NCBI GenBank assembly: GCA_947476645.1
Contig: CANJRM010000005.1
Span: 1-64,000, forward strand
Reading direction: 5' to 3'
Length of the DNA stretch: 64,000 nt
From: Bacteroidota bacterium
Lineage (GTDB): Bacteria; Bacteroidota; Bacteroidia; Chitinophagales; LD1
The position numbers were made by a program, and so were the translations under genes. This document shows, one piece after another, positions 1 through 64,000 of this stretch. The number at the start of each line of letters is the position of its first letter. Positions within the stretch are counted from its first letter, which is position 1. The notes beneath the pieces are model-generated. The model saw only the letters and a program-made list of their open reading frames with translations. It was not told the origin of the DNA and made no database searches.

Positions 1-51
1 AGGTCCCGAGCCGATGATGAGGGTGTGCTTAATCGAGGCGTTCTTTGGCAT
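1..51 (-). CDS. carB: Carbamoyl-phosphate synthase large subunit, N-terminal fragment (partial)
   Basis: Only the first 17 codons are in the window, read from an ATG at 51 towards the left edge. They encode MPKNASIKHTLIIGSGP, which matches the conserved amino end of the carbamoyl-phosphate synthase large chain, where a similar start leads into the ATP-grasp domain (typical continuation IVIGQACEFDYSG, outside this window). The enzyme makes carbamoyl phosphate for pyrimidine and arginine synthesis. The call rests on this short stretch alone, but the pattern is distinctive. The DNA between this start and gldD is short and AT-rich, and would hold its promoter. Confidence 0.75.
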   Translation of the reverse strand, partial: MPKNASIKHTLIIGSGP

Positions 52-158
52 ACGCTGTAAGAAATTTTAGAAGTGATATTGAAATGCAAGTGTGCCTTGC
101 GGTCGGGGTGCGAATATATGAAATGAGACGAATTGAGAATTGAAGAATTCGGAATGAA

Positions 159-749
159 TTATTTCCATTCAAAGGTCTTCAGCATCTGCCGCATATCTGC
201 TTTTACGAAATCAAGCACGGGAGCCATGCTATCGGCATTGGGTTGGTTGTAAAAATAAAGCGCTCCCCGAATAAAATGTTTGTTGCTGTCAGTCAAAAAA
301 AACTGAACGTTACTTGCAGCATCTCCGCCAAGGTCATAGAGAATTCCGCCTACGCCATGCTCATTCGGAATTTTTATTTCATCAATGTAGTTTGCTTTTT
401 TGGTGTGTTTGAACGCAAGCTTATGCGCGTCTTCAATAAGCCGTTCTAAACTCATGTTCTTGTCAATGTCTTTATAGGTAAGATTGATAACGCCATTGAG
501 CGAAGGGAAATAAACATTGAGCCAGCACTGGTCATCGCGCAATCGCTGACTGAAATAAGTGGTATCGCGACTTACAACCGTGTAAACAGGTTTCTCAAAT
601 TTGAAAGGGTATTCCCTCGGGTCATACAATTCATATTTTCTCTCCGGAAAAAATACCCGCGGATATGCTTTTTGTTTGGGAACATAATCGCCATGACAAG
701 AACTTAAGAGCAAAGAACAAAGAATAAAAATCAAAGAAAGGAAGTGCAT
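159..749 (-). CDS. gldD: Gliding motility lipoprotein GldD
   Basis: About 196 residues. It opens with a lipoprotein signal (MHFLSLIFILCSLLLSSC) whose lipobox ends at a cysteine, followed by the GldD-type region with PRVFFPERKYELYDP and FKFEKPVYTVV. GldD is an outer-membrane lipoprotein required for gliding in Flavobacterium, and is broadly kept in gliding and T9SS-bearing Bacteroidota. It lies directly downstream of gldE, the usual order. I chose the ATG at 749 rather than the one at 797: the longer start would add 16 residues encoded almost wholly by a 7-nt tandem repeat and would give an unusually long n-region before the signal peptide. Confidence 0.85.
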   Translation of the reverse strand: MHFLSLIFILCSLLLSSCHGDYVPKQKAYPRVFFPERKYELYDPREYPFKFEKPVYTVVSRDTTYFSQRLRDDQCWLNVYFPSLNGVINLTYKDIDKNMSLERLIEDAHKLAFKHTKKANYIDEIKIPNEHGVGGILYDLGGDAASNVQFFLTDSNKHFIRGALYFYNQPNADSMAPVLDFVKADMRQMLKTFEWK

Positions 750-751
750 TG

Positions 752-786
752 TTTGAACTTTGGACTTTGAACTTTGATTTTTGATA
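752..786. repeat. Five-unit heptanucleotide tandem array between gldE and gldD
   Basis: Five consecutive 7-nt units on the plus strand: TTTGAAC, TTTGGAC, TTTGAAC, TTTGATT, TTTGATA. The array fills the gap between the gldE stop codon at 787 and the preferred gldD start at 749. It belongs to a group of arrays with the same period found elsewhere in the window. Confidence 0.85.
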
Positions 787-2133
787 TTAAACTTCATTTG
801 TGATTTTCACTTTTTCAATCCGGTTATTCAGTACTGATATAATGGTGAACTTATAGTTGAGCAATTTTATTTCCTCTCCGTTTTTCGGAATTCTGCCAAC
901 TCGCTCCAGTAATAAGCCCGCAAGTGTTTCCGATTCTCCTTTCACTGTATCAAAGAAATCAATTTCAATTTCTATTAAACGGCAAACATCGTTCAATGGT
1001 GTGTTGCCATCAAACAAAAAGTTTTTGTCGTCAATTTTTTTAAAACCCGAATCAACGGCTTCATCAAATTCATCGGTGATGTCACCTACCACTTCTTCCA
1101 CAATATCTTCGAGTGTAATAATGCCACAGGTTCCACCGAATTCATCAACTACTACTGCTAAGTGTTTTCTGTTCTGCTGAATTTCGCGCAGCAGGTCGTC
1201 AATCTTTTTTGTTTCAGGAACAAAGAACGGTTCGCGAACCATGCTCTGCCAACCGAATGCTTCATCCTGATTCAAATGTTCTATTAAATCTTTTATGTTG
1301 AGTACTCCCACCACGTTATCTCGATTGTCTTTAAAAACAGGATAGCGGGAGTATCCGTTTTCTTTTACAAAACTCATAAGCTCGGTAAAATTGAAATCGT
1401 AATCAATAGAAATCACTTCGCTGCGCGGACGCATCACCTGTTTCACGGTAATATTTCCAAAGTGAACGATTCCTTTCAACAACTTCGCATCCTGTTTAGA
1501 TTCTTTTTTCTCTACTGTAATTTCAATTGCCTTGTTTATTTCCTCGATATCAATTTCGGCATTGTGGCGCTTCAATCTTTTTTCAATGAACTGCGTACCA
1601 CCTACCAAAACGAAATTTACGGGCTGCATAAATTTTATCATCAGGTTGAGCACGCCACTCATGGCGCGGGCAATTTTCAATTTGTTGTGGGTGGCGTAAA
1701 CTTTAGGTGTGGCTTCGCCAAAAAGCACGAGGAAAAAAGTAACGATGATGATGTTCCATAAAAATTCAATTACGAAAGCAGGTAACACAAAACTGCCCAA
1801 CAGTACATCGTGAAAGTTGAACATGCGTTTAGTAACATAATAGGAAGTAACAACTACACCAATGTTAACGAGGTTGTTTGTGATAAGGATTGTAGAAAGA
1901 AGATAGCGCGGCTTATCCAATAATTTTCCAACGCGATTATCAGCAGCATCTTCGCTTTCGCGCAGGGCATCTACTTCTACATTGCTCAATGAGAAGTAAG
2001 CAATTTCACTGGCAGACATGATTGCCGAACAAACAATTAAAAAGAGAATAATGCAGTTGGCAACAAATACAGAAGTAGTAGGCGCGTTGATTAGCGACTG
2101 AAGAAATATTTGCAAACTGACGGGATGATCCAT
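787..2133 (-). CDS. gldE: GldE, CNNM/CBS-domain membrane protein (gliding-associated)
   Basis: About 448 residues. An N-terminal transmembrane DUF21/CNNM domain (opening near NCIILFLIVCSAIMSASEIAYFSLS) is followed by paired CBS domains (around VMRPRSEVISIDYDF and VVDEFGGTCGIITLEDIVEEVVGDI) and a C-terminal CorC_HlyC transporter-associated domain. This is the layout of the hemolysin/CorC family and of GldE, which works with GldD in Flavobacterium gliding. The family is otherwise linked to divalent cation export. The ATG at 2133 (MDHPVSL) is preferred over 2181, because the extra 16 residues would come from a perfect hairpin repeat at 2149-2189. The 2181 start cannot be excluded. Confidence 0.85.
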   Translation of the reverse strand: MDHPVSLQIFLQSLINAPTTSVFVANCIILFLIVCSAIMSASEIAYFSLSNVEVDALRESEDAADNRVGKLLDKPRYLLSTILITNNLVNIGVVVTSYYVTKRMFNFHDVLLGSFVLPAFVIEFLWNIIIVTFFLVLFGEATPKVYATHNKLKIARAMSGVLNLMIKFMQPVNFVLVGGTQFIEKRLKRHNAEIDIEEINKAIEITVEKKESKQDAKLLKGIVHFGNITVKQVMRPRSEVISIDYDFNFTELMSFVKENGYSRYPVFKDNRDNVVGVLNIKDLIEHLNQDEAFGWQSMVREPFFVPETKKIDDLLREIQQNRKHLAVVVDEFGGTCGIITLEDIVEEVVGDITDEFDEAVDSGFKKIDDKNFLFDGNTPLNDVCRLIEIEIDFFDTVKGESETLAGLLLERVGRIPKNGEEIKLLNYKFTIISVLNNRIEKVKITNEV

Positions 2134-2136
2134 AGG

Positions 2137-2189
2137 TAGTAAATAGAAAATAGTGAATGGTGAAAGCAATGCTTTCACCATTCACTATT
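2137..2189. repeat. Heptamer array folding into a perfect 19-bp hairpin (ssb-gldE gap)
   Basis: Units TAGTAAA, TAGAAAA, TAGTGAA and TGGTGAA run from 2137 to 2164 with an exact 7-nt period. Positions 2149-2167 and 2171-2189 are perfect reverse complements (19-bp stem, 3-nt loop AAT). The hairpin lies between the ssb stop and the likely gldE start. It could act as an mRNA processing or attenuation element, but it has no U-tract on the minus strand, so it is not a standard intrinsic terminator. Confidence 0.85.
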
Positions 2190-2198
2190 GCTTAAAAT

Positions 2199-2639
2199 CT
2201 AAAATGGTAAATCATCATCAGGTGCCGAAGATGCCGCAGGTGCTTCTTCATTTACCGATGAACTATTGTTTGATGATGAAGTGTAATTTCCAGAGCCGCC
2301 ATCGCCACCTTCTTTGCTTCCGAGCATACGGAAATTGTCAACGATAATTTCGGTGGTTCTTCTTTTGATACCGTCTTTATCATCGTATTCGCGGGTGCGT
2401 ATTTTTCCTTCAATCCAAACCTGCATACCTTTTTTCAAATTCTTTTCTGCGCGCTCTGCGGCAAATTTGTTGCTGACTTTAATGTTGTGCCAATCGGTAA
2501 TGTCTTTCCAATTACCGTCTTTGTCCTTATAACTTTCGTTGGTTGCCAACGAAAATTCGGCAATGGCGCCACCGTTTTCAAAATGTTTAATAACCGGGTC
2601 TTTGCCCAATCGTCCGATGAGGAATACTTTGTTAACCAT
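2199..2639 (-). CDS. ssb: Single-stranded DNA-binding protein
   Basis: 146 residues. The N-terminal OB fold starts MVNKVFLIGRLGKDP and contains the usual EFSLATNESYKDKDGNWKD-type segment. A Gly/Ser/Asn-rich linker follows from about residue 108, and the protein ends in the acidic tip DDDLPF, the canonical docking peptide for SSB partner proteins. It coats single-stranded DNA during replication, repair and recombination. It sits between mutY and gldE on the same strand. The array mutY-ssb-gldE-gldD is a recurrent order in Bacteroidota. Confidence 0.97.
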   Translation of the reverse strand: MVNKVFLIGRLGKDPVIKHFENGGAIAEFSLATNESYKDKDGNWKDITDWHNIKVSNKFAAERAEKNLKKGMQVWIEGKIRTREYDDKDGIKRRTTEIIVDNFRMLGSKEGGDGGSGNYTSSSNNSSSVNEEAPAASSAPDDDLPF

Positions 2640-2678
2640 AACTCTAAGTTTTGTGTGTGATAAAATTTTTTCGGATGT

Positions 2679-3734
2679 CTAAAGTAAAGAGTTTTCATGC
2701 AAAACCAAATGGATGGTTTTGGGGAAAGCCAGCCGAGCGAGCGCTTTAAGTTTTACCTTTTTCGAATTGTTCAGCTTAAACGAATCGAAATTTTTCAATT
2801 CAATTTCTCTAAATCGGAAATGAATTTTGCGATGCGAAAGCATTTGGGAAATTTCTTTAGTTCCTGACACCATCGAAAAGTTTTTTGTGCCGAGAAATTT
2901 GCCGATGGTTTCTTTGATGTTTTTCTTCAGCGGTTTTTGAGTTTCAATCAAAGGCAATTCGTAAAGATTTTTCCAGATGTCGTTACCCGTTCTTTTTTGA
3001 ATGAAGATTTCCTTTTTGCTTTTGATGATTAAGTAATTGAAATACCGCTCGGTGATTTTGGTTCGCTTTTCACGATAGGGAAGAACAGCAATCAAGTCCA
3101 TCTCCTTTGCCACACAAATTTTGTTGAAAGGGCATTCACCGCATTTTGGATTTTTGGGTGAGCAAATCACTCCGCCAAAATCCATGATAGCTTGATTATA
3201 AGCCGCAGGATTTTTTTCATCAATCAATTGCTCCGCAAGCGCAGCAAATTGTTTTTTGCCTTCGGTAGTATCGAAACCTGTTTCAACGCCAAACACGCGG
3301 GCAAGAACACGAATTACATTTCCATCAACCACCGCTTTTTTTTCACCAAAGGCAAAAGAGGAAATAGCCGCAGCAGTATAATCGCCAACGCCTTTGAGCT
3401 TTTTTAGCTCCTCAAAAGTTTCAGGAAATTTTCCTTTGAAATTCTGCTGAACATTTTTTGCGGTTTCATGAAGATTGCGCGCACGGGAGTAGTAACCTAA
3501 GCCCTGCCACAGCCGCATAACTTCATCTTCTTTGGCATTAGCCAAATGTTTTACCGTGGGGTATTTTTCTTTGAAACGCAGGAAGTATGGCAGCCCTTGC
3601 TCAACGCGCGTTTGCTGCAAAATAATTTCACTCAGCCAGATATAGTATGGATTTTTTTCGCCTTTCCATGGCATGGAGCGGGTATTTTCGTTTTCGTGCC
3701 ATCGAAGCAAAAGAGAGGCAAATGATTTTTTCAT
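2679..3734 (-). CDS. mutY: A/G-specific adenine DNA glycosylase
   Basis: 351 residues. It removes adenine mispaired with 8-oxoguanine. Visible features from the ATG at 3734: the catalytic Glu in SEIILQQTRV (residue 36), a helix-hairpin-helix LKGVGDYTAAAISSFAFG (about 113-130), the catalytic Asp of VVDGNVIRV (137), and an iron-sulfur loop with Cys 191, 198, 201 and 207 spaced C-x6-C-x2-C-x5-C. A C-terminal NUDIX-like domain for 8-oxoG recognition follows (about 230 onward). An upstream in-frame ATG at 3782 would add 16 residues not expected for the family; MKKSFASLLLRW is the better start. It is divergent from the HU gene across 99 bp. Confidence 0.95.
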   Translation of the reverse strand: MKKSFASLLLRWHENENTRSMPWKGEKNPYYIWLSEIILQQTRVEQGLPYFLRFKEKYPTVKHLANAKEDEVMRLWQGLGYYSRARNLHETAKNVQQNFKGKFPETFEELKKLKGVGDYTAAAISSFAFGEKKAVVDGNVIRVLARVFGVETGFDTTEGKKQFAALAEQLIDEKNPAAYNQAIMDFGGVICSPKNPKCGECPFNKICVAKEMDLIAVLPYREKRTKITERYFNYLIIKSKKEIFIQKRTGNDIWKNLYELPLIETQKPLKKNIKETIGKFLGTKNFSMVSGTKEISQMLSHRKIHFRFREIELKNFDSFKLNNSKKVKLKALARLAFPKTIHLVLHENSLL

Positions 3735-3833
3735 GAAGAAGCCACAAAGAAGAAAGTTTTTCTTTGAAAAAATATTTCTCACCTTTATGCAACAATTTTA
3801 CTTACAAGTTGTATCACACTAAAACACCACGCT

Positions 3834-4154
3834 ATGAGAAAAGTTGACATTGTATCGCAAATAGCCGACAAAACCGGAGTTCCTAAAACGGATGTGTTGC
3901 TGACGCTTGAATCGTTTTTTAAGGAAGTGAAAAACTCCGTAAAGAATGGAGAGAACGTTTATGTGCGAGGCTTTGGAAGTTTTATTGCGAAGAAGCGCGC
4001 GCAAAAAATCGGCAGAATTATTTCGAGAAACGAGTCTATCGTGATACCCGAACATTACATTCCGGCTTTTAAGCCCGCGCAAATTTTCATTGACCAGGTT
4101 AAGAAAAACTACAAACCCGGTGATGAAAAACCAGAAGCCGAACTTGATATTTAA
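3834..4154 (+). CDS. HU/IHF-family DNA-binding protein
   Basis: 106 residues. It starts MRKVDIVSQIADKTGVPK and carries the HU core, including the VYVRGFGSFIAKKR motif (about 43-56) that leads into the DNA-binding beta arm. Unlike classical HU, the arm lacks the usual GRNPKTG-type string and has IGRIISRNESIVIP instead. The tail after about residue 92 (KPGDEKPEAELDI) is longer and acidic. It is a nucleoid protein that bends DNA. It is divergent from mutY, and the FAD oxidoreductase follows 18 bp downstream. Whether it should be called HU or IHF cannot be decided from sequence alone. Confidence 0.9.
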   Translation: MRKVDIVSQIADKTGVPKTDVLLTLESFFKEVKNSVKNGENVYVRGFGSFIAKKRAQKIGRIISRNESIVIPEHYIPAFKPAQIFIDQVKKNYKPGDEKPEAELDI

Positions 4155-4172
4155 ATCTTCATCAATTCTTTC

Positions 4173-5219
4173 ATGTACGATTTTATAGTTGTAGGGCAGG
4201 GCATAGCCGGCTCTATGCTTTCGTGGTTTTTGCTCAAAGCCAATCAGAAAATTTTAGTGATAGATGAATTCAATCCTTCATCGGCAAGCCATATTGCGGG
4301 TGGCGTTATTAAACCTATTACCGGAAAACGATTTGTAAAAACATGGCTGGCAGATGAGTTGATTCCGTTGGTGGAAAAAACATATCGTGAGTTTGAAGAA
4401 TTGTTTGGCGATAGTTTTTTTCATGAAGCGCTCTTCTTGAAAATTTTCGAATCGGTAAAGGCGCAAAACGATTGGAGTGCACGCTGTGCATCGCCAGAGT
4501 ATATTGCCTATCTCAAAAACGAAAACATCATTGACCTCGATAAAGAGAAAGTAAAAAATGATTTCGGCACGTTTGAAATTAATGGCGGAAGCAGATTAGA
4601 CAGCGACAAGTTTTTATTGCACTACCGAAAATATTTGGAGCAGAAGAATATGCTGCTCAACGAAAAGTTTTTGTTCAGTGAATTAGTTGTAGAGAAAGAC
4701 TTGGTGAGTTATAAAGGAGAGGAGGCAACGCGGATAATTTTTTGTGAAGGAGCAGGAGCTATTCAAAATCCTTATTTCAAATTCCTTCCGTTTCAATTGG
4801 CAAAAGGCGAATGTTTGGTGGTGCGCATTGAAAATTTTTACCCTGATAGAATTATCAATGGCGAAGTTTTGATAATGCCTATGCGGAAAAAGAACCTCTA
4901 TTACATTGGTGCAACACACGAATGGTCTTTTGATGATGCGCTGCCAAGTCAAAAAGGGAAAGATGAATTACTAGGCAATCTGACAGCAATTTTGAATTCG
5001 CCATTTGAAGTTGTTGACCACAAGGGAGCCATTCGACCAACGGTGAAAGACCGCAGACCGTTTATTGGTTTCCATCCCGAGAATTCGAACGTGGGGATTT
5101 TTAACGGCATGGGAACGAAAGGAATTTCGCTTGCTCCGTATTTTGCAAAACATTTTACCGAGCATCTTTTGAATGGAGAGAACTTGATGAAGGAAGTTGA
5201 CATCAAACGATTTTTATAA
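4173..5219 (+). CDS. FAD-dependent oxidoreductase (D-amino-acid oxidase fold)
   Basis: 348 residues. The N-terminal Rossmann motif VVGQGIAGSMLSWFLL (about 6-21) is followed by an acidic residue ending strand two (VIDEF), as in DAO-type FAD enzymes. IAGGVIKPITGKRFV follows, and the C-terminal FAD contact GIFNGMGTKGISLAPYFA (about 312-329) is typical. It probably oxidises a C-N bond of an amine or amino acid, but nothing in the sequence fixes the substrate. It lies between the HU-like gene and a biotin carrier gene, all closely spaced. Homologues of this size are common in Bacteroidota and generally lack an assigned function. Confidence 0.8.
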   Translation: MYDFIVVGQGIAGSMLSWFLLKANQKILVIDEFNPSSASHIAGGVIKPITGKRFVKTWLADELIPLVEKTYREFEELFGDSFFHEALFLKIFESVKAQNDWSARCASPEYIAYLKNENIIDLDKEKVKNDFGTFEINGGSRLDSDKFLLHYRKYLEQKNMLLNEKFLFSELVVEKDLVSYKGEEATRIIFCEGAGAIQNPYFKFLPFQLAKGECLVVRIENFYPDRIINGEVLIMPMRKKNLYYIGATHEWSFDDALPSQKGKDELLGNLTAILNSPFEVVDHKGAIRPTVKDRRPFIGFHPENSNVGIFNGMGTKGISLAPYFAKHFTEHLLNGENLMKEVDIKRFL

Positions 5220-5228
5220 ACTTGTGGC

Positions 5229-5717
5229 ATGATAAAAGCAACCATCAATGGCAAGCAGGAGTTTACAGTACACGGCAGTTCGCTCAACGGAACTGCGGTA
5301 GATTGGGATTTACTTGAATTGCGAAACGATACGTTTCACATTATTAAAGACAACAAAAGTTACAACGCTACCCTCATCAGTTTTAATGCCGAAGAAAAAA
5401 CGATGGTGCTGAATGTAAACGGAAATGATTATGAGGTTTCGATAAAAGACAAAAATGATTTGCTATTGCAGCAACTTGGCATCAGTGTAAAAACTTCTTC
5501 AGCTATTCAATTACTCAAAGCGCCAATGCCGGGGCTTATTATCAATGTTTCGGTAAACACAGGCGATGAAGTAAAAAAAGGTGACACGCTTTTGATTCTC
5601 GAAGCCATGAAAATGGAAAACGTAATCAAGTCGCCACGCGATGGAAAAATTAAAAAGGTGAACGTTGAATTGCGTAAAGCAGTGGAGAAGAATCAGGTGA
5701 TGCTGGAGTTTGAATAA
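5229..5717 (+). CDS. Biotin carboxyl carrier protein subunit
   Basis: 162 residues. The C-terminal half is a biotinyl domain: KAPMPGLIINVSVNTGDEV, then EAMKMEN with the lysine that carries biotin, and a closing strand near VMLEFE. The first 80 residues form a beta-rich domain like the BT domain in acyl-CoA carboxylases. It would carry carboxybiotin for an acetyl- or propionyl-type carboxylase. No biotin carboxylase or carboxyltransferase gene is adjacent; the two-subunit carboxylase at 20.2-23.8 kb has its own fused carrier domain. The stop codon directly abuts that of the convergent glycerol-3-phosphate dehydrogenase gene. Confidence 0.9.
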   Translation: MIKATINGKQEFTVHGSSLNGTAVDWDLLELRNDTFHIIKDNKSYNATLISFNAEEKTMVLNVNGNDYEVSIKDKNDLLLQQLGISVKTSSAIQLLKAPMPGLIINVSVNTGDEVKKGDTLLILEAMKMENVIKSPRDGKIKKVNVELRKAVEKNQVMLEFE

Positions 5718-7358
5718 TTAGCTGAAAGTAACAGCCGCTTTAAATTCTTCTGCTACGCTTGAAAGATTCTTAGTAGAAGAAGATTCATCTAAAGCAAACC
5801 ATCTTGAAAGCCAATTGCTGAATAGCTCAATTTGTGACTCGGAATTTATTCTGTCGAAAAATAATTTCCCTGTTCTGCGAATCAGAAAATCAGAAATATT
5901 GAAAATCATTTCATGTTCCAAACAGTAAAGTATTTCGGCAGCTTCAAATATTTCTTCTTGCTTTAAAAAAAGGGAATCGCAACTACATGTGTTGGAAAGA
6001 ACTTTAGAAGTATTCGTGCCATATCTAAAAAACCATTCTCGAATTTTTTCATTTGGCACACTATAGCTTTTTGCTTCATCTAAAAATTGTGCTAACCCTT
6101 TTTGAAATTCTTCCTCGTTCTTAAACTCACCACCGCTCAATCTGAACTTTTTTGTTTTGCATTTACCGAAGTCGCGTTTCAATTTTTTCGAAACCAAGTC
6201 CACAATCTTCTCTGCCATTAAACGGTAGCCCGTCAATTTTCCGCCTGCAATTGAAATTAAACCCGAAGGAGAAATCATGATTTCATCTTTGCGCGAAAGT
6301 TCAGATGCTGACTTTCCTTCTTCATAAATTAACGGTCGCAAGCCCGCCCAACTTGAAACAATGTCTTCTGCTTTTAAACCAACCGATGGAAACATTTTGT
6401 TAGTGGCATTGAGCAAATACTGCGCATCTTCTTTGTTGCATTGCGGCTTATCTAAGTTCTGATTGTAAACCGTGTCGGTAGTGCCTACATACGTAATTCG
6501 ATTGCGCGGAATGGCAAAAATCATTCTGCCGTCACCTACATCAAAATACGCGGCTTGCTTCAATGGCAGTTTTTCATAGGGGAAAACGATATGAACTCCT
6601 TTGGTCAGTTGCAGGCGTTTGCCTTTTAGTGAGTTGTCTTCCTTGCGCAATAAATCTACCCATGGTCCGCAGGCGTTTACGATAGTCTTTGCGCGTATTT
6701 CAAATTCGGCATTCGAAATTTTGTCGAACACTTTTACTCCGATGATTTTTTTCGAATCGTCATACACAAAACTTTTGCTTTCGGCATAGTTCAGCAACAC
6801 CGCTTCGTTTTCATGAGCGCTCTTTGCTATTTCAATTGTCAGTCGGGAATCATCGGTGCGGTATTCAAAATACAAACCACCACCGACTAATTTATCGAAG
6901 GCAAGCAAAGGTTCTGCTTTAACCGTGGCGTGACGGTCGAGCATTTTTCTGCGCTCATCTTTTTTTACTCCTGCCAGCAAATCATAAACAAGCAATCCAA
7001 CCGAAGAAGAATTTTTTCCAAGCGAACCATCTCCTACAATCGGCAATAACATTTTTTCGGGAATAACAATATGCCGTGCGTTGCGATGCACCACTGCACG
7101 TTCACTGCCTACATCGTGCACTAATTTTATTTCCAGTTGTTTTAAGTAGCGAAGGCCTCCGTGAATCAATTTGGTAGAGCGAGAACTCGTGCCCGATGCA
7201 AAATCATTTTTTTCAATCAGCGCAACTTTCATTCCCCGCAATGCGGCATCAAGTGCAATACCGCAACCGGTAATTCCACCACCTATCACCAGCAAATCGA
7301 ATGGCGTGGTGGTTAGTTGTTGAACAAATTCTTTACGCTGAAGGTTCGAGAAATTCAT
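5718..7358 (-). CDS. glpD: Glycerol-3-phosphate dehydrogenase (FAD, quinone-linked)
   Basis: About 546 residues. It oxidises sn-glycerol-3-phosphate to dihydroxyacetone phosphate at the membrane. The FAD motif DLLVIGGGITGCGIALDAALRG is near the amino end, followed by DFASGTSSRSTKLIHGGLRYL, a hallmark of GlpD. Later come GPWVD and RNRITYVGTTDT. The C-terminal about 130 residues form the GlpD cap domain. I chose MNFSNLQ (7358), not the ATG five codons upstream (7373), because the family usually starts shortly before the FAD motif; either is possible. The rhodanese-like gene lies just upstream on the same strand and may be co-transcribed with it. Confidence 0.9.
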   Translation of the reverse strand: MNFSNLQRKEFVQQLTTTPFDLLVIGGGITGCGIALDAALRGMKVALIEKNDFASGTSSRSTKLIHGGLRYLKQLEIKLVHDVGSERAVVHRNARHIVIPEKMLLPIVGDGSLGKNSSSVGLLVYDLLAGVKKDERRKMLDRHATVKAEPLLAFDKLVGGGLYFEYRTDDSRLTIEIAKSAHENEAVLLNYAESKSFVYDDSKKIIGVKVFDKISNAEFEIRAKTIVNACGPWVDLLRKEDNSLKGKRLQLTKGVHIVFPYEKLPLKQAAYFDVGDGRMIFAIPRNRITYVGTTDTVYNQNLDKPQCNKEDAQYLLNATNKMFPSVGLKAEDIVSSWAGLRPLIYEEGKSASELSRKDEIMISPSGLISIAGGKLTGYRLMAEKIVDLVSKKLKRDFGKCKTKKFRLSGGEFKNEEEFQKGLAQFLDEAKSYSVPNEKIREWFFRYGTNTSKVLSNTCSCDSLFLKQEEIFEAAEILYCLEHEMIFNISDFLIRRTGKLFFDRINSESQIELFSNWLSRWFALDESSSTKNLSSVAEEFKAAVTFS

Positions 7359-7373
7359 GGATGCGGAATGCAA

Positions 7374-8030
7374 TTAATTATTTGAAAAATCAGAACCCGA
7401 TTTTTCTTTTTTCTTTTTATAAAACGGAAGCTTGGCTTGTTTCAAATCTTCATAAGTGGAATTTACTACACGCACTCTTTCAAAACCTGTTTGTTTAAAA
7501 AGCGAAGCCGCAGTTACCGCCTCGGCAAATGTGTTGGCGTATAAATAATAACTGTCGGTAGTTTCCAACTCCACCACCATTTGAGGCAAATCGTTCAGCA
7601 CAATGTTTACTGAATCTTCCACATGCTCTGCATCAAACTCTTCTTTCGTGCGAATATCAATCAGGAAAAATTCATCGTAGTGATAGTCTATAGCAAACTC
7701 ATCGGCTTCAATGTTAATGAGCATATCTATTTTCTTTCCGGCATTTGCCCAGGTTTCAAAACCGCCTTCTAAAAATCCTATAGTGTTTAACACACCCGCA
7801 TTTTTAATTGCTTTAGTGATTGCCGCAATTTCTTTTTCATCAGCTACAAAAAGAAGTTTCTGTTCATCTTCGGTTAGCTCTTGCAAAGACGTAAAAAAGT
7901 TTTCTCCGTATGGAATGGAAAGTGATTCTTCAATAAAGCCATCACAAAAAATTTCGGAAGAACGGGTATCAATAACCACACAACCATCGGTTTGATGTTG
8001 TACAAAATCAGCCAGCGCAAGAATGTTCAT
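7374..8030 (-). CDS. Tandem rhodanese-like protein lacking catalytic cysteines
   Basis: 218 residues with two rhodanese-like modules. The first (about 5-100) has VVIDTRSSEIFCDGFIEESLSIP and LEGGFETWANAGK; the second (about 115-205) has FLIDIRTKEEFDAEHVEDSVNI. In active rhodaneses a cysteine opens the active-site loop after the fourth strand. Here the matching positions read LLFVADEKEIAA and YYLYANTFAEAV, with no cysteine, so sulfur transfer is unlikely. A binding or structural role is more plausible (inference). The tail is Lys-rich. The promoter at 8048-8077 overlaps the end of the upstream ArsR-type gene. Confidence 0.75.
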   Translation of the reverse strand: MNILALADFVQHQTDGCVVIDTRSSEIFCDGFIEESLSIPYGENFFTSLQELTEDEQKLLFVADEKEIAAITKAIKNAGVLNTIGFLEGGFETWANAGKKIDMLINIEADEFAIDYHYDEFFLIDIRTKEEFDAEHVEDSVNIVLNDLPQMVVELETTDSYYLYANTFAEAVTAASLFKQTGFERVRVVNSTYEDLKQAKLPFYKKKKEKSGSDFSNN

Positions 8031-8047
8031 GGAAAAAAATTAGGCGG

Positions 8048-8077
8048 CAAATCTATCCGAAAAGATTCGCTTTTCAA
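8048..8077 (-). promoter_or_regulatory. Bacteroidota-type promoter for the rhodanese-like gene
   Basis: Read on the minus strand, TTG (8075-8077) is followed by exactly 19 nt and TAGATTTG (8048-8055). This is a full match to the Bacteroidota -33 TTG and -7 TAnnTTTG consensus. The rhodanese-like start codon is 17 nt further on. Confidence 0.7.
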
Positions 8078-8382
8078 GAGGCGAAAAACCCATCCAGCAA
8101 TTCTACAATCCTTTTTATGCGGGAATAGTTGACCGAGTAGAAAATAAATTTGCCTTCACGGGTTGTGAGGACCAGCTTTTCGTCACGCAAAATTCGCAAA
8201 TGTTGCGAGGTGAGCGATTGCTCCAGTTTAAGCGAACGATAAATTTTGTTGACATTGATTTTACCGTGTTCGTCAATAAATGCAATTAAATGCATACGAA
8301 GCGGATGAGCAAGCGCACGGAGAGTTTTTCCGGATACGCCAAGATTCTTTCCGTGAATAAGGGATTCAACAGACGAGTTCAT
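8074..8382 (-). CDS. ArsR-type winged-helix regulator (cysteine-free)
   Basis: 102 residues, a single winged helix-turn-helix. LRALAHPLRMHLIAFI opens the fold, LEQSLTSQHLRILRDEKLV is the recognition helix region, and TTREGKFIFYSVN the wing. The protein has no cysteine, so it lacks the ELCVC-type metal site of classical ArsR/SmtB sensors and probably responds to something else. It is a paralogue of the gene at 8488-8844. A terminator lies between the two, so they are likely separate transcripts. Target and signal are unknown. Confidence 0.8.
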   Translation of the reverse strand: MNSSVESLIHGKNLGVSGKTLRALAHPLRMHLIAFIDEHGKINVNKIYRSLKLEQSLTSQHLRILRDEKLVLTTREGKFIFYSVNYSRIKRIVELLDGFFAS

Positions 8383-8436
8383 GCTGTAATGGGATTTAGG
8401 GAAAATAAAGTTAGACTTAATGAATGAAGTACAAAA

Positions 8437-8465
8437 AAAATGTCCCGATAAAATCAGGACATTTT
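8437..8465 (-). terminator. Intrinsic terminator between the two ArsR-type genes
   Basis: Arms 8437-8449 and 8453-8465 pair over 13 positions with one mismatch around an AAA loop. On the minus strand the hairpin is followed by a run of eight T, so it should end the transcript of the upstream regulator gene at 8488-8844. Confidence 0.8.
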
Positions 8466-8487
8466 ATAATGTTTAAACAGCTAAGTT

Positions 8488-8844
8488 TTATCCTTTTTGT
8501 GCCAATTGCTCTACCAATTCAGTTACTTCTTCTATTCTTTTTTTGTTGACAGAATAGAAAATGAATTTGCCCTGACGGGTAGTGCTTACCACATCAGCCC
8601 TTCGCATAATAGCCAAATGCTGCGATGCAACCGATTGTTCCAATTTAAGAATGTCGTAAATTTCGGTAACGGTGATTTTCTTTTTCTGTTCAATGAGAAC
8701 AAGCATCTGTTTGCGAAGGGGATGGTTCAATGAACGAAGCGTAAGCACGGCTCTGCGCAGTTTTGCATATTCCAGTTTAATCTGTCCTCCGTTGTCTTTT
8801 CCTATTACCAAAGTTTCCTTGGCGAGTTTTGCTTTTGCTGACAT
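8488..8844 (-). CDS. ArsR-type winged-helix regulator, second paralogue
   Basis: 118 residues. It resembles its neighbour through LRSLNHPLRKQMLVLI, LEQSVASQHLAIMRRADVV and TTRQGKFIFYSVNKKRI, with a longer N-terminus of about 30 residues. It also contains no cysteine. The shared wing sequence GKFIFYSVN suggests a recent duplication or shared ligand. The terminator at 8437-8465 follows it. The signal and regulated genes cannot be inferred, though the cysteine-poor rhodanese-like gene lies on the same strand downstream. Confidence 0.8.
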   Translation of the reverse strand: MSAKAKLAKETLVIGKDNGGQIKLEYAKLRRAVLTLRSLNHPLRKQMLVLIEQKKKITVTEIYDILKLEQSVASQHLAIMRRADVVSTTRQGKFIFYSVNKKRIEEVTELVEQLAQKG

Positions 8845-8877
8845 GGCGATTGTTTTTTAAGGGGTTATTGAAATTCT

Positions 8878-9561
8878 TTATGGAATATTTTTTTTGACTT
8901 TTACTTCAAATTCTTTTACATAAACCGGTTCGAAGTAGGCTGTATTTTCAAATCTTTTCTCTGCCATCTTTTTTTCGGAAATACCAATCATGCTTCGCGA
9001 AGTGCAATCTGTATTTTCTACAAAAACAAAACTATTGTCAAATACTGTTCTGCATTTTTCTAAACAATTTCCTCCTATTCCTACTTGTCCAAAACCTGAA
9101 ATTTCATTGACAAAATTTGTATCAAGAGTCACTGCTTTTGCTGAAAGAACTTCTTTTCCTTGTTGGTCAAATATAGATACGAAAGCATCCATTCTTTTAG
9201 CATCCATGAGAGTTAAATAATAAGATAATGAATAATCCGTACGCTGCCGCATGTTTTCGGCAATGCTTTGCAGGGTTGGAACGGAGAGCAACGGTATGTC
9301 AAGCGAGTAGCATAAACCCTTAGCCACAGAAACGCCAATTCGCAAACCTGTATAAGAACCGGGACCCGAACTTACTGCTACTGCTTCGATTTGAGCGTAA
9401 GTAATTTTGTGTTCGTTCAACAGTTCATCAATCATGGTGGTGAGCAGATGCGCATGTGAATGGGCTTCAGTGGTTTCACGATAGCCAAGTAGCTTTCCAT
9501 CTTGTGCCAGGCAAATAGAGCAAACAGGAGAAGATGTTTCGATGTTTAGAATTAGTGGCAT
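8878..9561 (-). CDS. tsaB: tRNA threonylcarbamoyladenosine synthesis protein TsaB
   Basis: 227 residues with the ASKHA-type fold. It starts LILNIETSSPVCSICLAQDGKLLG and carries HSHAHLLTTMIDELL and AVSSGPGSYTGLRIGVSVAKGLCYSLDIPLLSV (about 61-93), which define TsaB/YeaZ. TsaB pairs with TsaD in the t6A37 tRNA modification complex as a non-catalytic partner. It lies upstream of the ArsR-type gene on the same strand. A TAGCTTTG -7 motif (9584-9591) precedes it. Confidence 0.93.
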   Translation of the reverse strand: MPLILNIETSSPVCSICLAQDGKLLGYRETTEAHSHAHLLTTMIDELLNEHKITYAQIEAVAVSSGPGSYTGLRIGVSVAKGLCYSLDIPLLSVPTLQSIAENMRQRTDYSLSYYLTLMDAKRMDAFVSIFDQQGKEVLSAKAVTLDTNFVNEISGFGQVGIGGNCLEKCRTVFDNSFVFVENTDCTSRSMIGISEKKMAEKRFENTAYFEPVYVKEFEVKVKKNIP

Positions 9562-9583
9562 TAAGTTGATTCGGATTAGACCG

Positions 9584-9591
9584 CAAAGCTA
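9584..9591 (-). promoter_or_regulatory. -7 promoter element for tsaB
   Basis: TAGCTTTG on the minus strand is an exact TAnnTTTG match, ending 22 nt before the tsaB start codon. I did not find a clear -33 TTG at the right distance. Confidence 0.45.
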
Positions 9592-9676
9592 AAATATGGT
9601 TATGTAAGTTTAAGAAGCGTCCTAAAGATTATTCTGACGAAAAATCAAAACAGCTGAAAAAAACAGAATACAATCT

Positions 9677-10129
9677 TTACTTCCCCGCTACTTCTTTCAC
9701 CGCTGCGCTAGCCAAACCCATTTCATAACCTTTACTCAATAAAAACCGAAGCAGTTTTGTTTTTCTGTCGCGTTCGGTTTTGCCCTTAATGCTTCCCCAT
9801 TTTTTTTCTGCGGCATTTTTTATTTGCTCATGATAATCGCCTTCGTCTAAATCATCGAGATACTTTTTTATTACCGCTGCACTTATGCGTTTGGTATAAA
9901 GTGCCGATTTTATTTTCGCCTTGCCCCATTTCTTTTTTGCATGTGCACTTACAAACGCTTTTGCAAAGCGGTCTTCGTTCAAGAAATTGTCTTCTTGTAG
10001 TTGGACTAAATATTTTTCAAAATCAGATTTCTTTATTTTTAGCTTAAATAATTTCTGTTGCACATCATGCACGCATCGTTCCTGATACGCGCAAAAACTG
10101 CAAAGCTTTTCGTAAATCTCTTTGTCCAT
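9677..10129 (-). CDS. recX: Regulatory protein RecX
   Basis: 150 residues, made of repeated three-helix units typical of RecX. CSFCAYQERCVHDVQQKLFKLKI forms the first, LQEDNFLNEDRFAKAFVSAHAKKKWGKAKIKSAL the second, and the third holds KKYLDDLDEGDY. RecX binds RecA filaments and limits their growth. recA itself is not in the window. It is divergent from the MFS transporter across about 90 bp. The identification is good, helped by the characteristic length and spacing of the units. Confidence 0.88.
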   Translation of the reverse strand: MDKEIYEKLCSFCAYQERCVHDVQQKLFKLKIKKSDFEKYLVQLQEDNFLNEDRFAKAFVSAHAKKKWGKAKIKSALYTKRISAAVIKKYLDDLDEGDYHEQIKNAAEKKWGSIKGKTERDRKTKLLRFLLSKGYEMGLASAAVKEVAGK

Positions 10130-10190
10130 GTTAACTGCAATTTAGTTTTCGTTGCTCATGGGCATAAATATATTCGCACAAAACTTGTAT

Positions 10191-10218
10191 TAAGCCCCCT
10201 TTGGGGGTTGGGGGCTTA
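10191..10218. repeat. GC-rich palindrome touching the MFS start codon
   Basis: TAAGCCCCC (10191-10199) pairs perfectly with GGGGGCTTA (10210-10218) around a 10-nt loop. The A of the MFS start codon is the last paired base. Similar small GC-rich palindromes occur near 25307, 26991 and 28331. A TATATTCG motif at 10169-10176 may be the promoter -7 element. Confidence 0.75.
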
Positions 10219-11492
10219 TGAAAAACTCACGCGCCATATATCTTCTGCTTCTCGCTAATTCCATCTCTGGAATTTCACAGGGCATTTCTATGCTGGCTAT
10301 TCCGTGGTATTTCACCAGCATTATTCACCGCGAAGAACTTTTCGGCAAAGCATATTTTTTGATTACCGCCATTTCGTTGGTCTGGGGTTTGTATGCAGGC
10401 ACACTCATTGACAAATACAACCGCAGAAAAATTTTTCTGGTGATGAATATTGTTGGTTTGTTCATTCTCACAGGCATTTCACTGATTGGATTTCAAAACA
10501 ATTCGCTGCCCTGGTTTTTGGTGGTAAGTGTTTTTGCCACTACTGCTTTCATCTACAACATTCACTTTCCCAATCTGTATGCTTATGCGCAGCAAATAAC
10601 TTCGAAAGAAAACTATCAGCGCATTACATCGCTCCTCGAAATTCAGGGACAACTTACCTTTACTATTTCCGGGGCACTTGCCGCCATTCTTTTAACGGGC
10701 ATTGACCATCATCTAAACTTTTTCGGGGTTAATATTTCACTTCCATTTAGTTTTCGTGCATGGAAGATTCACGAAATATTTGCCATTGATGCAGCCACCT
10801 ATGTAATTGCCTTTGTCATTATCTATAACATCCGTTCTTTCTCCGTTGCAGAAATAAAAATTGACACTGCCGGTTTGTGCGAAAGAATTAAAGTGGGTTT
10901 GGGCTTTTTGAAAAAGCATCCCGCCATTTTTCATTTCGGAAACTCTTCGCTGCTGGTGTTTTTGACCATTCTCATTTTCGGCACTTACGTGCAGCCTGTA
11001 TATGTCAATACATTTTTGAAACAGGGCGGAGATGTTTATGCCTTTGGCGATATGGCGTTTTCGTTCGGAGCTTTACTCGCAGGGTTTCTCACCACTAAAA
11101 TCTTCGGAGAGAAAAACGCAGTGCGCGGAATAATTGTATTGAGTGTGGTTGCGGGCATCATGTATTCGGTCGTGGTGGTCAATAAAATATTGCCGCTGTT
11201 TTTTCTCGCCAACTTTGTAATAGGCAGTTGCAACGCTGCTATCAGAATTCAGCGCATCACCTATCTGTTTCATCACGTTCCTAATTTTGTAATTGGAAGA
11301 GCAGGAAGCATTTTTTTCGTTATCAATGTTTTTCTGCGGCTTTGCTTAATCGGCTTTTTCACGCTTCCGTTTTTTCATAAGAGCGACAACATTATTTACA
11401 CAGTTGCGCTCATGTCGGTTATATGTTTTGTCGGAGCGTTTATTCTTTGGAGTATTGAGGAGAGATTGAATAAAGAGAAGCTTACCCTATAA
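10218..11492 (+). CDS. Major facilitator superfamily transporter
   Basis: 424 residues with about 12 hydrophobic segments. The MFS loop 2-3 signature appears as YAGTLIDKYNRRKIFLVMNI (about 55-74). A large loop near the middle contains AEIKIDTAGLCERIKVGLGFLKKHP. It resembles the MFS group that includes macrolide-type and enterobactin-type exporters, so export of a small molecule is the likeliest role, but substrate is unknown. The start codon is at the edge of a strong hairpin (10191-10218), which may limit translation initiation. A weak hairpin follows the stop. Confidence 0.85.
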   Translation: MKNSRAIYLLLLANSISGISQGISMLAIPWYFTSIIHREELFGKAYFLITAISLVWGLYAGTLIDKYNRRKIFLVMNIVGLFILTGISLIGFQNNSLPWFLVVSVFATTAFIYNIHFPNLYAYAQQITSKENYQRITSLLEIQGQLTFTISGALAAILLTGIDHHLNFFGVNISLPFSFRAWKIHEIFAIDAATYVIAFVIIYNIRSFSVAEIKIDTAGLCERIKVGLGFLKKHPAIFHFGNSSLLVFLTILIFGTYVQPVYVNTFLKQGGDVYAFGDMAFSFGALLAGFLTTKIFGEKNAVRGIIVLSVVAGIMYSVVVVNKILPLFFLANFVIGSCNAAIRIQRITYLFHHVPNFVIGRAGSIFFVINVFLRLCLIGFFTLPFFHKSDNIIYTVALMSVICFVGAFILWSIEERLNKEKLTL

Positions 11493-11501
11493 AAATCCAA
11501 A

Positions 11502-11534
11502 ACCCGCTCTAGGAGTTACGGCTCTTACGCGGGT
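11502..11534 (+). terminator. Hairpin downstream of the MFS gene
   Basis: ACCCGC (11502-11507) pairs with GCGGGT (11529-11534); the loop can itself pair GAG with CTC. There is no T-run after it on the plus strand; on the minus strand GGGTTTTGGATTTTT follows. It may be a weak terminator. The rest of the 11493-11736 gap shows nothing else except the hairpin at 11696. Confidence 0.4.
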
Positions 11535-11695
11535 ACTTGATTCTTGAAATTGCCTTTTACAGCAATCGTTATTTAGTTTCGTTAATAGGCCAGTGAGGCA
11601 CTAAGGTTGGGTCAATTTTTTTCATACGCGAGTTGATTGAAGGTGTTTTGGTTTACGGTATGCTAAAAAAATAGTTTCGCTTTGTTAGAAAATAA

Positions 11696-11713
11696 AGGGG
11701 CAACAATGCCCCT
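11696..11713 (-). terminator. Terminator-like hairpin after the Asp-rich lipoprotein gene
   Basis: AGGGGCA (11696-11702) pairs with TGCCCCT (11707-11713) around ACAA. It sits 24 nt beyond the stop codon of the minus-strand lipoprotein gene and is followed on that strand by TTTATTTTC. Confidence 0.65.
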
Positions 11714-11736
11714 AAAAAATTTTTTGTCAATGAAAA

Positions 11737-12396
11737 TTACAAACCTGCCAATCCGCTAAAGCTTACATTTCTCAACAACTTAGAGTTGCCGTTGCCGTCA
11801 TACATTTTTGCCGTAAACGTTCCTGCAAATTTTGTTGATGTACCTACGTATTCTCCACGAGAAGTGATGGTAATTGTGCTACCTGTTTGGTCGCCATTCG
11901 AAGTCCACAGAACCCCTGCATTGTCGCGGAAGGTTACATAGCCACCATCTTGATTGTTTCCATCAACAAAAGAAAATGTTCTTGGAGCAAGCATATCAAA
12001 ATGTTCTTGTGATGTAGGATAAGGTGCTATAAAAACACGGATAACTACTTTTCTAACTTCTATAGAACCGTGTGTTCTTACAGCGGTGCCACCATCGGTA
12101 GTTGTCCAACGCGTTCCGGTTACAAGAGCGGTGTTATCATCGTCATCATCATCATCTCCATCGTGATTGTCATGATTGTCAACATAATCAAGCGAAGTGG
12201 TGAACGCCTCCGGAGTTCCCTGCAACATCACAGGAGCACCGTCAAAATTTCCTTGCAAGAAATACTCGGGCTGGGTGGTGTTAGTGTTGTTATTTGAAGT
12301 AGTTGGCGTAGTTTCTTTTTTGCAACTACTTACAGCTAATAAAGCAAACAGCGCAACAGTTAGCGCAATGTTGAATTGGAGTAAATTCTTTTTCAT
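11737..12396 (-). CDS. Lipoprotein with Asp-rich segment, function unknown
   Basis: 219 residues. A lipoprotein signal ends in LLAVSSC, followed by a Thr/Asn-rich linker. Around residues 73-88 lies a very acidic stretch (DNHDNHDGDDDDDDDN), a plausible cation-binding or disordered loop. The C-terminal part is beta-rich with Gly/Thr repeats, resembling the many Bacteroidota surface lipoproteins of the CHU/DUF6252 kind, though no family is certain. A TATCTTCG -7 motif lies at 12415-12422 on the minus strand. A terminator hairpin follows, so it is probably a single-gene transcript. Confidence 0.75.
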   Translation of the reverse strand: MKKNLLQFNIALTVALFALLAVSSCKKETTPTTSNNNTNTTQPEYFLQGNFDGAPVMLQGTPEAFTTSLDYVDNHDNHDGDDDDDDDNTALVTGTRWTTTDGGTAVRTHGSIEVRKVVIRVFIAPYPTSQEHFDMLAPRTFSFVDGNNQDGGYVTFRDNAGVLWTSNGDQTGSTITITSRGEYVGTSTKFAGTFTAKMYDGNGNSKLLRNVSFSGLAGL

Positions 12397-12496
12397 ATTC
12401 GTTTGAATTGTGACCGAAGATAAGGCGCAGTTTCGATTTTATAGAATTCTTTTTAGAGCAAGAATAAGATGGGAATATTTTCGTATGTGGAGCTAC

Positions 12497-13627
12497 CTAC
12501 TCCTTAATTTCAAATTCCTTTACTCCTGTGGGAGCGTTTATAGGATTGGAGCGCACAATTTTACCCGGAGGAAAGCTAACCGTGTAAGTGCTCCAACGCA
12601 AATCGGGCTTATAGTAATCGGTAGAAATAATTTGCGCTCCGCTTTCAAAAGCGGCATCGCGCGATGTGCAGTCGTTCTCTCTGGCTTCGCGGGTGTCACC
12701 GTCAGCACGGGTGCGAACGATGTAGCCCTTTTTCACCAACTCTTTTATTTCTTCTTTCTCGCTCTTTGAACCGTTCTTAATTACAAAAGCGCATTCGGGT
12801 TTTCCAGGCTCGGCATAATAAAACATGGCTCTGCCCTGCAACGAAGGATGACCAACCGGATAAGTTTTTTCCGCATCACCTTCCATAATAAAGATGACCT
12901 TTCCTCGACAGCTATCGAGCATAGGCCAATCATTGTGTGTAGCCATTTCGTTGAGTGAAGGATATTTGCCGCGGATTTTATCGGGGGTTAGAATGCTTTT
13001 CAAATCATTTCCGAAGACAGATTTTATTTCTGCATCTATTGAATCGCAGGCTGCGGCATCAAATTTTATACTACGCTTAAATCCGAAAAAGCGAAGCAGT
13101 CCGTTTACATCTCCGGGTCCATCACCTTTGGTTTCTATATTGATAAAGAGCGTCATGTGCTTAGGATGTTCATCGCTCCATTTTTTTACAGTAGTCAACG
13201 CTTGTTTGAAAGTGTAGTAATTGGTTTGATAGTCCACGTCTTTTATGTGCAGCACTTTAAACCCCGGTTGTTTCAATTCTTTAATACCCGATTTTTGTTT
13301 CAGCCCGCACACAAAAGCATTTATTCTGCGCTTGTAAAAAGTGCCGCCTTTCGGGTCGTTGTAAATATCAATTTCCAAACCGCGAACGGGATAGTAGTTA
13401 AACTGCGAATCGAAAGGCAGATGTCCGTAATCAATTCCTTCCGGATTCAAATCTTTACCTAATCGCTGTTTAAACTTCATCAGAAAAGCAAAAACTTTTG
13501 GGTCGGGCTTCTTCTTGTAGCTATTATGGCTGCCTATGGTTTGAATTTGATTGAGGTGGAATTTGTTTCCATACTGCGCCTCTACCGCAAAAGCAAAAAG
13601 GCAGAAGATTAAAGTGAGAAAGCGCAT
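12497..13627 (-). CDS. Secreted Ca2+-dependent phosphoinositide phospholipase C-like protein
   Basis: 376 residues. A signal peptide (MRFLTLIFCLFAFAVEAQ) is followed by a TIM-barrel-like phosphodiesterase. Recognisable features are IQTIGSHNSYKKKP (first catalytic His), RGLEIDIYNDPKGG (acidic metal ligands), KVLHIKDVDYQTNYYTF (second catalytic His region) and the late THNDWPMLDS and RGKVIFIMEG. These match the Ca2+-dependent PI-PLC C1 family. In bacteria such enzymes are secreted or periplasmic, but the natural substrate is seldom known; a glycerophosphodiester or phosphoinositide is possible. It stands alone between the lipoprotein gene and prfA. Confidence 0.8.
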   Translation of the reverse strand: MRFLTLIFCLFAFAVEAQYGNKFHLNQIQTIGSHNSYKKKPDPKVFAFLMKFKQRLGKDLNPEGIDYGHLPFDSQFNYYPVRGLEIDIYNDPKGGTFYKRRINAFVCGLKQKSGIKELKQPGFKVLHIKDVDYQTNYYTFKQALTTVKKWSDEHPKHMTLFINIETKGDGPGDVNGLLRFFGFKRSIKFDAAACDSIDAEIKSVFGNDLKSILTPDKIRGKYPSLNEMATHNDWPMLDSCRGKVIFIMEGDAEKTYPVGHPSLQGRAMFYYAEPGKPECAFVIKNGSKSEKEEIKELVKKGYIVRTRADGDTREARENDCTSRDAAFESGAQIISTDYYKPDLRWSTYTVSFPPGKIVRSNPINAPTGVKEFEIKE

Positions 13628-13679
13628 CGTAAAAATTATTTGAAAATGAAAAAGAGATTTGAATTTGCGTAAGGCATGC

Positions 13680-14756
13680 TTACACCATCACGTTGCTTTC
13701 TTTGAGTTTTTCTGTTTGCTCGGCTACGGCAAGCCCTTCAATCATTTCGCCAATTTCGCCATTCATAAAAGCATCTAGATTATAAACGCTCACGTTAATG
13801 CGGTGGTCAGTAATTCTTCCTTGCGGATAATTATATGTGCGGATTTTTGCAGAGCGGTCACCCGTGCTCACCAATGTTTTTCTGCGTGCAGCAATTTCAT
13901 CTTCGTGTTTGCGCACTGCGCTTTCATAAATTTTTGTCTTAAGCATTTTCATCGCATGCTCGCGGTTTTTATGTTGCGAGCGCTCTTGCTGACAAGCAAC
14001 GATTGTATTGGTAGGTAAGTGTGTTAAACGCACAGCACTCTCTGTTCTGTTTACGTGCTGCCCGCCCGCACCCGATGCACGAAACACATCCATGTGAATA
14101 TCGGCAGGGTTGATATACACTTCCACTTCATCGGCTTCGGGCAATACCGCAACGGTAACTGCCGATGTGTGCACCCGACCTTTGGCTTCGGTCAACGGTA
14201 TGCGTTGCACGCGATGCACACCACTTTCAAATTTCAATTTACCGTAAACATTTTCACCGGTAATCTCCATCACAATTTCTTTGTAGCCACCGTTATCGCT
14301 GTCACTCGCACTTGCAGTTACTACCTGCCAGCCGAGCGTTTCGCAGTAGCGCGTATACATACGCGTGAGGTCTCCCACAAAAATACAGGCTTCATCACCA
14401 CCCGTTCCTGCACGAATTTCCAACAATACATTGCGCTCGTCTTCGGGTTCTTTAGGAACAAGCAATTGTTTTAGTTCATCTTCTATTTTTTCCTTCTGTG
14501 TTTCAAGTTGTGCTAAATCATTTTTTGCAAGGTCACGAAACTCTTCATCGCTTTCGGTATTGATAATTTGTTTGTTGGTGTCAATATTGCCTTGTACCAT
14601 TTGATACTGCTCATACACGTTCACCACTTTTTCCAACTCGCGATATTCTTTGTTGAGTTGCGCATAGCGTTTCATATCTGCCATAGCAGCAGGATCGCTG
14701 AGCGTTTTGCCCAACTCCATAAATTTTCCCTTTAGGTTTTCTAACTGACTGAACAT
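13680..14756 (-). CDS. prfA: Peptide chain release factor 1
   Basis: 358 residues, the family length. The GGQ motif that enters the peptidyl-transferase centre is at 231-233 within FRASGAGGQHVNRTESAVRLTHLPT. The stop-recognition tripeptide position reads PLT (187-189) in RVQRIPLTEAKGRVHTSAV, fitting the PxT of RF1 rather than the SPF of RF2, so it should read UAA and UAG. ERSQHKNREHA is also conserved. A TATTTTAG sequence on the minus strand (14789-14796) may be its -7 element. Confidence 0.97.
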   Translation of the reverse strand: MFSQLENLKGKFMELGKTLSDPAAMADMKRYAQLNKEYRELEKVVNVYEQYQMVQGNIDTNKQIINTESDEEFRDLAKNDLAQLETQKEKIEDELKQLLVPKEPEDERNVLLEIRAGTGGDEACIFVGDLTRMYTRYCETLGWQVVTASASDSDNGGYKEIVMEITGENVYGKLKFESGVHRVQRIPLTEAKGRVHTSAVTVAVLPEADEVEVYINPADIHMDVFRASGAGGQHVNRTESAVRLTHLPTNTIVACQQERSQHKNREHAMKMLKTKIYESAVRKHEDEIAARRKTLVSTGDRSAKIRTYNYPQGRITDHRINVSVYNLDAFMNGEIGEMIEGLAVAEQTEKLKESNVMV

Positions 14757-14938
14757 GATTTGCGTTTCGAATAATTATTTGAAGCGCGCTAAAATAAAAA
14801 TTAGTGCATCGCTAAAAGAGAAAAGAGAGGAGTGCGCTTCATTCTACACAAGCTGCACAACATATTTTCCATAGTGCTTTTTGTATCTGTGGTTAGCAGC
14901 GAAACAAATGCTTTTACTATTGCGTTCGTGTAATAACT

Positions 14939-15751
14939 ATGAAGAAAGTTTGCACCACAATTACCGTTTTAATTTTTCTAGCGCTCGGCATAGCTGCGCA
15001 AAACTCGAACGTTATAATTATTAACGGCACCTACGAAGGGGACTGGAAAGACGGCAAAATGGAAGGCTACGGAAAAGCGGAAATGCATGATGGCTCTATC
15101 TACACCGGATATTGGAAAAACGACCAGCGTAATGGTACAGGCAGAGGTGGATTTCGCGATGGCTCGGCTTACTATGGCGACTGGAAAGACGACCGCATGC
15201 ACGGTACCGGCATTTACGAATTTGTAAATGGCGATAAATATTCGGGCACCTTTGTCAATAACGAAATGCAGGGACAGGGCACTTACACTTACGCCAATGG
15301 AAATCGTTACATAGGAGAATTTGTGCACGATAAAATGATGGGCAGCGGAAAACTTTATTACGCCAACGGTGATGTGTATGAAGGCAATTTGATTAACGGG
15401 CTTAAAGTTGGCAAGGGCAAATACACTTACCGCAACGGAAATGTTTTCGAAGGATATTTTGCAAGTGATAAAAAAGAAGGATTCGGAAAATTGAGTTTTG
15501 CCAATGGCGATGTTTACATAGGCGAGTTCGTGAGTAACAACCGCACGGGCAAAGGCACTTTTGTTTTAGCAAAGGGCGATAAATACGAAGGTGATTTTTT
15601 GAACGGCATGATGCACGGCTCGGGCGTTTATACATGGGCAACAGGCGGAAACTACAAAGGCACATGGAGCTACAATGTTTGCAACCGCGAAGCGCGCGCA
15701 CAGGCAAATGATGAAGGAGAGAAAACGTTGACTGATAACAGCGGGAAATAA
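14939..15751 (+). CDS. Secreted MORN-repeat protein
   Basis: 270 residues. A signal peptide (about 1-20) is followed by nine full MORN repeats and part of a tenth at a 23-residue period: units such as YEGDWKDGKMEGYGKAEMHDG and YIGEFVSNNRTGKGTFVLAKG. MORN repeats fold as an extended beta sheet and often mediate membrane or protein contacts. No catalytic domain is attached and the C-terminus is short and polar. It is probably a periplasmic or surface scaffold protein, role unknown. The 182-bp gap upstream shows no clear gene; a possible TACTATTG -7 element precedes the start. Confidence 0.85.
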   Translation: MKKVCTTITVLIFLALGIAAQNSNVIIINGTYEGDWKDGKMEGYGKAEMHDGSIYTGYWKNDQRNGTGRGGFRDGSAYYGDWKDDRMHGTGIYEFVNGDKYSGTFVNNEMQGQGTYTYANGNRYIGEFVHDKMMGSGKLYYANGDVYEGNLINGLKVGKGKYTYRNGNVFEGYFASDKKEGFGKLSFANGDVYIGEFVSNNRTGKGTFVLAKGDKYEGDFLNGMMHGSGVYTWATGGNYKGTWSYNVCNREARAQANDEGEKTLTDNSGK

Positions 15752-15776
15752 ACTACTGCTTCATACAAATAAAAAA

Positions 15777-15800
15777 ACTCCCGCCCTTTCGAGCGGGAGT
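15777..15800 (-). terminator. Strong hairpin with A-tract on its left side
   Basis: ACTCCCGC (15777-15784) pairs with GCGGGAGT (15793-15800) around eight bases. A run of seven A precedes it, so the T-tract belongs to the minus strand, although the neighbouring genes are both on the plus strand. It may still help end the MORN gene transcript. Confidence 0.55.
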
Positions 15801-15890
15801 ACAACCAACCGTGTTTTCATTAGTTCAAAGCTGATTGTTTTTTAAGGAACCTAACCTTAGGTCAAACATACATGCAACGGCACCAACTTG

Positions 15891-15948
15891 TTGTCATAGA
15901 ATTGTCATTTTTTTCAGAAATCTTCACTTTTTTACAATTCTATGACAA
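15891..15948. promoter_or_regulatory. Perfect 15-bp inverted repeat upstream of selD
   Basis: TTGTCATAGAATTGT (15891-15905) and its exact reverse complement (15934-15948) flank a 28-nt T-rich spacer. The repeat ends 42 nt before the preferred selD start. It could be an operator pair, a large RNA hairpin or an uncharacterised regulatory element. No SECIS-like feature was recognised. Confidence 0.6.
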
Positions 15949-15990
15949 TTGAACAGTGCAAAAAGAAAAATGCACCTTCGTTTCATAGAA

Positions 15991-17022
15991 ATGAACGAAG
16001 TTAAACTCACACAATTCAGTCATGGCAGCGGATGCGGATGTAAAGTTGCTCCCGCTGTGTTGGAAGAAATTTTAAAGAACACAGGAGAAAATTTTCATTC
16101 GAAAAACTTATTGGTCGGCAATGAAACAAAGGACGATGCGGCTGTTTATGATTTAGGAAACGGCACGGCACTCATCAGCACTGTTGATTTTTTTACGCCT
16201 ATTGTAAACGATGCTTTTACCTATGGAAAAATTGCTGCGGCAAATGCACTGAGCGATGTTTATGCTATGGGCGGTAAGCCTTTTCTTGCTATTGCAATTC
16301 TCGGATTTCCGACAGAAAAAATCTCTGCATCCATTGCCCAACAAATTATTGCAGGTGGAAAAAGTATTTGTGCTCAGGCAGGGGTTGCTCTCGCAGGTGG
16401 GCACACCATTGATTCACCCGAACCGTTTTTTGGTTTAGCTGTAAATGGAATTGTTCCCATAAAAAATCTGAAACAAAATTCTACAGCGCGCGAAGGCGAT
16501 TTGCTTTTTCTTACCAAACCACTCGGCACAGGAATGCAGGCTACTGCATTGAAAAGAGAAATACTTTCTGAAAATGAAATTCAGCATGCGATTGATTCCA
16601 TGTGCATGCTCAATACATTTGGCGAAGAATTAGGTAAGCACGAATTTGTTCATGCGCTTACTGATGTTACGGGATTTGGTTTGCTCGGCCACTTAATTGA
16701 AATGTGTGAAGGCGCGAATCTCTCTGCTGAAATTGATTATGCGAAAGTTCCTTTGATGGCTGGCGTAAAAGATTTGTGCGCCAAGTTCGTCTACGCTGAC
16801 AATACGATGCGAAACTGGAAAGCATACGAAAGTAAAGTGCAAGGAATAGGAAGTGAATCATTACTCACGCTCTGCGACCCGCAAACGAGCGGAGGTTTAT
16901 TGATTGCTGTTGATGCGCAGAGCAAAAAGGAATTTCTTTCGCTGGCGGCAAAAAACAATTTTCAGTTAGAAGCCATCGGACAATTTATTTCACCAAAAGA
17001 AAAACTCATATCCATTTTATGA
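15991..17022 (+). CDS. selD: Selenide, water dikinase (selenophosphate synthetase)
   Basis: 343 residues. It makes selenophosphate from selenide and ATP for selenocysteine or 2-selenouridine synthesis. The active-site string LTQFSHGSGCGCKVAP has cysteine (residue 15) where some homologues have selenocysteine, and Lys18 matches the catalytic lysine of the E. coli enzyme. VGNETKDDAAVYDLGNGTALISTVDFFTPIV and DVTGFGLLGHL are equally conserved. MNEVKLTQ (15991) is the likely start; an ATG at 15970 is possible. No selA, selB, mnmH or UGA-interrupted gene is visible here. It overlaps the SDR gene by 4 bp. Confidence 0.95.
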   Translation: MNEVKLTQFSHGSGCGCKVAPAVLEEILKNTGENFHSKNLLVGNETKDDAAVYDLGNGTALISTVDFFTPIVNDAFTYGKIAAANALSDVYAMGGKPFLAIAILGFPTEKISASIAQQIIAGGKSICAQAGVALAGGHTIDSPEPFFGLAVNGIVPIKNLKQNSTAREGDLLFLTKPLGTGMQATALKREILSENEIQHAIDSMCMLNTFGEELGKHEFVHALTDVTGFGLLGHLIEMCEGANLSAEIDYAKVPLMAGVKDLCAKFVYADNTMRNWKAYESKVQGIGSESLLTLCDPQTSGGLLIAVDAQSKKEFLSLAAKNNFQLEAIGQFISPKEKLISIL

Positions 17023-17861
17023 AAGGAAGAAACGTAATTATTACAGGAGGAAACGCAGGAATCGGCCTAGCAACTTCTATTGCTTTAGCCAAACAAGGAG
17101 CGAATATCTATTTCGTATCGCGCGGAAAAGACAAAGCGGAAGAAGCCGTAAAAACAATTGTTGCCGAAAGCGGAAACAAGAACGTGAAATATTTTCTCGC
17201 CAATCTTTCATCACAAAAATCAATTCGCAAACTGGCTTCTGAAATTAAAAATGAAATGAGCGTGATTGATGTGCTCATTAATAATGCGGGCGGAACATTT
17301 ACAGATTTTACCTTGAGCGAAGACGGCTTAGAAATGACCATTGCCACTAACCACTTCGCATATTTTCTTCTCACGAATCTGTTGCTAGACACAATTAAAA
17401 AATCTGATTACGCGCGAATAGTAAACGTGGCTTCGGGGTCACACTACCAAGGCAAAATAGATTTTGAATCGTTCACCAAGAACAAAAGCTATTTCATAAT
17501 GAAGGCATACGGACAAAGCAAACTCGCGAATGTTCTTTTCACCAATGAACTTGCCGATAGATTAAAAGACACAAACATTACAGTGAATAGTTTGCATCCG
17601 GGTTTTGTAAAAACGCAGATTGGAAATAAAAATGCTTCGTGGTATTCAAATTTGTTTTGGTCAATTATAACGTTGGGTGCCATCAGTGTGGAAGATGGCG
17701 CAAAGACTTCGGTTTATCTCGCTTCATCACCCGAGGTAAAAAGTGTAACCGGAAAATATTTCGATAAGTGTAAAGAGAAAAAAGCCGCTGCACTTGCATT
17801 GGATAAGGAACTCGGCAAACAACTTTGGAAGAAGAGCGAAGAACTATGTCCGATTGCATAG
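17019..17861 (+). CDS. Short-chain dehydrogenase/reductase
   Basis: 280 residues. The nucleotide-binding motif IITGGNAGIGLATSIALAKQG (TGxxxGIG), then NNAGGTF, a catalytic Ser in NVASGSHYQG and the YGQSK Tyr-Lys pair give a complete classical SDR. The longer C-terminal part and NSLHPGFVKTQIG resemble retinol-dehydrogenase-like SDRs, which generally use NADP(H). It overlaps selD by 4 bp (ATGA), so the two are translated together. There is no obvious link to selenium chemistry. Substrate unknown. Confidence 0.88.
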   Translation: MKGRNVIITGGNAGIGLATSIALAKQGANIYFVSRGKDKAEEAVKTIVAESGNKNVKYFLANLSSQKSIRKLASEIKNEMSVIDVLINNAGGTFTDFTLSEDGLEMTIATNHFAYFLLTNLLLDTIKKSDYARIVNVASGSHYQGKIDFESFTKNKSYFIMKAYGQSKLANVLFTNELADRLKDTNITVNSLHPGFVKTQIGNKNASWYSNLFWSIITLGAISVEDGAKTSVYLASSPEVKSVTGKYFDKCKEKKAAALALDKELGKQLWKKSEELCPIA

Positions 17862-17980
17862 TGCAATTTGATTTCTAAAGAATAATTCTACTTTTGATTT
17901 TGTAAGAGAACCGAACGTTTTCACTGCTGAAATCTTCCCGCCTCTCACAAATTTTCTCACTTAAAAAATAAAATATAAAG

Positions 17981-18487
17981 ATGAAAGCAGCGCCAAATAC
18001 TGTGGTTAAATTGACCTATGAATTAAGAAACGAACCAAACGGACAAGTAGTAGATGCAGCGGACAAAGACAATCCGTTTGCGTTTTTATTCGGTCACGGA
18101 AATGTGTTAGATAAATTTGAAAAAAACCTCGAAGGTTTAATTGCAGGAAACCAATTCAATTTTTCGTTGAATGCCGAAGATGGTTATGGCGAATACGATG
18201 AACAAGCCGTAATTCAATTAGACAAAAATGTTTTTGCTGTTGATGGAAAAGTGCAGGACGAAATGTTATTCGTTGGCAACGTAGTTCCTCTACAAGACCA
18301 AAACGGAAATCCATTTCAGGGAAGAATAGTAAACATCATTCTCGATAAAGTTACGGTTGATTTGAATCATCCTTTCGCGGGTAAACCGCTTTTATTCAGT
18401 GGCGAAATTGTGGAAGTGCGTGAAGCGCATCAAGTAGAATTAGAACATGGTCACGTGCATGAGCATGGAGACCATAGCCATCATTAA
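17981..18487 (+). CDS. slyD: FKBP-type peptidyl-prolyl isomerase, SlyD-like
   Basis: 168 residues. VVKLTYELRNEPNGQVVDAA opens the FKBP domain, interrupted by an IF (insert-in-flap) domain around residues 70-125, the SlyD layout. NPFAFLFGHGNVLDKFEKNLEGLIAG is typical. The tail is His-rich (EHGHVHEHGDHSHH), as in SlyD proteins that bind nickel and other divalent ions. The protein is a cytosolic folding helper and possible metal chaperone. The 119-bp gap upstream contains no gene. The pheS gene converges on it 17 bp beyond its stop. Confidence 0.88.
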   Translation: MKAAPNTVVKLTYELRNEPNGQVVDAADKDNPFAFLFGHGNVLDKFEKNLEGLIAGNQFNFSLNAEDGYGEYDEQAVIQLDKNVFAVDGKVQDEMLFVGNVVPLQDQNGNPFQGRIVNIILDKVTVDLNHPFAGKPLLFSGEIVEVREAHQVELEHGHVHEHGDHSHH

Positions 18488-18504
18488 AAATTCGCTCAAG
18501 CGAA

Positions 18505-19536
18505 TTAATCGGCCGAAGTAAACTGCTTGAGAAAACGAATATCGTTTTCGAAGAAAAGGCGAAGGTCGTTGATTTGATATTTGAGCATGGTAATGCGCTC
18601 TATACCCATACCGAAGGCGAAGCCCGAATATTTTTTAGGGTCGAGCTTGCAGTTTTCGAGCACCGCAGGGTCCACCATTCCGCAGCCGCCAATTTCCACC
18701 CACCCCGAATGTTTGCAAACCGGGCAGCCCTTGCCCCCGCACACAAAACACGAAATATCCATCTCAGCACTCGGCTCGGTGAAAGGAAAAAACGAAGGGC
18801 GGAAACGCGTTTCGACATTCTTGCCGAACATTTCCTGCGCAAAATAATACATGGTCTGTTTCAAATCGGCAAACGAAACGTTCTCGTCAATATACAAGCC
18901 CTCGACCTGGTGAAAGGTGCAGTGTGCGCGCGCAGAAATAGTTTCGTTGCGGTAAACGCGCCCGGGGAAAATATAGCGCAAGGGCGGTTTCTCGGTTTCC
19001 ATCTTGCGTATCTGCACCGATGAAGTGTGGGTGCGCAGCATCTGGTTTTTGTCTTCGGTCAAAAAGAAAGTGTCCTGCATGTCGCGCGCTGGATGGTCCT
19101 GTGGCGTGTTGAGCGCGGTAAAGTTGTGCCAGTCATCTTCAATCTCCGGTCCCTCGGCAACCACAAAACCAATGCGTGAAAAAATGCTGATGATTTTATT
19201 GCGGACAATGCTCAGCGGATGTCGCGAGCCCAACGGAATATCAAAACCCGGTGCGGTTAAATCAGGAATTTCTTTCGATGCAGATTTACCCGAATCGAAA
19301 TTCAATTTCAGTTCTTCGAGCTTTGCTTCGGCAGTCGCCTTGAGCGTGTTCATCAACTGACCGTATTCTTTTTTGCGTTCACCGGGCAGTTGTGCCATAG
19401 CCCCGAAAAGGTCTTTGAGAATTCCCTTGGTGCCGAGATATTTAATACGAAACTGCTCCGCCTGCTCGGCATTTTCCGCCACAGCCGTTTTAATTTCTTC
19501 CAATACCGAATTCGCTTTATCAAAAATTTCCTGCAT
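18505..19536 (-). CDS. pheS: Phenylalanine-tRNA ligase alpha subunit
   Basis: 343 residues. An N-terminal coiled coil is followed by the class II catalytic core. Motif 2 is around HTSSVQIRKME and GRVYRNETISARAHCTFHQVEGLYIDENVSFADLK, and motif 3 at FAFGMGIERITMLKYQINDLR near the C-terminus. A CFVCGGKGCPVCKHSGW segment gives a CxxC-type zinc-like knuckle, seen in several Bacteroidota PheS. The ATG at 19536 (MQEIFDKA) is preferred over a start at 19608. A -7 motif TATTTTCG lies only 4 nt upstream, so the mRNA could be almost leaderless. pheT is not adjacent. Confidence 0.95.
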   Translation of the reverse strand: MQEIFDKANSVLEEIKTAVAENAEQAEQFRIKYLGTKGILKDLFGAMAQLPGERKKEYGQLMNTLKATAEAKLEELKLNFDSGKSASKEIPDLTAPGFDIPLGSRHPLSIVRNKIISIFSRIGFVVAEGPEIEDDWHNFTALNTPQDHPARDMQDTFFLTEDKNQMLRTHTSSVQIRKMETEKPPLRYIFPGRVYRNETISARAHCTFHQVEGLYIDENVSFADLKQTMYYFAQEMFGKNVETRFRPSFFPFTEPSAEMDISCFVCGGKGCPVCKHSGWVEIGGCGMVDPAVLENCKLDPKKYSGFAFGMGIERITMLKYQINDLRLFFENDIRFLKQFTSAD

Positions 19537-19540
19537 GGGG

Positions 19541-19548
19541 CGAAAATA
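19541..19548 (-). promoter_or_regulatory. Possible -7 element immediately upstream of pheS
   Basis: TATTTTCG on the minus strand, a TAnnTTTG variant with C at position 7. Only four bases (CCCC) separate it from the pheS ATG, which would place the transcription start at or very close to the start codon. Confidence 0.4.
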
Positions 19549-19570
19549 AAAATTGTGAGAGGATATTATT

Positions 19571-20164
19571 TCAGTGCAACAGCAGCTTGGCTGTTTGCAA
19601 AACCGCAAGCAGAATCAGCAAGCCGCCAATCATGCGATTCAGAAAAAGGGCGTTGAGGTTCAATCGCGCTACTAATTTTTTTCCGGCAAAAGAATAGAGC
19701 CAAAGAATAGCAATGGTGCCTAAGGAGCAGAGCAAACTGAAAACCACCATCGAGAAAATTTCCTTTTTCACCCAGCCCTTGTCCATCACATAGATTCCCC
19801 ACACTAACCAAAACGGAATTTGCAGCGGATTGAAAATAGCAATCAGCACTCCGCGCTTTATACCAGAAGAAAATTGCTGTTCTGAATCGGAATGAACTTT
19901 ATGAAGAATACTGAACAAGCCAAGCGCGAGAAAAATAACTACACCCGCCCAATTCAAAATGGTTATCAAACTTTCTTCGCGCATTAATTGTTCTAAACCA
20001 TAGAGCGAAAAAAAACAATAGAGAAATTCCATCAGTGCAGCGAACAAAATAAAGAGCCAAACGCGCTGGTGTTTGTCGTTTACCGAAAGCTGAACCACCG
20101 TCAGATTGATATTGCCAACGGGCAGGTAACCGATAAAGCCGAGAATGAATCCAATGAAAATCAT
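19571..20164 (-). CDS. LysE-family exporter
   Basis: 197 residues with about six hydrophobic segments. It starts IFIGFILGFIGYLPVGNINLTVVQLSVN, which matches the LysE/RhtB N-terminal PGP/N-type motif; PLQIPFWLVWGIYVMDKGW is the second conserved half. LysE proteins export amino acids or other small molecules. The substrate is not evident. It is divergent from the acyl-CoA carboxylase beta gene and lies upstream of pheS on the same strand. Confidence 0.8.
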   Translation of the reverse strand: MIFIGFILGFIGYLPVGNINLTVVQLSVNDKHQRVWLFILFAALMEFLYCFFSLYGLEQLMREESLITILNWAGVVIFLALGLFSILHKVHSDSEQQFSSGIKRGVLIAIFNPLQIPFWLVWGIYVMDKGWVKKEIFSMVVFSLLCSLGTIAILWLYSFAGKKLVARLNLNALFLNRMIGGLLILLAVLQTAKLLLH

Positions 20165-20252
20165 TTTTATTCTTTACGCCCGAAAGATGTTTCTTTTACT
20201 TTGTTCTCAAAAAACAATTTTATTTGACCGAAGAAATTTCACACAAATCCGT

Positions 20253-21848
20253 ATGTCAGTATTTCAATCAAAAATAAACCGCAACTCCGAAAGCTATCAG
20301 CGCAACCTGGCGTTGATGAAAGAAAAAATCGTTGAACTCGAAGCCAAACAAGAAGAAGCACTCTTTCAGGGGGAAGAAAAATATTTAGCACGCACCAAAA
20401 AAGCAGGACGGCTTTTAGCGCGCGAAAGAATTGAGTTGTTGCTTGATGTCGATTCTCCTTTTATGGAGCTATGTCCGTTTGCCGGTTGGGGAACCGATGG
20501 ATTCGGCACCGGTGGAACAGTGGTAGCCGGTATCGGTTTTGTAAGTGGCAGAATGTGTATGCTTAATTCAAACGTGGGAACGATTAAGGGCGGAGCGATT
20601 GATTATGCTACGCTGCAAAAAGGTTTACGTATTGGCGAAATTGCTACAGAGAATAAATTGCCGATGATAAATATGGTAGAGAGCGCAGGAGCTAATCTAC
20701 CGGACCAGGCAAAGATTTTCAATTATGGTGGAGCAAACTTCAGAGGCATTACGCAACGAAGCAAGCAAGGAATTCCAACTATCTCTATTGTATTCGGTAG
20801 CAGCACAGCTGGTGGCGCATACATACCTGGCATGAGTGATTATGTAATTATGGTGAAGAACGAAGCCAAGGTTTTTCTCGCAGGTCCACCGCTTGTAAAA
20901 ATGGCAACCAACGAAATTACCGATGAAGAAAGTTTGGGCGGAGCAAAAATGCACAGCACGGTTTCGGGCGTTAGCGATTACATGGCAGAAGACGAAATGG
21001 ATGGAATAAGATTGGCGAGAGAAATTGTTTCGAATCTGAAAAACACAGCAAAGTACTATCCGCAGGATGAAATTCCTGAACCCAAATTTGACAGTGAAGA
21101 AATCCTCGGAGTTGTTTCTGCTGATGTTCGCATTCCCTTCGATCAGCGCGAATTAGTTGCCCGAATAGTTGACGGGAGTGAATTTTCAGAATTTAAACCC
21201 GCTTACGGAAGCACACTAATTACCGGTTATGCAAAAATCAATGGTTATCAGATAGGTATCATCGCTAACAATGGTGTCTTGTTTTCAGAAGCGGCAAACA
21301 AGGGCGCGCACTTTATTCAACTTTGTAATCAGAACAATACGCCTCTTCTCTTTCTGCAAAATATTACCGGCTTTATGGTCGGCAAGAAATATGAAGAAGA
21401 AGGAATAATAAAACACGGAGCGAAGCTGATTAATGCAGTAAGTAATTCCACTGTGCCTGCCATCACCATCATCACCGGTGCAAGTTATGGTGCAGGGAAC
21501 TATGCGATGTGCGGTCGCGCGTATAAGCCAAGATTTCTTTTCAGCTATCCGCACTCTAAAATTGCGGTGATGGGCCCCGACCAGTTAGCAGGTGTAATGC
21601 AAACTATCGGCAGACAAGCCGCAGAGAAATCGGGAATTCAATATGATGAAGAACAAGGAAAAGCGATGGCAGGTTACATGGTGAAAGAAGCGGAGAAACA
21701 AAGCAATGCCTGGTATGCCAGCGGACAACTTTGGGATGATGGAGTAATTGACCCGCGCGAAACGAGAAATTATTTGAAGTTATGTTTAGATATCATTCAT
21801 CAAACAACATTTGAAGGAGCCAAAGGGTTTGGTGTTTTCAGAATGTAA
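20253..21848 (+). CDS. Acyl-CoA carboxylase, carboxyltransferase (beta) subunit
   Basis: 531 residues with two crotonase-like carboxyltransferase halves. The first has VGTIKGGAIDYATLQKG, ESAGANLPDQAKIF and FGSSTAGGAYIPGMSDY; the second has TLITGYAKINGYQIGIIANNG and TGASYGAGNYAMCGRAYKPRF. It transfers carboxyl from biotin to an acyl-CoA such as propionyl-, methylcrotonyl- or acetyl-CoA. The general layout is closest to methylcrotonyl-CoA carboxylase beta, but the substrate is not proven. MSVFQSKIN (20253) is the likely start; the ORF is open upstream to 20145. The alpha subunit follows 25 bp later. Confidence 0.88.
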   Translation: MSVFQSKINRNSESYQRNLALMKEKIVELEAKQEEALFQGEEKYLARTKKAGRLLARERIELLLDVDSPFMELCPFAGWGTDGFGTGGTVVAGIGFVSGRMCMLNSNVGTIKGGAIDYATLQKGLRIGEIATENKLPMINMVESAGANLPDQAKIFNYGGANFRGITQRSKQGIPTISIVFGSSTAGGAYIPGMSDYVIMVKNEAKVFLAGPPLVKMATNEITDEESLGGAKMHSTVSGVSDYMAEDEMDGIRLAREIVSNLKNTAKYYPQDEIPEPKFDSEEILGVVSADVRIPFDQRELVARIVDGSEFSEFKPAYGSTLITGYAKINGYQIGIIANNGVLFSEAANKGAHFIQLCNQNNTPLLFLQNITGFMVGKKYEEEGIIKHGAKLINAVSNSTVPAITIITGASYGAGNYAMCGRAYKPRFLFSYPHSKIAVMGPDQLAGVMQTIGRQAAEKSGIQYDEEQGKAMAGYMVKEAEKQSNAWYASGQLWDDGVIDPRETRNYLKLCLDIIHQTTFEGAKGFGVFRM

Positions 21849-21873
21849 TTCATTTACCATTCACATTGAAACA

Positions 21874-23844
21874 ATGAAGACGATTAAAAAAATATTAATA
21901 GCCAACCGCGGAGAGATTGCGATTCGTGTGATGCGCACAGCGCGCGAAATGGGCATTAAAACGGTAGCTGTTTTTTCCGAAGCAGATAGAAAAGCCTTGT
22001 TCACCACGATAGCTGACGAAGCAGTTTGTATAGGAGGAAATGCTGCGAGCGAATCTTATCTCGACCAAAACAAAATTATTGAAGCGGCTAAAAGAACTGA
22101 AGCCGATGCTATCCATCCCGGCTACGGTTTTCTCTCTGAGAACGCTTCGTTCGCACAACGTTGTGCCGATGAAGGAATTATTTTCATTGGACCTTCTGCT
22201 GACGTTATTTCAAAACTCGGCTCGAAAATTAGAGCCAAGGAGATTGCTATTGAAGCGGGTGTTCCTGTGGTACCGGGCTATAATGGAAAAGAGCAAAGTG
22301 CTGCACGTTTAAAATATGAAGCAGAGGAAATCGGTTATCCGGTTTTGATAAAAGCAAGTGCCGGTGGCGGAGGAAAGGGAATGCGGATTGTAAATAATGC
22401 CGAGGAATTGGAAGCTGCTTTTGACAGTGCAAAACGTGAAGCAGAAAAAAGTTTTAGCGATGGAAGTTTGTTGCTCGAAAAATATTTTCCGAAAGCAAAA
22501 CATATTGAGTTTCAGATTTTTGGTGACGAGCATGGCAACCATTTAAATCTTTTTGACCGCGAGTGTTCGATGCAAAGACGCTATCAAAAAGTAATTGAAG
22601 AAAGTCCATCGCCAAGTTTAGATGAAGATTTGCGCACCCGGATGGGCGAAGCTGCTCTGGCAATTGCTAAAGCTGTTAATTACACCAATGCCGGTACGGT
22701 TGAATTTCTTTTAGACGAACAGAAGAATTTTTATTTCCTCGAAGTAAACACGCGCTTGCAGGTAGAACATCCGGTTACGGAAATGGTGACCGGTGTTGAC
22801 TTGGTGCAAATGCAAATTGCCGCAGCTATGGGTGTGGAGGTGAATGTTGATTCAGAAATGCTTGGGCAACGCGGTCATTCTATTGAATGCAGAATTTGTG
22901 CGGAAGACCCGGAGAATAATTTCTTCCCATCAACAGGAAAAATTCTGTATGCCGAAGCTCCGTTTAATTTTTTTACAAGAATAGATTCCGGTATAGAATC
23001 GGGTTCTGAGGTGAGCGCGTTTTATGATTCTATGTTAGCAAAACTGATTGTAGTAGCGGATAGCAGAAGTAACGCGATACAAAAGATGGAACTAGCACTG
23101 GAGAGTTTTCCTGTTCTGGGTATCACTACAAATATGGGTTTCCTCAAGGAGCTGGTTCAGCATCCGAATTTTATCGATGGAACGTTCGATACCAAATTAA
23201 TTGAACGTGATTTTTCTTCCTATAGAAAGTTAGTGTCGGAGAGTGCATTGCATGAAACCGCTATAGCCGCTATGGTCTATGAATGGGAACTGAGAAAAAA
23301 CAAGGAGTCCTTTTCGCATTCACTCAATGGCTGGAGAAATATTCTTTACCAGCCACAAAGTTTTGAGGTGGAGTTCGGCACAGGCAATGTGAGATTGGAG
23401 TATCGCTATAAACAGGACGGAAAATTTGAAGTGAAGGTGGGCGAAGAAAATTATGAGGTAAAGCTTTCTTCTGTTGACGATTGTTTCTTCGTTATAGAAA
23501 TAGATAACCACCGCAACAAATATGTGATTACTAAAAATGAAACGGAGTATTTCATTCAGCATCCATCGGCAGGTACCTTCCGCCTCAAAGAAGTTCCGAG
23601 ATTTACCGAGCCGGGAAATGCCGCAGCAAAAGGCGGATACATTGCTCCAATGCCCGGGGAGATTGTGAAAGTACTGGTAAAAGCAGGAGACAAAGTGCAG
23701 TCAGGTAAAGGATTGCTCGTTATGAGTTCTATGAAAATGGAAACCACTATTGAAGCCCACAGCGATGGAGAAGTGGAAGAAATTTTTGTTACAGAAAAGG
23801 CATTTGTGGAAGCAAATACACTGCTGCTTAAAATGAAAGAGTGA
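21874..23844 (+). CDS. Acyl-CoA carboxylase, biotin carboxylase/carrier (alpha) subunit
   Basis: About 656 residues. The biotin carboxylase part starts [28 protein letters not shown], with the ATP-grasp loop [14 protein letters not shown], the [18 protein letters not shown] catalytic segment and a biotin carboxylase C-domain. A BT-like linker domain (about 480-575) follows, then a biotinyl domain with MSSMKMET whose lysine takes biotin. Together with the upstream beta subunit it forms a complete two-gene carboxylase of the methylcrotonyl/propionyl type. The preceding gap carries a short CATTTAC/CATTCAC pair, echoing the heptamer arrays elsewhere. Confidence 0.93.
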
Positions 23845-23879
23845 GATTTTCTCCGCTGATTCCAATTCTCAAATTATTT

Positions 23880-23887
23880 TACTTTCG
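23880..23887 (+). promoter_or_regulatory. Possible -7 element immediately upstream of panD
   Basis: TACTTTCG, a TAnnTTTG variant, ends 6 nt before the panD ATG. If used, the panD mRNA would have almost no leader. Confidence 0.4.
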
Positions 23888-23893
23888 CCCGCT

Positions 23894-24244
23894 ATGTTTA
23901 TAACCGTTTACAAATCGAAGCTTCACCGCGTTACAGTAACGCAGGCTGACCTCAATTATATTGGCAGTATCACTGTTGACGAAAATTTAATGGAAGCCGC
24001 AAATCTGGTAGAGCATGAGCGCGTGCAGATTGTGAACGTGAACAATGGAGAGCGTTTAGAAACTTATGTAATTAAAGGAGAGCGCGGCTCAGGAACTATT
24101 TGTTTGAATGGTCCTGCAGCACGTAAAGTTTCTGTAGGTGATATCATCATCGTAATTTCTTACTGTATGGTGAGTATGGATGAATACAAAGTTCACAAAC
24201 CTGTTACGGTTCACGTAAATTCTTCCAATCAAATTACTGATTAA
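23894..24244 (+). CDS. panD: Aspartate 1-decarboxylase
   Basis: 116 residues, the normal proenzyme length. The self-cleavage site Gly24-Ser25 lies in [14 protein letters not shown]; Ser25 becomes the pyruvoyl group. The conserved [14 protein letters not shown] precedes it, and [15 protein letters not shown] contributes to the active site. It makes beta-alanine for pantothenate and coenzyme A, which fits its place beside an acyl-CoA carboxylase, though the two are probably transcribed separately. The membrane-protein gene follows 30 bp downstream. Confidence 0.97.
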
Positions 24245-24274
24245 GTAAAATGAGGTGATTTAATTCACTACCCA

Positions 24275-25303
24275 ATGAAAAAGCATCTTGGCAACATTAT
24301 CAAACTCGTTGTTTCGCTCGGAATAGGAGTGGCACTTGTGTATTGGTTTGTTGGGCAAATGAGCGCGAGTGATAAACAACATGTAGCTGATGACATAAAA
24401 CGGGCAGATTATTTTTGGGTAGTGGCACCACTAATTATTGGTTTGGTAAGTAATTATTTCAGAAGCGAAAGATGGCGATTATTACTCCGCTCCTTAGGTT
24501 ACAATCCGGGTTTTTGGAACACTTTTTTGAGTGTAATGATTATGTATTTCCTCAACCTTTTTTTTCCGCGTTTAGGTGAGGTAAGCCGTTGCGGAGTGTT
24601 AGCGCGTTACGAAAAGATTCCTTTAGATAAAGCTATTGGCACTATGGTGCTTGAGCGATTGTTAGATGTGATTTGTTTGGGTGTTGTTGTGCTGATACTG
24701 ATTATTGGTGAGCACGATAAATTCTTTTTGCTCTATGAGCAGATAGCTCAAAATTCCAAAACCACTTTTGCTGAAATTATTCAGAAAAACCAGATTGACC
24801 CGATAGTGAAATACGGAGTGCTGATAGCTGTATTTCTCGGATTGATAATTTTTATCGGAGCTCAAATACGCGCAAAAGGATTTGAAAACATTGTTGCCGA
24901 TTTGAAAGAAAAAATGGGTGGTTTTATAAAGGGTATCATTTCAATCAAAGACGTGAAGAACCCTTTTCTGCTCTTGTTTCATACCGTTATGATTTGGGCT
25001 TTGTATTGGCTGATGGGTTACGCGGGTTTCCGCATGTTTCCCGAAACAGCGGGTTTGAGTTTAATGGCTGCGGGTGTTTGTTTGTTTTTTAGCGGAGTGT
25101 CTTTTTCGCTCACTCCCGGTGGGCTCGGGCTTTACCCTATCTTCATTCAAATTGTTTTAGGGCTTTACGGAGTGGTTGGAAGTGCCGCAATTTCTTTTGG
25201 GCTGGTGCAATGGACTGCACAAACTGCTTTGGTAATGGTAGCGGGTGTAATTTCTTTAATTCTTCTCGCAATAATGAACCGCGAACCTGCGTTAGAAGAA
25301 TAA
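24275..25303 (+). CDS. Flippase-like membrane protein (lysylphosphatidylglycerol synthase TM family)
   Basis: 342 residues with about eight or nine hydrophobic segments. ERWRLLLRSLGYNPGFWNTFLSVMIMYFLNLFFPRLGEVSRCGVLARYEKI-type content (about 66-116) and SFSLTPGGLGLYPIFIQIVLGLYG near the C-terminus are hallmarks of the UPF0104/AglD family, related to the membrane half of MprF. Such proteins are thought to move or help move lipid-linked substrates across the inner membrane. No lysyltransferase domain is attached. Substrate unknown. It may be co-transcribed with panD. Confidence 0.8.
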   Translation: MKKHLGNIIKLVVSLGIGVALVYWFVGQMSASDKQHVADDIKRADYFWVVAPLIIGLVSNYFRSERWRLLLRSLGYNPGFWNTFLSVMIMYFLNLFFPRLGEVSRCGVLARYEKIPLDKAIGTMVLERLLDVICLGVVVLILIIGEHDKFFLLYEQIAQNSKTTFAEIIQKNQIDPIVKYGVLIAVFLGLIIFIGAQIRAKGFENIVADLKEKMGGFIKGIISIKDVKNPFLLLFHTVMIWALYWLMGYAGFRMFPETAGLSLMAAGVCLFFSGVSFSLTPGGLGLYPIFIQIVLGLYGVVGSAAISFGLVQWTAQTALVMVAGVISLILLAIMNREPALEE

Positions 25304-25306
25304 CCA

Positions 25307-25326
25307 CCCCCAAACTTCGAAGGGGG
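25307..25326. repeat. GC-rich palindrome between the flippase gene and rfaE2
   Basis: CCCCC (25307-25311) and GGGGG (25322-25326) flank AAACTTCGAA. This is one of several C-run/G-run palindromes in the window, often just upstream of a start codon (here 37 nt before rfaE2). Confidence 0.55.
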
Positions 25327-25362
25327 CTAAAGACAAACAATACAATTTTACTTTAGCGTGCT

Positions 25363-25848
25363 ATGAATTCAGATTTTATTAATCAAAAAATACTTTCAGC
25401 TGATGACCTTCAAAAGCGCATTTCCTTTTGGCGAACGCTGGGCGATAAGATTGTGTTCACCAATGGTTGTTTCGATATTCTTCACCAAGGTCATGTGCAT
25501 TTACTGGCTACCTGCAATGAGTTTGGCGACCGTGTGATTGTGGGTTTAAATTCCGATGCTTCGGTGAAAAGGTTGAAGGGAGAAACACGACCCGTGAATG
25601 ATGAACAATCAAGAGCCATTCTGCTTGCCGCTTTGCAATTTGTAGATGCCGTTGTTTTGTTTGAAGAAGACACTCCCGAGAATTTAATTCACTTCATTCA
25701 CCCCGATGTGCTGGTGAAAGGTGGTGACTGGCAAAAAGACGAAATAGTGGGCAGCGATTTTGTAGATGAATACGGTGGCGAAGTAAAAACGGTGTCCTAC
25801 CTCAAAGGATTCAGCACCACCGAAATTATAGCGAAGGGCAAAAAATAA
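25363..25848 (+). CDS. rfaE2: D-glycero-beta-D-manno-heptose-1-phosphate adenylyltransferase
   Basis: 161 residues, only the nucleotidyltransferase half of HldE. The HxGH motif is in FTNGCFDILHQGHVHLLATC, and GLNSDASVKRLKGETRPVNDEQSRAILLAAL is diagnostic. It activates heptose-1-phosphate to ADP-heptose for the lipopolysaccharide core. The kinase half (rfaE1) is separate and not in this window, the usual arrangement in Bacteroidota. A TACTTTAG sequence precedes the start, and the stop codon is part of the terminator hairpin shared with the convergent rpoD. Confidence 0.93.
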   Translation: MNSDFINQKILSADDLQKRISFWRTLGDKIVFTNGCFDILHQGHVHLLATCNEFGDRVIVGLNSDASVKRLKGETRPVNDEQSRAILLAALQFVDAVVLFEEDTPENLIHFIHPDVLVKGGDWQKDEIVGSDFVDEYGGEVKTVSYLKGFSTTEIIAKGKK

Positions 25849-25876
25849 CCCCGCTGACAATTGCCTCGCGGGGTTA
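25846..25876. terminator. Bidirectional terminator between rfaE2 and rpoD
   Basis: TAACCCCGC (25846-25854) pairs perfectly with GCGGGGTTA (25868-25876) around 13 nt. The stem includes the rfaE2 stop codon. A-rich DNA precedes it, giving T-rich DNA on the minus strand, so it serves the converging genes. Confidence 0.8.
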
Positions 25877-25896
25877 AATATTTCAGACCAATTATC

Positions 25897-26766
25897 TTAT
25901 TGACCTAAGTATGCTTTCAATGCTTTGCTGCGACTTTGCGAGCGAAGTTTGGTAATTGCTTTGTCTTTGATTTGACGGATACGCTCGCGGGTAATGCCTA
26001 AGCTGTCACCGATATCTTCCAAAGTCATTGGATGTTCAACACCTATACCGAAGAACAATTTGATAACTTCTTTTTCTCTTTCGGTCAAAGAAGCAAGTGT
26101 TCTTTCAGTTTCAATGCGCAATGAATCTTTGTAATCAAGGTGATTATCGGTTTTATCGGCATTGAAGTTTTCCAACACATCAATCAGGGCGTTTGATTCT
26201 CCATCGGTAAACGGAGCGTCCATAGACACGTGACGGGCAGAAATTCCCAAAGTAGCTTCTACTTCTTCTACTGTAATTTCCAATACCATTGCCACTTCTT
26301 CAGGGGTTGGCTCACGCTGATATTTTTGCTCCAGTTCAGAGAATACTTTATTGATTTTGGTCAACGAGCCCACTTTATTCAGCGGCAAACGAACCATACG
26401 TGAATGCTCAGCTAAAGCCTGAATGATTGACTGACGAATCCACCACACGGCATACGAAATGAATTTGAATCCACGCGTTTCATCAAACTTCTGAGCGGCT
26501 TTCACCAGTCCTAAGTTTCCTTCGTTAATTAAGTCGTTCAATGAAAGCGAGTTGTTTTGATACTGCTTAGCCACCGATACCACGAAACGAAGATTCGCAC
26601 GGGTTAGTTTTTCCAAAGCAGTCTGGTCTCCGGCACGAATTCTCCGCGCCAAATGCACCTCTTCTTCCGGGGTTAACAAGTCTTCTTTGCCAATTTCCTG
26701 GAGATATTTCTCAATTGATTGACTCTCACGGTTGGTAATGGATTTGGAAATCTTTAACTGTCTCAT
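25897..26766 (-). CDS. rpoD: Primary sigma factor (sigma-70 type, short Bacteroidota form)
   Basis: 289 residues. There is no region 1.1 and no long non-conserved insert, as usual in Bacteroidota. Region 1.2 is [31 protein letters not shown]; regions 2.1-2.4 include [37 protein letters not shown] and [29 protein letters not shown]; region 4.2 has [29 protein letters not shown]. It directs recognition of TTG/TAnnTTTG promoters, examples of which appear in this window. It converges with rfaE2. Confidence 0.96.
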
Positions 26767-26990
26767 TATAAATCAGGGTTTATTGGTAAGTGACGGTTCT
26801 TTTTAACGGAACGCGAAAATAAAATTCTTTACGATATACAAGCAAGGTAATATTAGAAACCCAAAAAGGCAATAGCAATTTGAATATTTATTGCTAAAAA
26901 AATACAAGCTGCTTGTGGTGAAGACGAATAAATCTGCGCGGTATTGTGGTAAACGGTGCGCTGTTTGTATTTTTTATATTCGCGGTTTCC

Positions 26991-27007
26991 CCGAAGGGGT
27001 CCTTCGG
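26991..27007. repeat. Seven-bp hairpin in the serS leader
   Basis: CCGAAGG (26991-26997) pairs perfectly with CCTTCGG (27001-27007) around GGT, 18 nt before the serS start. The 258-bp rpoD-serS gap otherwise holds a possible -7 element TATATTCG (26975-26982) and no gene. Confidence 0.65.
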
Positions 27008-27024
27008 ACAAAAATTTTTGAACC

Positions 27025-28290
27025 ATGTTAGAAATTGCCGCCATCAGAAATAATGCAGAAGCCGTTAAACAACGCTTGGCTGTAAAGAACTTTAAAGAGC
27101 TGAATCTTATTGACGAAGTATTGCAGTTAGACGAACAGCGCAGAGCCACGCAAACCAAGCTCGATGAAAACCTGGCGAAGCAAAATGTTATAGCCAAAGA
27201 AATAGGCGAGCTTTTTAAACAGGGCAAAAAAGAAGATGCCGAAAACAAAAAAGCCGAAACCGCTAAACTGAAAGAAGACTCTAAACAATTTGAAATTGAT
27301 TTAAGCAAAGCCGAAGACGAGATAAAAGACATTCTTGTGCGCATACCGAATACACCGCACACATCTGTGCCGCTCGGTAAAACGCCTGAAGAAAATGAAG
27401 TGGTGAAAACCGTGGGTGAAATTCCAACGCTGCACGAAGGCGCGCAACCGCATTGGGATTTGGCAAAAAAATACGACCTGTTTGATTTGGAACTCGGTGT
27501 AAAAATTACCGGTGCGGGTTTCCCCGTTTACAAAAAACAGGGAGCCAAACTGCAACGTGCGCTTATCAGTTTCTTTTTAGACCATGCGATTGACGCTGGC
27601 TATATGGAAGTAATTCCTCCGCACATGGTTAACGAAGCCAGCGCTTTTGCCACGGGGCAATTGCCCGATAAAGAAGGGCAGATGTATGTAACCAAGGAAG
27701 AAGGTTTCTACCTGATACCTACAGCCGAAGTGCCGGTAACTAATATTGTGCGCGATGAAATTCTCGAAACTCTGCCTGCAAAATTTACCGCTTACTCTCC
27801 CTGCTTTAGAAGAGAGGCGGGCAGCTACGGCAAAGATGTGCGCGGCTTGAACCGCGTGCACCAGTTTGATAAGGTGGAGATAGTGCAGATAGTTCACCCC
27901 GATAAAAGCTACGAAGTACTCGAAGAAATGGCGAAGCATGTGGAAGTGCTGCTGCAAAAACTCGAACTGCCTTACCGCGTTTTGCGCCTGTGTGGTGGCG
28001 ATATGAGTTTTGCCAGCGCGCTTACTTACGATTTTGAAGTTTACAGCGCGGCACAAAAACGCTGGCTCGAGGTAAGCTCGGTTTCTAATTTTGAAACCTT
28101 TCAAAGCAACCGCATGAAGGTGCGGTTTAGAGATGAGAATAAAAAAACACGGCTTGCTCACACGCTCAACGGCAGTGCGCTTGCCCTGCCGCGCATAGTG
28201 GCTTCGCTTTTAGAAAACCACCAAACAGCCGATGGCATTAATATACCTGCGGCTTTGCAGGCATATACAGGGTTTGGGAAGATTGGGTAA
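27025..28290 (+). CDS. serS: Serine-tRNA ligase
   Basis: 421 residues. The N-terminal tRNA-binding coiled coil runs from about 25 to 105 (rich in Lys/Glu/Asp), followed by the class II core. Motif 2 is CFRREAGSYGKDVRGLNRVHQFDKVEIVQI and motif 3 LNGSALALPRIVASLLENHQ; TAEVPVTNIVRDEI is the serine-binding region. It charges tRNA-Ser. It is divergent from rpoD, with a small hairpin just upstream of the start. Confidence 0.97.
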   Translation: MLEIAAIRNNAEAVKQRLAVKNFKELNLIDEVLQLDEQRRATQTKLDENLAKQNVIAKEIGELFKQGKKEDAENKKAETAKLKEDSKQFEIDLSKAEDEIKDILVRIPNTPHTSVPLGKTPEENEVVKTVGEIPTLHEGAQPHWDLAKKYDLFDLELGVKITGAGFPVYKKQGAKLQRALISFFLDHAIDAGYMEVIPPHMVNEASAFATGQLPDKEGQMYVTKEEGFYLIPTAEVPVTNIVRDEILETLPAKFTAYSPCFRREAGSYGKDVRGLNRVHQFDKVEIVQIVHPDKSYEVLEEMAKHVEVLLQKLELPYRVLRLCGGDMSFASALTYDFEVYSAAQKRWLEVSSVSNFETFQSNRMKVRFRDENKKTRLAHTLNGSALALPRIVASLLENHQTADGINIPAALQAYTGFGKIG

Positions 28291-28330
28291 GAAAGGGATT
28301 CCCCCCTTTTAATTCAGTTTTTCATATTTT

Positions 28331-28349
28331 AGTTGGGCGAAGCCCAACT
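28331..28349. repeat. Perfect hairpin abutting a lipoprotein start codon
   Basis: AGTTGGGC (28331-28338) pairs with GCCCAACT (28342-28349) around GAA. The start codon of the next gene lies 3 nt further on. A TATTTTAG -7-like motif (28325-28332) overlaps the left arm, so the transcript may begin inside the hairpin. Confidence 0.7.
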
Positions 28350-28351
28350 TT

Positions 28352-29038
28352 ATGCAAACACTTACTTTACGTTTCTGTGGTTGTTATATGATGCTGTGCA
28401 TCCTGCTAATTGCGGGATGTAATCGCGAAACTAAATCTGTTCTTCCTGCTGATTTCACACTTCGCAAATTTGTATTGCAGGATTCTTTAGCAGAAATCGA
28501 ATTATCTCTACCTCAAAAAATGGATACTTTTTTTGAGTGGGTGGATGTGAGTGATGATGCCTGCGATGATCTGAAAAAGTATCGTTTCACTTGTAAAAAG
28601 TGTAACGCAGTTGCTGAAACAGGATATTTCAAAGAACCCTTAATTGATTCAGTATATAGATTTACGGCTTATCATGTAAACAACTTTAGATGCAAGTTTG
28701 ATACAAAGCAGCCTGACAGTTTTGATTTAGGGAGGTGGTATATGAGAATGGAGGTGAAGTATGGACAACAAGATACAAATGATGATCCAATAAGATTTGT
28801 GCTGGTTGATTCGGGAAAGATTAGGATCAATGGCAGGCTGTTTGTTGAAGAGAGCTATACCGTTGAAGACCCTTCATCAAGTCTTAAATACTCCTCTACC
28901 ACATTGCAGGCATTTACGGTTATTGATTCTTCTATGTTCTTAATAGAATATGAATGTTGCAAACCAGACTGCAACGGCTTTATTGAGGAAATGAAAAAAT
29001 CATTGGCTACTTTAAAAATCAGAGAGATTAAAAAGTAG
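28352..29038 (+). CDS. Lipoprotein, function unknown
   Basis: 228 residues. A hydrophobic signal ends in a lipobox cysteine (LLIAGC, about residue 23). An internal ATG at residue 13 (MMLCILL) would give a more usual signal length. The mature part is rich in beta-strand residues and has several Cys, including CKKC (about 78-81) and CCKPDC near the end, suggesting disulfides or metal binding. I do not recognise the family. The hairpin just upstream of the start may limit translation. A shared terminator follows. Confidence 0.7.
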   Translation: MQTLTLRFCGCYMMLCILLIAGCNRETKSVLPADFTLRKFVLQDSLAEIELSLPQKMDTFFEWVDVSDDACDDLKKYRFTCKKCNAVAETGYFKEPLIDSVYRFTAYHVNNFRCKFDTKQPDSFDLGRWYMRMEVKYGQQDTNDDPIRFVLVDSGKIRINGRLFVEESYTVEDPSSSLKYSSTTLQAFTVIDSSMFLIEYECCKPDCNGFIEEMKKSLATLKIREIKK

Positions 29039-29047
29039 TGTACACAA

Positions 29048-29086
29048 AAAGCCCTCACAGATTTTCAATAAACCTGCAAGGGCTTT
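29048..29086. terminator. Bidirectional terminator between two convergent genes
   Basis: AAAGCCCT (29048-29055) pairs with AGGGCTTT (29079-29086). The hairpin lies between the plus-strand lipoprotein gene and the minus-strand gene at 29106-29834, with A-rich left flank and T-containing right flank. Confidence 0.7.
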
Positions 29087-29105
29087 ACAATCAATTTTCA
29101 CTCCC

Positions 29106-29834
29106 CTACAAAATCACCGCCACCTTAGGCAAAGTCCACGGACCGCTGTTAGCGGGATTGCTGGCGTTGGCATAGCGCACAAAAGCAATTAATATTTTGC
29201 CCGAGTAGCCGGTGCCTAATTCAATTACAAACAGCGACTTTTTACTGATGGTATAATCAGTTGCCTTGTCCACGGTTGGCAAACCGCCATCGCCCGGGTC
29301 GGGAGTAGGCGGAGGAGTAACTTCCTTGCCCTGTATCAAATACTTTACCTCAATAAAATCGGCTGCCTCGTGCATACTGGCGCGGGTGGCGTCTTCGGCA
29401 GTGCGTATTCTGAACTTCATTTGTCCGCCACCGAGCGGGGTAATATCCACCGTAGGCACATCTTCAATTTTGCCTTTGGCGGTTGGGGTTTTATCGCGCT
29501 CGGGCAGGTTAAGAATAGTGCGGTCGGTATTCGTAAGCACACTGCTACCGCTCATGCGAATAAGCAGGGGCTCGGCAAAGGCGCTGAAGTCCTTCATGTG
29601 CTTATTTACATCCTTGGTAATATCGGTGGTGCGTTTGGTTTTGTCGGTATACTTAGGATACAACAAAATCCATGCATCGCGAAATGCCTTCCAGGCATCG
29701 AGCTCGGTGGTGCTTAAGCCCAGTTCAATACCGCGGGCGGGCGTTCCGGTTTCTAAACGTGTGGTGCTGTCGCGCTGATAACTGTCGAATTCCGGCTTTG
29801 TTTCGGGAACTCTTTTTCTTCTTTTTTTAGCCAT
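29106..29834 (-). CDS. Hypothetical protein with beta-sandwich-like C-terminus
   Basis: 242 residues. It starts with a basic stretch (MAKKRRKRVPETKPEFDSY) and has no signal peptide. A helical middle part (about 42-80, LDAWKAFRDAWILLYPKYTDK) is followed by a beta-rich half with a Pro-rich linker (PPPTPDPGDGG, about 180-190), ending NSGPWTLPKVAVIL. The helical start plus C-terminal GPWS-like strand resembles unnamed Bacteroidota proteins carrying a fibronectin-type-III-like domain; this is a weak inference. Its codons are richer in G and C than those of its neighbours. It lies 60 bp downstream of the 21-bp tandem repeat. Confidence 0.7.
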   Translation of the reverse strand: MAKKRRKRVPETKPEFDSYQRDSTTRLETGTPARGIELGLSTTELDAWKAFRDAWILLYPKYTDKTKRTTDITKDVNKHMKDFSAFAEPLLIRMSGSSVLTNTDRTILNLPERDKTPTAKGKIEDVPTVDITPLGGGQMKFRIRTAEDATRASMHEAADFIEVKYLIQGKEVTPPPTPDPGDGGLPTVDKATDYTISKKSLFVIELGTGYSGKILIAFVRYANASNPANSGPWTLPKVAVIL

Positions 29835-29887
29835 TGTGTTTGTTTTTATTGTTAATGAATAAGTGACAATTGGTTTTGCTGACGCGC

Positions 29888-30139
29888 TTATGCTCTTTGA
29901 GCATGCTCAAAGCCGCTTTGTATTTGCTCAATGCTGCTTTGTGCATGCACAAAGGGCTGTTGTATTTGCTCAAAGCAGTTTTGTGTTTGCTCAACGGTTG
30001 GTTGAGCATGCTCAACACCATTTTGTATTTGCTCATTCTGCCTTTGAGCATTTACAATGCTGTTTTGTATTTGCTCAACATGCCGCTGAGCATGTTCATA
30101 CACCCTTTGTATTTGCTCTGCCACTTTTTGCCGCGCCAC
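29888..30139 (-). CDS. Possible heptad-repeat peptide encoded by the 21-bp array (uncertain)
   Basis: An open frame of 83 codons with a GTG start (VARQKVAEQIQRVYEHAQ). Since each repeat is 21 nt, the frame reads as 7-residue units of two kinds, EQIQxx(I/V/F) and EHAQxx(V/I/F). Hydrophobic residues fall at units 3 and 7 in part, as in a coiled coil. It ends 53 nt before the next gene on the same strand. Because the period is a multiple of three, other frames are also open across the array, so open reading alone is weak evidence. It may equally be non-coding. Confidence 0.25.
   Translation of the reverse strand: MARQKVAEQIQRVYEHAQRHVEQIQNSIVNAQRQNEQIQNGVEHAQPTVEQTQNCFEQIQQPFVHAQSSIEQIQSGFEHAQRA
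29895..30125. repeat. Eleven-unit 21-bp tandem repeat with alternating palindromic units
   Basis: Eleven imperfect units of exactly 21 bp start at 29895 and every 21 bp after. Units of type P centre on GAGCATGCTC or a variant; units of type B read TTTGTATTTGCTCAA. The order is P B P B B P B P B P B. Unit 1 (29895-29912) and unit 3 (29937-29954) are perfect 18-bp palindromes, CTTTGAGCATGCTCAAAG and CTTTGTGCATGCACAAAG; unit 6 holds the 16-bp palindrome GTTGAGCATGCTCAAC. The differences are paired, so symmetry is kept. The rest of the gap (29835-29894 and 30126-30279) shows no gene. Confidence 0.9.
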
Positions 30140-30279
30140 GCTTGCATAATTTAAAAGAACGCTGTATCTTTCATCTCCCTTTTTGCAAGGGCAAAGGAAA
30201 GCAGAAGCAAACCGCGCGGTGTGTAAACTCTGTGTAAACTGTAGGAGAGAGGAAATTGCACGGTTGCTGTTGAACAGTG

Positions 30280-30765
30280 ATGTGCCGCCATCAACCCATA
30301 TTGCGACATCTCGGCAAAAAATTAGTGCAGCAGTATTGCCCGCAACTGAGCAGCCGCACGCGGCTGAGCAAGTGGGACTGCCGCGACCACCTCATTGCCG
30401 CTATTGAGCAGCAATGGAAACTTGGCTTTGACTATTTACCAAGCGAAGAAACCCTTTACCACGCACTGCGCGGCACACGGTGCAGCAGCGGCATGAAGGA
30501 GAAACTCGCGCTGCTGTATTATGCCCGCCTGCATGCCGAAAAATGCGAGGAACTGATGCGCACCTATATCTCTATTTTCAAGCGCCAGCGCCAGCTCCCC
30601 ACCCCTTACTGGAACCGGTTTGTGGAAGAATACAAACGCCTGCCGAACCCGAAAAAGAAGCCTGTGTATTTTCCGCGCAATGTGGCAAAGTGGTTAGAGC
30701 AGTTGAACAAATTGCAGAAACAAAAATTGCGTACGGGCTTGAAGAAGGAGGCGGGGAGGAAGTGA
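30280..30765 (+). CDS. Hypothetical basic protein
   Basis: 161 residues; a GTG one codon earlier (30277) is also possible. No signal peptide or membrane segment. The sequence is helical and basic, with HLIAAIEQQWKLGFDYLPSEETLYHALRGTRCSSGMKEKLALLYYARLH in the middle and a Lys/Arg-rich C-terminus (KLQKQKLRTGLKKEAGRK). A nucleic-acid-binding role is possible from the charge but not shown. I do not recognise a family. It is divergent from the repeat and the gene at 29106-29834, and like that gene uses more G and C than the housekeeping genes. Confidence 0.6.
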   Translation: MCRHQPILRHLGKKLVQQYCPQLSSRTRLSKWDCRDHLIAAIEQQWKLGFDYLPSEETLYHALRGTRCSSGMKEKLALLYYARLHAEKCEELMRTYISIFKRQRQLPTPYWNRFVEEYKRLPNPKKKPVYFPRNVAKWLEQLNKLQKQKLRTGLKKEAGRK

Positions 30766-30794
30766 AGGAGAGTTTTTTAATTTAGAGGAGAGAA

Positions 30795-32032
<1,238 letters not shown>

Positions 32033-32041
32033 TTTGTATTT

Positions 32042-32076
32042 CATTCAGCACTCCACATTCAAACTTCCGCATTAGA
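32042..32076. repeat. Heptanucleotide array before asnB
   Basis: Five units of 7 nt: CATTCAG, CACTCCA, CATTCAA, ACTTCCG, CATTAGA. The array fills the gap between wlbA and the asnB start at 32079. Confidence 0.7.
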
Positions 32077-32078
32077 CT

Positions 32079-33929
32079 ATGTGTGGTATCTCCGGCTTCT
32101 ATTCTCTCAAAAAACAATTCAGCGAAACTGATTTGCATTCGATGACGAATGTGATGAGCCATCGCGGGCCTGATGCTGCGGGGTTTTATTTGAACGAAGA
32201 AAAAACCTGCGGGCTCGGTCACCGCAGGCTCAGCATTATTGATTTGAGTGCTGCCGCTAACCAGCCGATGTTTTCGCATAGCGAACGTTATGTGATGGTG
32301 TTTAACGGAGAGGTTTATAATTTTCAGGAGATAGCGAAGCAGTTAAATATTTCAGCGAGGACTACGAGCGATAGTGAAATTATTCTTGAAGCATTTGAAA
32401 AGCGCGGAGCGGAATTTGTGAATCTGCTCAATGGCATGTTTGCGATTGCTATTTACGATAAGCAGGAAAAATCGCTGCATCTTTTCCGCGACCGTTTGGG
32501 CGTAAAGCCGCTTTATTATTTTTTCGATGAAGGAGATTTTTGTTTCGGCTCAGAAATAAAATCGTTGGTTGAAATCGAAAGTGTGAAACGCGCAGTGAAA
32601 ATTTTTAAACTCGCTGTTTCTACTTTTCTGTATGCCGGATATATTCCTGAGCCGTTTACGATTTACGATAAGGTTCATAAACTTCCCGCTGGAAGTTATG
32701 CTGTGGTGAAGGACGGAGAAATGAAAATTTCTTCTTACTGGAAACCAGAGGAAAAAATTACTGCAGCAGTTGCGACTGATTTTGATTCTGCAAAAAAGGA
32801 ATTGAAAGAACTGCTCACCTCATCGGTGCGATATAGAATGATAAGCGATGTGCCTTTCGGAACCTTTTTGAGCGGGGGAATTGATTCGAGCGCAGTGACA
32901 GCGATTGCACAGAGCATTTCATCGCAACCCGTAAAAACATTTTCAATTGGTTTTAAGGAAGCCAAGTTTAACGAGAGCGAATACGCACAAAAGGTTTCGA
33001 AACATCTCGGCACTGAGCATCACGAATTTATTGTAACCGAAAATGATGCCCTCGGTTTGATTGATAAAATGATGACAGCTTACGATGAACCGTATGCAGA
33101 TTCATCGGGCATTCCAACCATGTTGGTTTCAAAACTCGCGCGACAATATGTAACCATGACTTTGAGTGGCGATGGAGGTGATGAATTGTTTATGGGTTAT
33201 GGTGCATACGATTGGGCAAAGCGATTGGATAATCCGCTCGTGAAATTATTACGCAAGCCGATTGCACTTACGCTTTCGCAAATGGGCAGTCGCTACAAAC
33301 GCGGTGCACAGGTTTTTAATTACAAAACAGAAGCACATAAGAAGAGTCACATTTTTTCACAGGAGCAATATTTTTTCAGTGAAGATGAATTAAGCGATTT
33401 GCTGAACGATGATTTTAAATATGAAGTTTTGTTTCAGGAAAATTTTGACACGAAACGAAAACTGTCGGCTGCTGAAGAGCAAGCATTGTTCGATATGAAA
33501 TATTATTTGAAAGATGATTTGCTGACGAAGGTAGATGTAGCGAGTATGCAGTTTTCATTGGAAGCGCGCACTCCGTTTTTAGATTATCGCGTGGTAGAAT
33601 TTGCACTCAACCTTTCAGAAGATTTGAAAAAGAAAGATGGGGTAGCTAAATATTTATTGAAAGAAGTGCTCTACGATTTTGTGCCGAAAGAATTTTTCGA
33701 AAGACCTAAATGGGGTTTTTCGATTCCTTTAGCCAAATGGCTGAAAACAGATTTGCATTACCTGATTGAAAAATATTTGAGCGAAGAAGTGGTTGTAAAA
33801 TGCGGAGCCGTAAAATTTGAAAAGGTGAAATTGCTCTTAGCACGATTTGAAAAGGGTGAAGTTTATTTATTCAACCGAATTTGGGTTTTGATTTTGCTTC
33901 ATCGTTGGTTAAACACAAATGCGAAATGA
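32079..33929 (+). CDS. asnB: Asparagine synthase (glutamine-hydrolysing) family amidotransferase
   Basis: 616 residues. Cys2 after MCGISGFY is the glutaminase nucleophile, and the N-terminal domain runs to about 200. The synthetase domain has the PP-loop LSGGIDSSAVTAIAQS and GDGGDELFMGYGAYDWAKR. This family makes asparagine or amidates other carboxylates, including sugar uronic acids in O-antigen clusters (for example WbpS-like and WbtH-like enzymes). Its position between wlbA and a glycosyltransferase favours sugar amidation here, an inference. It overlaps the glycosyltransferase by 4 bp. Confidence 0.88.
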   Translation: MCGISGFYSLKKQFSETDLHSMTNVMSHRGPDAAGFYLNEEKTCGLGHRRLSIIDLSAAANQPMFSHSERYVMVFNGEVYNFQEIAKQLNISARTTSDSEIILEAFEKRGAEFVNLLNGMFAIAIYDKQEKSLHLFRDRLGVKPLYYFFDEGDFCFGSEIKSLVEIESVKRAVKIFKLAVSTFLYAGYIPEPFTIYDKVHKLPAGSYAVVKDGEMKISSYWKPEEKITAAVATDFDSAKKELKELLTSSVRYRMISDVPFGTFLSGGIDSSAVTAIAQSISSQPVKTFSIGFKEAKFNESEYAQKVSKHLGTEHHEFIVTENDALGLIDKMMTAYDEPYADSSGIPTMLVSKLARQYVTMTLSGDGGDELFMGYGAYDWAKRLDNPLVKLLRKPIALTLSQMGSRYKRGAQVFNYKTEAHKKSHIFSQEQYFFSEDELSDLLNDDFKYEVLFQENFDTKRKLSAAEEQALFDMKYYLKDDLLTKVDVASMQFSLEARTPFLDYRVVEFALNLSEDLKKKDGVAKYLLKEVLYDFVPKEFFERPKWGFSIPLAKWLKTDLHYLIEKYLSEEVVVKCGAVKFEKVKLLLARFEKGEVYLFNRIWVLILLHRWLNTNAK

Positions 33930-35167
33930 GCCAAGTGCTTTATCTCAGTTACGATGGCATGACCGACCCGCTAGGGCAAAGTCAGGTGATTCCTTACATA
34001 GAAGGATTGTCGAAGCTTGGATATGAGTTTACGCTTATCAGTTTTGAAAAACCCGAGCGCTTTGAAAAGTTTTCGAAAGAAATTTCGGAACGCTTGAAGC
34101 GCAGCAATATTGATTGGGTTCCGCTTACTTATACGAAGAAGCCGCCTGTTCTATCTACGGTTTATGATTTGTGGCGAATGCAGAAAAAAGCGTTTGCACT
34201 TCATGTCGAAAAAAATTTCAGCATTGTTCACTGTCGCAGCTATATCTCTGCTTTTGTGGGTTTGGCGATGAAGCGGAAGTTCGGAACAAAATTTTTGTTT
34301 GACATGCGCGGCTTTTATGCCGATGAACGAGTGGATGGAAAAATATGGAGTTTGAGCAACCCACTTTACAAAACCATTTTCAATTTCTTTAAACAAAAAG
34401 AGGAAGCCTTTCTCACCGAGGCAGATTATACCATCAGCTTAACTCTTGCAGGGAAGAAGATTTTGCAGGCGCGAAACGAAATTCCAAACCAACCGATTCC
34501 CATTCAGGTAATTCCCTGCTGTGCTGATTTAGATTTGTTTGCGCAAAGGAGTGTAGATGAAAAATTGAAACGGGAACTCCGACAAAAATTTCAACTAACA
34601 GGAAATGAATTTGTGCTCAGCTATCTCGGAAGTATAGGTACATGGTATATGCTTGATGAGATGTTGGACTTCTTTAAATGCCTGTTGGAAAAGAGGCCTG
34701 ATGCGAAGTTTCTTTTCATTACTAATGAACAGCCGCAAAATATTTTAAGCAAAGCCGGACAAAAAAATATTCCTGAGACAGCTTTTTTGATTTCTGCAGC
34801 AAAGCATCATGAAGTTCCGACTTTTCTTTCATTATCCAATTGGAATCTGTTTTTCATTCTTCCCGTTTTTTCAAAGCAAGCCTCATCACCAACCAAGCAA
34901 GGAGAAATTATGGGCATGGGCATTCCACATGTTTGCAATGCCGGTGTGGGCGATGTAGATGGAATAACCGAGGGCTTGCAATCGGGAATTTTAGTGCGTG
35001 AGTTTTCGGCAAGTGCTTATCAATCTGCTATTGAAAAAATACTCTCAGACAAAATAAATTTCAATTCTGAAAAAATTGTAGCTGCTGCCGATGAAGTTTA
35101 CTCGCTCGCAAAAGGTGTTCAAAAGTATGCACAGGTTTATGAGGCGTTGATAAGGGGAGAGCGTTGA
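33926..35167 (+). CDS. Glycosyltransferase, GT-B fold (GT4-like)
   Basis: 413 residues. The N-terminal domain opens VLYLSYDGMTDPLGQSQVIPYIEGLSKLGYEFTLISFEKPE-like content, typical of GT4-type enzymes. HCRSYISAFVGLAMKR and KFLFDMRGFYADE are in the first half, and the C-terminal donor site includes VLSYLGSIGTWYML and SSPTKQGEIMGMGIPHVCNAGVGD, with the E of QGEIM as the donor-binding Glu. It transfers a sugar from a nucleotide donor during cell-surface glycan assembly. The ATG at 33926 overlaps the asnB stop. Donor and acceptor are unknown. Confidence 0.85.
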   Translation: MSQVLYLSYDGMTDPLGQSQVIPYIEGLSKLGYEFTLISFEKPERFEKFSKEISERLKRSNIDWVPLTYTKKPPVLSTVYDLWRMQKKAFALHVEKNFSIVHCRSYISAFVGLAMKRKFGTKFLFDMRGFYADERVDGKIWSLSNPLYKTIFNFFKQKEEAFLTEADYTISLTLAGKKILQARNEIPNQPIPIQVIPCCADLDLFAQRSVDEKLKRELRQKFQLTGNEFVLSYLGSIGTWYMLDEMLDFFKCLLEKRPDAKFLFITNEQPQNILSKAGQKNIPETAFLISAAKHHEVPTFLSLSNWNLFFILPVFSKQASSPTKQGEIMGMGIPHVCNAGVGDVDGITEGLQSGILVREFSASAYQSAIEKILSDKINFNSEKIVAAADEVYSLAKGVQKYAQVYEALIRGER

Positions 35168-35179
35168 AGAAATAAATCC

Positions 35180-35187
35180 TACTTTCG
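35180..35187 (+). promoter_or_regulatory. Possible -7 element for the giant T9SS gene
   Basis: TACTTTCG, a TAnnTTTG variant, 23 nt before the ATG at 35211. The nearest TTG upstream is at 35164-35166, only 13 nt away, so the -33 assignment is weak. Confidence 0.35.
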
Positions 35188-35210
35188 GGAGACAAGAACC
35201 GCTGTCTTCT

Positions 35211-38200
35211 ATGAGAATGAAATTTATACTCCGTTGCGTTTTTCTTTTGTGTTGCCTGCTTACTGCAAGTGAAATTTATTCGCAAGGGTTTTCTCCTTCG
35301 AATATTTCCAATTTAGCGTTGTGGTTGTCTGCTGATAATGGAGTTACTCTCAATGGAGCAAAAGTAAGTTCTTGGGCAGACCAAAGTGGAAATGTTTATG
35401 ATGCCGCACAAGCCAACTCAACTTTTCAGCCTTCTTTGGTAAATCCTGTTGAACTATGCGGAAAGGCCGCCATACAATTTAATGGCACTAATACAGAATT
35501 AGATGGTGTTCAGATTCCAAATCTGGATAACAGTTCTATCAGTTTATTTATTGTTGGGCGCACCAGCATTGTTACAGGAAGTCGCGCGTTTTTTTCAGCA
35601 AACAATTTGGCTACCGGAATTCGCATGTGGCATTCAGTTGCCAGCTATGAGTTTAGAAATAACGGAAGTCCGGTTACGGGATTGACTGTACCTGTCAATT
35701 ATAATTTTGTACCCAATGCTTATTGCCTTATGGCGGTTGTAAAAGATTTTGGAGTAAGTGTTGACCTTTACAAAAACACCGCCCTGGCAAAACACTCCAC
35801 TACAGCACTTGCCACAGGACCTTTCTCCAACGCAAATTATATTTTAGGAAGAGTGCTTGCTGCTAACTCCTCGTTTCTGAGCGGAGAAATTGCTGAAGTT
35901 ATTTTATACAAAGGCGCGCTTACCACTGCTGAAAGAGCACAGGTAGAAACTTATTTGGAAGACAAGTATGCGCCACCTGTTAGTTTGGGTGCCGATATCA
36001 CCATTCCTTATGGGTTTTGTCCGACAACGCTCGATGCAGGAACTTGCTTTACAAATTACTTGTGGTCAACGGGAGCAACTACTTCAACTATTAGCGTAAA
36101 TGCAGGGGGCGCTTATTCGGTCACTGTTACTGATATTTTCGGAAGACAAACTACCGATGCTATTGAGGTTACTTATCCGAATGTAAGCATCAATACAAGC
36201 GACACAACAATTTGTGCTGGTGATATAATTACCATCGGCACTCAACTCCCATCGCCAGCTAGCTACACCTTTCAATGGCAAGATGCGCAAACAACTTCAA
36301 CAATAGATATTAGTGCACCGGGAAATTATTCTGTGACTGTAACTGATGACTCGTTGTGTTCGGCAGTTTCAAATACCGTGATTCTTTCGCTCGATAATTT
36401 TCCAAATTCAGTTTCGCTTGGGGCTGACTTAAATAATATTTGTGCGGGAAACACAATCGGTTTGCAAACACCTGCAACAGGTTGGGACGCTTTACAATTT
36501 ACCTGGTCAGATAACAGCCACGATAGCTTGTTTGCAATTCCCGCAACAGGAACGTACACTGTAACTGTAACGAACACAAACGGATGCATAGCAACAGATG
36601 ATGTTTCGGCAATTGTAAATGGTGTTGCTCCTACTGTAAGTTTTGGAGGAGCAAATTTATGCTTAGGTGAAGCATATACTCCTTGGGATAGTTCTTATGT
36701 TAATGGCGGTTCAATCATTACTGGCTATGCTTGGGATTTTGGTGATGGCAATAGCGATACAGCTACTTATCCTTTCTATACTTATGCTGATACGGGCATT
36801 TACATCGTCTCACTTACGGTTACTACTGATGCCGGTTGTTCGAGCAGTGGAACAGAGCAAGTAATTATAAAAGCAAATCCTTTAGCTGCATTTCAAACTA
36901 CCATTGCGTGTATAAACAATGCTTATCAGTTCACTGATATGAGTTCACCGCCAGCGGGTGGAAGCATCTCTAACTGGGATTGGGATTTTGGAGATGCTTC
37001 AACGCATTCTACTTCACAAAATTCTTTGCACACTTATTTAAATGCGGGAAACATTCCTGTTACACTTACTGTTACTGCTGATAATAACTGTGAAGTTTCT
37101 CTCACCGATACTTTGCATGTGGTCAGCAATTTTCCTTTCCCTTCTGTTCCCGTTTTGCAAAACCCTTCTGACAGTTTTCAGGCGGCTTCGCTCGCTGTAA
37201 ATTTCAGTTGGTCGCCTTCGGCAAATGCGAGCACCTATACATTGGTGGTTGCTACCGATGCGGCATTTGCAACTTCCATAGGTTACAGCGGAATTACAAC
37301 CACTAGTTACTCACTTACTTTTGCTACAAGCACTCAACGTTTTTGGAAAGTAGTTGCAAATAATATTTGTGGCAACACAACTGAATCTGTTTCACGAGTG
37401 TTGAATTTTTTCTTCCCTAACAATTTGCAAAATCTTGCTTTGTGGCTCGAAGCCGACAATGGATTAACGCTGAATGGACAAGGTGTTGCACAGTGGAATG
37501 ATATGAGCGGAAATAATTTACACGCCACACAACCCGTTGCTACCAATCAACCAATACTTGATTTAACTCCTGGGCAAATAGTAAAACCCGCTGTAAAATT
37601 TGATGGCAGTAATGATTCTCTCATTGGTGTTACTATTCCAAATTTAGAAACCAACTCCTTCTCGCTTTTCATCGTTGGTAAAACGAGTTCTTTAAGCAAT
37701 AGCAGAGGATTCTTTTCGGTTAATGGTACCACTAACGGAATTCGTATGTGGCATTCGGGAGCCAATTATGAATTCAGAAATAACGGGGCTCCGCTTACTG
37801 CTCCATCTGCTTACAAATTTGTGCAGGATGATTACTCTCTTATGGGTGTAGAAAAAGATTTTGGAACCGTTTTGAATTTGTATAAGAACAGCAGTTTAGC
37901 CGCTAATAGTATAGGCAATCCATTGAGTGGAACGTTAACCGGTCCATTTACAAACACCAATTATCTTTTAGGAAAAGTATCAGGGGCAAACACTTCGTAT
38001 TTGAATGGAGAAATTGCAGAGGTCATTCTTTACAAAAGTTTTCTGAGTGATGGTGAACGTTCGCAAGTCGAAAACTATCTCTACAACAAATATTCTCCAC
38101 CTGTTGATTTGGGACCCGATGTTACACAGGTGTATAGTTTATGCCCGATTACGATTGATGCCACCAATCGTTTCAAAGATTTTATTTGGTCAACTGGCGA

Positions 38201-40580
38201 AACCACTCCGAACATTAGCGTAAATAAAACAGGAACTTACTTAGTAACAGTTACAGATGTTTTTGACCGCACCAGCACCGATGCCATAAACATTACAATG
38301 CCTTATGTTTCTATGAGTCCGGTTGATACGGTAATTTGTTTAGGGCAAAGTGTAAATGTGCATCCCGTTCTTCTTTCACCTGATGCTGGCTACACGTTTT
38401 GGTGGAGTGATGACTTAACTTCTTACACCGTTCAAAAAGACACTACTGGAAATTATTCCGTGCTGATTACCGACAACAACAGTTGTTCGATTGTTACCGA
38501 TACAACACACCTAATGGTAGACTCACTTTCTATACTCTCTGTCCTTCCTACCGATACAGCTTTGTGTATTGGAAATGATATTGCAACAGGAACCGGAAAT
38601 TATCCTCCTGCACAAATACTTTGGTCAACAACCGCGACAACAACTTTCATTACGATTGCCGCTGCAGGAACCTATTCGGTTTCCGTAACAGATATTTATG
38701 GATGCAGCACGAGCGATGTAACTAACGTAACGATTAAAGGCACTGCGCCTACTGGCGGTTTTACTTTGGGTGTTGCGTGCTATGGCGAAGCCACTCAATT
38801 TACGGATACTACTCGTGAGGTTCTGCCAGACCACATCAATCAGTGGAACTGGAATTTTGGTGATGGTTCCACCAATGCAAATCTTAAAAATCCTCAGCAT
38901 GCTTTTCCTGCCCCGGGCGATTACGCAGTCACCTTAGTTTTATATACCGACTCGGGTTGTACCGGAGTTGCAATGGATACTGTTTCTGTTTTTGCAAAAC
39001 CTGTAGCGCGCTATTCTTATCCCGGAATTATTTGTGCCGGAAATTCTTCACAGCTATTTGATAACAGCAGTGTGTTGCCACCTGATAGTGTAGCAAGCTG
39101 GCAATGGAGATTTAATCAAACAGATTTGTTCAACACACCAAATGTTCCCTACAATTTTCCGTTGCAGGGTAATGTGCCTGTTACCTTAGTAGTAACCACA
39201 ACCAAAGGATGTGTAGACAGTGTTTCGAGTTCTGTTGAAGTGTTTCCTCCGCTTCATGCCGATTTTAATTTCAGTGGAGTTTGCGTTGGTGACTCTACAA
39301 AATTTGTTGACCTCACTCCTTCTCTTTCTGTGGTTCGTTGGCAGTGGAATTATGGTGACGGAAGTTTCTTTTCTCCATTACAAAATCCCGCACATCATTA
39401 TTTAGCTTCAGGATTATACAATGTAAGTTTGGCTATAGAAAATTCAATTGGGTGCACCGATACTGTTGCCAAACAAATTCTGATAGTGCAAAATCCGATT
39501 GCCAACTTCACACATCTTTCGCTGTGCGAAGATTTGAATTACACGCCACTTGATAGCAGCATTTCGTTAAGTGAATCAATTCAATTTCGCGATTGGAATA
39601 TTAATGGAAGTTTATTCCATCATGTTCTTTCTCCGCAATATTATTTCGCTGATACAGGAATTTATGCTGTAAAACTTTTGGTGACCACTTATAGCGGATG
39701 TCAGGATTCGATTACTAAAACTATTCAGGTGCATCCGAATCCGGTTTCGGCATTTGCCATGGCTCCGTTGTATGGCGAAGCTCCGATTGATGTAACCCTT
39801 ACCAATCAAAGCAGCGGTGCTTTGAACTATGATTGGAATTTTGGCGATGGCTCTGCGCATTCATTTGCTGCGAATACATCACATACATACACTACTAACG
39901 ATTCGTTCAATATTGTGTTGACTGTCTCTTCCGACTTCGGGTGCACAAACAGCAGCGCGCAAACCTTCTATGTGTCACACACTGACTTGGATTTGTCGGT
40001 TGATGTAGTTGAAGTAACAACTCAAACGCAAACCGATGGCTCTGTATTGGTAGGAATTAAAACGCTGATGAGCAACGTAGGTACACGTGCTATCACGCAC
40101 ATTCATCTATACGCTACGCTCGGCACAGGTGGATTAATTACCGAAGATTGGAATGGTGTTCTTCCTTCGGGACAAGTAATGCAATACACTTTCACCGCGC
40201 AGTTTGTATCAAGTGTTACAAGAGCAAATTCGTTTGTGTGCGTTGAAGCAAAAGCAGTGAACCATGGAGAAACAGAAACGCGGATTGATAACAACCGTCA
40301 GTGCGCTTCGCTAACAGGAACCATTCAGTTGGTGGGTCCTTCGCCTAATCCCGCATTCAACCAATCTACACTTGGAATTATTTTGCCTAAGGAAGGTGTG
40401 GTAGCTATAGAAATTGCTGATGTACTTGGACACCTTGTTGTTCCTAAAACGGAATTGGATTTACCCGAAGGAAGAACAGATTTTGAAATTCCAACAGGAT
40501 TGATGTTGCCCGCTGAATATTTTATTCGGGTTACTTACAATGATGAGAAGACGGTAAGAAAATTCATTCTGCAGAAATAA
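35211..40580 (+). CDS. Giant secreted PKD/LamG-like protein with T9SS sorting domain
   Basis: 1789 residues. A signal peptide ends around EIYSQ (about 25). A LamG-like domain (about 30-255) is followed by Ig/PKD-like modules, including WDFGDGNSDTATY and WDWDFGDAS. A second, very similar LamG-like domain occurs at about 733-963, and more PKD-like repeats follow to about 1590 (WNFGDGS appears repeatedly). A CARDB-like segment lies around 1600-1690. The last about 80 residues (PSPNPAFNQST to KFILQK) are a type A T9SS sorting domain. It is probably a surface adhesin exported by T9SS. No catalytic motif was seen. Confidence 0.88.
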   Translation: MRMKFILRCVFLLCCLLTASEIYSQGFSPSNISNLALWLSADNGVTLNGAKVSSWADQSGNVYDAAQANSTFQPSLVNPVELCGKAAIQFNGTNTELDGVQIPNLDNSSISLFIVGRTSIVTGSRAFFSANNLATGIRMWHSVASYEFRNNGSPVTGLTVPVNYNFVPNAYCLMAVVKDFGVSVDLYKNTALAKHSTTALATGPFSNANYILGRVLAANSSFLSGEIAEVILYKGALTTAERAQVETYLEDKYAPPVSLGADITIPYGFCPTTLDAGTCFTNYLWSTGATTSTISVNAGGAYSVTVTDIFGRQTTDAIEVTYPNVSINTSDTTICAGDIITIGTQLPSPASYTFQWQDAQTTSTIDISAPGNYSVTVTDDSLCSAVSNTVILSLDNFPNSVSLGADLNNICAGNTIGLQTPATGWDALQFTWSDNSHDSLFAIPATGTYTVTVTNTNGCIATDDVSAIVNGVAPTVSFGGANLCLGEAYTPWDSSYVNGGSIITGYAWDFGDGNSDTATYPFYTYADTGIYIVSLTVTTDAGCSSSGTEQVIIKANPLAAFQTTIACINNAYQFTDMSSPPAGGSISNWDWDFGDASTHSTSQNSLHTYLNAGNIPVTLTVTADNNCEVSLTDTLHVVSNFPFPSVPVLQNPSDSFQAASLAVNFSWSPSANASTYTLVVATDAAFATSIGYSGITTTSYSLTFATSTQRFWKVVANNICGNTTESVSRVLNFFFPNNLQNLALWLEADNGLTLNGQGVAQWNDMSGNNLHATQPVATNQPILDLTPGQIVKPAVKFDGSNDSLIGVTIPNLETNSFSLFIVGKTSSLSNSRGFFSVNGTTNGIRMWHSGANYEFRNNGAPLTAPSAYKFVQDDYSLMGVEKDFGTVLNLYKNSSLAANSIGNPLSGTLTGPFTNTNYLLGKVSGANTSYLNGEIAEVILYKSFLSDGERSQVENYLYNKYSPPVDLGPDVTQVYSLCPITIDATNRFKDFIWSTGETTPNISVNKTGTYLVTVTDVFDRTSTDAINITMPYVSMSPVDTVICLGQSVNVHPVLLSPDAGYTFWWSDDLTSYTVQKDTTGNYSVLITDNNSCSIVTDTTHLMVDSLSILSVLPTDTALCIGNDIATGTGNYPPAQILWSTTATTTFITIAAAGTYSVSVTDIYGCSTSDVTNVTIKGTAPTGGFTLGVACYGEATQFTDTTREVLPDHINQWNWNFGDGSTNANLKNPQHAFPAPGDYAVTLVLYTDSGCTGVAMDTVSVFAKPVARYSYPGIICAGNSSQLFDNSSVLPPDSVASWQWRFNQTDLFNTPNVPYNFPLQGNVPVTLVVTTTKGCVDSVSSSVEVFPPLHADFNFSGVCVGDSTKFVDLTPSLSVVRWQWNYGDGSFFSPLQNPAHHYLASGLYNVSLAIENSIGCTDTVAKQILIVQNPIANFTHLSLCEDLNYTPLDSSISLSESIQFRDWNINGSLFHHVLSPQYYFADTGIYAVKLLVTTYSGCQDSITKTIQVHPNPVSAFAMAPLYGEAPIDVTLTNQSSGALNYDWNFGDGSAHSFAANTSHTYTTNDSFNIVLTVSSDFGCTNSSAQTFYVSHTDLDLSVDVVEVTTQTQTDGSVLVGIKTLMSNVGTRAITHIHLYATLGTGGLITEDWNGVLPSGQVMQYTFTAQFVSSVTRANSFVCVEAKAVNHGETETRIDNNRQCASLTGTIQLVGPSPNPAFNQSTLGIILPKEGVVAIEIADVLGHLVVPKTELDLPEGRTDFEIPTGLMLPAEYFIRVTYNDEKTVRKFILQK

Positions 40581-40601
40581 ACTCAGCCACAGATTACATA
40601 C

Positions 40602-41165
40602 ATGAAACACATCGCCATTTTTGCGAGTGGTAAAGGCACAAACGCCAAAGCCATAATTGAGCATTTTGAAAATCATCCGACTATTAAAGTAGTGTTGGTG
40701 GTTACGAATAATCCATCAGCTGGTGTGCTGAAGATTGCGCACGAACACAAAATCATTTCAGCAATCATCAATAAAGATTCGTTGCAGAAGGAAGAAATAA
40801 TGATGAAGTTGCTGAATGCACAGAAGATAGACTTGATTGTGCTTGCAGGATTTTTGCAACTGATTCCCGCTTTTCTACTTCAAAATTTCCCCAAGAAGAT
40901 TATCAATATTCATCCTGCTTTGTTGCCTAAACATGGCGGCAAAGGAATGTACGGCATTAAGGTACACGAAACCGTTCTTGCCAATAAAGAACCTGAAACA
41001 GGAATCACCATTCACTACGTGAACGAAGTTTATGACGATGGAGAAATTCTTTTGCAGAAAAAAGTAACTGTTACTTCTGATGACACTACTGAAACACTTT
41101 CGACCAAAGTTCAGCAATTGGAACATGAGTGGTATGTGAAAGCGATTGAGGAAATCCTGCATTGA
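40602..41165 (+). CDS. purN: Phosphoribosylglycinamide formyltransferase
   Basis: 187 residues. It formylates GAR with 10-formyl-THF in purine synthesis. IAIFASGKGTNAKAIIEHF is the phosphate-binding start, and IINIHPALLPKHGGKGMYGIKVHETVLANKEPETGITIHYVNEVYDDGEILLQ contains the catalytic Asn-His pair and the conserved folate-site region (about 106-150). It lies just downstream of the T9SS gene and upstream of purH. Confidence 0.96.
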   Translation: MKHIAIFASGKGTNAKAIIEHFENHPTIKVVLVVTNNPSAGVLKIAHEHKIISAIINKDSLQKEEIMMKLLNAQKIDLIVLAGFLQLIPAFLLQNFPKKIINIHPALLPKHGGKGMYGIKVHETVLANKEPETGITIHYVNEVYDDGEILLQKKVTVTSDDTTETLSTKVQQLEHEWYVKAIEEILH

Positions 41166-41203
41166 AAATTGCTTCGTGGAAAAACTGTGGTTAAATAATT
41201 CCA

Positions 41204-41231
41204 CATTCAGCATTCGGCATTCAGCACTAAA
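41204..41231. repeat. Heptanucleotide array between purN and purH
   Basis: CATTCAG, CATTCGG, CATTCAG, CACTAAA: four 7-nt units, ending 3 nt before the purH -7 element. Confidence 0.8.
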
Positions 41232-41233
41232 AA

Positions 41234-41241
41234 TACTTTTG
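41234..41241 (+). promoter_or_regulatory. -7 promoter element for purH
   Basis: TACTTTTG is an exact TAnnTTTG match, 22 nt before the purH start. The heptamer array occupies the -33 region and no clear TTG is present there. Confidence 0.5.
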
Positions 41242-41263
41242 CGCGCAATTTCAAATACACATC

Positions 41264-42790
41264 ATGCGCAAAAAAATAAAGTCAGCCCTGATTTCTGTTT
41301 ATTACAAAGACAAGCTCGACCTTGTTGTAAAGGAACTCGATAAACTCGGAGTAAAAATTTACAGCACGGGCGGCACACAAAGTTTTATTGAAGACTTAGG
41401 CGTAAAAGTTACAGCCGTTGAAGACCTTACTTCTTATCCTTCTATTCTTGGTGGACGAGTGAAAACACTTCACCCGAAAGTATTTGGTGGCATACTCGGC
41501 AGAAGAGATAACGAGAGTGACCAAAAAGAAATGGCACAGTATGAAATTCCCGAATTTGATTTGGTGATTGTTGATTTATATCCGTTTGAAGAAACGGTGA
41601 AGGCGGGCAAAGGCGAAGACGATGTGATTGAGAAAATTGACATTGGCGGAATCAGTTTGATTCGCGCTGCCGCAAAGAATTTTAATGACACGGTGATTGT
41701 TTCTTCGCGCAACGATTATGAATTGTTGCTTGAATTGTTGCAAACAAAAAATGGCGAAACTGATTTGGAAGACAGAAAGAAATTTGCTGCCAAAGCATTC
41801 ATGACTTCTTCACATTACGACACACTCATTTTCGAATACTTCAACAACGAATTCAAATTCGAAGTTTTCAAAAAGAGCGAGCTCAACGGAAAGGTTTTGC
41901 GCTATGGAGAAAATCCTCATCAGCGCGGAGTTTTCTATGGCAACCTCAACGAGATTTTTGAAATACTAAACGGTAAAGAACTTTCGTACAACAACCTTGT
42001 TGATGTAGATGCTTCCATAAATCTTGTTGCAGAATTTACAGAACCAACGGTTGCTATTATCAAACACACCAATAGTTGCGGTTTAGCTTCGCGCGAAAAT
42101 GTTTGCGAAGCCTACAAAGCTGCTTTTGCCTGCGATACTACTTCGGCTTTTGGCGGTGTAATTGCCGTGAACAGAAAAATTGATTTGGCAACTGCTAACG
42201 AAATGAATTCACTTTTTTTTGAAGTGCTTACCGCTCCTGATTATGATGATGACGCACTCGCTGTTTTGAAATCGAAAAAGAACCGCATCCTAATTAAAGT
42301 TCAAAATTCAAAGTTCAAAGTTCAAAGTAAAACCTTCAAGAATTTACTGAATGGAGTTCTTGTTCAAGATGCGGATTCGTCAAGCGAAAAAAGAAGTCAG
42401 TTTAAAACAGTAACCACAAAAGCACCTTCTGAGAAAGAAATTTCTGATTTGGAGTTTGCGGTTATTGCCGTAAAACATTTAAAGAGCAATGGAATTGCGT
42501 TGGTAAAAAACAAACAGCTTATTGGCAGCAACTGCGGGCAAACTTCGCGGGTAGATGCCTTGCAAAACGCCATCCGCAAAGCGAAGGAGTTCAGCTTTGA
42601 CTTAACCGGCTCGGTAATGGCAAGCGATGCTTTTTTCCCCTTCCCTGATTGTGTGACTATTTCTGCTGAAGCTGGCATAACCGCTATTGCCCAACCGGGC
42701 GGAAGCATCAAAGACCAGGATTCTATTGACGCGGCTAACAAACTGGGGCAGGCAATGGTAACTACAGGGGTTAGACACTTCAAGCACTAA
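41264..42790 (+). CDS. purH: Bifunctional AICAR formyltransferase/IMP cyclohydrolase
   Basis: 508 residues. The IMP cyclohydrolase half starts KSALISVYYKDKLD (KxxLxSVxDK-like) and has STGGTQSFIEDLG; the AICAR formyltransferase half has LRYGENPHQRGVFYG and IIKHTNSCGLASRENVCEAYKAAFACDTTSAFGG, with catalytic Lys-His near KHTN. It performs the last two steps of IMP synthesis. Residues about 345-357 (KVQNSKFKVQSK) are encoded by a heptamer tandem array, apparently a small in-frame insertion in a surface loop. The gene precedes the mreB cluster. Confidence 0.97.
   Translation: MRKKIKSALISVYYKDKLDLVVKELDKLGVKIYSTGGTQSFIEDLGVKVTAVEDLTSYPSILGGRVKTLHPKVFGGILGRRDNESDQKEMAQYEIPEFDLVIVDLYPFEETVKAGKGEDDVIEKIDIGGISLIRAAAKNFNDTVIVSSRNDYELLLELLQTKNGETDLEDRKKFAAKAFMTSSHYDTLIFEYFNNEFKFEVFKKSELNGKVLRYGENPHQRGVFYGNLNEIFEILNGKELSYNNLVDVDASINLVAEFTEPTVAIIKHTNSCGLASRENVCEAYKAAFACDTTSAFGGVIAVNRKIDLATANEMNSLFFEVLTAPDYDDDALAVLKSKKNRILIKVQNSKFKVQSKTFKNLLNGVLVQDADSSSEKRSQFKTVTTKAPSEKEISDLEFAVIAVKHLKSNGIALVKNKQLIGSNCGQTSRVDALQNAIRKAKEFSFDLTGSVMASDAFFPFPDCVTISAEAGITAIAQPGGSIKDQDSIDAANKLGQAMVTTGVRHFKH
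42299..42326. repeat. Heptanucleotide array inside purH
   Basis: Four 7-nt units: GTTCAAA, ATTCAAA, GTTCAAA, GTTCAAA. They are read through in frame and resemble, in reverse complement, the array between gldE and gldD (TTTGAAC). Confidence 0.85.
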
Positions 42791-42918
42791 ACTCCAAATC
42801 TTGCCTTTTGGGGCTGGTGTGGGTTTTCTGAATTTTTGTGGATACTTTTTATTTACTGTAATTTGTTTTTCTCTTCTTTACGCGCAATTCAAAACCCCTT
42901 CTAAACCTCCACCAAAGC

Positions 42919-43947
42919 ATGGCTTTGTTTAATTTTTTAACTCAGGAAATTGCGATTGACCTCGGCACCGCAAACACCCTCATTATTCATAACGATAAAG
43001 TTGTTGTTGACCAACCTTCGATTGTTGCCATTGACCGCAGAACCGATAAGGTAATTGCGGTTGGAACACGTGCTATGCAAATGCACGAAAAAACTCACGA
43101 GAATATTAAAACGGTTCGTCCGCTAAAGGATGGAGTGATTGCAGATTTTCGCGCAGCAGAAAGTATGATTCGCGAAATGATTGCGATGATTTATGGCGAT
43201 AAGAAACCGTTTTTTCCTCCGCGTTATAAAATGGTAATTTGTATTCCATCGGGAATTACCGAAGTGGAAAAACGTGCGGTGAAAGACAGCGCTGAACAAG
43301 CAGGTGGGCAGGATGTAAAAATGATTCACGAGCCAATGGCTGCTGCTATAGGAATTGGAATCGATGTAGAAGAGCCAAACGGAAATATGATTATTGATAT
43401 TGGTGGCGGAACTACTGAGATTGCAGTAATTGCGCTTTCAGGAATTGTGTGCGACCAAAGTATTCGCGTAGCCGGTGATGAATTTACGCTTGATATTGTT
43501 GACTACATGCGCAGACAACACAACATGCTTATTGGTGAAAGAACTGCCGAGAAAATAAAAATACATGTTGGCTCTGCGTTGACTGATATTGATTCGCCAC
43601 CCGATGATTACCCGGTGAATGGAAGAGATTTGATGACAGGAATTCCAAAACAGATTATTGTTTCATATTCTGAAATTGCGCACGCTATTGATAAATCAAT
43701 TTCAAAAATTGAAGAGGCTATTTTGAAAGCGCTGGAAACAACTCCACCTGAATTAGCGGCTGATATTTTTAAAACAGGTTTGTATCTCACAGGTGGTGGT
43801 GCTTTGCTTCGCGGTTTAGATAAACGCATTGGGCAAAAAACAAAATTGCCTGTTCATGTAGCCGAAGACCCGTTGCGTGCGGTTGTTCGCGGCACCGGCA
43901 TTGCGCTGAAGAATATGGATAGATTCACTTTCTTAATGGATGACTAA
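42919..43947 (+). CDS. mreB: Rod shape-determining protein MreB
   Basis: 342 residues, an actin homologue. Phosphate 1 loop: IDLGTANTLI; phosphate 2: IDIGGGTTEIAVI; the adenosine motif appears as LYLTGGGALLRGLD. It polymerises under the inner membrane and organises the elongation machinery encoded just downstream (mreC, mreD, mrdA, rodA). The order purH-mreB-mreC-mreD is common in Bacteroidota. The 128-bp gap upstream carries no clear promoter match. A hairpin-forming repeat follows the stop. Confidence 0.97.
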   Translation: MALFNFLTQEIAIDLGTANTLIIHNDKVVVDQPSIVAIDRRTDKVIAVGTRAMQMHEKTHENIKTVRPLKDGVIADFRAAESMIREMIAMIYGDKKPFFPPRYKMVICIPSGITEVEKRAVKDSAEQAGGQDVKMIHEPMAAAIGIGIDVEEPNGNMIIDIGGGTTEIAVIALSGIVCDQSIRVAGDEFTLDIVDYMRRQHNMLIGERTAEKIKIHVGSALTDIDSPPDDYPVNGRDLMTGIPKQIIVSYSEIAHAIDKSISKIEEAILKALETTPPELAADIFKTGLYLTGGGALLRGLDKRIGQKTKLPVHVAEDPLRAVVRGTGIALKNMDRFTFLMDD

Positions 43948-43954
43948 AAACCCC

Positions 43955-44028
43955 AGTGAATAGTAAATAGTGAATAGTTAATCGGTAAGACAAATACGGC
44001 TGTTACTATTCACGATTTACTATTCACT
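43955..44028. repeat. Paired heptamer arrays forming a 24-bp hairpin (mreB-mreC gap)
   Basis: Left array GTGAATA, GTAAATA, GTGAATA, GTTAATC (43956-43983) and right array ACTATTC, ACGATTT, ACTATTC, ACTACTA (44005-44032). Arms 43955-43978 and 44005-44028 pair over 24 positions with one mismatch, around a 26-nt loop. It fills the mreB-mreC gap. Confidence 0.88.
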
Positions 44029-44042
44029 ACTAACTTTTTTTC

Positions 44043-44873
44043 GTGTATAATCTCTTCCAATTTTTTCTTCGCTATTACCTTTTCCTTCTTTTTGTTTCGC
44101 TCGAAATTTTTTGCTTCTACCTCATTTTTCAAAACAAGCGCTACAACGAAGTAGCGTATATGAACGTGGCAAACAGCGTGAGCGGAAAAGTTTATTCTAC
44201 TTACACGGGCGTGAGCGATTATTTATACCTGCGCAGATTCAGTGACAGTTTGGTAGACGAGAATGCAAAGTTGCGCGCGCAACTTCTCGATTCGAAATAC
44301 ATCAGCAAGATTGACTCGGGAATTCTGCGCGATTCAACATTGAAAAATGTGCAACAATATTCGTTCATCTCTGCGCGTGTAATTCACAACTCCGTAAACG
44401 AAGCCGCCAACTTAATTTATCTCGACAGAGGAAGATTGCAAGGTGTAGGAAAACAAATGGGTGTAATTAATGCCAACGGAATTGTGGGACAAGTAGTAGC
44501 TGTCACCGATAATTATTCGGCAGTAATGAGTGTGCTGAGTAAAGAATTTAAAGTGAGTGCCAAGTTTAAGAAGAATGAATTTTTCGGAAACCTGCATTGG
44601 GATGGAGTTAACTCAACAACTGCGAGTATGGAAGATATTCCAAAACACGTTCCTGTGAAAGTTGGTGACACATTGGTAACAAGCGGATTCTCACAATTAT
44701 TTCCACGAAACATAATGGTTGGAAGAGTGAAAACCGTAAAGATGGAGCCCGACAAAAATTTTTTGGAAATCACTGTTGACCTTTCAACCAATTTTGGAAG
44801 TTTGAGTTACGTGTATGTGGTGAACAATTTGAAGAAGCAGGAAATCTTATTACTTGACAGTTTAGCACATTAA
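44043..44873 (+). CDS. mreC: Rod shape-determining protein MreC
   Basis: 276 residues with a GTG start. One N-terminal membrane helix (about 8-28), then a coiled coil (DNLVDENAKLRAQLLDSKY region, about 60-85) and beta domains with GVINANGIVGQVVAVTDNYSAVMSVL and GDTLVTSGFSQLFPRNIMVGRV, the MreC core. It links MreB inside to penicillin-binding proteins outside. It lies between mreB and mreD; the hairpin upstream may set expression relative to mreB. Confidence 0.95.
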   Translation: MYNLFQFFLRYYLFLLFVSLEIFCFYLIFQNKRYNEVAYMNVANSVSGKVYSTYTGVSDYLYLRRFSDSLVDENAKLRAQLLDSKYISKIDSGILRDSTLKNVQQYSFISARVIHNSVNEAANLIYLDRGRLQGVGKQMGVINANGIVGQVVAVTDNYSAVMSVLSKEFKVSAKFKKNEFFGNLHWDGVNSTTASMEDIPKHVPVKVGDTLVTSGFSQLFPRNIMVGRVKTVKMEPDKNFLEITVDLSTNFGSLSYVYVVNNLKKQEILLLDSLAH

Positions 44874-44876
44874 AAA

Positions 44877-45398
44877 ATGCTCAATCAAATTCCGCTTAAT
44901 ATTTTTCGTTTGGCATTGCTGCTGCTGGCGCAGATTCTCATTTTCAGCAATCTCAATTTCAGTTCGTTTGTAAACCCTTACATCTTTCCGCTTTTCATTT
45001 TGCTATTGCCTTTCGAAACTCCGCGTTGGGTGCTCATGCTCTTTGGTATGTTTTCAGGTTTACTGTTAGATTATTTTCTCGGCTCTACAGGCATGCACGC
45101 AGCAGCAGGTTTGCTCATTGGTTATATGCGTCCGTTTCTCATCAACATTATTACACCAAAGGGAACCGAATTTGAAATCAGTCCGAATGTGTATGCGCAA
45201 GGCATTACTTGGTTTATAGTCTATCTGGGCATTACCATGTTTATCTATCTCACACTTTATTTTTTTGTGGAAGCAGCCACGTTTTTAAATTTCTTTTTCA
45301 TGCTGCTCAAAATTTTTCTGAGCACCGTTGTATCGGTTATCTTCATGCTTATTTTTCTTTTTCTGTTTTCATCAAAAAAGAAAAGACGTTTTGTGTAA
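44877..45398 (+). CDS. mreD: Rod shape-determining protein MreD
   Basis: 173 residues with about five membrane segments. The sequence is weakly conserved, as usual for MreD, but size, hydrophobicity, the FLGSTGMHAAAGLLIGYMRPFL segment and position between mreC and mrdA make the call secure. It is a membrane partner of MreC in the elongasome. The intergenic distance to mreC is 3 bp. Confidence 0.9.
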   Translation: MLNQIPLNIFRLALLLLAQILIFSNLNFSSFVNPYIFPLFILLLPFETPRWVLMLFGMFSGLLLDYFLGSTGMHAAAGLLIGYMRPFLINIITPKGTEFEISPNVYAQGITWFIVYLGITMFIYLTLYFFVEAATFLNFFFMLLKIFLSTVVSVIFMLIFLFLFSSKKKRRFV

Positions 45399-45411
45399 AC
45401 AGTAATTCCTC

Positions 45412-47307
45412 GTGAACAAAGACCTTTTCAAGAACCGCCATCAAGTCATTCAAATCATCATCGCATTTTTTGCGGTGGTTTTTTTGTTGCGACTTTTTTA
45501 TGTGCAGGTGATTGACAGCAAATACGTTTCGCTTGCAAAAAATAATGCGATTAAAGAATTGGATGTTTACCCAACACGCGGAATGGTCTATGACCGCAAA
45601 GGCGAACTGATTGTTTACAACGAAGCCATTTACGATTTGATGATTATTCCACGGCAGGCAAAAGGAGTTGACACCAACAAACTTTGCGAACTGCTCGACA
45701 TTACCAAGGAAGAATACATCGCGCATTTGCTCGAGATGAAACATGCAAAAGGGTATTCGAGTTACAAGCCGAATGTTTTTTTCAAACAGCTTTCGCTCAA
45801 AGATTATTCGCGGTTGCAGGAGTACCTTTATCTCTTTCCCGGTTTTTACGGACAAGTGCGAACCATTCGAAAATATCCGCATCGTGTTGCTGCAACAATT
45901 CTTGGTGACATTGGTGAAGTAGATGATAAAAGTATTGAGAGTTCAAACGGCTATTACAAGCCCGGTGACTACGTTGGCAAAAGCGGAATTGAAAAAGTTT
46001 ATGAAAAAGAACTGGGCGGCAAGCGTGGAAAAAAATTAGTTTTTGTTGATGTACATAATCGCGAAATGGGAAGCTTCAACAATGGTGAGTATGATACCCT
46101 TGCCGTTTCAGGAGATAATGTAATTGCAACGCTCGACATAAAATTACAGGAGTATGCCGAGCAATTGATGATTAATAAAAAAGGAAGTGTAGTGGCTATT
46201 GAACCAAGCACAGGAGAAATCCTTGCGCTTGTGAGCAGCCCGGGCTACGACCCCAATTTATTATGTGGTGCAGTGCGTGGTAAAAATTTCAAATCACTAC
46301 TTACCGATTCTATGTTGCCGCTTTACTCACGACCAACTCTGGCTACCTATCCTCCTGGCTCTTCGTTTAAACCCATTATTGCACTCATAGCTTTGAACGA
46401 AGGTGTGCAGGGAGTAAATTACGGAGTGCCGTGCAACGGTGCTTACAATGCGGGCGGAGTGATTGTGCACTGCTCGCATCATCACCCGTCAGCTACTAAT
46501 TTGCAATACGCCATGGCGCAATCGTGCAATCCATATTTCTGTCAAACATTCAGAAACTCATTGGAGAAATTACCAAACACAACTACTGCACAGGCATTTG
46601 ATATTTGGGTAAAGGCGTGTAATAGTTTTGGTTTGGGAATGCGTACAGGCATTGATTTGCCGAGCGAAGTTTCGGGAAATATTCCTACCGTAAAATATTT
46701 CAATCGCATTTATGGCGAAGGCAGATGGAAATTTCCAACTATCGTTTCGCTTGGTATCGGTCAAGGAGAAGTATTGACTACTCCGTTGCAGATGGCAAAT
46801 ATTTTTGCTTGTATCAGCAATCATGGTTACTGGATTACTCCGCACATCGTAAAAAAAATAACCGATCCGCTAACAAATAAAGATGTAACGCATCAGTATG
46901 TAAAACACGAAGCACTGATTGCGAAAGAACATTTCGTGCCGGTGATTGAAGGTTTGTTTGAAGTGGTGGAAGCGGGTACAGCAAAAGCTGCGCGTGTAGA
47001 AGGAATTACTCTCTGCGGTAAAACCGGAACAGCACAAAATCCTCACGGAGATAATCACTCCATGTTTGCTGGCTTTGCGCCAAAAGATGAACCGAAAATT
47101 GCTATTGCGGTAGTTGTTGAGAATGGTGGTTATGGTGCTACGTATGCTGCACCTATTGCTAGTTTACTAGTAGAAAAATATTTGAACGATACGATTGCAA
47201 CCAAGCGTTTGCCTATAGAGAAGCGAATGATTGAAGCAAACTTGTTGAACAAATACGGAGTACATACAAATAAAACTGCCGCAATGAATGCGGAAGGAGA
47301 AGAGTAA
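45412..47307 (+). CDS. mrdA: Penicillin-binding protein 2 (elongation transpeptidase)
   Basis: 631 residues with a GTG start. One N-terminal transmembrane helix (about 12-32) is followed by the PBP dimerisation domain (with PTRGMVYDRKGELIVYNE) and the transpeptidase domain. Active-site motifs: SSFK in PPGSSFKPIIAL (nucleophile Ser), SCN in MAQSCNPYF and KTG in LCGKTGTAQNPHGDNHSMFAGFAP. It cross-links peptidoglycan during side-wall growth, partnered by RodA encoded next to it. The array mreBCD-mrdA-rodA is complete here. Confidence 0.97.
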   Translation: MNKDLFKNRHQVIQIIIAFFAVVFLLRLFYVQVIDSKYVSLAKNNAIKELDVYPTRGMVYDRKGELIVYNEAIYDLMIIPRQAKGVDTNKLCELLDITKEEYIAHLLEMKHAKGYSSYKPNVFFKQLSLKDYSRLQEYLYLFPGFYGQVRTIRKYPHRVAATILGDIGEVDDKSIESSNGYYKPGDYVGKSGIEKVYEKELGGKRGKKLVFVDVHNREMGSFNNGEYDTLAVSGDNVIATLDIKLQEYAEQLMINKKGSVVAIEPSTGEILALVSSPGYDPNLLCGAVRGKNFKSLLTDSMLPLYSRPTLATYPPGSSFKPIIALIALNEGVQGVNYGVPCNGAYNAGGVIVHCSHHHPSATNLQYAMAQSCNPYFCQTFRNSLEKLPNTTTAQAFDIWVKACNSFGLGMRTGIDLPSEVSGNIPTVKYFNRIYGEGRWKFPTIVSLGIGQGEVLTTPLQMANIFACISNHGYWITPHIVKKITDPLTNKDVTHQYVKHEALIAKEHFVPVIEGLFEVVEAGTAKAARVEGITLCGKTGTAQNPHGDNHSMFAGFAPKDEPKIAIAVVVENGGYGATYAAPIASLLVEKYLNDTIATKRLPIEKRMIEANLLNKYGVHTNKTAAMNAEGEE

Positions 47308-47315
47308 ATTTTCAG

Positions 47316-48575
47316 ATGGCGCGAAAACAGGAATCACTTACCGGTAAAATGGATTGGCTCACTATAATTCTTTATGGTGTGTTAGTGCTTTTTGGTTGGG
47401 CGGTTATCTATTCTTCTTCTTACTCAGGCGATGAAAAAAGTGTTTTCGATTCGAGCATCAACAGCGGAAAACAATTTCAATGGATAATTGCTTCTATAAT
47501 TCTTGCATCAATAATTCTGATTGTTGATTCCAGATTTTATACCACGTTCTCCTACGCCTTTTATGTTTTGCTGATGTTGTTTGTAGTGCTGGTAATGTTT
47601 GTTGGAGTAGAAGTGAAAGGGCAACGCAACTGGATTCGCATTGGAGGTTTTCAAATGCAGCCAAGCGAAATGGCAAAGTTTGCGGTGAGCTTAGCGGTGG
47701 CAAAATTTATTTCGGGTTTAAATGTTGACATACGAAAATGGAAAGATAAATGGCGCGTGTTCGCCATCATTGGCATTCCGGTGCTTATTGTTTTAATACA
47801 GGGCGATGCAGGTTCTGCCATAGTGTTTGTGGCACTCGCACTTGTTTTATTTCGCGAAGGTTTAGAATCATACTATCTCATCATTGGTGCATCGGTTACC
47901 GTGCTTGGTGTGCTCGCACTGCTGGTCAATAAATTTATTCTGGCGGGTGTGTTGTTAGCCGCTTCGCTTATCGTTATTTATTTTTCGAGGCGAAACAAAA
48001 AGCTCGCACTGATTATTCTCGGCTTGTGGGTTGTGGCATCGGGTTTTGTTTTCTCAGTTGACTTTGCTTTCAAAAAAATGAAACCGCATCAGCGCGACCG
48101 CATCAATGTTTTGCTGGGTAAAGAAGTAGAGAACGGAAAAGACTGGAACATTCGTCAATCTATTATAGCTATTGGTTCGGGAGGATTTTTTGGAAAAGGA
48201 TATTTGAACGGCACGCAAACGAAACTGAAATTTGTTCCCGAGCAAAGTACAGATTTTATTTTCAGTTCTATTGGCGAAGAGTTTGGTTTTATAGGTAGTG
48301 CAATGCTGATTATTGTTTTCCTCGGCTTCTTTTACCGCCTGCTTTATTTAGCCGAGCGGCAACGCTCCAAGTTCAGCCGCGTGTATGGTTATTGTGTTGC
48401 GAGTATTCTCTTCTTTCATTTTCTCATCAATGTAGGAATGGCAATTGGCGTAGCGCCTGTTATCGGAATTCCACTTCCGTTTATCAGTTATGGTGGTTCA
48501 TCGCTGCTTTCATTCACCGTGTTGCTTTTTATTTTCATACGGCTCGATACGCAGCGATATGATGTGATGAGGTAG
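47316..48575 (+). CDS. rodA: Rod shape-determining protein RodA (SEDS glycosyltransferase)
   Basis: 419 residues with about ten membrane helices. SEDS signatures: GQRNWIRIGGFQMQPSEMAKFAVSLAVAKF, VLIVLIQGDAGSAIVF and the C-terminal GIPLPFISYGGSSLLS. It polymerises glycan strands for side-wall growth together with MrdA. Downstream it converges with a GH31 gene; no convincing terminator was seen in the gap. Confidence 0.97.
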   Translation: MARKQESLTGKMDWLTIILYGVLVLFGWAVIYSSSYSGDEKSVFDSSINSGKQFQWIIASIILASIILIVDSRFYTTFSYAFYVLLMLFVVLVMFVGVEVKGQRNWIRIGGFQMQPSEMAKFAVSLAVAKFISGLNVDIRKWKDKWRVFAIIGIPVLIVLIQGDAGSAIVFVALALVLFREGLESYYLIIGASVTVLGVLALLVNKFILAGVLLAASLIVIYFSRRNKKLALIILGLWVVASGFVFSVDFAFKKMKPHQRDRINVLLGKEVENGKDWNIRQSIIAIGSGGFFGKGYLNGTQTKLKFVPEQSTDFIFSSIGEEFGFIGSAMLIIVFLGFFYRLLYLAERQRSKFSRVYGYCVASILFFHFLINVGMAIGVAPVIGIPLPFISYGGSSLLSFTVLLFIFIRLDTQRYDVMR

Positions 48576-48633
48576 AAAAGAAATGCTCCTCTTCTTAAAG
48601 AAGTGGAACGTTTATCAAGAAGGATAGTCAACC

Positions 48634-50295
48634 CTATTTCTGCACAACCACCTTCCCCGAAATTTTCTTCGAAGCAGAAAGATTTGAATTTTCTATGGTG
48701 TAATAGTAAACTCCATTCGCAAATCCACTGAGCGCAACTTTTTCGTTTCCGTTGCTTAAGTGTGTCTTCTGTAAATTTCTTCCGAGCACATCAAACAGGC
48801 AGAATTCGTATTCTTCATTTGCATTAAACTGTAAGCCGGAGATGAAGATTTCTTCCGTTGTCGGATTTGGATACAGTGTAATTGTATTCGATTGAGCACT
48901 TACTGTTGCTATGCCGGTTACACTGCTTATTACACTATCGAGCGTTGCCAATAAAGTTGACGATGATTTTATAAAAACAGGATACTCATCAAGCGGAATG
49001 TTTAAAGTAGAAGAAGAGCCGCCATTATAAGTCTGCGAATTATTAAAAAGATAAGTCCATGAACTTCCCGCAGGGAAAGTTACTGAAACACTATTCGAAG
49101 TGCTTAATACAGGCGCCACAAAAATATCGTTGCCGAACATGTAGCGGTAATCGGTACTGTTGACGAATTGCATCAGCGATTCATGCACGGCAAACAACGA
49201 ATCTGATTGGTGCATGAGATATGGAATGAGCGCATAGCGAAGCCGCGTAAATTTATTGTAGATGTCGTTGGTTTGATTGTCGAACATCCAGGGGCGGTGT
49301 TCGCCTCCGCCTCCGTTCTCCATTAACCCGCTGAAGGCACCCAGTTGTGTCCAGCGCAAAAACAATTCTTTCGAGCGTCCTGTAGTTGGGTAAGCATCAT
49401 CTGTTCTGTATCCTCCAATATCGGAACCGAACGAGAGATAATGATAAGCATCGGAATTATACATGTTGTTGAGCGCGGCAGTCATTCCCGCAAACGTAGC
49501 ATCCTGGTCGCCTACCCAAAGTGCAAAACCAATATCGGTTGGCGTAAACGCAACGGTGCTTCCGGTTAAAAATGTGTAGCCGTAATTATCAATAGGGCGG
49601 CTCATCACTACTCGGTCGTTGCCAAGTTGCTGACGGGTGTAATCAAAAAAGGTGCGGTAGTATTTATCGGAGTAATCGTTGCGGCTCGGAATATTAGCAG
49701 CAAGGTAAGGCGAGTAATAATAGGTGTTTGGAAAATCGGCAAGCAACAGAAAATCTGAACCATCACATTTCCATCCGTCAATGCCGGTAGCCAATGTTTT
49801 ATCCATCAAACTTTTCCACCACGCCACAGCAGCAGGATTATACCAATCAATTAAACTGCACTTGGTAGGCTTCCACCATTTTACAACAGCAGCAGGGCTT
49901 GCTGCATCTTTCTTCATGAAAAAATTATTGGCAACACCATAATCCCAAAGCGGATGAATGTTCGTATCAATTCCTCCCGTTGCCCAACAAAGAACTTTCA
50001 TTCCCTGCGCGTGAAAAGAATCAATCATTGCCTGCACACCGGGATATAAAGTGCTGTCCCACTCAAATGTGTTGTAGTCAGTTTCCCAAGGGCTGTCAAT
50101 AATAATAGCATCAACAGGAATGTTGTGCGCTTTGTAATCGGCTACAATTTGCTGCGCACTTGCAGTGGTTCCTTCTCCTTCCCAAACCCAATGCTTAAAA
50201 ACCCAATCGGGCCAAGGTGTTGTTTGAGCGCTTACATAATTCTGAAAAAAATTAGTGAAAGCAAAAACACAGAATAAGAGTAGAGCTTTTCTCAT
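48634..50295 (-). CDS. Secreted glycoside hydrolase family 31 enzyme with T9SS sorting domain
   Basis: 553 residues. A signal peptide (to about residue 23) precedes a TIM barrel typical of GH31. GIDGWKCDGSDFLLLAD carries the nucleophile Asp and FGSDIGGYRTDD the acid/base Asp; PDWVFKHWVWEGEG is the N-terminal barrel start. The last about 80 residues (TITLYPNPTTEEIFISGL to KKISGKVVVQK) form a T9SS sorting domain. It should be an extracellular or surface alpha-glycosidase, probably on alpha-glucans or alpha-galacto/xylosides. It is shorter than most GH31 proteins because the N-terminal beta domain is reduced. Confidence 0.88.
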   Translation of the reverse strand: MRKALLLFCVFAFTNFFQNYVSAQTTPWPDWVFKHWVWEGEGTTASAQQIVADYKAHNIPVDAIIIDSPWETDYNTFEWDSTLYPGVQAMIDSFHAQGMKVLCWATGGIDTNIHPLWDYGVANNFFMKKDAASPAAVVKWWKPTKCSLIDWYNPAAVAWWKSLMDKTLATGIDGWKCDGSDFLLLADFPNTYYYSPYLAANIPSRNDYSDKYYRTFFDYTRQQLGNDRVVMSRPIDNYGYTFLTGSTVAFTPTDIGFALWVGDQDATFAGMTAALNNMYNSDAYHYLSFGSDIGGYRTDDAYPTTGRSKELFLRWTQLGAFSGLMENGGGGEHRPWMFDNQTNDIYNKFTRLRYALIPYLMHQSDSLFAVHESLMQFVNSTDYRYMFGNDIFVAPVLSTSNSVSVTFPAGSSWTYLFNNSQTYNGGSSSTLNIPLDEYPVFIKSSSTLLATLDSVISSVTGIATVSAQSNTITLYPNPTTEEIFISGLQFNANEEYEFCLFDVLGRNLQKTHLSNGNEKVALSGFANGVYYYTIENSNLSASKKISGKVVVQK

Positions 50296-50339
50296 GGGGT
50301 TTTGTTTTTTGAAATCCTAAACTAATGATTTAAAAATTT

Positions 50340-52223
50340 TCAATTCACTTTAATTACTGCTTTTCCTACCGAGTGGCTTTTGCCTTTTAGCTCCACCATA
50401 TAAAATCCAGAAGGAAAATTGTTTCCGTTAAACGTGGCATAGTTCAGTCCTTGACTTGTGATGCCAAGATTTTTCCTGCTCATTATTTTTCCTGTCGAAG
50501 AAAAAACTTCGAGGGTTACATCTTCGGGCACTTGCGAATTAAATTGAATCAGCACTTCATCGTAAAAAGGATTTGGATGAACAGAAATAGTAGTGATGTT
50601 GTCGGTCAGATTTTTTATCGAAGTGCTTTGAACAGTAACGGGTGCAAGAATAGGATAAGTGTTTTGCGCAACAGCAGGAGAATTTGCCTGTCGTAAAAAT
50701 CTTTCGCCACTGTTTACATACCACGATGGTCCGGTGCTCACCGTATAATTTTGCGTAGTGATATCGCTCACATAAACATAATCGCCTTGTGTGCGCTGCG
50801 CGTTAATATCCAAAATGTAATAACCATGAAGCGTTAGGTCAACGTAACGAATGTAAGGGGCCATTCCCATAATAATTTCGGAAGTGAAAGGACTGTTCAA
50901 CTCATTGCCCGATGTAATACTCGTTCCCACAAATTCAACACCCACCGAATTTTGGCGGTAAACCGTATCGTAATTATCGAGCGGCAAATCATTTGCCCAT
51001 GAAGTATGAATATCGCCAGTGAGCACCACCATGTTTTGAATATTGTTGTTCAGAATATGGTCGTACAATTTTTTTCTATCGTAAGGATAACCATCCCACT
51101 GGTCAGGATTTACGATGACTGCTGTAGGTTGAAATCCCTGAGGAATTACCAATGGCGCCATCATTACCTGCTGACCCAAAATTTGCCATTGCGCAGTTGA
51201 ACTATCAAGATTATGTTCGAGCCAATCAAACTGAACAGGACCGAGCATATTGCGCGTGTTGTCCATCAACGTTGAATCATTGATAGGAATAAATTGTCCG
51301 CCTACTGCTTGCTTGTCGCGGTCATATAAACGCGTGTCGAGCATGTGCAGGTCAGCTAAATTTCCCCAGGTAAATCGTCTGAAAATTTTAAACGTGTCAT
51401 TCACATCAGGCATTCGCACAGGCATCCACTGCTCATACGTTTCTACTCCGTTTACTTTTCTGTCGTACCACGGACCATCATTTACCGGATTGTGATTTTT
51501 TGCTCCGTTGGTGTAAGAGTTGTTCGCGGTTTCGTGGTCATCCCAAACACATATCCATGGATATTGTCTATGCGCTTCCTGCAAATCTGCATCGAGATGA
51601 TAAAGTGATTGGCGAATTCTGTAATCACTCAACTGAATTGTTTTGCTACTTGGTTCATGCAAACGACCGCCCACCGCATTTACATTCTCACCACTTTCAT
51701 AAGTGTAATCACCTAAAAACAAAACCGCGTCAATATCATTTCGTTGGCTGAGATGACGATGCGCATTGTAAAATCCATCCTGATAATCCTGACAACTCGC
51801 TACCGCAAAGCGAAGATTGTTTACCGTTCCTGTTGGCAATGTTCTCGTTCTTCCGATGACAGATTTCAATGTGTCGTAAATGAACCGATAGTAGTACCAG
51901 GTATTTTGCTGTAATCCTGTTGCATCAACTTTAATGGTGTAATCTTTTGTGCTGTCGGTAGAAACTGTTCCGTTATTGATGATGTTGCTGAAAGAAGTAT
52001 CCGTAGCAATTTCCCAATTCACCGCAACAGGGTCCATAGGAATATCAAGCGTAATGCGCGTCCAAAGAATTACTCTGTCGGCAAGCGGATCACCCGAAGC
52101 CACTCCGTGATAAAACGGAAACAAATACGGATTTACCGATGAGCGCGAAGAACCATCGGGTGATTGCGATTGCAGTTGCATACAAGCGAGGAATAAAAAA
52201 AGGAGTGAGGAAATTTGTTTCAT
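50340..52223 (-). CDS. Secreted PhoD-family alkaline phosphatase with T9SS sorting domain
   Basis: 627 residues. A signal peptide (about 1-20) leads into an N-terminal fibronectin-like part (FYHGVASGDPLADRVILWTRITLD, typical of PhoD), then the metallophosphatase core: RFAVASCQDYQDGFYNAHRHL, FLGDYTYE, WDDHETANNSY and VVLTGDIHTSWANDLP supply metal ligands. The last about 80 residues (ISVHPNPFYDEVLIQF to GKAVIKVN) are a T9SS sorting domain. It probably releases phosphate from phosphodiesters or monoesters outside the cell. It follows the same orientation as the GH31 gene. Confidence 0.9.
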   Translation of the reverse strand: MKQISSLLFLFLACMQLQSQSPDGSSRSSVNPYLFPFYHGVASGDPLADRVILWTRITLDIPMDPVAVNWEIATDTSFSNIINNGTVSTDSTKDYTIKVDATGLQQNTWYYYRFIYDTLKSVIGRTRTLPTGTVNNLRFAVASCQDYQDGFYNAHRHLSQRNDIDAVLFLGDYTYESGENVNAVGGRLHEPSSKTIQLSDYRIRQSLYHLDADLQEAHRQYPWICVWDDHETANNSYTNGAKNHNPVNDGPWYDRKVNGVETYEQWMPVRMPDVNDTFKIFRRFTWGNLADLHMLDTRLYDRDKQAVGGQFIPINDSTLMDNTRNMLGPVQFDWLEHNLDSSTAQWQILGQQVMMAPLVIPQGFQPTAVIVNPDQWDGYPYDRKKLYDHILNNNIQNMVVLTGDIHTSWANDLPLDNYDTVYRQNSVGVEFVGTSITSGNELNSPFTSEIIMGMAPYIRYVDLTLHGYYILDINAQRTQGDYVYVSDITTQNYTVSTGPSWYVNSGERFLRQANSPAVAQNTYPILAPVTVQSTSIKNLTDNITTISVHPNPFYDEVLIQFNSQVPEDVTLEVFSSTGKIMSRKNLGITSQGLNYATFNGNNFPSGFYMVELKGKSHSVGKAVIKVN

Positions 52224-52285
52224 GAAAAAAATTTAGTTGATGAAAGTAAGAATTTAGTTGCCGATGGTGAAGTTGAAGTGAATTC

Positions 52286-52293
52286 TATCTTCG
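52286..52293 (+). promoter_or_regulatory. Possible -7 element for the cystathionine enzyme gene
   Basis: TATCTTCG, a TAnnTTTG variant, 20 nt before the ATG at 52314. A TTG at 52258-52260 is 25 nt upstream, slightly too far. Confidence 0.35.
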
Positions 52294-52313
52294 CTTTTCA
52301 AAAATCATTTTCT

Positions 52314-53453
52314 ATGAAATTCGGAACCAAGGCAATTCATGCGGGCTTAGAACCCGACCCGAGCACAGGAGCTATTATGACTCCCATTTATCAAACATCT
52401 ACTTATGTGCAGGAGTCTCCGGGAAAAAATAAAGGTTACGGTTACGCGCGCGGAAAAAATCCTACGCGTGTTGCTCTTGAAAAAAATCTTGCCGCGTTAG
52501 AAGATGGCAAACACGCTATTTGCTTCAGCAGTGGAATGGGTGCTACAGATGCGGTTATAAAATTATTGAATCCTGGCGATGAAGTAATAACAGGCGATGA
52601 TTTGTATGGTGGCTCTTACCGAATGTTCACGAAAGTATTTGCGAAATACGGCATCAAGTTTCACTTCGTTAATATGACCGATGTAGAAAATATTCGTGCG
52701 CAAGTGAATGACAAAACAAAATTGATTTGGTTAGAAACTCCCACTAACCCAACTATGCAAATTGTAGATATTGAAGCCTGCGCAAAAATTGCGAAGGAGA
52801 AAAATATTCTGCTTGCGGTTGACAATACATTTGCTTCTCCGTATTTACAAACCCCGCTTGCACTGGGTGCCGATATTGTGATGCACAGCGTTACAAAATA
52901 TTTAGGCGGACACAGCGATGTGGTGATGGGCGCACTCGTGATGAACGATGACAAACTGCACGAGCAACTTTATTTTATTCTCAATTCATGCGGTGCAAAT
53001 CCCGGACCAATGGATTCATTTTTGGTTTTGCGCGGAATAAAAACTTTACACTTGCGCATGGAGCGCCATTGTTTCAACGGAAGGAAAATTGCAGAGTATT
53101 TGAAAACGCATCCGCGTATCGAAAAAATTCATTGGCCCGGCTTTGAAGACCATCCAAATCACGCTATTGCAAAAAAACAAATGCGCGACTTTGGCGGAAT
53201 GATTTCGATTGTTTTAAAAAATGCTGATGAGGCAGAAACTTTCCGCATCGCATCGTCCTTCAAAGTATTTTCATTGGCGGAGTCGTTAGGCGGAGTGGAA
53301 TCGTTGATCAATCATCCTGTTACCATGACTCATGCTTCTATTCCAAAAATAGAAAGAGAGCGAGTAGGCGTGGTCGACAATCTCCTTCGTTTAAGTGTAG
53401 GTGTTGAAGATGTAGAAGATTTGCTCGAAGATTTGAAACAGGCGTTGAGTTAA
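52314..53453 (+). CDS. metB: Cystathionine gamma-synthase/lyase family PLP enzyme
   Basis: 379 residues. FGTKAIHAGLEPDPSTGAIMTPIYQTSTY is the classic N-terminus. YGYARGKNPTRVALEKNLAALE, GDDLYGGSYRMF and HSVTKYLGGHSDVVMGALV follow; the Lys of SVTKYLGGH binds PLP. LRGIKTLHLRMERH and FSLAESLGGVESLINHPVTMTHAS complete the family pattern. The enzyme either makes cystathionine for methionine synthesis or cleaves it; sequence alone does not separate these, so the symbol is tentative. The ATG at 52314 is preferred over 52215. The stop codon is part of a palindrome shared with the convergent gene. Confidence 0.88.
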   Translation: MKFGTKAIHAGLEPDPSTGAIMTPIYQTSTYVQESPGKNKGYGYARGKNPTRVALEKNLAALEDGKHAICFSSGMGATDAVIKLLNPGDEVITGDDLYGGSYRMFTKVFAKYGIKFHFVNMTDVENIRAQVNDKTKLIWLETPTNPTMQIVDIEACAKIAKEKNILLAVDNTFASPYLQTPLALGADIVMHSVTKYLGGHSDVVMGALVMNDDKLHEQLYFILNSCGANPGPMDSFLVLRGIKTLHLRMERHCFNGRKIAEYLKTHPRIEKIHWPGFEDHPNHAIAKKQMRDFGGMISIVLKNADEAETFRIASSFKVFSLAESLGGVESLINHPVTMTHASIPKIERERVGVVDNLLRLSVGVEDVEDLLEDLKQALS

Positions 53454-53462
53454 TTTAACTCA
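53446..53462. terminator. 17-bp palindrome spanning two convergent stop codons
   Basis: TGAGTTAA (53446-53453) and TTAACTCA (53455-53462) flank a single T. Both stop codons (53451-53453 plus and 53455-53457 minus) lie inside. It is AT-rich with no T-run, so termination is only a possibility. Confidence 0.35.
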
Positions 53463-53859
53463 CAGGGTTCAACGCTATACTGAAAATTTTATACGAGCCC
53501 ATATCGCGACCATAATAAAATTTATCAAGGGCTTCATACATGTTTTGCGCACGGAAGTAAGAAGTGTGCAACTTGTTCTCTCCTATTTTAATCCACTGAA
53601 TGGTCAAACTATTTTCGTTGTAATAATGCTCAGTAACATACTCGAGCATTTTTTTGAGTGCATCAATTTTATCGGTGCCGGTAACCGTTTGAAAAAGAAA
53701 ACTCTGTTCGTGTTTTGGATTTACGGTAACTAAATCTAAACGAACAGTTTCGTTCTTCTGCTTGTAATTAAAAATCAGATTTTGAGAATCTATTCCAAGG
53801 CGAGTAGCAATATCTTTTTGGTAGCGCGCTACTTCAACATTTTGGTCTAAGCGTGTCAT
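53455..53859 (-). CDS. Hypothetical protein in operon with clpP
   Basis: 134 residues, no signal peptide or membrane helix. It looks alpha/beta: MTRLDQNVEVARYQKDIATRLGIDSQNLIF, then LDLVTVNPKHEQSFLFQTV, LEYVTEHYYNENSLTIQWIK and FRAQNMYEALDKFYYGRDMGSYKIFSIALNP. I do not recognise a family. It starts 5 bp downstream of the clpP stop on the same strand, so it is probably co-transcribed, and could act with the protease, but nothing in the sequence proves this. Confidence 0.7.
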   Translation of the reverse strand: MTRLDQNVEVARYQKDIATRLGIDSQNLIFNYKQKNETVRLDLVTVNPKHEQSFLFQTVTGTDKIDALKKMLEYVTEHYYNENSLTIQWIKIGENKLHTSYFRAQNMYEALDKFYYGRDMGSYKIFSIALNPVS

Positions 53860-53864
53860 TTCAG

Positions 53865-54479
53865 TTAAATCAGTTTGTCGGCAATGCCATCTACAATTCC
53901 GTATTCAACAGCTTGCTTCGCATTCATCCAGTGGTCGCGGTCGAAATCTTTCATTACCTGCTCATAAGTCTTACCGCAGTTCTTTGCTAAAAGGTCTGCA
54001 CTCATTTCTTTTATCTTCTGAATTTCAGCGGCTGTAATTTCAATATCAGTCGCTTGACCATACATGCCACCGAGCGATGGTTGATGAATCATTACTCTGC
54101 CGCTTGGCCAAATCAAGCGCTTGCCTTTTGTTCCGCCACTCAATAAAATTGAACCCATAGAAGCAGCAAGACCCATACAAATTGTAGTAACAGGCGATGT
54201 AATCATTTGCATAGCATCGTAAACAACCATACCACTTGTTACCACTCCGCCCGGACTGTTGATGTAGAAAGTAATTTCTTTCCCGGGGTCAGTAGCTTCG
54301 AGAAACAATAGACGGTTCACTAATTTTTCGGCACTCTCATCATGCACTCCGCCCCACAAAAATATTTTGCGTTGTTCGAGAAACTTGTTGTCGAACTTCA
54401 TCATGCCACCGGCAAATTTCTCCATTAACTTATCGGGCTCTGTGGAAGGCTTTTCCGGTTCTTCTTGTCTTGTGTTCAT
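53865..54479 (-). CDS. clpP: ATP-dependent Clp protease proteolytic subunit
   Basis: 204 residues. Catalytic Ser107 is in CMGLAASMGSILLSGGTKGKR and His132 in VMIHQPSLGGMYGQATDIEI; the Asp is within the later helix-turn near EYGIVDGIADKLI. EITFYINSPGGVVTSGMVVYDAM is the usual N-terminal half. It forms the barrel used by ClpX or ClpA/C. It has a slightly longer N-terminus (about 20 residues) than E. coli ClpP, likely a processed propeptide. A TATTTTCG motif on the minus strand lies at 54507-54514. Confidence 0.95.
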   Translation of the reverse strand: MNTRQEEPEKPSTEPDKLMEKFAGGMMKFDNKFLEQRKIFLWGGVHDESAEKLVNRLLFLEATDPGKEITFYINSPGGVVTSGMVVYDAMQMITSPVTTICMGLAASMGSILLSGGTKGKRLIWPSGRVMIHQPSLGGMYGQATDIEITAAEIQKIKEMSADLLAKNCGKTYEQVMKDFDRDHWMNAKQAVEYGIVDGIADKLI

Positions 54480-54506
54480 GCTTTAGTTTTGTTGTATTGA
54501 CGAAGG

Positions 54507-54514
54507 CGAAAATA
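54507..54514 (-). promoter_or_regulatory. Possible -7 element for clpP
   Basis: TATTTTCG on the minus strand, a TAnnTTTG variant, 27 nt before the clpP start. No clear -33 TTG. Confidence 0.4.
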
Positions 54515-54565
54515 GAATATTTTGAATGCCGTGGTAGGTGATGAAAAATACTTAGAGACGGAAAC

Positions 54566-56245
54566 TTATTTCTTTAAAATCATAGTGCCATAAGCACTCA
54601 AATGAATTTTTCCTTCGGTAAGTTTTTCGTTTGCCGAACTGCTGAACAGAACATTTGAAAAATTTTCCGTCAAAGCAATTTCCTTTTCTGCCTTGCTGAA
54701 ATTCAATACCACCAGTACTTCTTCTCCATCCATTTTCCTTTTGAAGGCAAGAACATTAGAAGGCAGAGTTCCTTTGCTGATTAACTCCAAGGTTCCCGAA
54801 TGAATTGCCGGCATCTCTTTTCTGATTTTTAAAACCTGTTGAACTACTTTGAGCAAAGAATTTTCGTCACTCCTCTCCTTCTCAACGTTTACATTGGTGA
54901 AATTAGTATGCGCAGGCAGCCATGTTTTTTCTGCGGTAGAAAATCCCGCGTTCTTAGAACTGTTCCATTGCATAGGCGTTCGCAATTCATCGCGGTTCAT
55001 GGTTTCGCCAGCGAGGTCAACCAAAAAGCGCGGAATGCCTTTATACAAATGCGGAATAGGGTCAAGCGCTTTTTTGTAAGGCATGCGCACATCCGTCATT
55101 CCGGTTTCTTCACCGTAATACATGCACGCCACACCACGAGTGGTGAGTTGAAGCACGTGCAACAGTTTTGCTTTTGCAATGTTGCCGTTTAACCGTTTCA
55201 TACTTCTGCGCCTGTCGTGATTGCTGAAAACATATACGGGAGCAAAGGGTGCGGAGAAATCTTTTTCAAGACCTGAAATAGTTTTGTGAAAATAATTTGC
55301 GTTGAATTTGAAGCGCAGCATTTCGAAGTTGAACACTAAGCCGAGCCCATCATTCTTCTCTTTACCTACAAAATTTTTAATCATGGCGTGGTCACCAAAA
55401 ACTTCTCCGAGAAGCATTCGCTCACCAAAGGTATCGCAAACGTTGCGCAACTCTTTTGCAAAATCAAAACTCTCTGGCTGATTCACATAACCTTTAATAG
55501 TGCTCTTAAAACCTTTGGTGTTATACTTTGTAGAAACAAAATTTCTTGATGCGGTATTGTTTCTAAATTCTTCATCTTTATAAATAGAGTTGAACATGTC
55601 GAGCCGAAAACCATCTACTCCTTTTGCGAGCCAGAACTTTACATTCTCAAACATTTGCTTTTTCACCTTGGGGTTTCTATAATTCAAATCGGGTTGAAAC
55701 GAAAGAAAACTTGCCCAATAAAATTGATTGCGTTCAGGTGAGTAGTGCCAACCTTTTTTTTTCAAAGTAGATTTCCACGCGTTTGGTTTGTCCTTCCATA
55801 TATAATTATCGGTTGTCTGATTTCTTTCTTCGGGCTTTCGAAGTAAATCTTCTTTGAACCACGGATGTTCATTAGAAGTATGGTTCATCACCATGTCAAA
55901 AACAATTTTCATTCCGCGCTTGTGCGCTTCGTCAATCAGTTGCTGCGCATCGGCAAGTGTGCCGTATTCGGGAGCTATATCGCAGTAGTCAGAAATATCG
56001 TAACCAAAATCAAGCTGTGGTGATTTAAAAAATGGCGAACACCAAATGGTTTCGTAACCAATAGATTTGATGTAATCGAGTTTCTGAATAATGCCTTGAA
56101 TGTCTCCAATGCCATCGCCATTGCTATCGTAAAACGAACGCGGATAAATCTGGTAAATGGTGGTGTGATGATACCAGGGCATTTGAGCAATTGCAAATTG
56201 CGAAATTGAAATTACAAATGAAATACAGAGGATAAATTGCTTCAT
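54566..56245 (-). CDS. Alpha-glucosidase/oligo-1,6-glucosidase family (GH13), secreted
   Basis: 559 residues. A signal peptide (about 1-20) precedes the GH13 barrel: HTTIYQIYPRSFYDSNGDGIGDIQGI, DMVMNHTSNEHPWF, GVDGFRLDMFNSIY (nucleophile Asp), MLLGEVFGD (acid/base Glu) and VFSNHDRRR (third Asp). A C-terminal beta domain closes the protein. It hydrolyses alpha-glucosides such as isomaltose- or maltose-type oligosaccharides, probably in the periplasm since no T9SS tail is present. It lies between the helicase and clpP genes on the same strand. Confidence 0.9.
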   Translation of the reverse strand: MKQFILCISFVISISQFAIAQMPWYHHTTIYQIYPRSFYDSNGDGIGDIQGIIQKLDYIKSIGYETIWCSPFFKSPQLDFGYDISDYCDIAPEYGTLADAQQLIDEAHKRGMKIVFDMVMNHTSNEHPWFKEDLLRKPEERNQTTDNYIWKDKPNAWKSTLKKKGWHYSPERNQFYWASFLSFQPDLNYRNPKVKKQMFENVKFWLAKGVDGFRLDMFNSIYKDEEFRNNTASRNFVSTKYNTKGFKSTIKGYVNQPESFDFAKELRNVCDTFGERMLLGEVFGDHAMIKNFVGKEKNDGLGLVFNFEMLRFKFNANYFHKTISGLEKDFSAPFAPVYVFSNHDRRRSMKRLNGNIAKAKLLHVLQLTTRGVACMYYGEETGMTDVRMPYKKALDPIPHLYKGIPRFLVDLAGETMNRDELRTPMQWNSSKNAGFSTAEKTWLPAHTNFTNVNVEKERSDENSLLKVVQQVLKIRKEMPAIHSGTLELISKGTLPSNVLAFKRKMDGEEVLVVLNFSKAEKEIALTENFSNVLFSSSANEKLTEGKIHLSAYGTMILKK

Positions 56246-56271
56246 GTTTATTACTGCACGAATAAAAACAA

Positions 56272-56303
56272 AAAAGGCAGTAAGCTAACGCCCACTGCCT
56301 TTT
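56272..56303 (-). terminator. Intrinsic terminator after the DEAD-box gene
   Basis: AAAAGGCAGT (56272-56281) pairs perfectly with ACTGCCTTTT (56294-56303) around 12 nt. On the minus strand it is followed by a long T-rich run, and the helicase stop codon is 20 nt before it. Confidence 0.88.
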
Positions 56304-56323
56304 GTATTTGTATTACTACTTGT

Positions 56324-58372
56324 TTACCAACTCAAATCATCATCGCTGAATTTCTTCATGAAGTTTTCGAGTTCAGGTGTATTGGTTTTTTTCTTCGATG
56401 CTTTTGTATCAACAGCTGGTTTCTTTTCCAAATAGTCTGTCAACTTATTGTCGCGTTTGCGAACAGGTTTAGCATCAGATGTTGAATCGCTTTTTACAAA
56501 GTCTTTCTTGATGTAATCTTGTTTTTCATACGGTTTTGAATCGGCTGAATCTGAAACAGGTTTCCGTTCGCGACTGAAAGATTTTTTACCATCAGCTGAA
56601 GTTCTTTCTCCACCGTAAGATTTTTTCTCGCTGCTAAATGGTTTTCTGTCACCGCTAAAAGATTTCTTTTCCGCATAAGGTTTCTTATCGGTAAAGCTTT
56701 TCTCTCTGCTTTCATCGTTCAAATTGTTGCGATGTCCGCCACGGTCACCACCAAAACGATTACCGCCACTACTGCTGCTATTACTGTCTCTATCTTTTGC
56801 TTTAGTAATAAGCGGTTTTCTTCCCTCTTTGTTTTTAGCAAACACAGCCAACAGTTGTTCTGCTTCCTGAAACATAACACTGATGAACGAGAACTTATCA
56901 AACACCTTAATATCCTTAATGGCAGTTTGCTTGATGTTTCCTTCGTCTTCGAGGAATTTAGCCAATGTTCCCGGTGAATATCCCTGCTCTCTTCCGAGGG
57001 CAACGAACAAACGCGCGGTACCTTTACTATCTACACTGCTTCCTCTGCTCTCGCTTATTTCGCGGTAAGCATCTTCTTTCAATTCATCTTTGAAAGTGTA
57101 TTTCAGCAACGCTGCAACAACACGCTCAGCAGTTTGACCTTCGTCAATCAACTCATGCGCCATAGTCACAAATTCCTGATATTCTCCGGTGTCAATCATT
57201 TCGCGGATGTCCGTTTTGATTTTTGTTCTGCGAATTTCAATTACATCTTTTACGGTAGGCACTTGCTCTTTCTTAATAGTAGCGCGTGCAATTTTTTGAA
57301 TGAACAAAAGCTCACGCAACTCATTCGAAGAAATAAAAGTGATAGCTGTTCCCTGCTTTCCTGCGCGACCTGTTCTTCCTATTCGGTGAACGTACGCTTC
57401 AGGGTCTTGCGGTAAGTTGTAATTGATAACGTGTGTCAAATCGTTCACGTCAATTCCGCGTGCTGCTACATCGGTAGCCACGAGAATCGTTACCTTCTTC
57501 GCCTTGAATTTTTTGATAATTAACTCGCGCTGATTTTGCGAAATATCACCGTGCATAGCTTCGGCTTCGTAACTTCTGTCGTTCAACTGATGCGCTACAT
57601 TATCGGTTTCAATTTTTGTTCTGCAAAAAACAATACCGTAAAACTCAGGCTCAATATCAATGATTCGGCACAGTGCTTCGAAGCGTTCGCTTGGGCGCAC
57701 TTCAAAATAAATTTGCTCGGTAAGCGATGAGGTTGTTTGCTCACTCTTCATTTCCACAAGGTCATATTCCTTCATGAAATTTTTTGCCAAACGAAGAATT
57801 TGCGCAGGCATAGTAGCACTGAACAACAACATTCTTCTTTCTTCCGGAATTGCTTTCAAGATTTCGCGAACCTCTTCTTCAAATCCCATGTTCAACATTT
57901 CATCGGCTTCATCTAACACTACATGCGTTACATGGTCAAGCTTCAACGTTTTCTTGTCAATCAAATCGCGAATACGACCTGGAGTTCCTACCACAATTTG
58001 CGAACCGCGTTTTAGACCGCGCTCTTGAATTTGATAACTCTGACCACCATACACTGGCAACACGTTGAATTTTTTATCGCCTTTGTAAGAGTTGATTTCT
58101 TCGCCTACTTGTATTGCCAACTCACGAGTTGGGCAAAGCACGAGGGCTTGCACATTCTTGTTGTTGTCATCTAATTTTTCGATAAGCGGTAAGCCGAAAG
58201 CACCAGTTTTTCCTGTGCCGGTTTGGGCTTGTCCTACAATATCTTTTAAGCCGCTGAGCAAAAGCGGAATTGTTTTTTCCTGTATAGGCGATGGTTGCTC
58301 CCATCCTTTTTTAGCTAAAGCACTAAGTACATTTTCGCTCAATCCGAGCGCGCGGAATTTTTCCATTTCCAT
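56324..58372 (-). CDS. deaD: DEAD-box RNA helicase (DeaD/CsdA-like)
   Basis: 682 residues. Q motif (WEQPSPIQEKTIPLLLSG), motif I AQTGTGKT, motif Ia CPTRELAIQ, motif II DEAD, motif III SAT, and motif VI HRIGRTGRAGK are all present in the first 360 residues. A DbpA-type RNA-binding domain occurs around 495-570 (GTARLFVALGREQGYSPGTLAKFLED), and the tail from about 575 is rich in Lys, Ser and Arg with repeats such as KSFSGDRKPFSSEKKS. It remodels RNA, likely in ribosome assembly or cold adaptation. A leader of about 200 nt precedes it. Confidence 0.93.
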   Translation of the reverse strand: MEMEKFRALGLSENVLSALAKKGWEQPSPIQEKTIPLLLSGLKDIVGQAQTGTGKTGAFGLPLIEKLDDNNKNVQALVLCPTRELAIQVGEEINSYKGDKKFNVLPVYGGQSYQIQERGLKRGSQIVVGTPGRIRDLIDKKTLKLDHVTHVVLDEADEMLNMGFEEEVREILKAIPEERRMLLFSATMPAQILRLAKNFMKEYDLVEMKSEQTTSSLTEQIYFEVRPSERFEALCRIIDIEPEFYGIVFCRTKIETDNVAHQLNDRSYEAEAMHGDISQNQRELIIKKFKAKKVTILVATDVAARGIDVNDLTHVINYNLPQDPEAYVHRIGRTGRAGKQGTAITFISSNELRELLFIQKIARATIKKEQVPTVKDVIEIRRTKIKTDIREMIDTGEYQEFVTMAHELIDEGQTAERVVAALLKYTFKDELKEDAYREISESRGSSVDSKGTARLFVALGREQGYSPGTLAKFLEDEGNIKQTAIKDIKVFDKFSFISVMFQEAEQLLAVFAKNKEGRKPLITKAKDRDSNSSSSGGNRFGGDRGGHRNNLNDESREKSFTDKKPYAEKKSFSGDRKPFSSEKKSYGGERTSADGKKSFSRERKPVSDSADSKPYEKQDYIKKDFVKSDSTSDAKPVRKRDNKLTDYLEKKPAVDTKASKKKTNTPELENFMKKFSDDDLSW

Positions 58373-58587
58373 GTTGTTTGTTTTGTCGCAATTGCAAACG
58401 AATTAACGTCACGCTAATCGCGATGATTAAAAATTGACTTCGGTTTATCACCGAACTTTTTTTGGAGAGAGAACCCTGACGGATACGCAGAGCTTTAAAA
58501 ACCTGCTACGACTTTGCTTGTAAGTCACATCTCACACTTGTAGTTCGTGTGAAGTGCGCTACTTTTTTGTAACGCGGGGCGAATGTA
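58373..58587 (-). promoter_or_regulatory. Long structured 5' leader of the DEAD-box helicase gene
   Basis: A TACATTCG -7-like element lies at 58580-58587 on the minus strand, giving a predicted leader of about 200 nt. In it, TTCGGT (58439-58444) pairs with ACCGAA (58450-58455), and TCACAC (58530-58535) with GTGTGA (58546-58551). The 58439 hairpin is followed on the minus strand by GTCAATTTTT, so it may attenuate. No gene is visible in this gap. This fits the long leaders of cold-shock helicase mRNAs (inference). Confidence 0.4.
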
Positions 58588-58618
58588 GTAGAATAAATGA
58601 GAGTAGCTTGAAAATAAA

Positions 58619-59407
58619 TCAATTCGCTTTCAAATCAGCTACATCTTTTTTCAATTCCTGCATCAACTGCAAGATGTTTTGGTAGCTCATGTCGGCTCCT
58701 TTATTCATGTAACTGATGTTGAGTACAGCTCTCCAAACTTCAAGCACTTCCTCTGCTTTAATCGGATAAGCGGGATACGAAGTGTTGTCGCTGCGCAAAA
58801 TCAAGGTTCCGTTTTCTTCAATCTGATTAAACACGCGTTTGAACACTATCCCATCGTGTTTTGAAAGAATGATGTAAGTGCTTCCATCTTTAATCGTTTT
58901 CCAATTGTCTACATACTCGCCTACTATCACAGTGCCCGGCAAAATCGGTAACATGGAATCACCTTTAATTTCAAAAGCGCGATAAGTTCCTACTGGCAAA
59001 AACGGCAAACGGAATTTGTTCAACTCTTTAATAAAGGTAGGGTCAGCGTAGCCTGTCAAATATCCTGCGGCAGCTTTCACGGGAATCATTTCAATGTTTT
59101 CGTTATCCTTTTTGTCAACGGTAATAGCAAGCACGCGCAAATTTTTTCCGGTTACATCACTATTCAGTTGTTCTTCGCTGAACAATGCCACCTTTTCTGT
59201 TTGGCGCAAATCTTTTGTAATAAGTTGGTCAATCGAATATTTGAAGAGTTTCGACAGGTCGTGCAGCACTTCGTAAGTCGGACGTGCTCGGCTCTCTTCA
59301 TACGCACCTACGAGCGAACGCTTGATATTGAGTTCTTCTGCTAAATCATTTTGTGTCCAGGTTTTTTGCTTGCGCAAAAATTTCATGTTGGTTGCTATAA
59401 AGTCCAT
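58619..59407 (-). CDS. LexA-like repressor: XRE helix-turn-helix plus S24 peptidase
   Basis: 262 residues. The N-terminal XRE helix-turn-helix (about 5-60, MKFLRKQKTWTQNDLAEELNIKRSLVGAYEESRARPT) is followed by an S24 self-cleavage domain: Ala114-Gly115 in KAAAGYLTGY as likely cleavage site, Ser151 in KGDSMLP and Lys190 in IVFKRV as dyad. A short C-terminal helix follows (MSYQNILQLMQELKKDVADLKAN). Such proteins act like LexA or phage CI repressors, cleaving when RecA is activated. It is divergent from a Y-family polymerase gene over 63 bp. Confidence 0.88.
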   Translation of the reverse strand: MDFIATNMKFLRKQKTWTQNDLAEELNIKRSLVGAYEESRARPTYEVLHDLSKLFKYSIDQLITKDLRQTEKVALFSEEQLNSDVTGKNLRVLAITVDKKDNENIEMIPVKAAAGYLTGYADPTFIKELNKFRLPFLPVGTYRAFEIKGDSMLPILPGTVIVGEYVDNWKTIKDGSTYIILSKHDGIVFKRVFNQIEENGTLILRSDNTSYPAYPIKAEEVLEVWRAVLNISYMNKGADMSYQNILQLMQELKKDVADLKAN

Positions 59408-59460
59408 GCTTATAAATTTTGTGCTTCAAACATAAGCAAAAATATTTAGTAATTTACTTA
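59408..59460. promoter_or_regulatory. Candidate operators between repressor and dinB
   Basis: Two symmetric sites lie in the short divergent gap: TGCTTAT (59408-59414) with ATAAGCA (59433-59439), 18 nt apart; and AGTAA-T-TTACT (59449-59459). A TTTG (59419-59422) and TATTTAGT (59444-59451) are 21 nt apart, giving a possible dinB promoter covered by both sites. Confidence 0.45.
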
Positions 59461-59470
59461 GTATTGTTTC

Positions 59471-60691
59471 GTGCAAAGCCAAATCCTTCATCTCGACCTC
59501 GATTCGTTCTTCGTTTCTGTTGAACGATTGTTTGATCCTTCGCTGAATGGCAAGCCCGTAATTGTAGGCGGAACGAGCACGCGCGGAGTGGTTTCATCGT
59601 GCAGTTATGAAGCGCGAAAATTCGGAGTGCATAGTGCTATGTCAACTTCAAAAGCGAAGAAGCTTTGTCCGCACGCCATTTTTTTATGGGGCAGAATGAA
59701 TGATTACAGCACATATTCGAAAATGGTGACTGATATAATTGCTGCGCGCGCACCACTTTTTGAAAAAGCTTCGATTGATGAATTTTATGTTGACCTCACG
59801 GGCATGGAAAAATATTTCGGCACTTATAAATGGGCAACTGAATTGAGGCAGGCAATTATTGCAGAAACTAATCTTCCCATTTCGTGGGGGCTTAGCATCA
59901 ATAAAATGCTGGCGAAGATGGCAACCAACGAAGCCAAACCGAATGGACAACACATGATTGAAATTGGAAGGGAACAAGAATTCCTTGACCCGAAACCTGT
60001 TGGTAAAATTCCTTTTTGCGGAGAGAAAACAGAAAAATTTTTGAACGATAAAGGCGTGAAAACTATTTATGACTTGCGACAATTTTCGCGCGAAGCATTA
60101 TATAACTGGATGGGAAAAAGCGGAATTGATTTGTGGGAGCGCGCGCATGGCAGAGCTACTTCAACCTTGCAGCCATATCACGAACCGAAGAGCATGAGCA
60201 GCGAAAGAACTTTTGATGCAGATACGAACGATGCAGAATGGTTGAAGAAAGTAATCATTGCGCTCACCGAAAAATTAGCTTTCGAATTGCGTGAAGAAAA
60301 AAAACTGACTTCATGTGTAGCAATAAAAATTCGTTACAGCGATTTTGAAACGCATACCAAGCAATTGGCAATTCCAATTACTACTAACTCGAAACTGCTG
60401 ACGGAAAAAGCAATTCACTTGTTCAATGAATTTTTTGACGCGAACAGAAAAGTGCGTTTGCTCGGAGTAAAGTTTTCTTCCTTAGAAGATGGTTCTTATC
60501 AAATCAATTTGTTTGACGACCGCGAAAAAGACATTCTGCTTTACAAAGCCATTGACGAAATGAAAACAAAACACGGCAAAGAAAAACTCGTGCTGGCGCA
60601 AAACTTAAACATTGGAAACGTGAAACGCAACGACCCTAAAGCAGAGTTGGATAAAGAAGCTAAGCGGGAAAGGAAAAAGACGAGTGAGTAA
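59471..60691 (+). CDS. dinB: Y-family DNA polymerase (DNA polymerase IV-like)
   Basis: 406 residues with a GTG start. Palm motifs: LHLDLDSFFVSVERL (catalytic Asp) and KASIDEFYVDLTG (second Asp-Glu pair). CSYEARKFGVHSAM, SWGLSINKMLAKMATNEAKPNG and the little finger domain around FAFELREEKKLTSCVAIKIRY follow. It replicates across damaged bases. Divergence from a LexA-like repressor suggests damage induction. Lys/Arg-rich tail without a clear beta-clamp motif; NLFDD near the end could be one. Confidence 0.93.
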   Translation: MQSQILHLDLDSFFVSVERLFDPSLNGKPVIVGGTSTRGVVSSCSYEARKFGVHSAMSTSKAKKLCPHAIFLWGRMNDYSTYSKMVTDIIAARAPLFEKASIDEFYVDLTGMEKYFGTYKWATELRQAIIAETNLPISWGLSINKMLAKMATNEAKPNGQHMIEIGREQEFLDPKPVGKIPFCGEKTEKFLNDKGVKTIYDLRQFSREALYNWMGKSGIDLWERAHGRATSTLQPYHEPKSMSSERTFDADTNDAEWLKKVIIALTEKLAFELREEKKLTSCVAIKIRYSDFETHTKQLAIPITTNSKLLTEKAIHLFNEFFDANRKVRLLGVKFSSLEDGSYQINLFDDREKDILLYKAIDEMKTKHGKEKLVLAQNLNIGNVKRNDPKAELDKEAKRERKKTSE

Positions 60692-60745
60692 TTTTAAGTT
60701 ACTCGGCTATTCAAAAAAAATACCTTCGACCGCCTAAAACGTTTA

Positions 60746-61813
60746 ATGAGCCCGAAGTTTGCGCTGGTAGTTTTCTTTTTCACATTCCTTTTCTTCAAAG
60801 CATTTTCTGCTGATGAATACATAGGCAATAATCTTCTGCTGCTGCTTGGTTTCAATACAGCTACCAAAGAGTTTAAACCCATTAAGGAATTTTGGCTGCT
60901 AGACAAAAAATTTGAAAACAATTATGGCGGCATCAAACTTTCGGTAAACACCATAACCGACAAAGTGGAAAGCATTTTAATTGCGGGTGAAAATTATCAG
61001 GTCAACGGAACAAAGTTTTTGAAGTGCAGTTCTGCTTTGCCCTACGGAATTTTACTGAGCGATGATACGGCTGCCCTAAAAGCAAAATTAGGTGATGGAC
61101 AAAAACTCCTCGGTAGAAATTCTATGAAATTTTATAAGGATAAAATTGCCATTGAAGTTTCTTTTACCAATGCAAAACTTGAAACCATTGGTTCTATAAA
61201 ATTTTTCACCGAGACAAAGGCTGTTCCTGTAGATGTGAAAGTTGCGGAGCAGAAAAAGACTTCATACGCAAAAATTAAGAATCAGGAAAAATACAGGCAG
61301 TTAGAAAAATCTACTTTCCTTGAAGTGCCTGCTGAAGAAGTAGAAAACAGCTCATCAAATATTAATCCGTTTAAAAAAGCAATTCTCGATGTGTTCAAGT
61401 CTTACCACGAGTCGAATTTCTTTTCGATTAAAAGCGGAGTGAAAAGCTCGGCAAATTTCTGGAACTACCAATTTACATACAGCACCAAACTCAAAATACC
61501 CGGAGAGAAGTTTAATATGCTTTACAGCTTTCCGTTCTATCAATCGCCACTTGATTTTGTTTCGGTTATAAAAGAGGCAGATGCGGTTGACCAGTCCTTT
61601 GTTTCCTCTTACAAAGCTTTTGAAAAAAAATTGATGGAAAATTTTCCGCCAGCGGACGGATGGGTTTCTTCTTGCATTGCTAACAAAGAATCGAAAGCGC
61701 TTTCTGATTTGGAATTTACCAATGACAAATACGGTTCTATTGTTCTTGACTACTCAAAAAATCCTAAAGGCAAACACATTCTCTATTTGCGATTCTTGCT
61801 GTATTCGAATTGA
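60746..61813 (+). CDS. Secreted protein of unknown function
   Basis: 355 residues with a signal peptide (MSPKFALVVFFFTFLFFKAFSA). The mature part has two halves: a beta-rich first half (about 25-150) with repeated Gly-Lys strands, and a second half after a Lys/Gln-rich linker (about 155-200) with FWNYQFTYSTKLKIPGEKFNMLYSFPFYQSPLDF. No lipobox or sorting domain. I recognise no family. It stands between dinB and a convergent membrane protein gene, with stops 1 bp apart. Confidence 0.65.
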   Translation: MSPKFALVVFFFTFLFFKAFSADEYIGNNLLLLLGFNTATKEFKPIKEFWLLDKKFENNYGGIKLSVNTITDKVESILIAGENYQVNGTKFLKCSSALPYGILLSDDTAALKAKLGDGQKLLGRNSMKFYKDKIAIEVSFTNAKLETIGSIKFFTETKAVPVDVKVAEQKKTSYAKIKNQEKYRQLEKSTFLEVPAEEVENSSSNINPFKKAILDVFKSYHESNFFSIKSGVKSSANFWNYQFTYSTKLKIPGEKFNMLYSFPFYQSPLDFVSVIKEADAVDQSFVSSYKAFEKKLMENFPPADGWVSSCIANKESKALSDLEFTNDKYGSIVLDYSKNPKGKHILYLRFLLYSN

Positions 61814-61814
61814 T

Positions 61815-63185
61815 TTACTTCAATTCGTTTCCTGTTTCGGTATAATATTTTTTCATGCACTTGTCAACCCAATAAGCGGTATCGTTTTCTGCATCTGTTA
61901 TTGTAAAAACATCAGGAACAATTTCTAAAGGAGCAATCTGTGCATCAGGTTTTTGCAGAATGGTTTTCTGCCTTTCATAAAACGCGGTTTCGTATTTTCT
62001 GAAATTATCTGCATTGCAATCCTGCAATATTTTCAAACTATTTCCGGAGAACATCATCATGAGAACGCTGATTGTCATAGTTGCAAAAATTCGGTTCTCC
62101 TGCTTCAACCAATTCAACTTTTCATACAACAAATATTTTTGCGAAACCGAAATGACCAGCAGAAACCAAATCAAAATGAAATAGAAAAAAACATAGTTGA
62201 TAGTTCGGTGCTGACCAAGAACGCCCGTAGCGAAATAAGGAATAAAAGAACCCGAGAACACAACGAACAACAACGCGACTGCTAAAACACGAAAATCTAA
62301 AACGGGTAATTTGAGTTTTACTTTATCAGCATTTGCCACAATCACTAAACTGAGCAGAATAAACGGCAGATTGAAAATCCACTTGGACAAAAAACGAAGG
62401 GTTTGCGCTGACGAATACAAAAGCGAGTGGAGCAAAATGTATCGTTCGGGAAATACACTGACACGAACAAAATTTCCGGGAGAGAAGAAAACAAAAGAAG
62501 AAGAAACAAAAGCGATGAGAAATAATCCTGCAAAAAATTTCCTGCTTTCTGTTTTTGCACTAAAAACAAGAACGAAAAAATAAAACAGCGGAATGAGCAG
62601 CGCTCCTATTTCATTAAAGCCAATTGAAACAACAAGAAGTAAAGAGGCTAAGGTTTGAAAAGTAATTTTGGATTTCCCGTTTGCTGAAAATGCTTTGAGT
62701 AAATAGATGAAATGTAAAAGCAAACAGAGATTGCCGAGATGATAATTTGAAATGCCTATAAACCAGTAAATGCCTTCAGTGATATTGGGCTGGTAGTTGA
62801 GGTAAAAGAGTGTGATGAGGAGAGAAGCGATTACAAATTGATAATTGATTAATGATGATTGATTATTAGAAACCGCTGAATCCAATAGAAAATAAAAAAT
62901 GACAGGTGTGGCAAGTAAAGGAACAAGTATTGAAAACTGATACACCAAAATCTTTCCTGTAACAAGTGGATGAAAGTTTACGAGCACATCAGCCGTATAT
63001 CTTCCGTTCCAATACAAGTATTGATTGAGAAATTTTTGAACGAATGAAATCTTTTCAGAAGCCGTCCATCCAAAACAAAAATCATCGGCAAAGGGGAGGG
63101 CATAGAAACAGATAATTACAAAAGGCAACAGTGCTGCTATGGAAAGTACAAGAAGAGAAATTTGAAATTGCTTTCTGGAGAACAC
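61815..63185 (-). CDS. Multi-pass membrane protein (DUF6056-like)
   Basis: About 456 residues with some ten hydrophobic segments. FYALPFADDFCFGWTASEKISFVQKFLNQYLYWNGRYTADVLV is the diagnostic N-terminal region, with the acidic PFADDF motif and WNGRY resembling DUF6056-type and GT-C-like glycosyltransferase proteins. Periplasmic C-terminal part ends near YYTETGNELK. The start is uncertain: GTG at 63185 (VFSRKQFQISLLV) is chosen; the next ATG is at 63299, which would overlap the guaB start codon by 2 bp. A frame continuing further upstream is antisense to guaB and not real. Confidence 0.7.
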   Translation of the reverse strand: MFSRKQFQISLLVLSIAALLPFVIICFYALPFADDFCFGWTASEKISFVQKFLNQYLYWNGRYTADVLVNFHPLVTGKILVYQFSILVPLLATPVIFYFLLDSAVSNNQSSLINYQFVIASLLITLFYLNYQPNITEGIYWFIGISNYHLGNLCLLLHFIYLLKAFSANGKSKITFQTLASLLLVVSIGFNEIGALLIPLFYFFVLVFSAKTESRKFFAGLFLIAFVSSSFVFFSPGNFVRVSVFPERYILLHSLLYSSAQTLRFLSKWIFNLPFILLSLVIVANADKVKLKLPVLDFRVLAVALLFVVFSGSFIPYFATGVLGQHRTINYVFFYFILIWFLLVISVSQKYLLYEKLNWLKQENRIFATMTISVLMMMFSGNSLKILQDCNADNFRKYETAFYERQKTILQKPDAQIAPLEIVPDVFTITDAENDTAYWVDKCMKKYYTETGNELK

Positions 63186-63297
63186 CGAATTCTGTTTTAC
63201 GCTTGAATTATTGTTTAAAGAAACTAAAAAAACGCTTGTAAGTTGATTCCTTCTATTGGAGAAGTTTCTGCTCTGCGCTTTTTTCGCATATTTGCGC

Positions 63298-64000
63298 ATG
63301 GCAACAAAAAAATCTGCTGACGAAAAGTTCAGCAACGAAGGAATAACTTTTGACGATGTTCTCCTCGTTCCCGCGTATTCCGAAATTCTTCCCCGCGAAG
63401 CAGAAATTAAAACCCGATTAACCCGCAACATTGAAATCAACGTGCCCGTTGTTTCATCGGCTATGGATACCGTAACCGAGCAGGCGCTGGCTATTGCTAT
63501 TGCGCGCGAAGGCGGCATTGGCATTCTGCACAAAAATATGAGCATTGAAAAGCAAGCCGAAATGGTGCGCAAAGTAAAACGAGCAGACAGCGGTTTAATT
63601 CTCGACCCTGTTACACTAACCGAAGATGCACTCGTTGGACAAGCACATCGCTTAATGACCGAAAATAGAATTGGCGGTATTCCTATCATTAGCAAAAGCG
63701 GAAAGCTTGTGGGTATTCTCACCAATAGAGATTTGCGTTTTCAGAAAGACATGAAGAAGAAAGTGACCGAGATAATGACGAAAGAAAAACTCATTACCGC
63801 ACCGAAGGGAATGGATTTGAAGCAGGCAGAAAAGATTTTAGAGAAATATAAAATCGAAAAGCTTCCCGTAATTGACACCAGCGGAAAATTGGTGGGGCTG
63901 ATTACTTACAAGGATATTCTGAAAGTAAAAGCGCATCCGAATTCTTCTAAAGATAAATACGGTCGTTTGTTGTGTGGCGCGGCAGTAGGAGTTACGGCTG
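63298..64000 (+). CDS. guaB: Inosine-5'-monophosphate dehydrogenase, N-terminal part (partial)
   Basis: The first 234 codons are present; the gene runs off the right edge. FSNEGITFDDVLLVPAYSEILPREAEIKTRLTRNIEINVPVVSSAMDTVTE is the signature start, followed by GGIGILHKNMSIEKQAEMVRKVKR. Two CBS domains follow (about 100-215: GGIPIISKSGKLVGILTNRDLRF and KLPVIDTSGKLVGLITYKDIL). The catalytic Cys loop is beyond the window. It converts IMP to XMP for guanine nucleotides. The start is divergent from a membrane protein gene; CATATTTG (63287-63294), a near match to the -7 consensus, ends only 3 nt before the ATG. Confidence 0.97.
   Translation, partial: MATKKSADEKFSNEGITFDDVLLVPAYSEILPREAEIKTRLTRNIEINVPVVSSAMDTVTEQALAIAIAREGGIGILHKNMSIEKQAEMVRKVKRADSGLILDPVTLTEDALVGQAHRLMTENRIGGIPIISKSGKLVGILTNRDLRFQKDMKKKVTEIMTKEKLITAPKGMDLKQAEKILEKYKIEKLPVIDTSGKLVGLITYKDILKVKAHPNSSKDKYGRLLCGAAVGVTA

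Follow-up and report, generated by a model that had tools for sequence, protein, structure and literature searches.

Tandem 21-bp arrays upstream of helical/FnIII-like protein genes in Bacteroidota keep their period while their unit sequences change

In the LytTR Regulatory System, a stand-alone LytTR regulator is encoded beside an operator whose 9-bp direct repeats are separated by 12-bp spacers, giving a 21-bp spacing, and this spacing is conserved while the repeat sequence is not (PMC6193735). Two such repeats lie upstream of the -35 element, and the partner of the regulator is a membrane inhibitor (PMC6193735). BrickBuilt, a minisatellite-MITE of Porphyromonas gingivalis, is a mobile inverted-repeat element with 23-nt repeats that are highly conserved between copies (PMC4596501). 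REP palindromes are short and extragenic, and form sequence families repeated genome-wide (PMC3733652). A passage of PMC12691694 cites boxA as preceding noncoding transcripts, those of rRNA operons and CRISPR arrays.

The array described here lies in a 64,000-nucleotide stretch of DNA from a Bacteroidota bacterium (the window). Like the LytTR Regulatory System, this array and its relatives have 21-bp spacing and poorly conserved repeat sequence, and 12 of 88 ORFs upstream of the related arrays match LytTR. In contrast to that system, they have about ten units and lie downstream of promoter signals, their partner is modelled as a helical/FnIII-like protein, and regulators of the LuxR and XRE types occur as well. 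The LytTR operators show that 21-bp spacing with poorly conserved repeats is a real design, although one defining feature of that family is lacking here. BrickBuilt, which is transcribed in part, is likewise an intergenic Bacteroidota minisatellite with many copies per genome, whereas the units of the present arrays are 21 bp long, vary in sequence by locus and paralog, and are tied to a gene cassette. As in the boxA-preceded transcripts of the passage cited above, a boxA would stand before an untranslated stretch; unlike rRNA and CRISPR transcripts, the arrays have no spacers and no general cas linkage, and would form the 5' leader of a protein gene. The constant repeats and unique spacers that are hallmarks of CRISPR were not seen, and no cas-like ORF was found by inspection beside the window array. 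The arrays share short extragenic palindromes with REP elements, and differ from them in that their units are specific to a locus and follow one another in helical phase. A first-pass annotation of the window knew of no named family with such a layout, and neither a description of such arrays nor a named family was found in open-access papers (subscription journals were outside the scope). The arrays apparently represent a large, undescribed class in environmental Bacteroidota.

The locus comprises the following features.
29106..29834, minus strand: 242-aa gene served by the array (AF2 model, FnIII matches, homologs with arrays)
29835..29894, minus strand: leader between the array and the ATG (from the sequence)
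29895..30125, no strand assigned: eleven 21-bp units in tandem, higher-order period 42 bp; palindromes in units 1, 3 and 6
30151..30160, minus strand (the gene strand): boxA-like antitermination motif GTTCTTTTAA, 5' of the array (motif match)
30277..30765, plus strand: all-helical ORF of 162 aa, divergent and located 5' of the array (AF2 pLDDT 80)

The eleven units, each exactly 21 bp, fill the whole interval, in agreement with the earlier description. Self-identity was 0.52 at a lag of 21 and 0.68 at a lag of 42, compared to 0.26 at lags of 20 and 22. The 42-bp higher-order period, stronger than that of 21 bp, reflects alternating units, and the alternation slips in phase at units 4-5. Two units, 1 and 3, form perfect palindromes of 18 bp that differ at mirrored positions, and unit 6 contains a 16-bp palindrome, all as first annotated. 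Units 8 and 10, also assigned to the palindromic type, are palindromic only by half (10 of 18 positions), and this class is less uniform than had been described. The units are better described as built from two half-sites, TTTG(A/T)GCA and TTTGTAT(T/A), which give a palindromic unit when paired like with like and a non-palindromic unit when paired unlike. A second array with these half-sites was found elsewhere in the same genome (contig C186, L002:1402-1590), flanked by a gene that ends like a T9SS-sorted protein and by an mfd-like gene; with no helical/FnIII gene adjoining, it is an orphan array. A DNA search with the window array across 30 genomes of the family gave no more than short and weak matches beyond its own genome, as the unit sequences are not conserved.

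Over all window units, dyad pairing was seen at 54 of 99 pairs compared to 24 expected from column permutation (p=0.0004), and symmetry was significant (p<0.05) in 37 of 101 related arrays, the remaining 64 having no significant dyad. The dyad symmetry pointed out in the first-pass annotation is thus beyond chance. Its argument from mirrored substitutions is not upheld: a count of paired against unpaired changes had been set beforehand as the test, and Watson-Crick-preserving double changes over the window array and its sister array were not in excess (40 vs 63±19). Mirror symmetry between relatives was seen instead in the orthologous pair L010/L072, in which the conserved core of the units is mirror-symmetric (mirror r 0.86, with 0 of 200 permutations as high). 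At the centre of the dyads, complementarity shows a 3-nt dip and climbs sharply at separation 4.

The 242-aa protein was modelled by AF2 (pLDDT 89.5) with an N-terminal helical domain (residues ~13-107) and a C-terminal FnIII-like domain (~120-242). The C-terminal part aligned to FnIII chains of the PDB with a VIA-align Z of 10.8 and an rmsd of 2.2 over 93 aligned residues. Foldseek and VIA-align with the whole model gave FnIII matches only, a search by which the helical domain was barely probed. Neither this ORF nor the 162-aa ORF matched Pfam, NCBIfam or PHROGs, in agreement with their first annotation as unrecognised. The array does separate the 5' ends of the two ORFs, and its assignment to regulatory-region DNA between gene starts is supported. 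Among 30 genomes of its family, 6 had homologs of the 242-aa protein, as did 24 of 395 genomes that sampled its class and 15 of 294 that sampled a different class of the phylum, and also one Bacteroidetes MAG and one Brocadiia MAG; searches of phages, plasmids and viral contigs with single family proteins gave no match. Directly upstream of nearly all of these homologs lies a 21-bp array with locus-specific unit sequences. In the window's own genome, two more paralogs (L063 on contig C156 and L065 on contig C26) have arrays of unrelated unit sequence, that of L063 preceded by a stand-alone LytTR gene and that of L065 by a boxA-like motif.

The period was quantified in the 450 bp upstream of 135 non-redundant family genes, by self-matching at lags from 10 to 69. 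The best lag was 21, 42 or 63 in 126 of the 135 (in 65, 46 and 15 genes, respectively), while ordinary genes gave such lags in 12.1% (genome G498), 6.1% (G006) and 10.4% (window) of cases. The related arrays have a median of 10 copies, end a median of 84 bp before the ATG, and repeat whole units at 0.70-0.75 identity with little block structure; the gap between array and ATG is A-rich across loci. An unbiased scan of 800 kb of G498 returned the same preference in intergenic DNA, the best lags being 42 (13 cases), 21 (10) and 63 (5), followed by 41 (4), 43 (1) and 20 (1), with the remaining lags single. These deviations are mostly of 1 bp and not of 3 bp, as helical phasing tolerates. Many of the G498 arrays precede further uncharacterised families, including proteins that end in FnIII-like or similar domains, and several, like that on C186, are orphans without a helical/FnIII-type gene. 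Density is variable: 400 kb of G006 contain two arrays and the 64-kb window contains one, and a genome can hold dozens. Such numbers, and the tracking of a protein family, speak against the centromere-like role that had also been considered. There is good support for the array class, for its period and for its cassette.

Some further loci are recorded here. In L034 (2185-2524) and L037 (2191-2520), 42-bp arrays lie between a member of the 162-aa ORF family and a member of a ~286-aa family with a weak CarboxypepD_reg match, and a similar array-gene pair is present in G006 (C1, near 193.7 kb). On contig C2 of G498, at ~147.0-147.4 kb (L200), an array and FnIII-like gene stand beside a Cas9-like gene, possibly by chance. 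On the same contig, at 138537-138653, a two-copy 62-bp repeat on ACCTCACCCCCTAACC...CTCTCCTGCGAGGAGAG has a GC-rich hairpin and looks like a different dispersed repeat.

Signals for transcription are enriched on the gene strand, on the far side of the arrays from the gene. In related genomes the 16S leader has a boxA-like motif, AAAGTTCTTTGAAATATTGG, that is similar to the window motif GTTCTTTTAA. A fixed boxA pattern, GTTCTTTNAA, which the window has at 30151-30160 on the minus strand, was exact in 11 of 97 loci in the sense orientation and in none in antisense, with 0.34 expected; with one mismatch allowed, it was present in only about a quarter of loci. The top k-mer found de novo upstream of the arrays was GTTCTTT (21 loci sense vs 2 antisense), which matches the same 16S leader motif. 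The Bacteroidota promoter TTG-N17-21-TAnnTTTG was found in 10 upstream regions compared to 0.9 expected, and its -7 element TAnnTTTG was not enriched between array and ATG. Given this placement of promoter and boxA and their strand-specific enrichment, the most probable reading of the array is a leader that is transcribed and not translated.

The 88 ORFs located 5' of arrays include 12 with LytTR matches, 11 with GerE/LuxR matches and 2 with HTH_3 matches; a recognised DNA-binding domain occupies only about a third of the upstream slots. These regulators are mostly in the same orientation as the array gene and typically 70-260 bp away. Of 11 stand-alone LytTR genes, 7 are followed by an array, compared to 1 of 19 full-length LytTR proteins (Fisher p=0.001); among LuxR-type genes, an array follows 4 of 8 short frames and 3 of 10 longer ones. 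Arrays with the same class of upstream regulator were not seen to share a motif. The LytTR repeat consensus is of the ACCnCTTAn type, and the consensus units of 18 LytTR-linked arrays had no common motif by inspection; the difference in dyad strength between LuxR and LytTR loci was not significant (p=0.12). In the window, no recognised regulator was found, and the 162-aa neighbour has no LytTR match. This ORF occupies the slot that in relatives is often taken by a stand-alone DNA-binding gene; members of its family in L034, L037 and L038 also adjoin 21/42-bp arrays; its model had no confident match in the PDB.

Unit sequences differ between loci, including paralogs within one genome. An example is the pair L010/L072. 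The proteins are 90% identical, the LytTR regulators 88% identical and the flanks conserved, and the arrays differ at roughly half of their positions, every unit having been rewritten in concert with the period and approximate copy number unchanged. (At L010:1368-1403, minus strand, ~900 bp from the array, an Rfam match to DUF805b RNA above the gathering score was also recorded.) Below ~80% protein identity, many pairs have no detectable unit similarity and several are still similar. Copy number varies even between identical or near-identical orthologs, by 63 bp in L157/L158 and also in L077/L097. It is possible, and we put it forward with some hesitation, that the array is a regulatory element with its function written in the period and not in the letters: the 21-bp spacing and some ten copies would be kept, while all of the unit sequence is exchanged together at moderate protein divergence. 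The arrays, phased at two helical turns per unit, would belong to a cassette that recurs many times per genome and also comprises a gene for a stand-alone DNA-binding protein and one for a helical/FnIII-like protein. This conservation of period without conservation of sequence, the cassette context and the transcription signals go beyond what the first-pass annotation contained.

Our tentative proposal, plausible though somewhat short of probable, is that the array, as DNA, offers multiple sites in helical phase to a dimeric regulator that is specific to the locus, and so controls the helical/FnIII-like protein. The cassette would read, in order, stand-alone DNA-binding regulator, promoter, boxA, about ten 21-bp units, short A-rich leader, and gene for a helical plus Ig/FnIII-like protein. 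The array would act as double-stranded DNA. As every unit is two B-DNA turns long, all units would face the same side of the helix, making cooperative filling possible for a dimeric regulator, whether this is the product of the gene just upstream or a locus-specific equivalent. The bound regulator may then repress or tune transcription through the leader, and boxA would let RNA polymerase pass the untranslated stretch. Unit sequences would evolve in concert and co-diverge with the regulator, with spacing and copy number held. Helical phasing predicts just this, two B-DNA turns per unit with a tolerance of 1 bp. The best fit is an operator in the leader that has multiple phased sites for a locus-specific regulator; it is unproven, as no regulator-specific motif was found and 88%-identical LytTR regulators stand beside very different arrays. 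Counting against it are also the 64 of 101 arrays without a significant dyad, the orphan arrays, the presence of boxA in only about a quarter of loci, the window's own neighbour, which is a helical ORF on the opposite strand, and the 3-nt dip at the dyad centre, which would also suit a hairpin.

Such a hairpin would be expected if the array acted as RNA, in a boxA-protected repeat transcript that offers hairpins or repeated binding sites in the mRNA for antitermination, stability or translation control. The promoter and boxA that precede the array with enrichment on the gene strand are consistent with this, as are the better folding of arrays than of their column-permuted versions (mean z -2.1) and the rise in complementarity at separation 4, which would fit a loop of 3 nt. 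The dyads, however, are strand-neutral. They have no sense-strand G.U preference (G.T 217 vs A.C 229), and the sense strand is the stabler in 46 arrays and the antisense in 52 (p=0.24), results that do not support a structured sense RNA, a structured RNA being among the options of the first-pass annotation. Most arrays lack a significant dyad, separate hairpins would not need strict 21-nt spacing, and an Rfam search at the arrays gave no relevant match above the gathering score. Overall, we consider an RNA-level leader rather unlikely. Coding for heptad-repeat (coiled-coil) leader proteins is highly improbable. The unit equals seven codons, the sense frame is open in 73 of 101 arrays, and the sequence upstream in L143, L144, L145 and L085 reads as a real-looking heptad-spaced ORF and not as a clear array; but the antisense frame is open just as often (72 of 101), third codon positions have no excess variation (0.204, 0.212, 0.213), no sense frame is open in the G189 arrays, and units out of phase deviate mostly by 1 bp and never by 3, with arrays of period 20, 41 and 43 in existence. 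Coding was rejected on the strand-symmetry, codon-position and off-phase tests.

Two readings dispense with a specific binder or with function altogether. Phased repeats could sum an intrinsic bend into a curved or supercoil-sensitive segment independently of their sequence, which would agree with a conserved period over unconserved letters. Predicted curvature, calculated with wedge parameters, was 5.6 deg/turn in arrays compared to 4.1 in flanks and 3.9 when units were cut to 20 bp; column-permuted arrays gave 5.8 deg/turn, so that no sequence selection for bending beyond phasing is visible. As it also leaves the dyads and the linked DNA-binding genes unexplained, a purely mechanical role is distinctly unlikely. 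A neutral or selfish minisatellite, expanding by slippage and acquiring dyads through hairpin-assisted slippage and quasipalindrome correction, would account for the copy-number differences between near-identical orthologs, for the strand-neutral dyads and for the orphan arrays. Under neutrality, one unit length across more than 100 unrelated sequences would not be expected, nor would 93% attachment to one gene family at a similar position, with boxA and regulators, and we regard this origin as very unlikely.

The arrays define a class of repeat element that is recognisable only by period and context and is invisible to ordinary sequence similarity, which would explain why no family exists, and they tie several uncharacterised, many-paralog protein families into one system. 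If the phased operator is the true reading, the arrays would be a natural collection of regulator/operator pairs in rapid co-divergence. If instead function lies in the period only, they would represent selection on helical phasing without sequence constraint.
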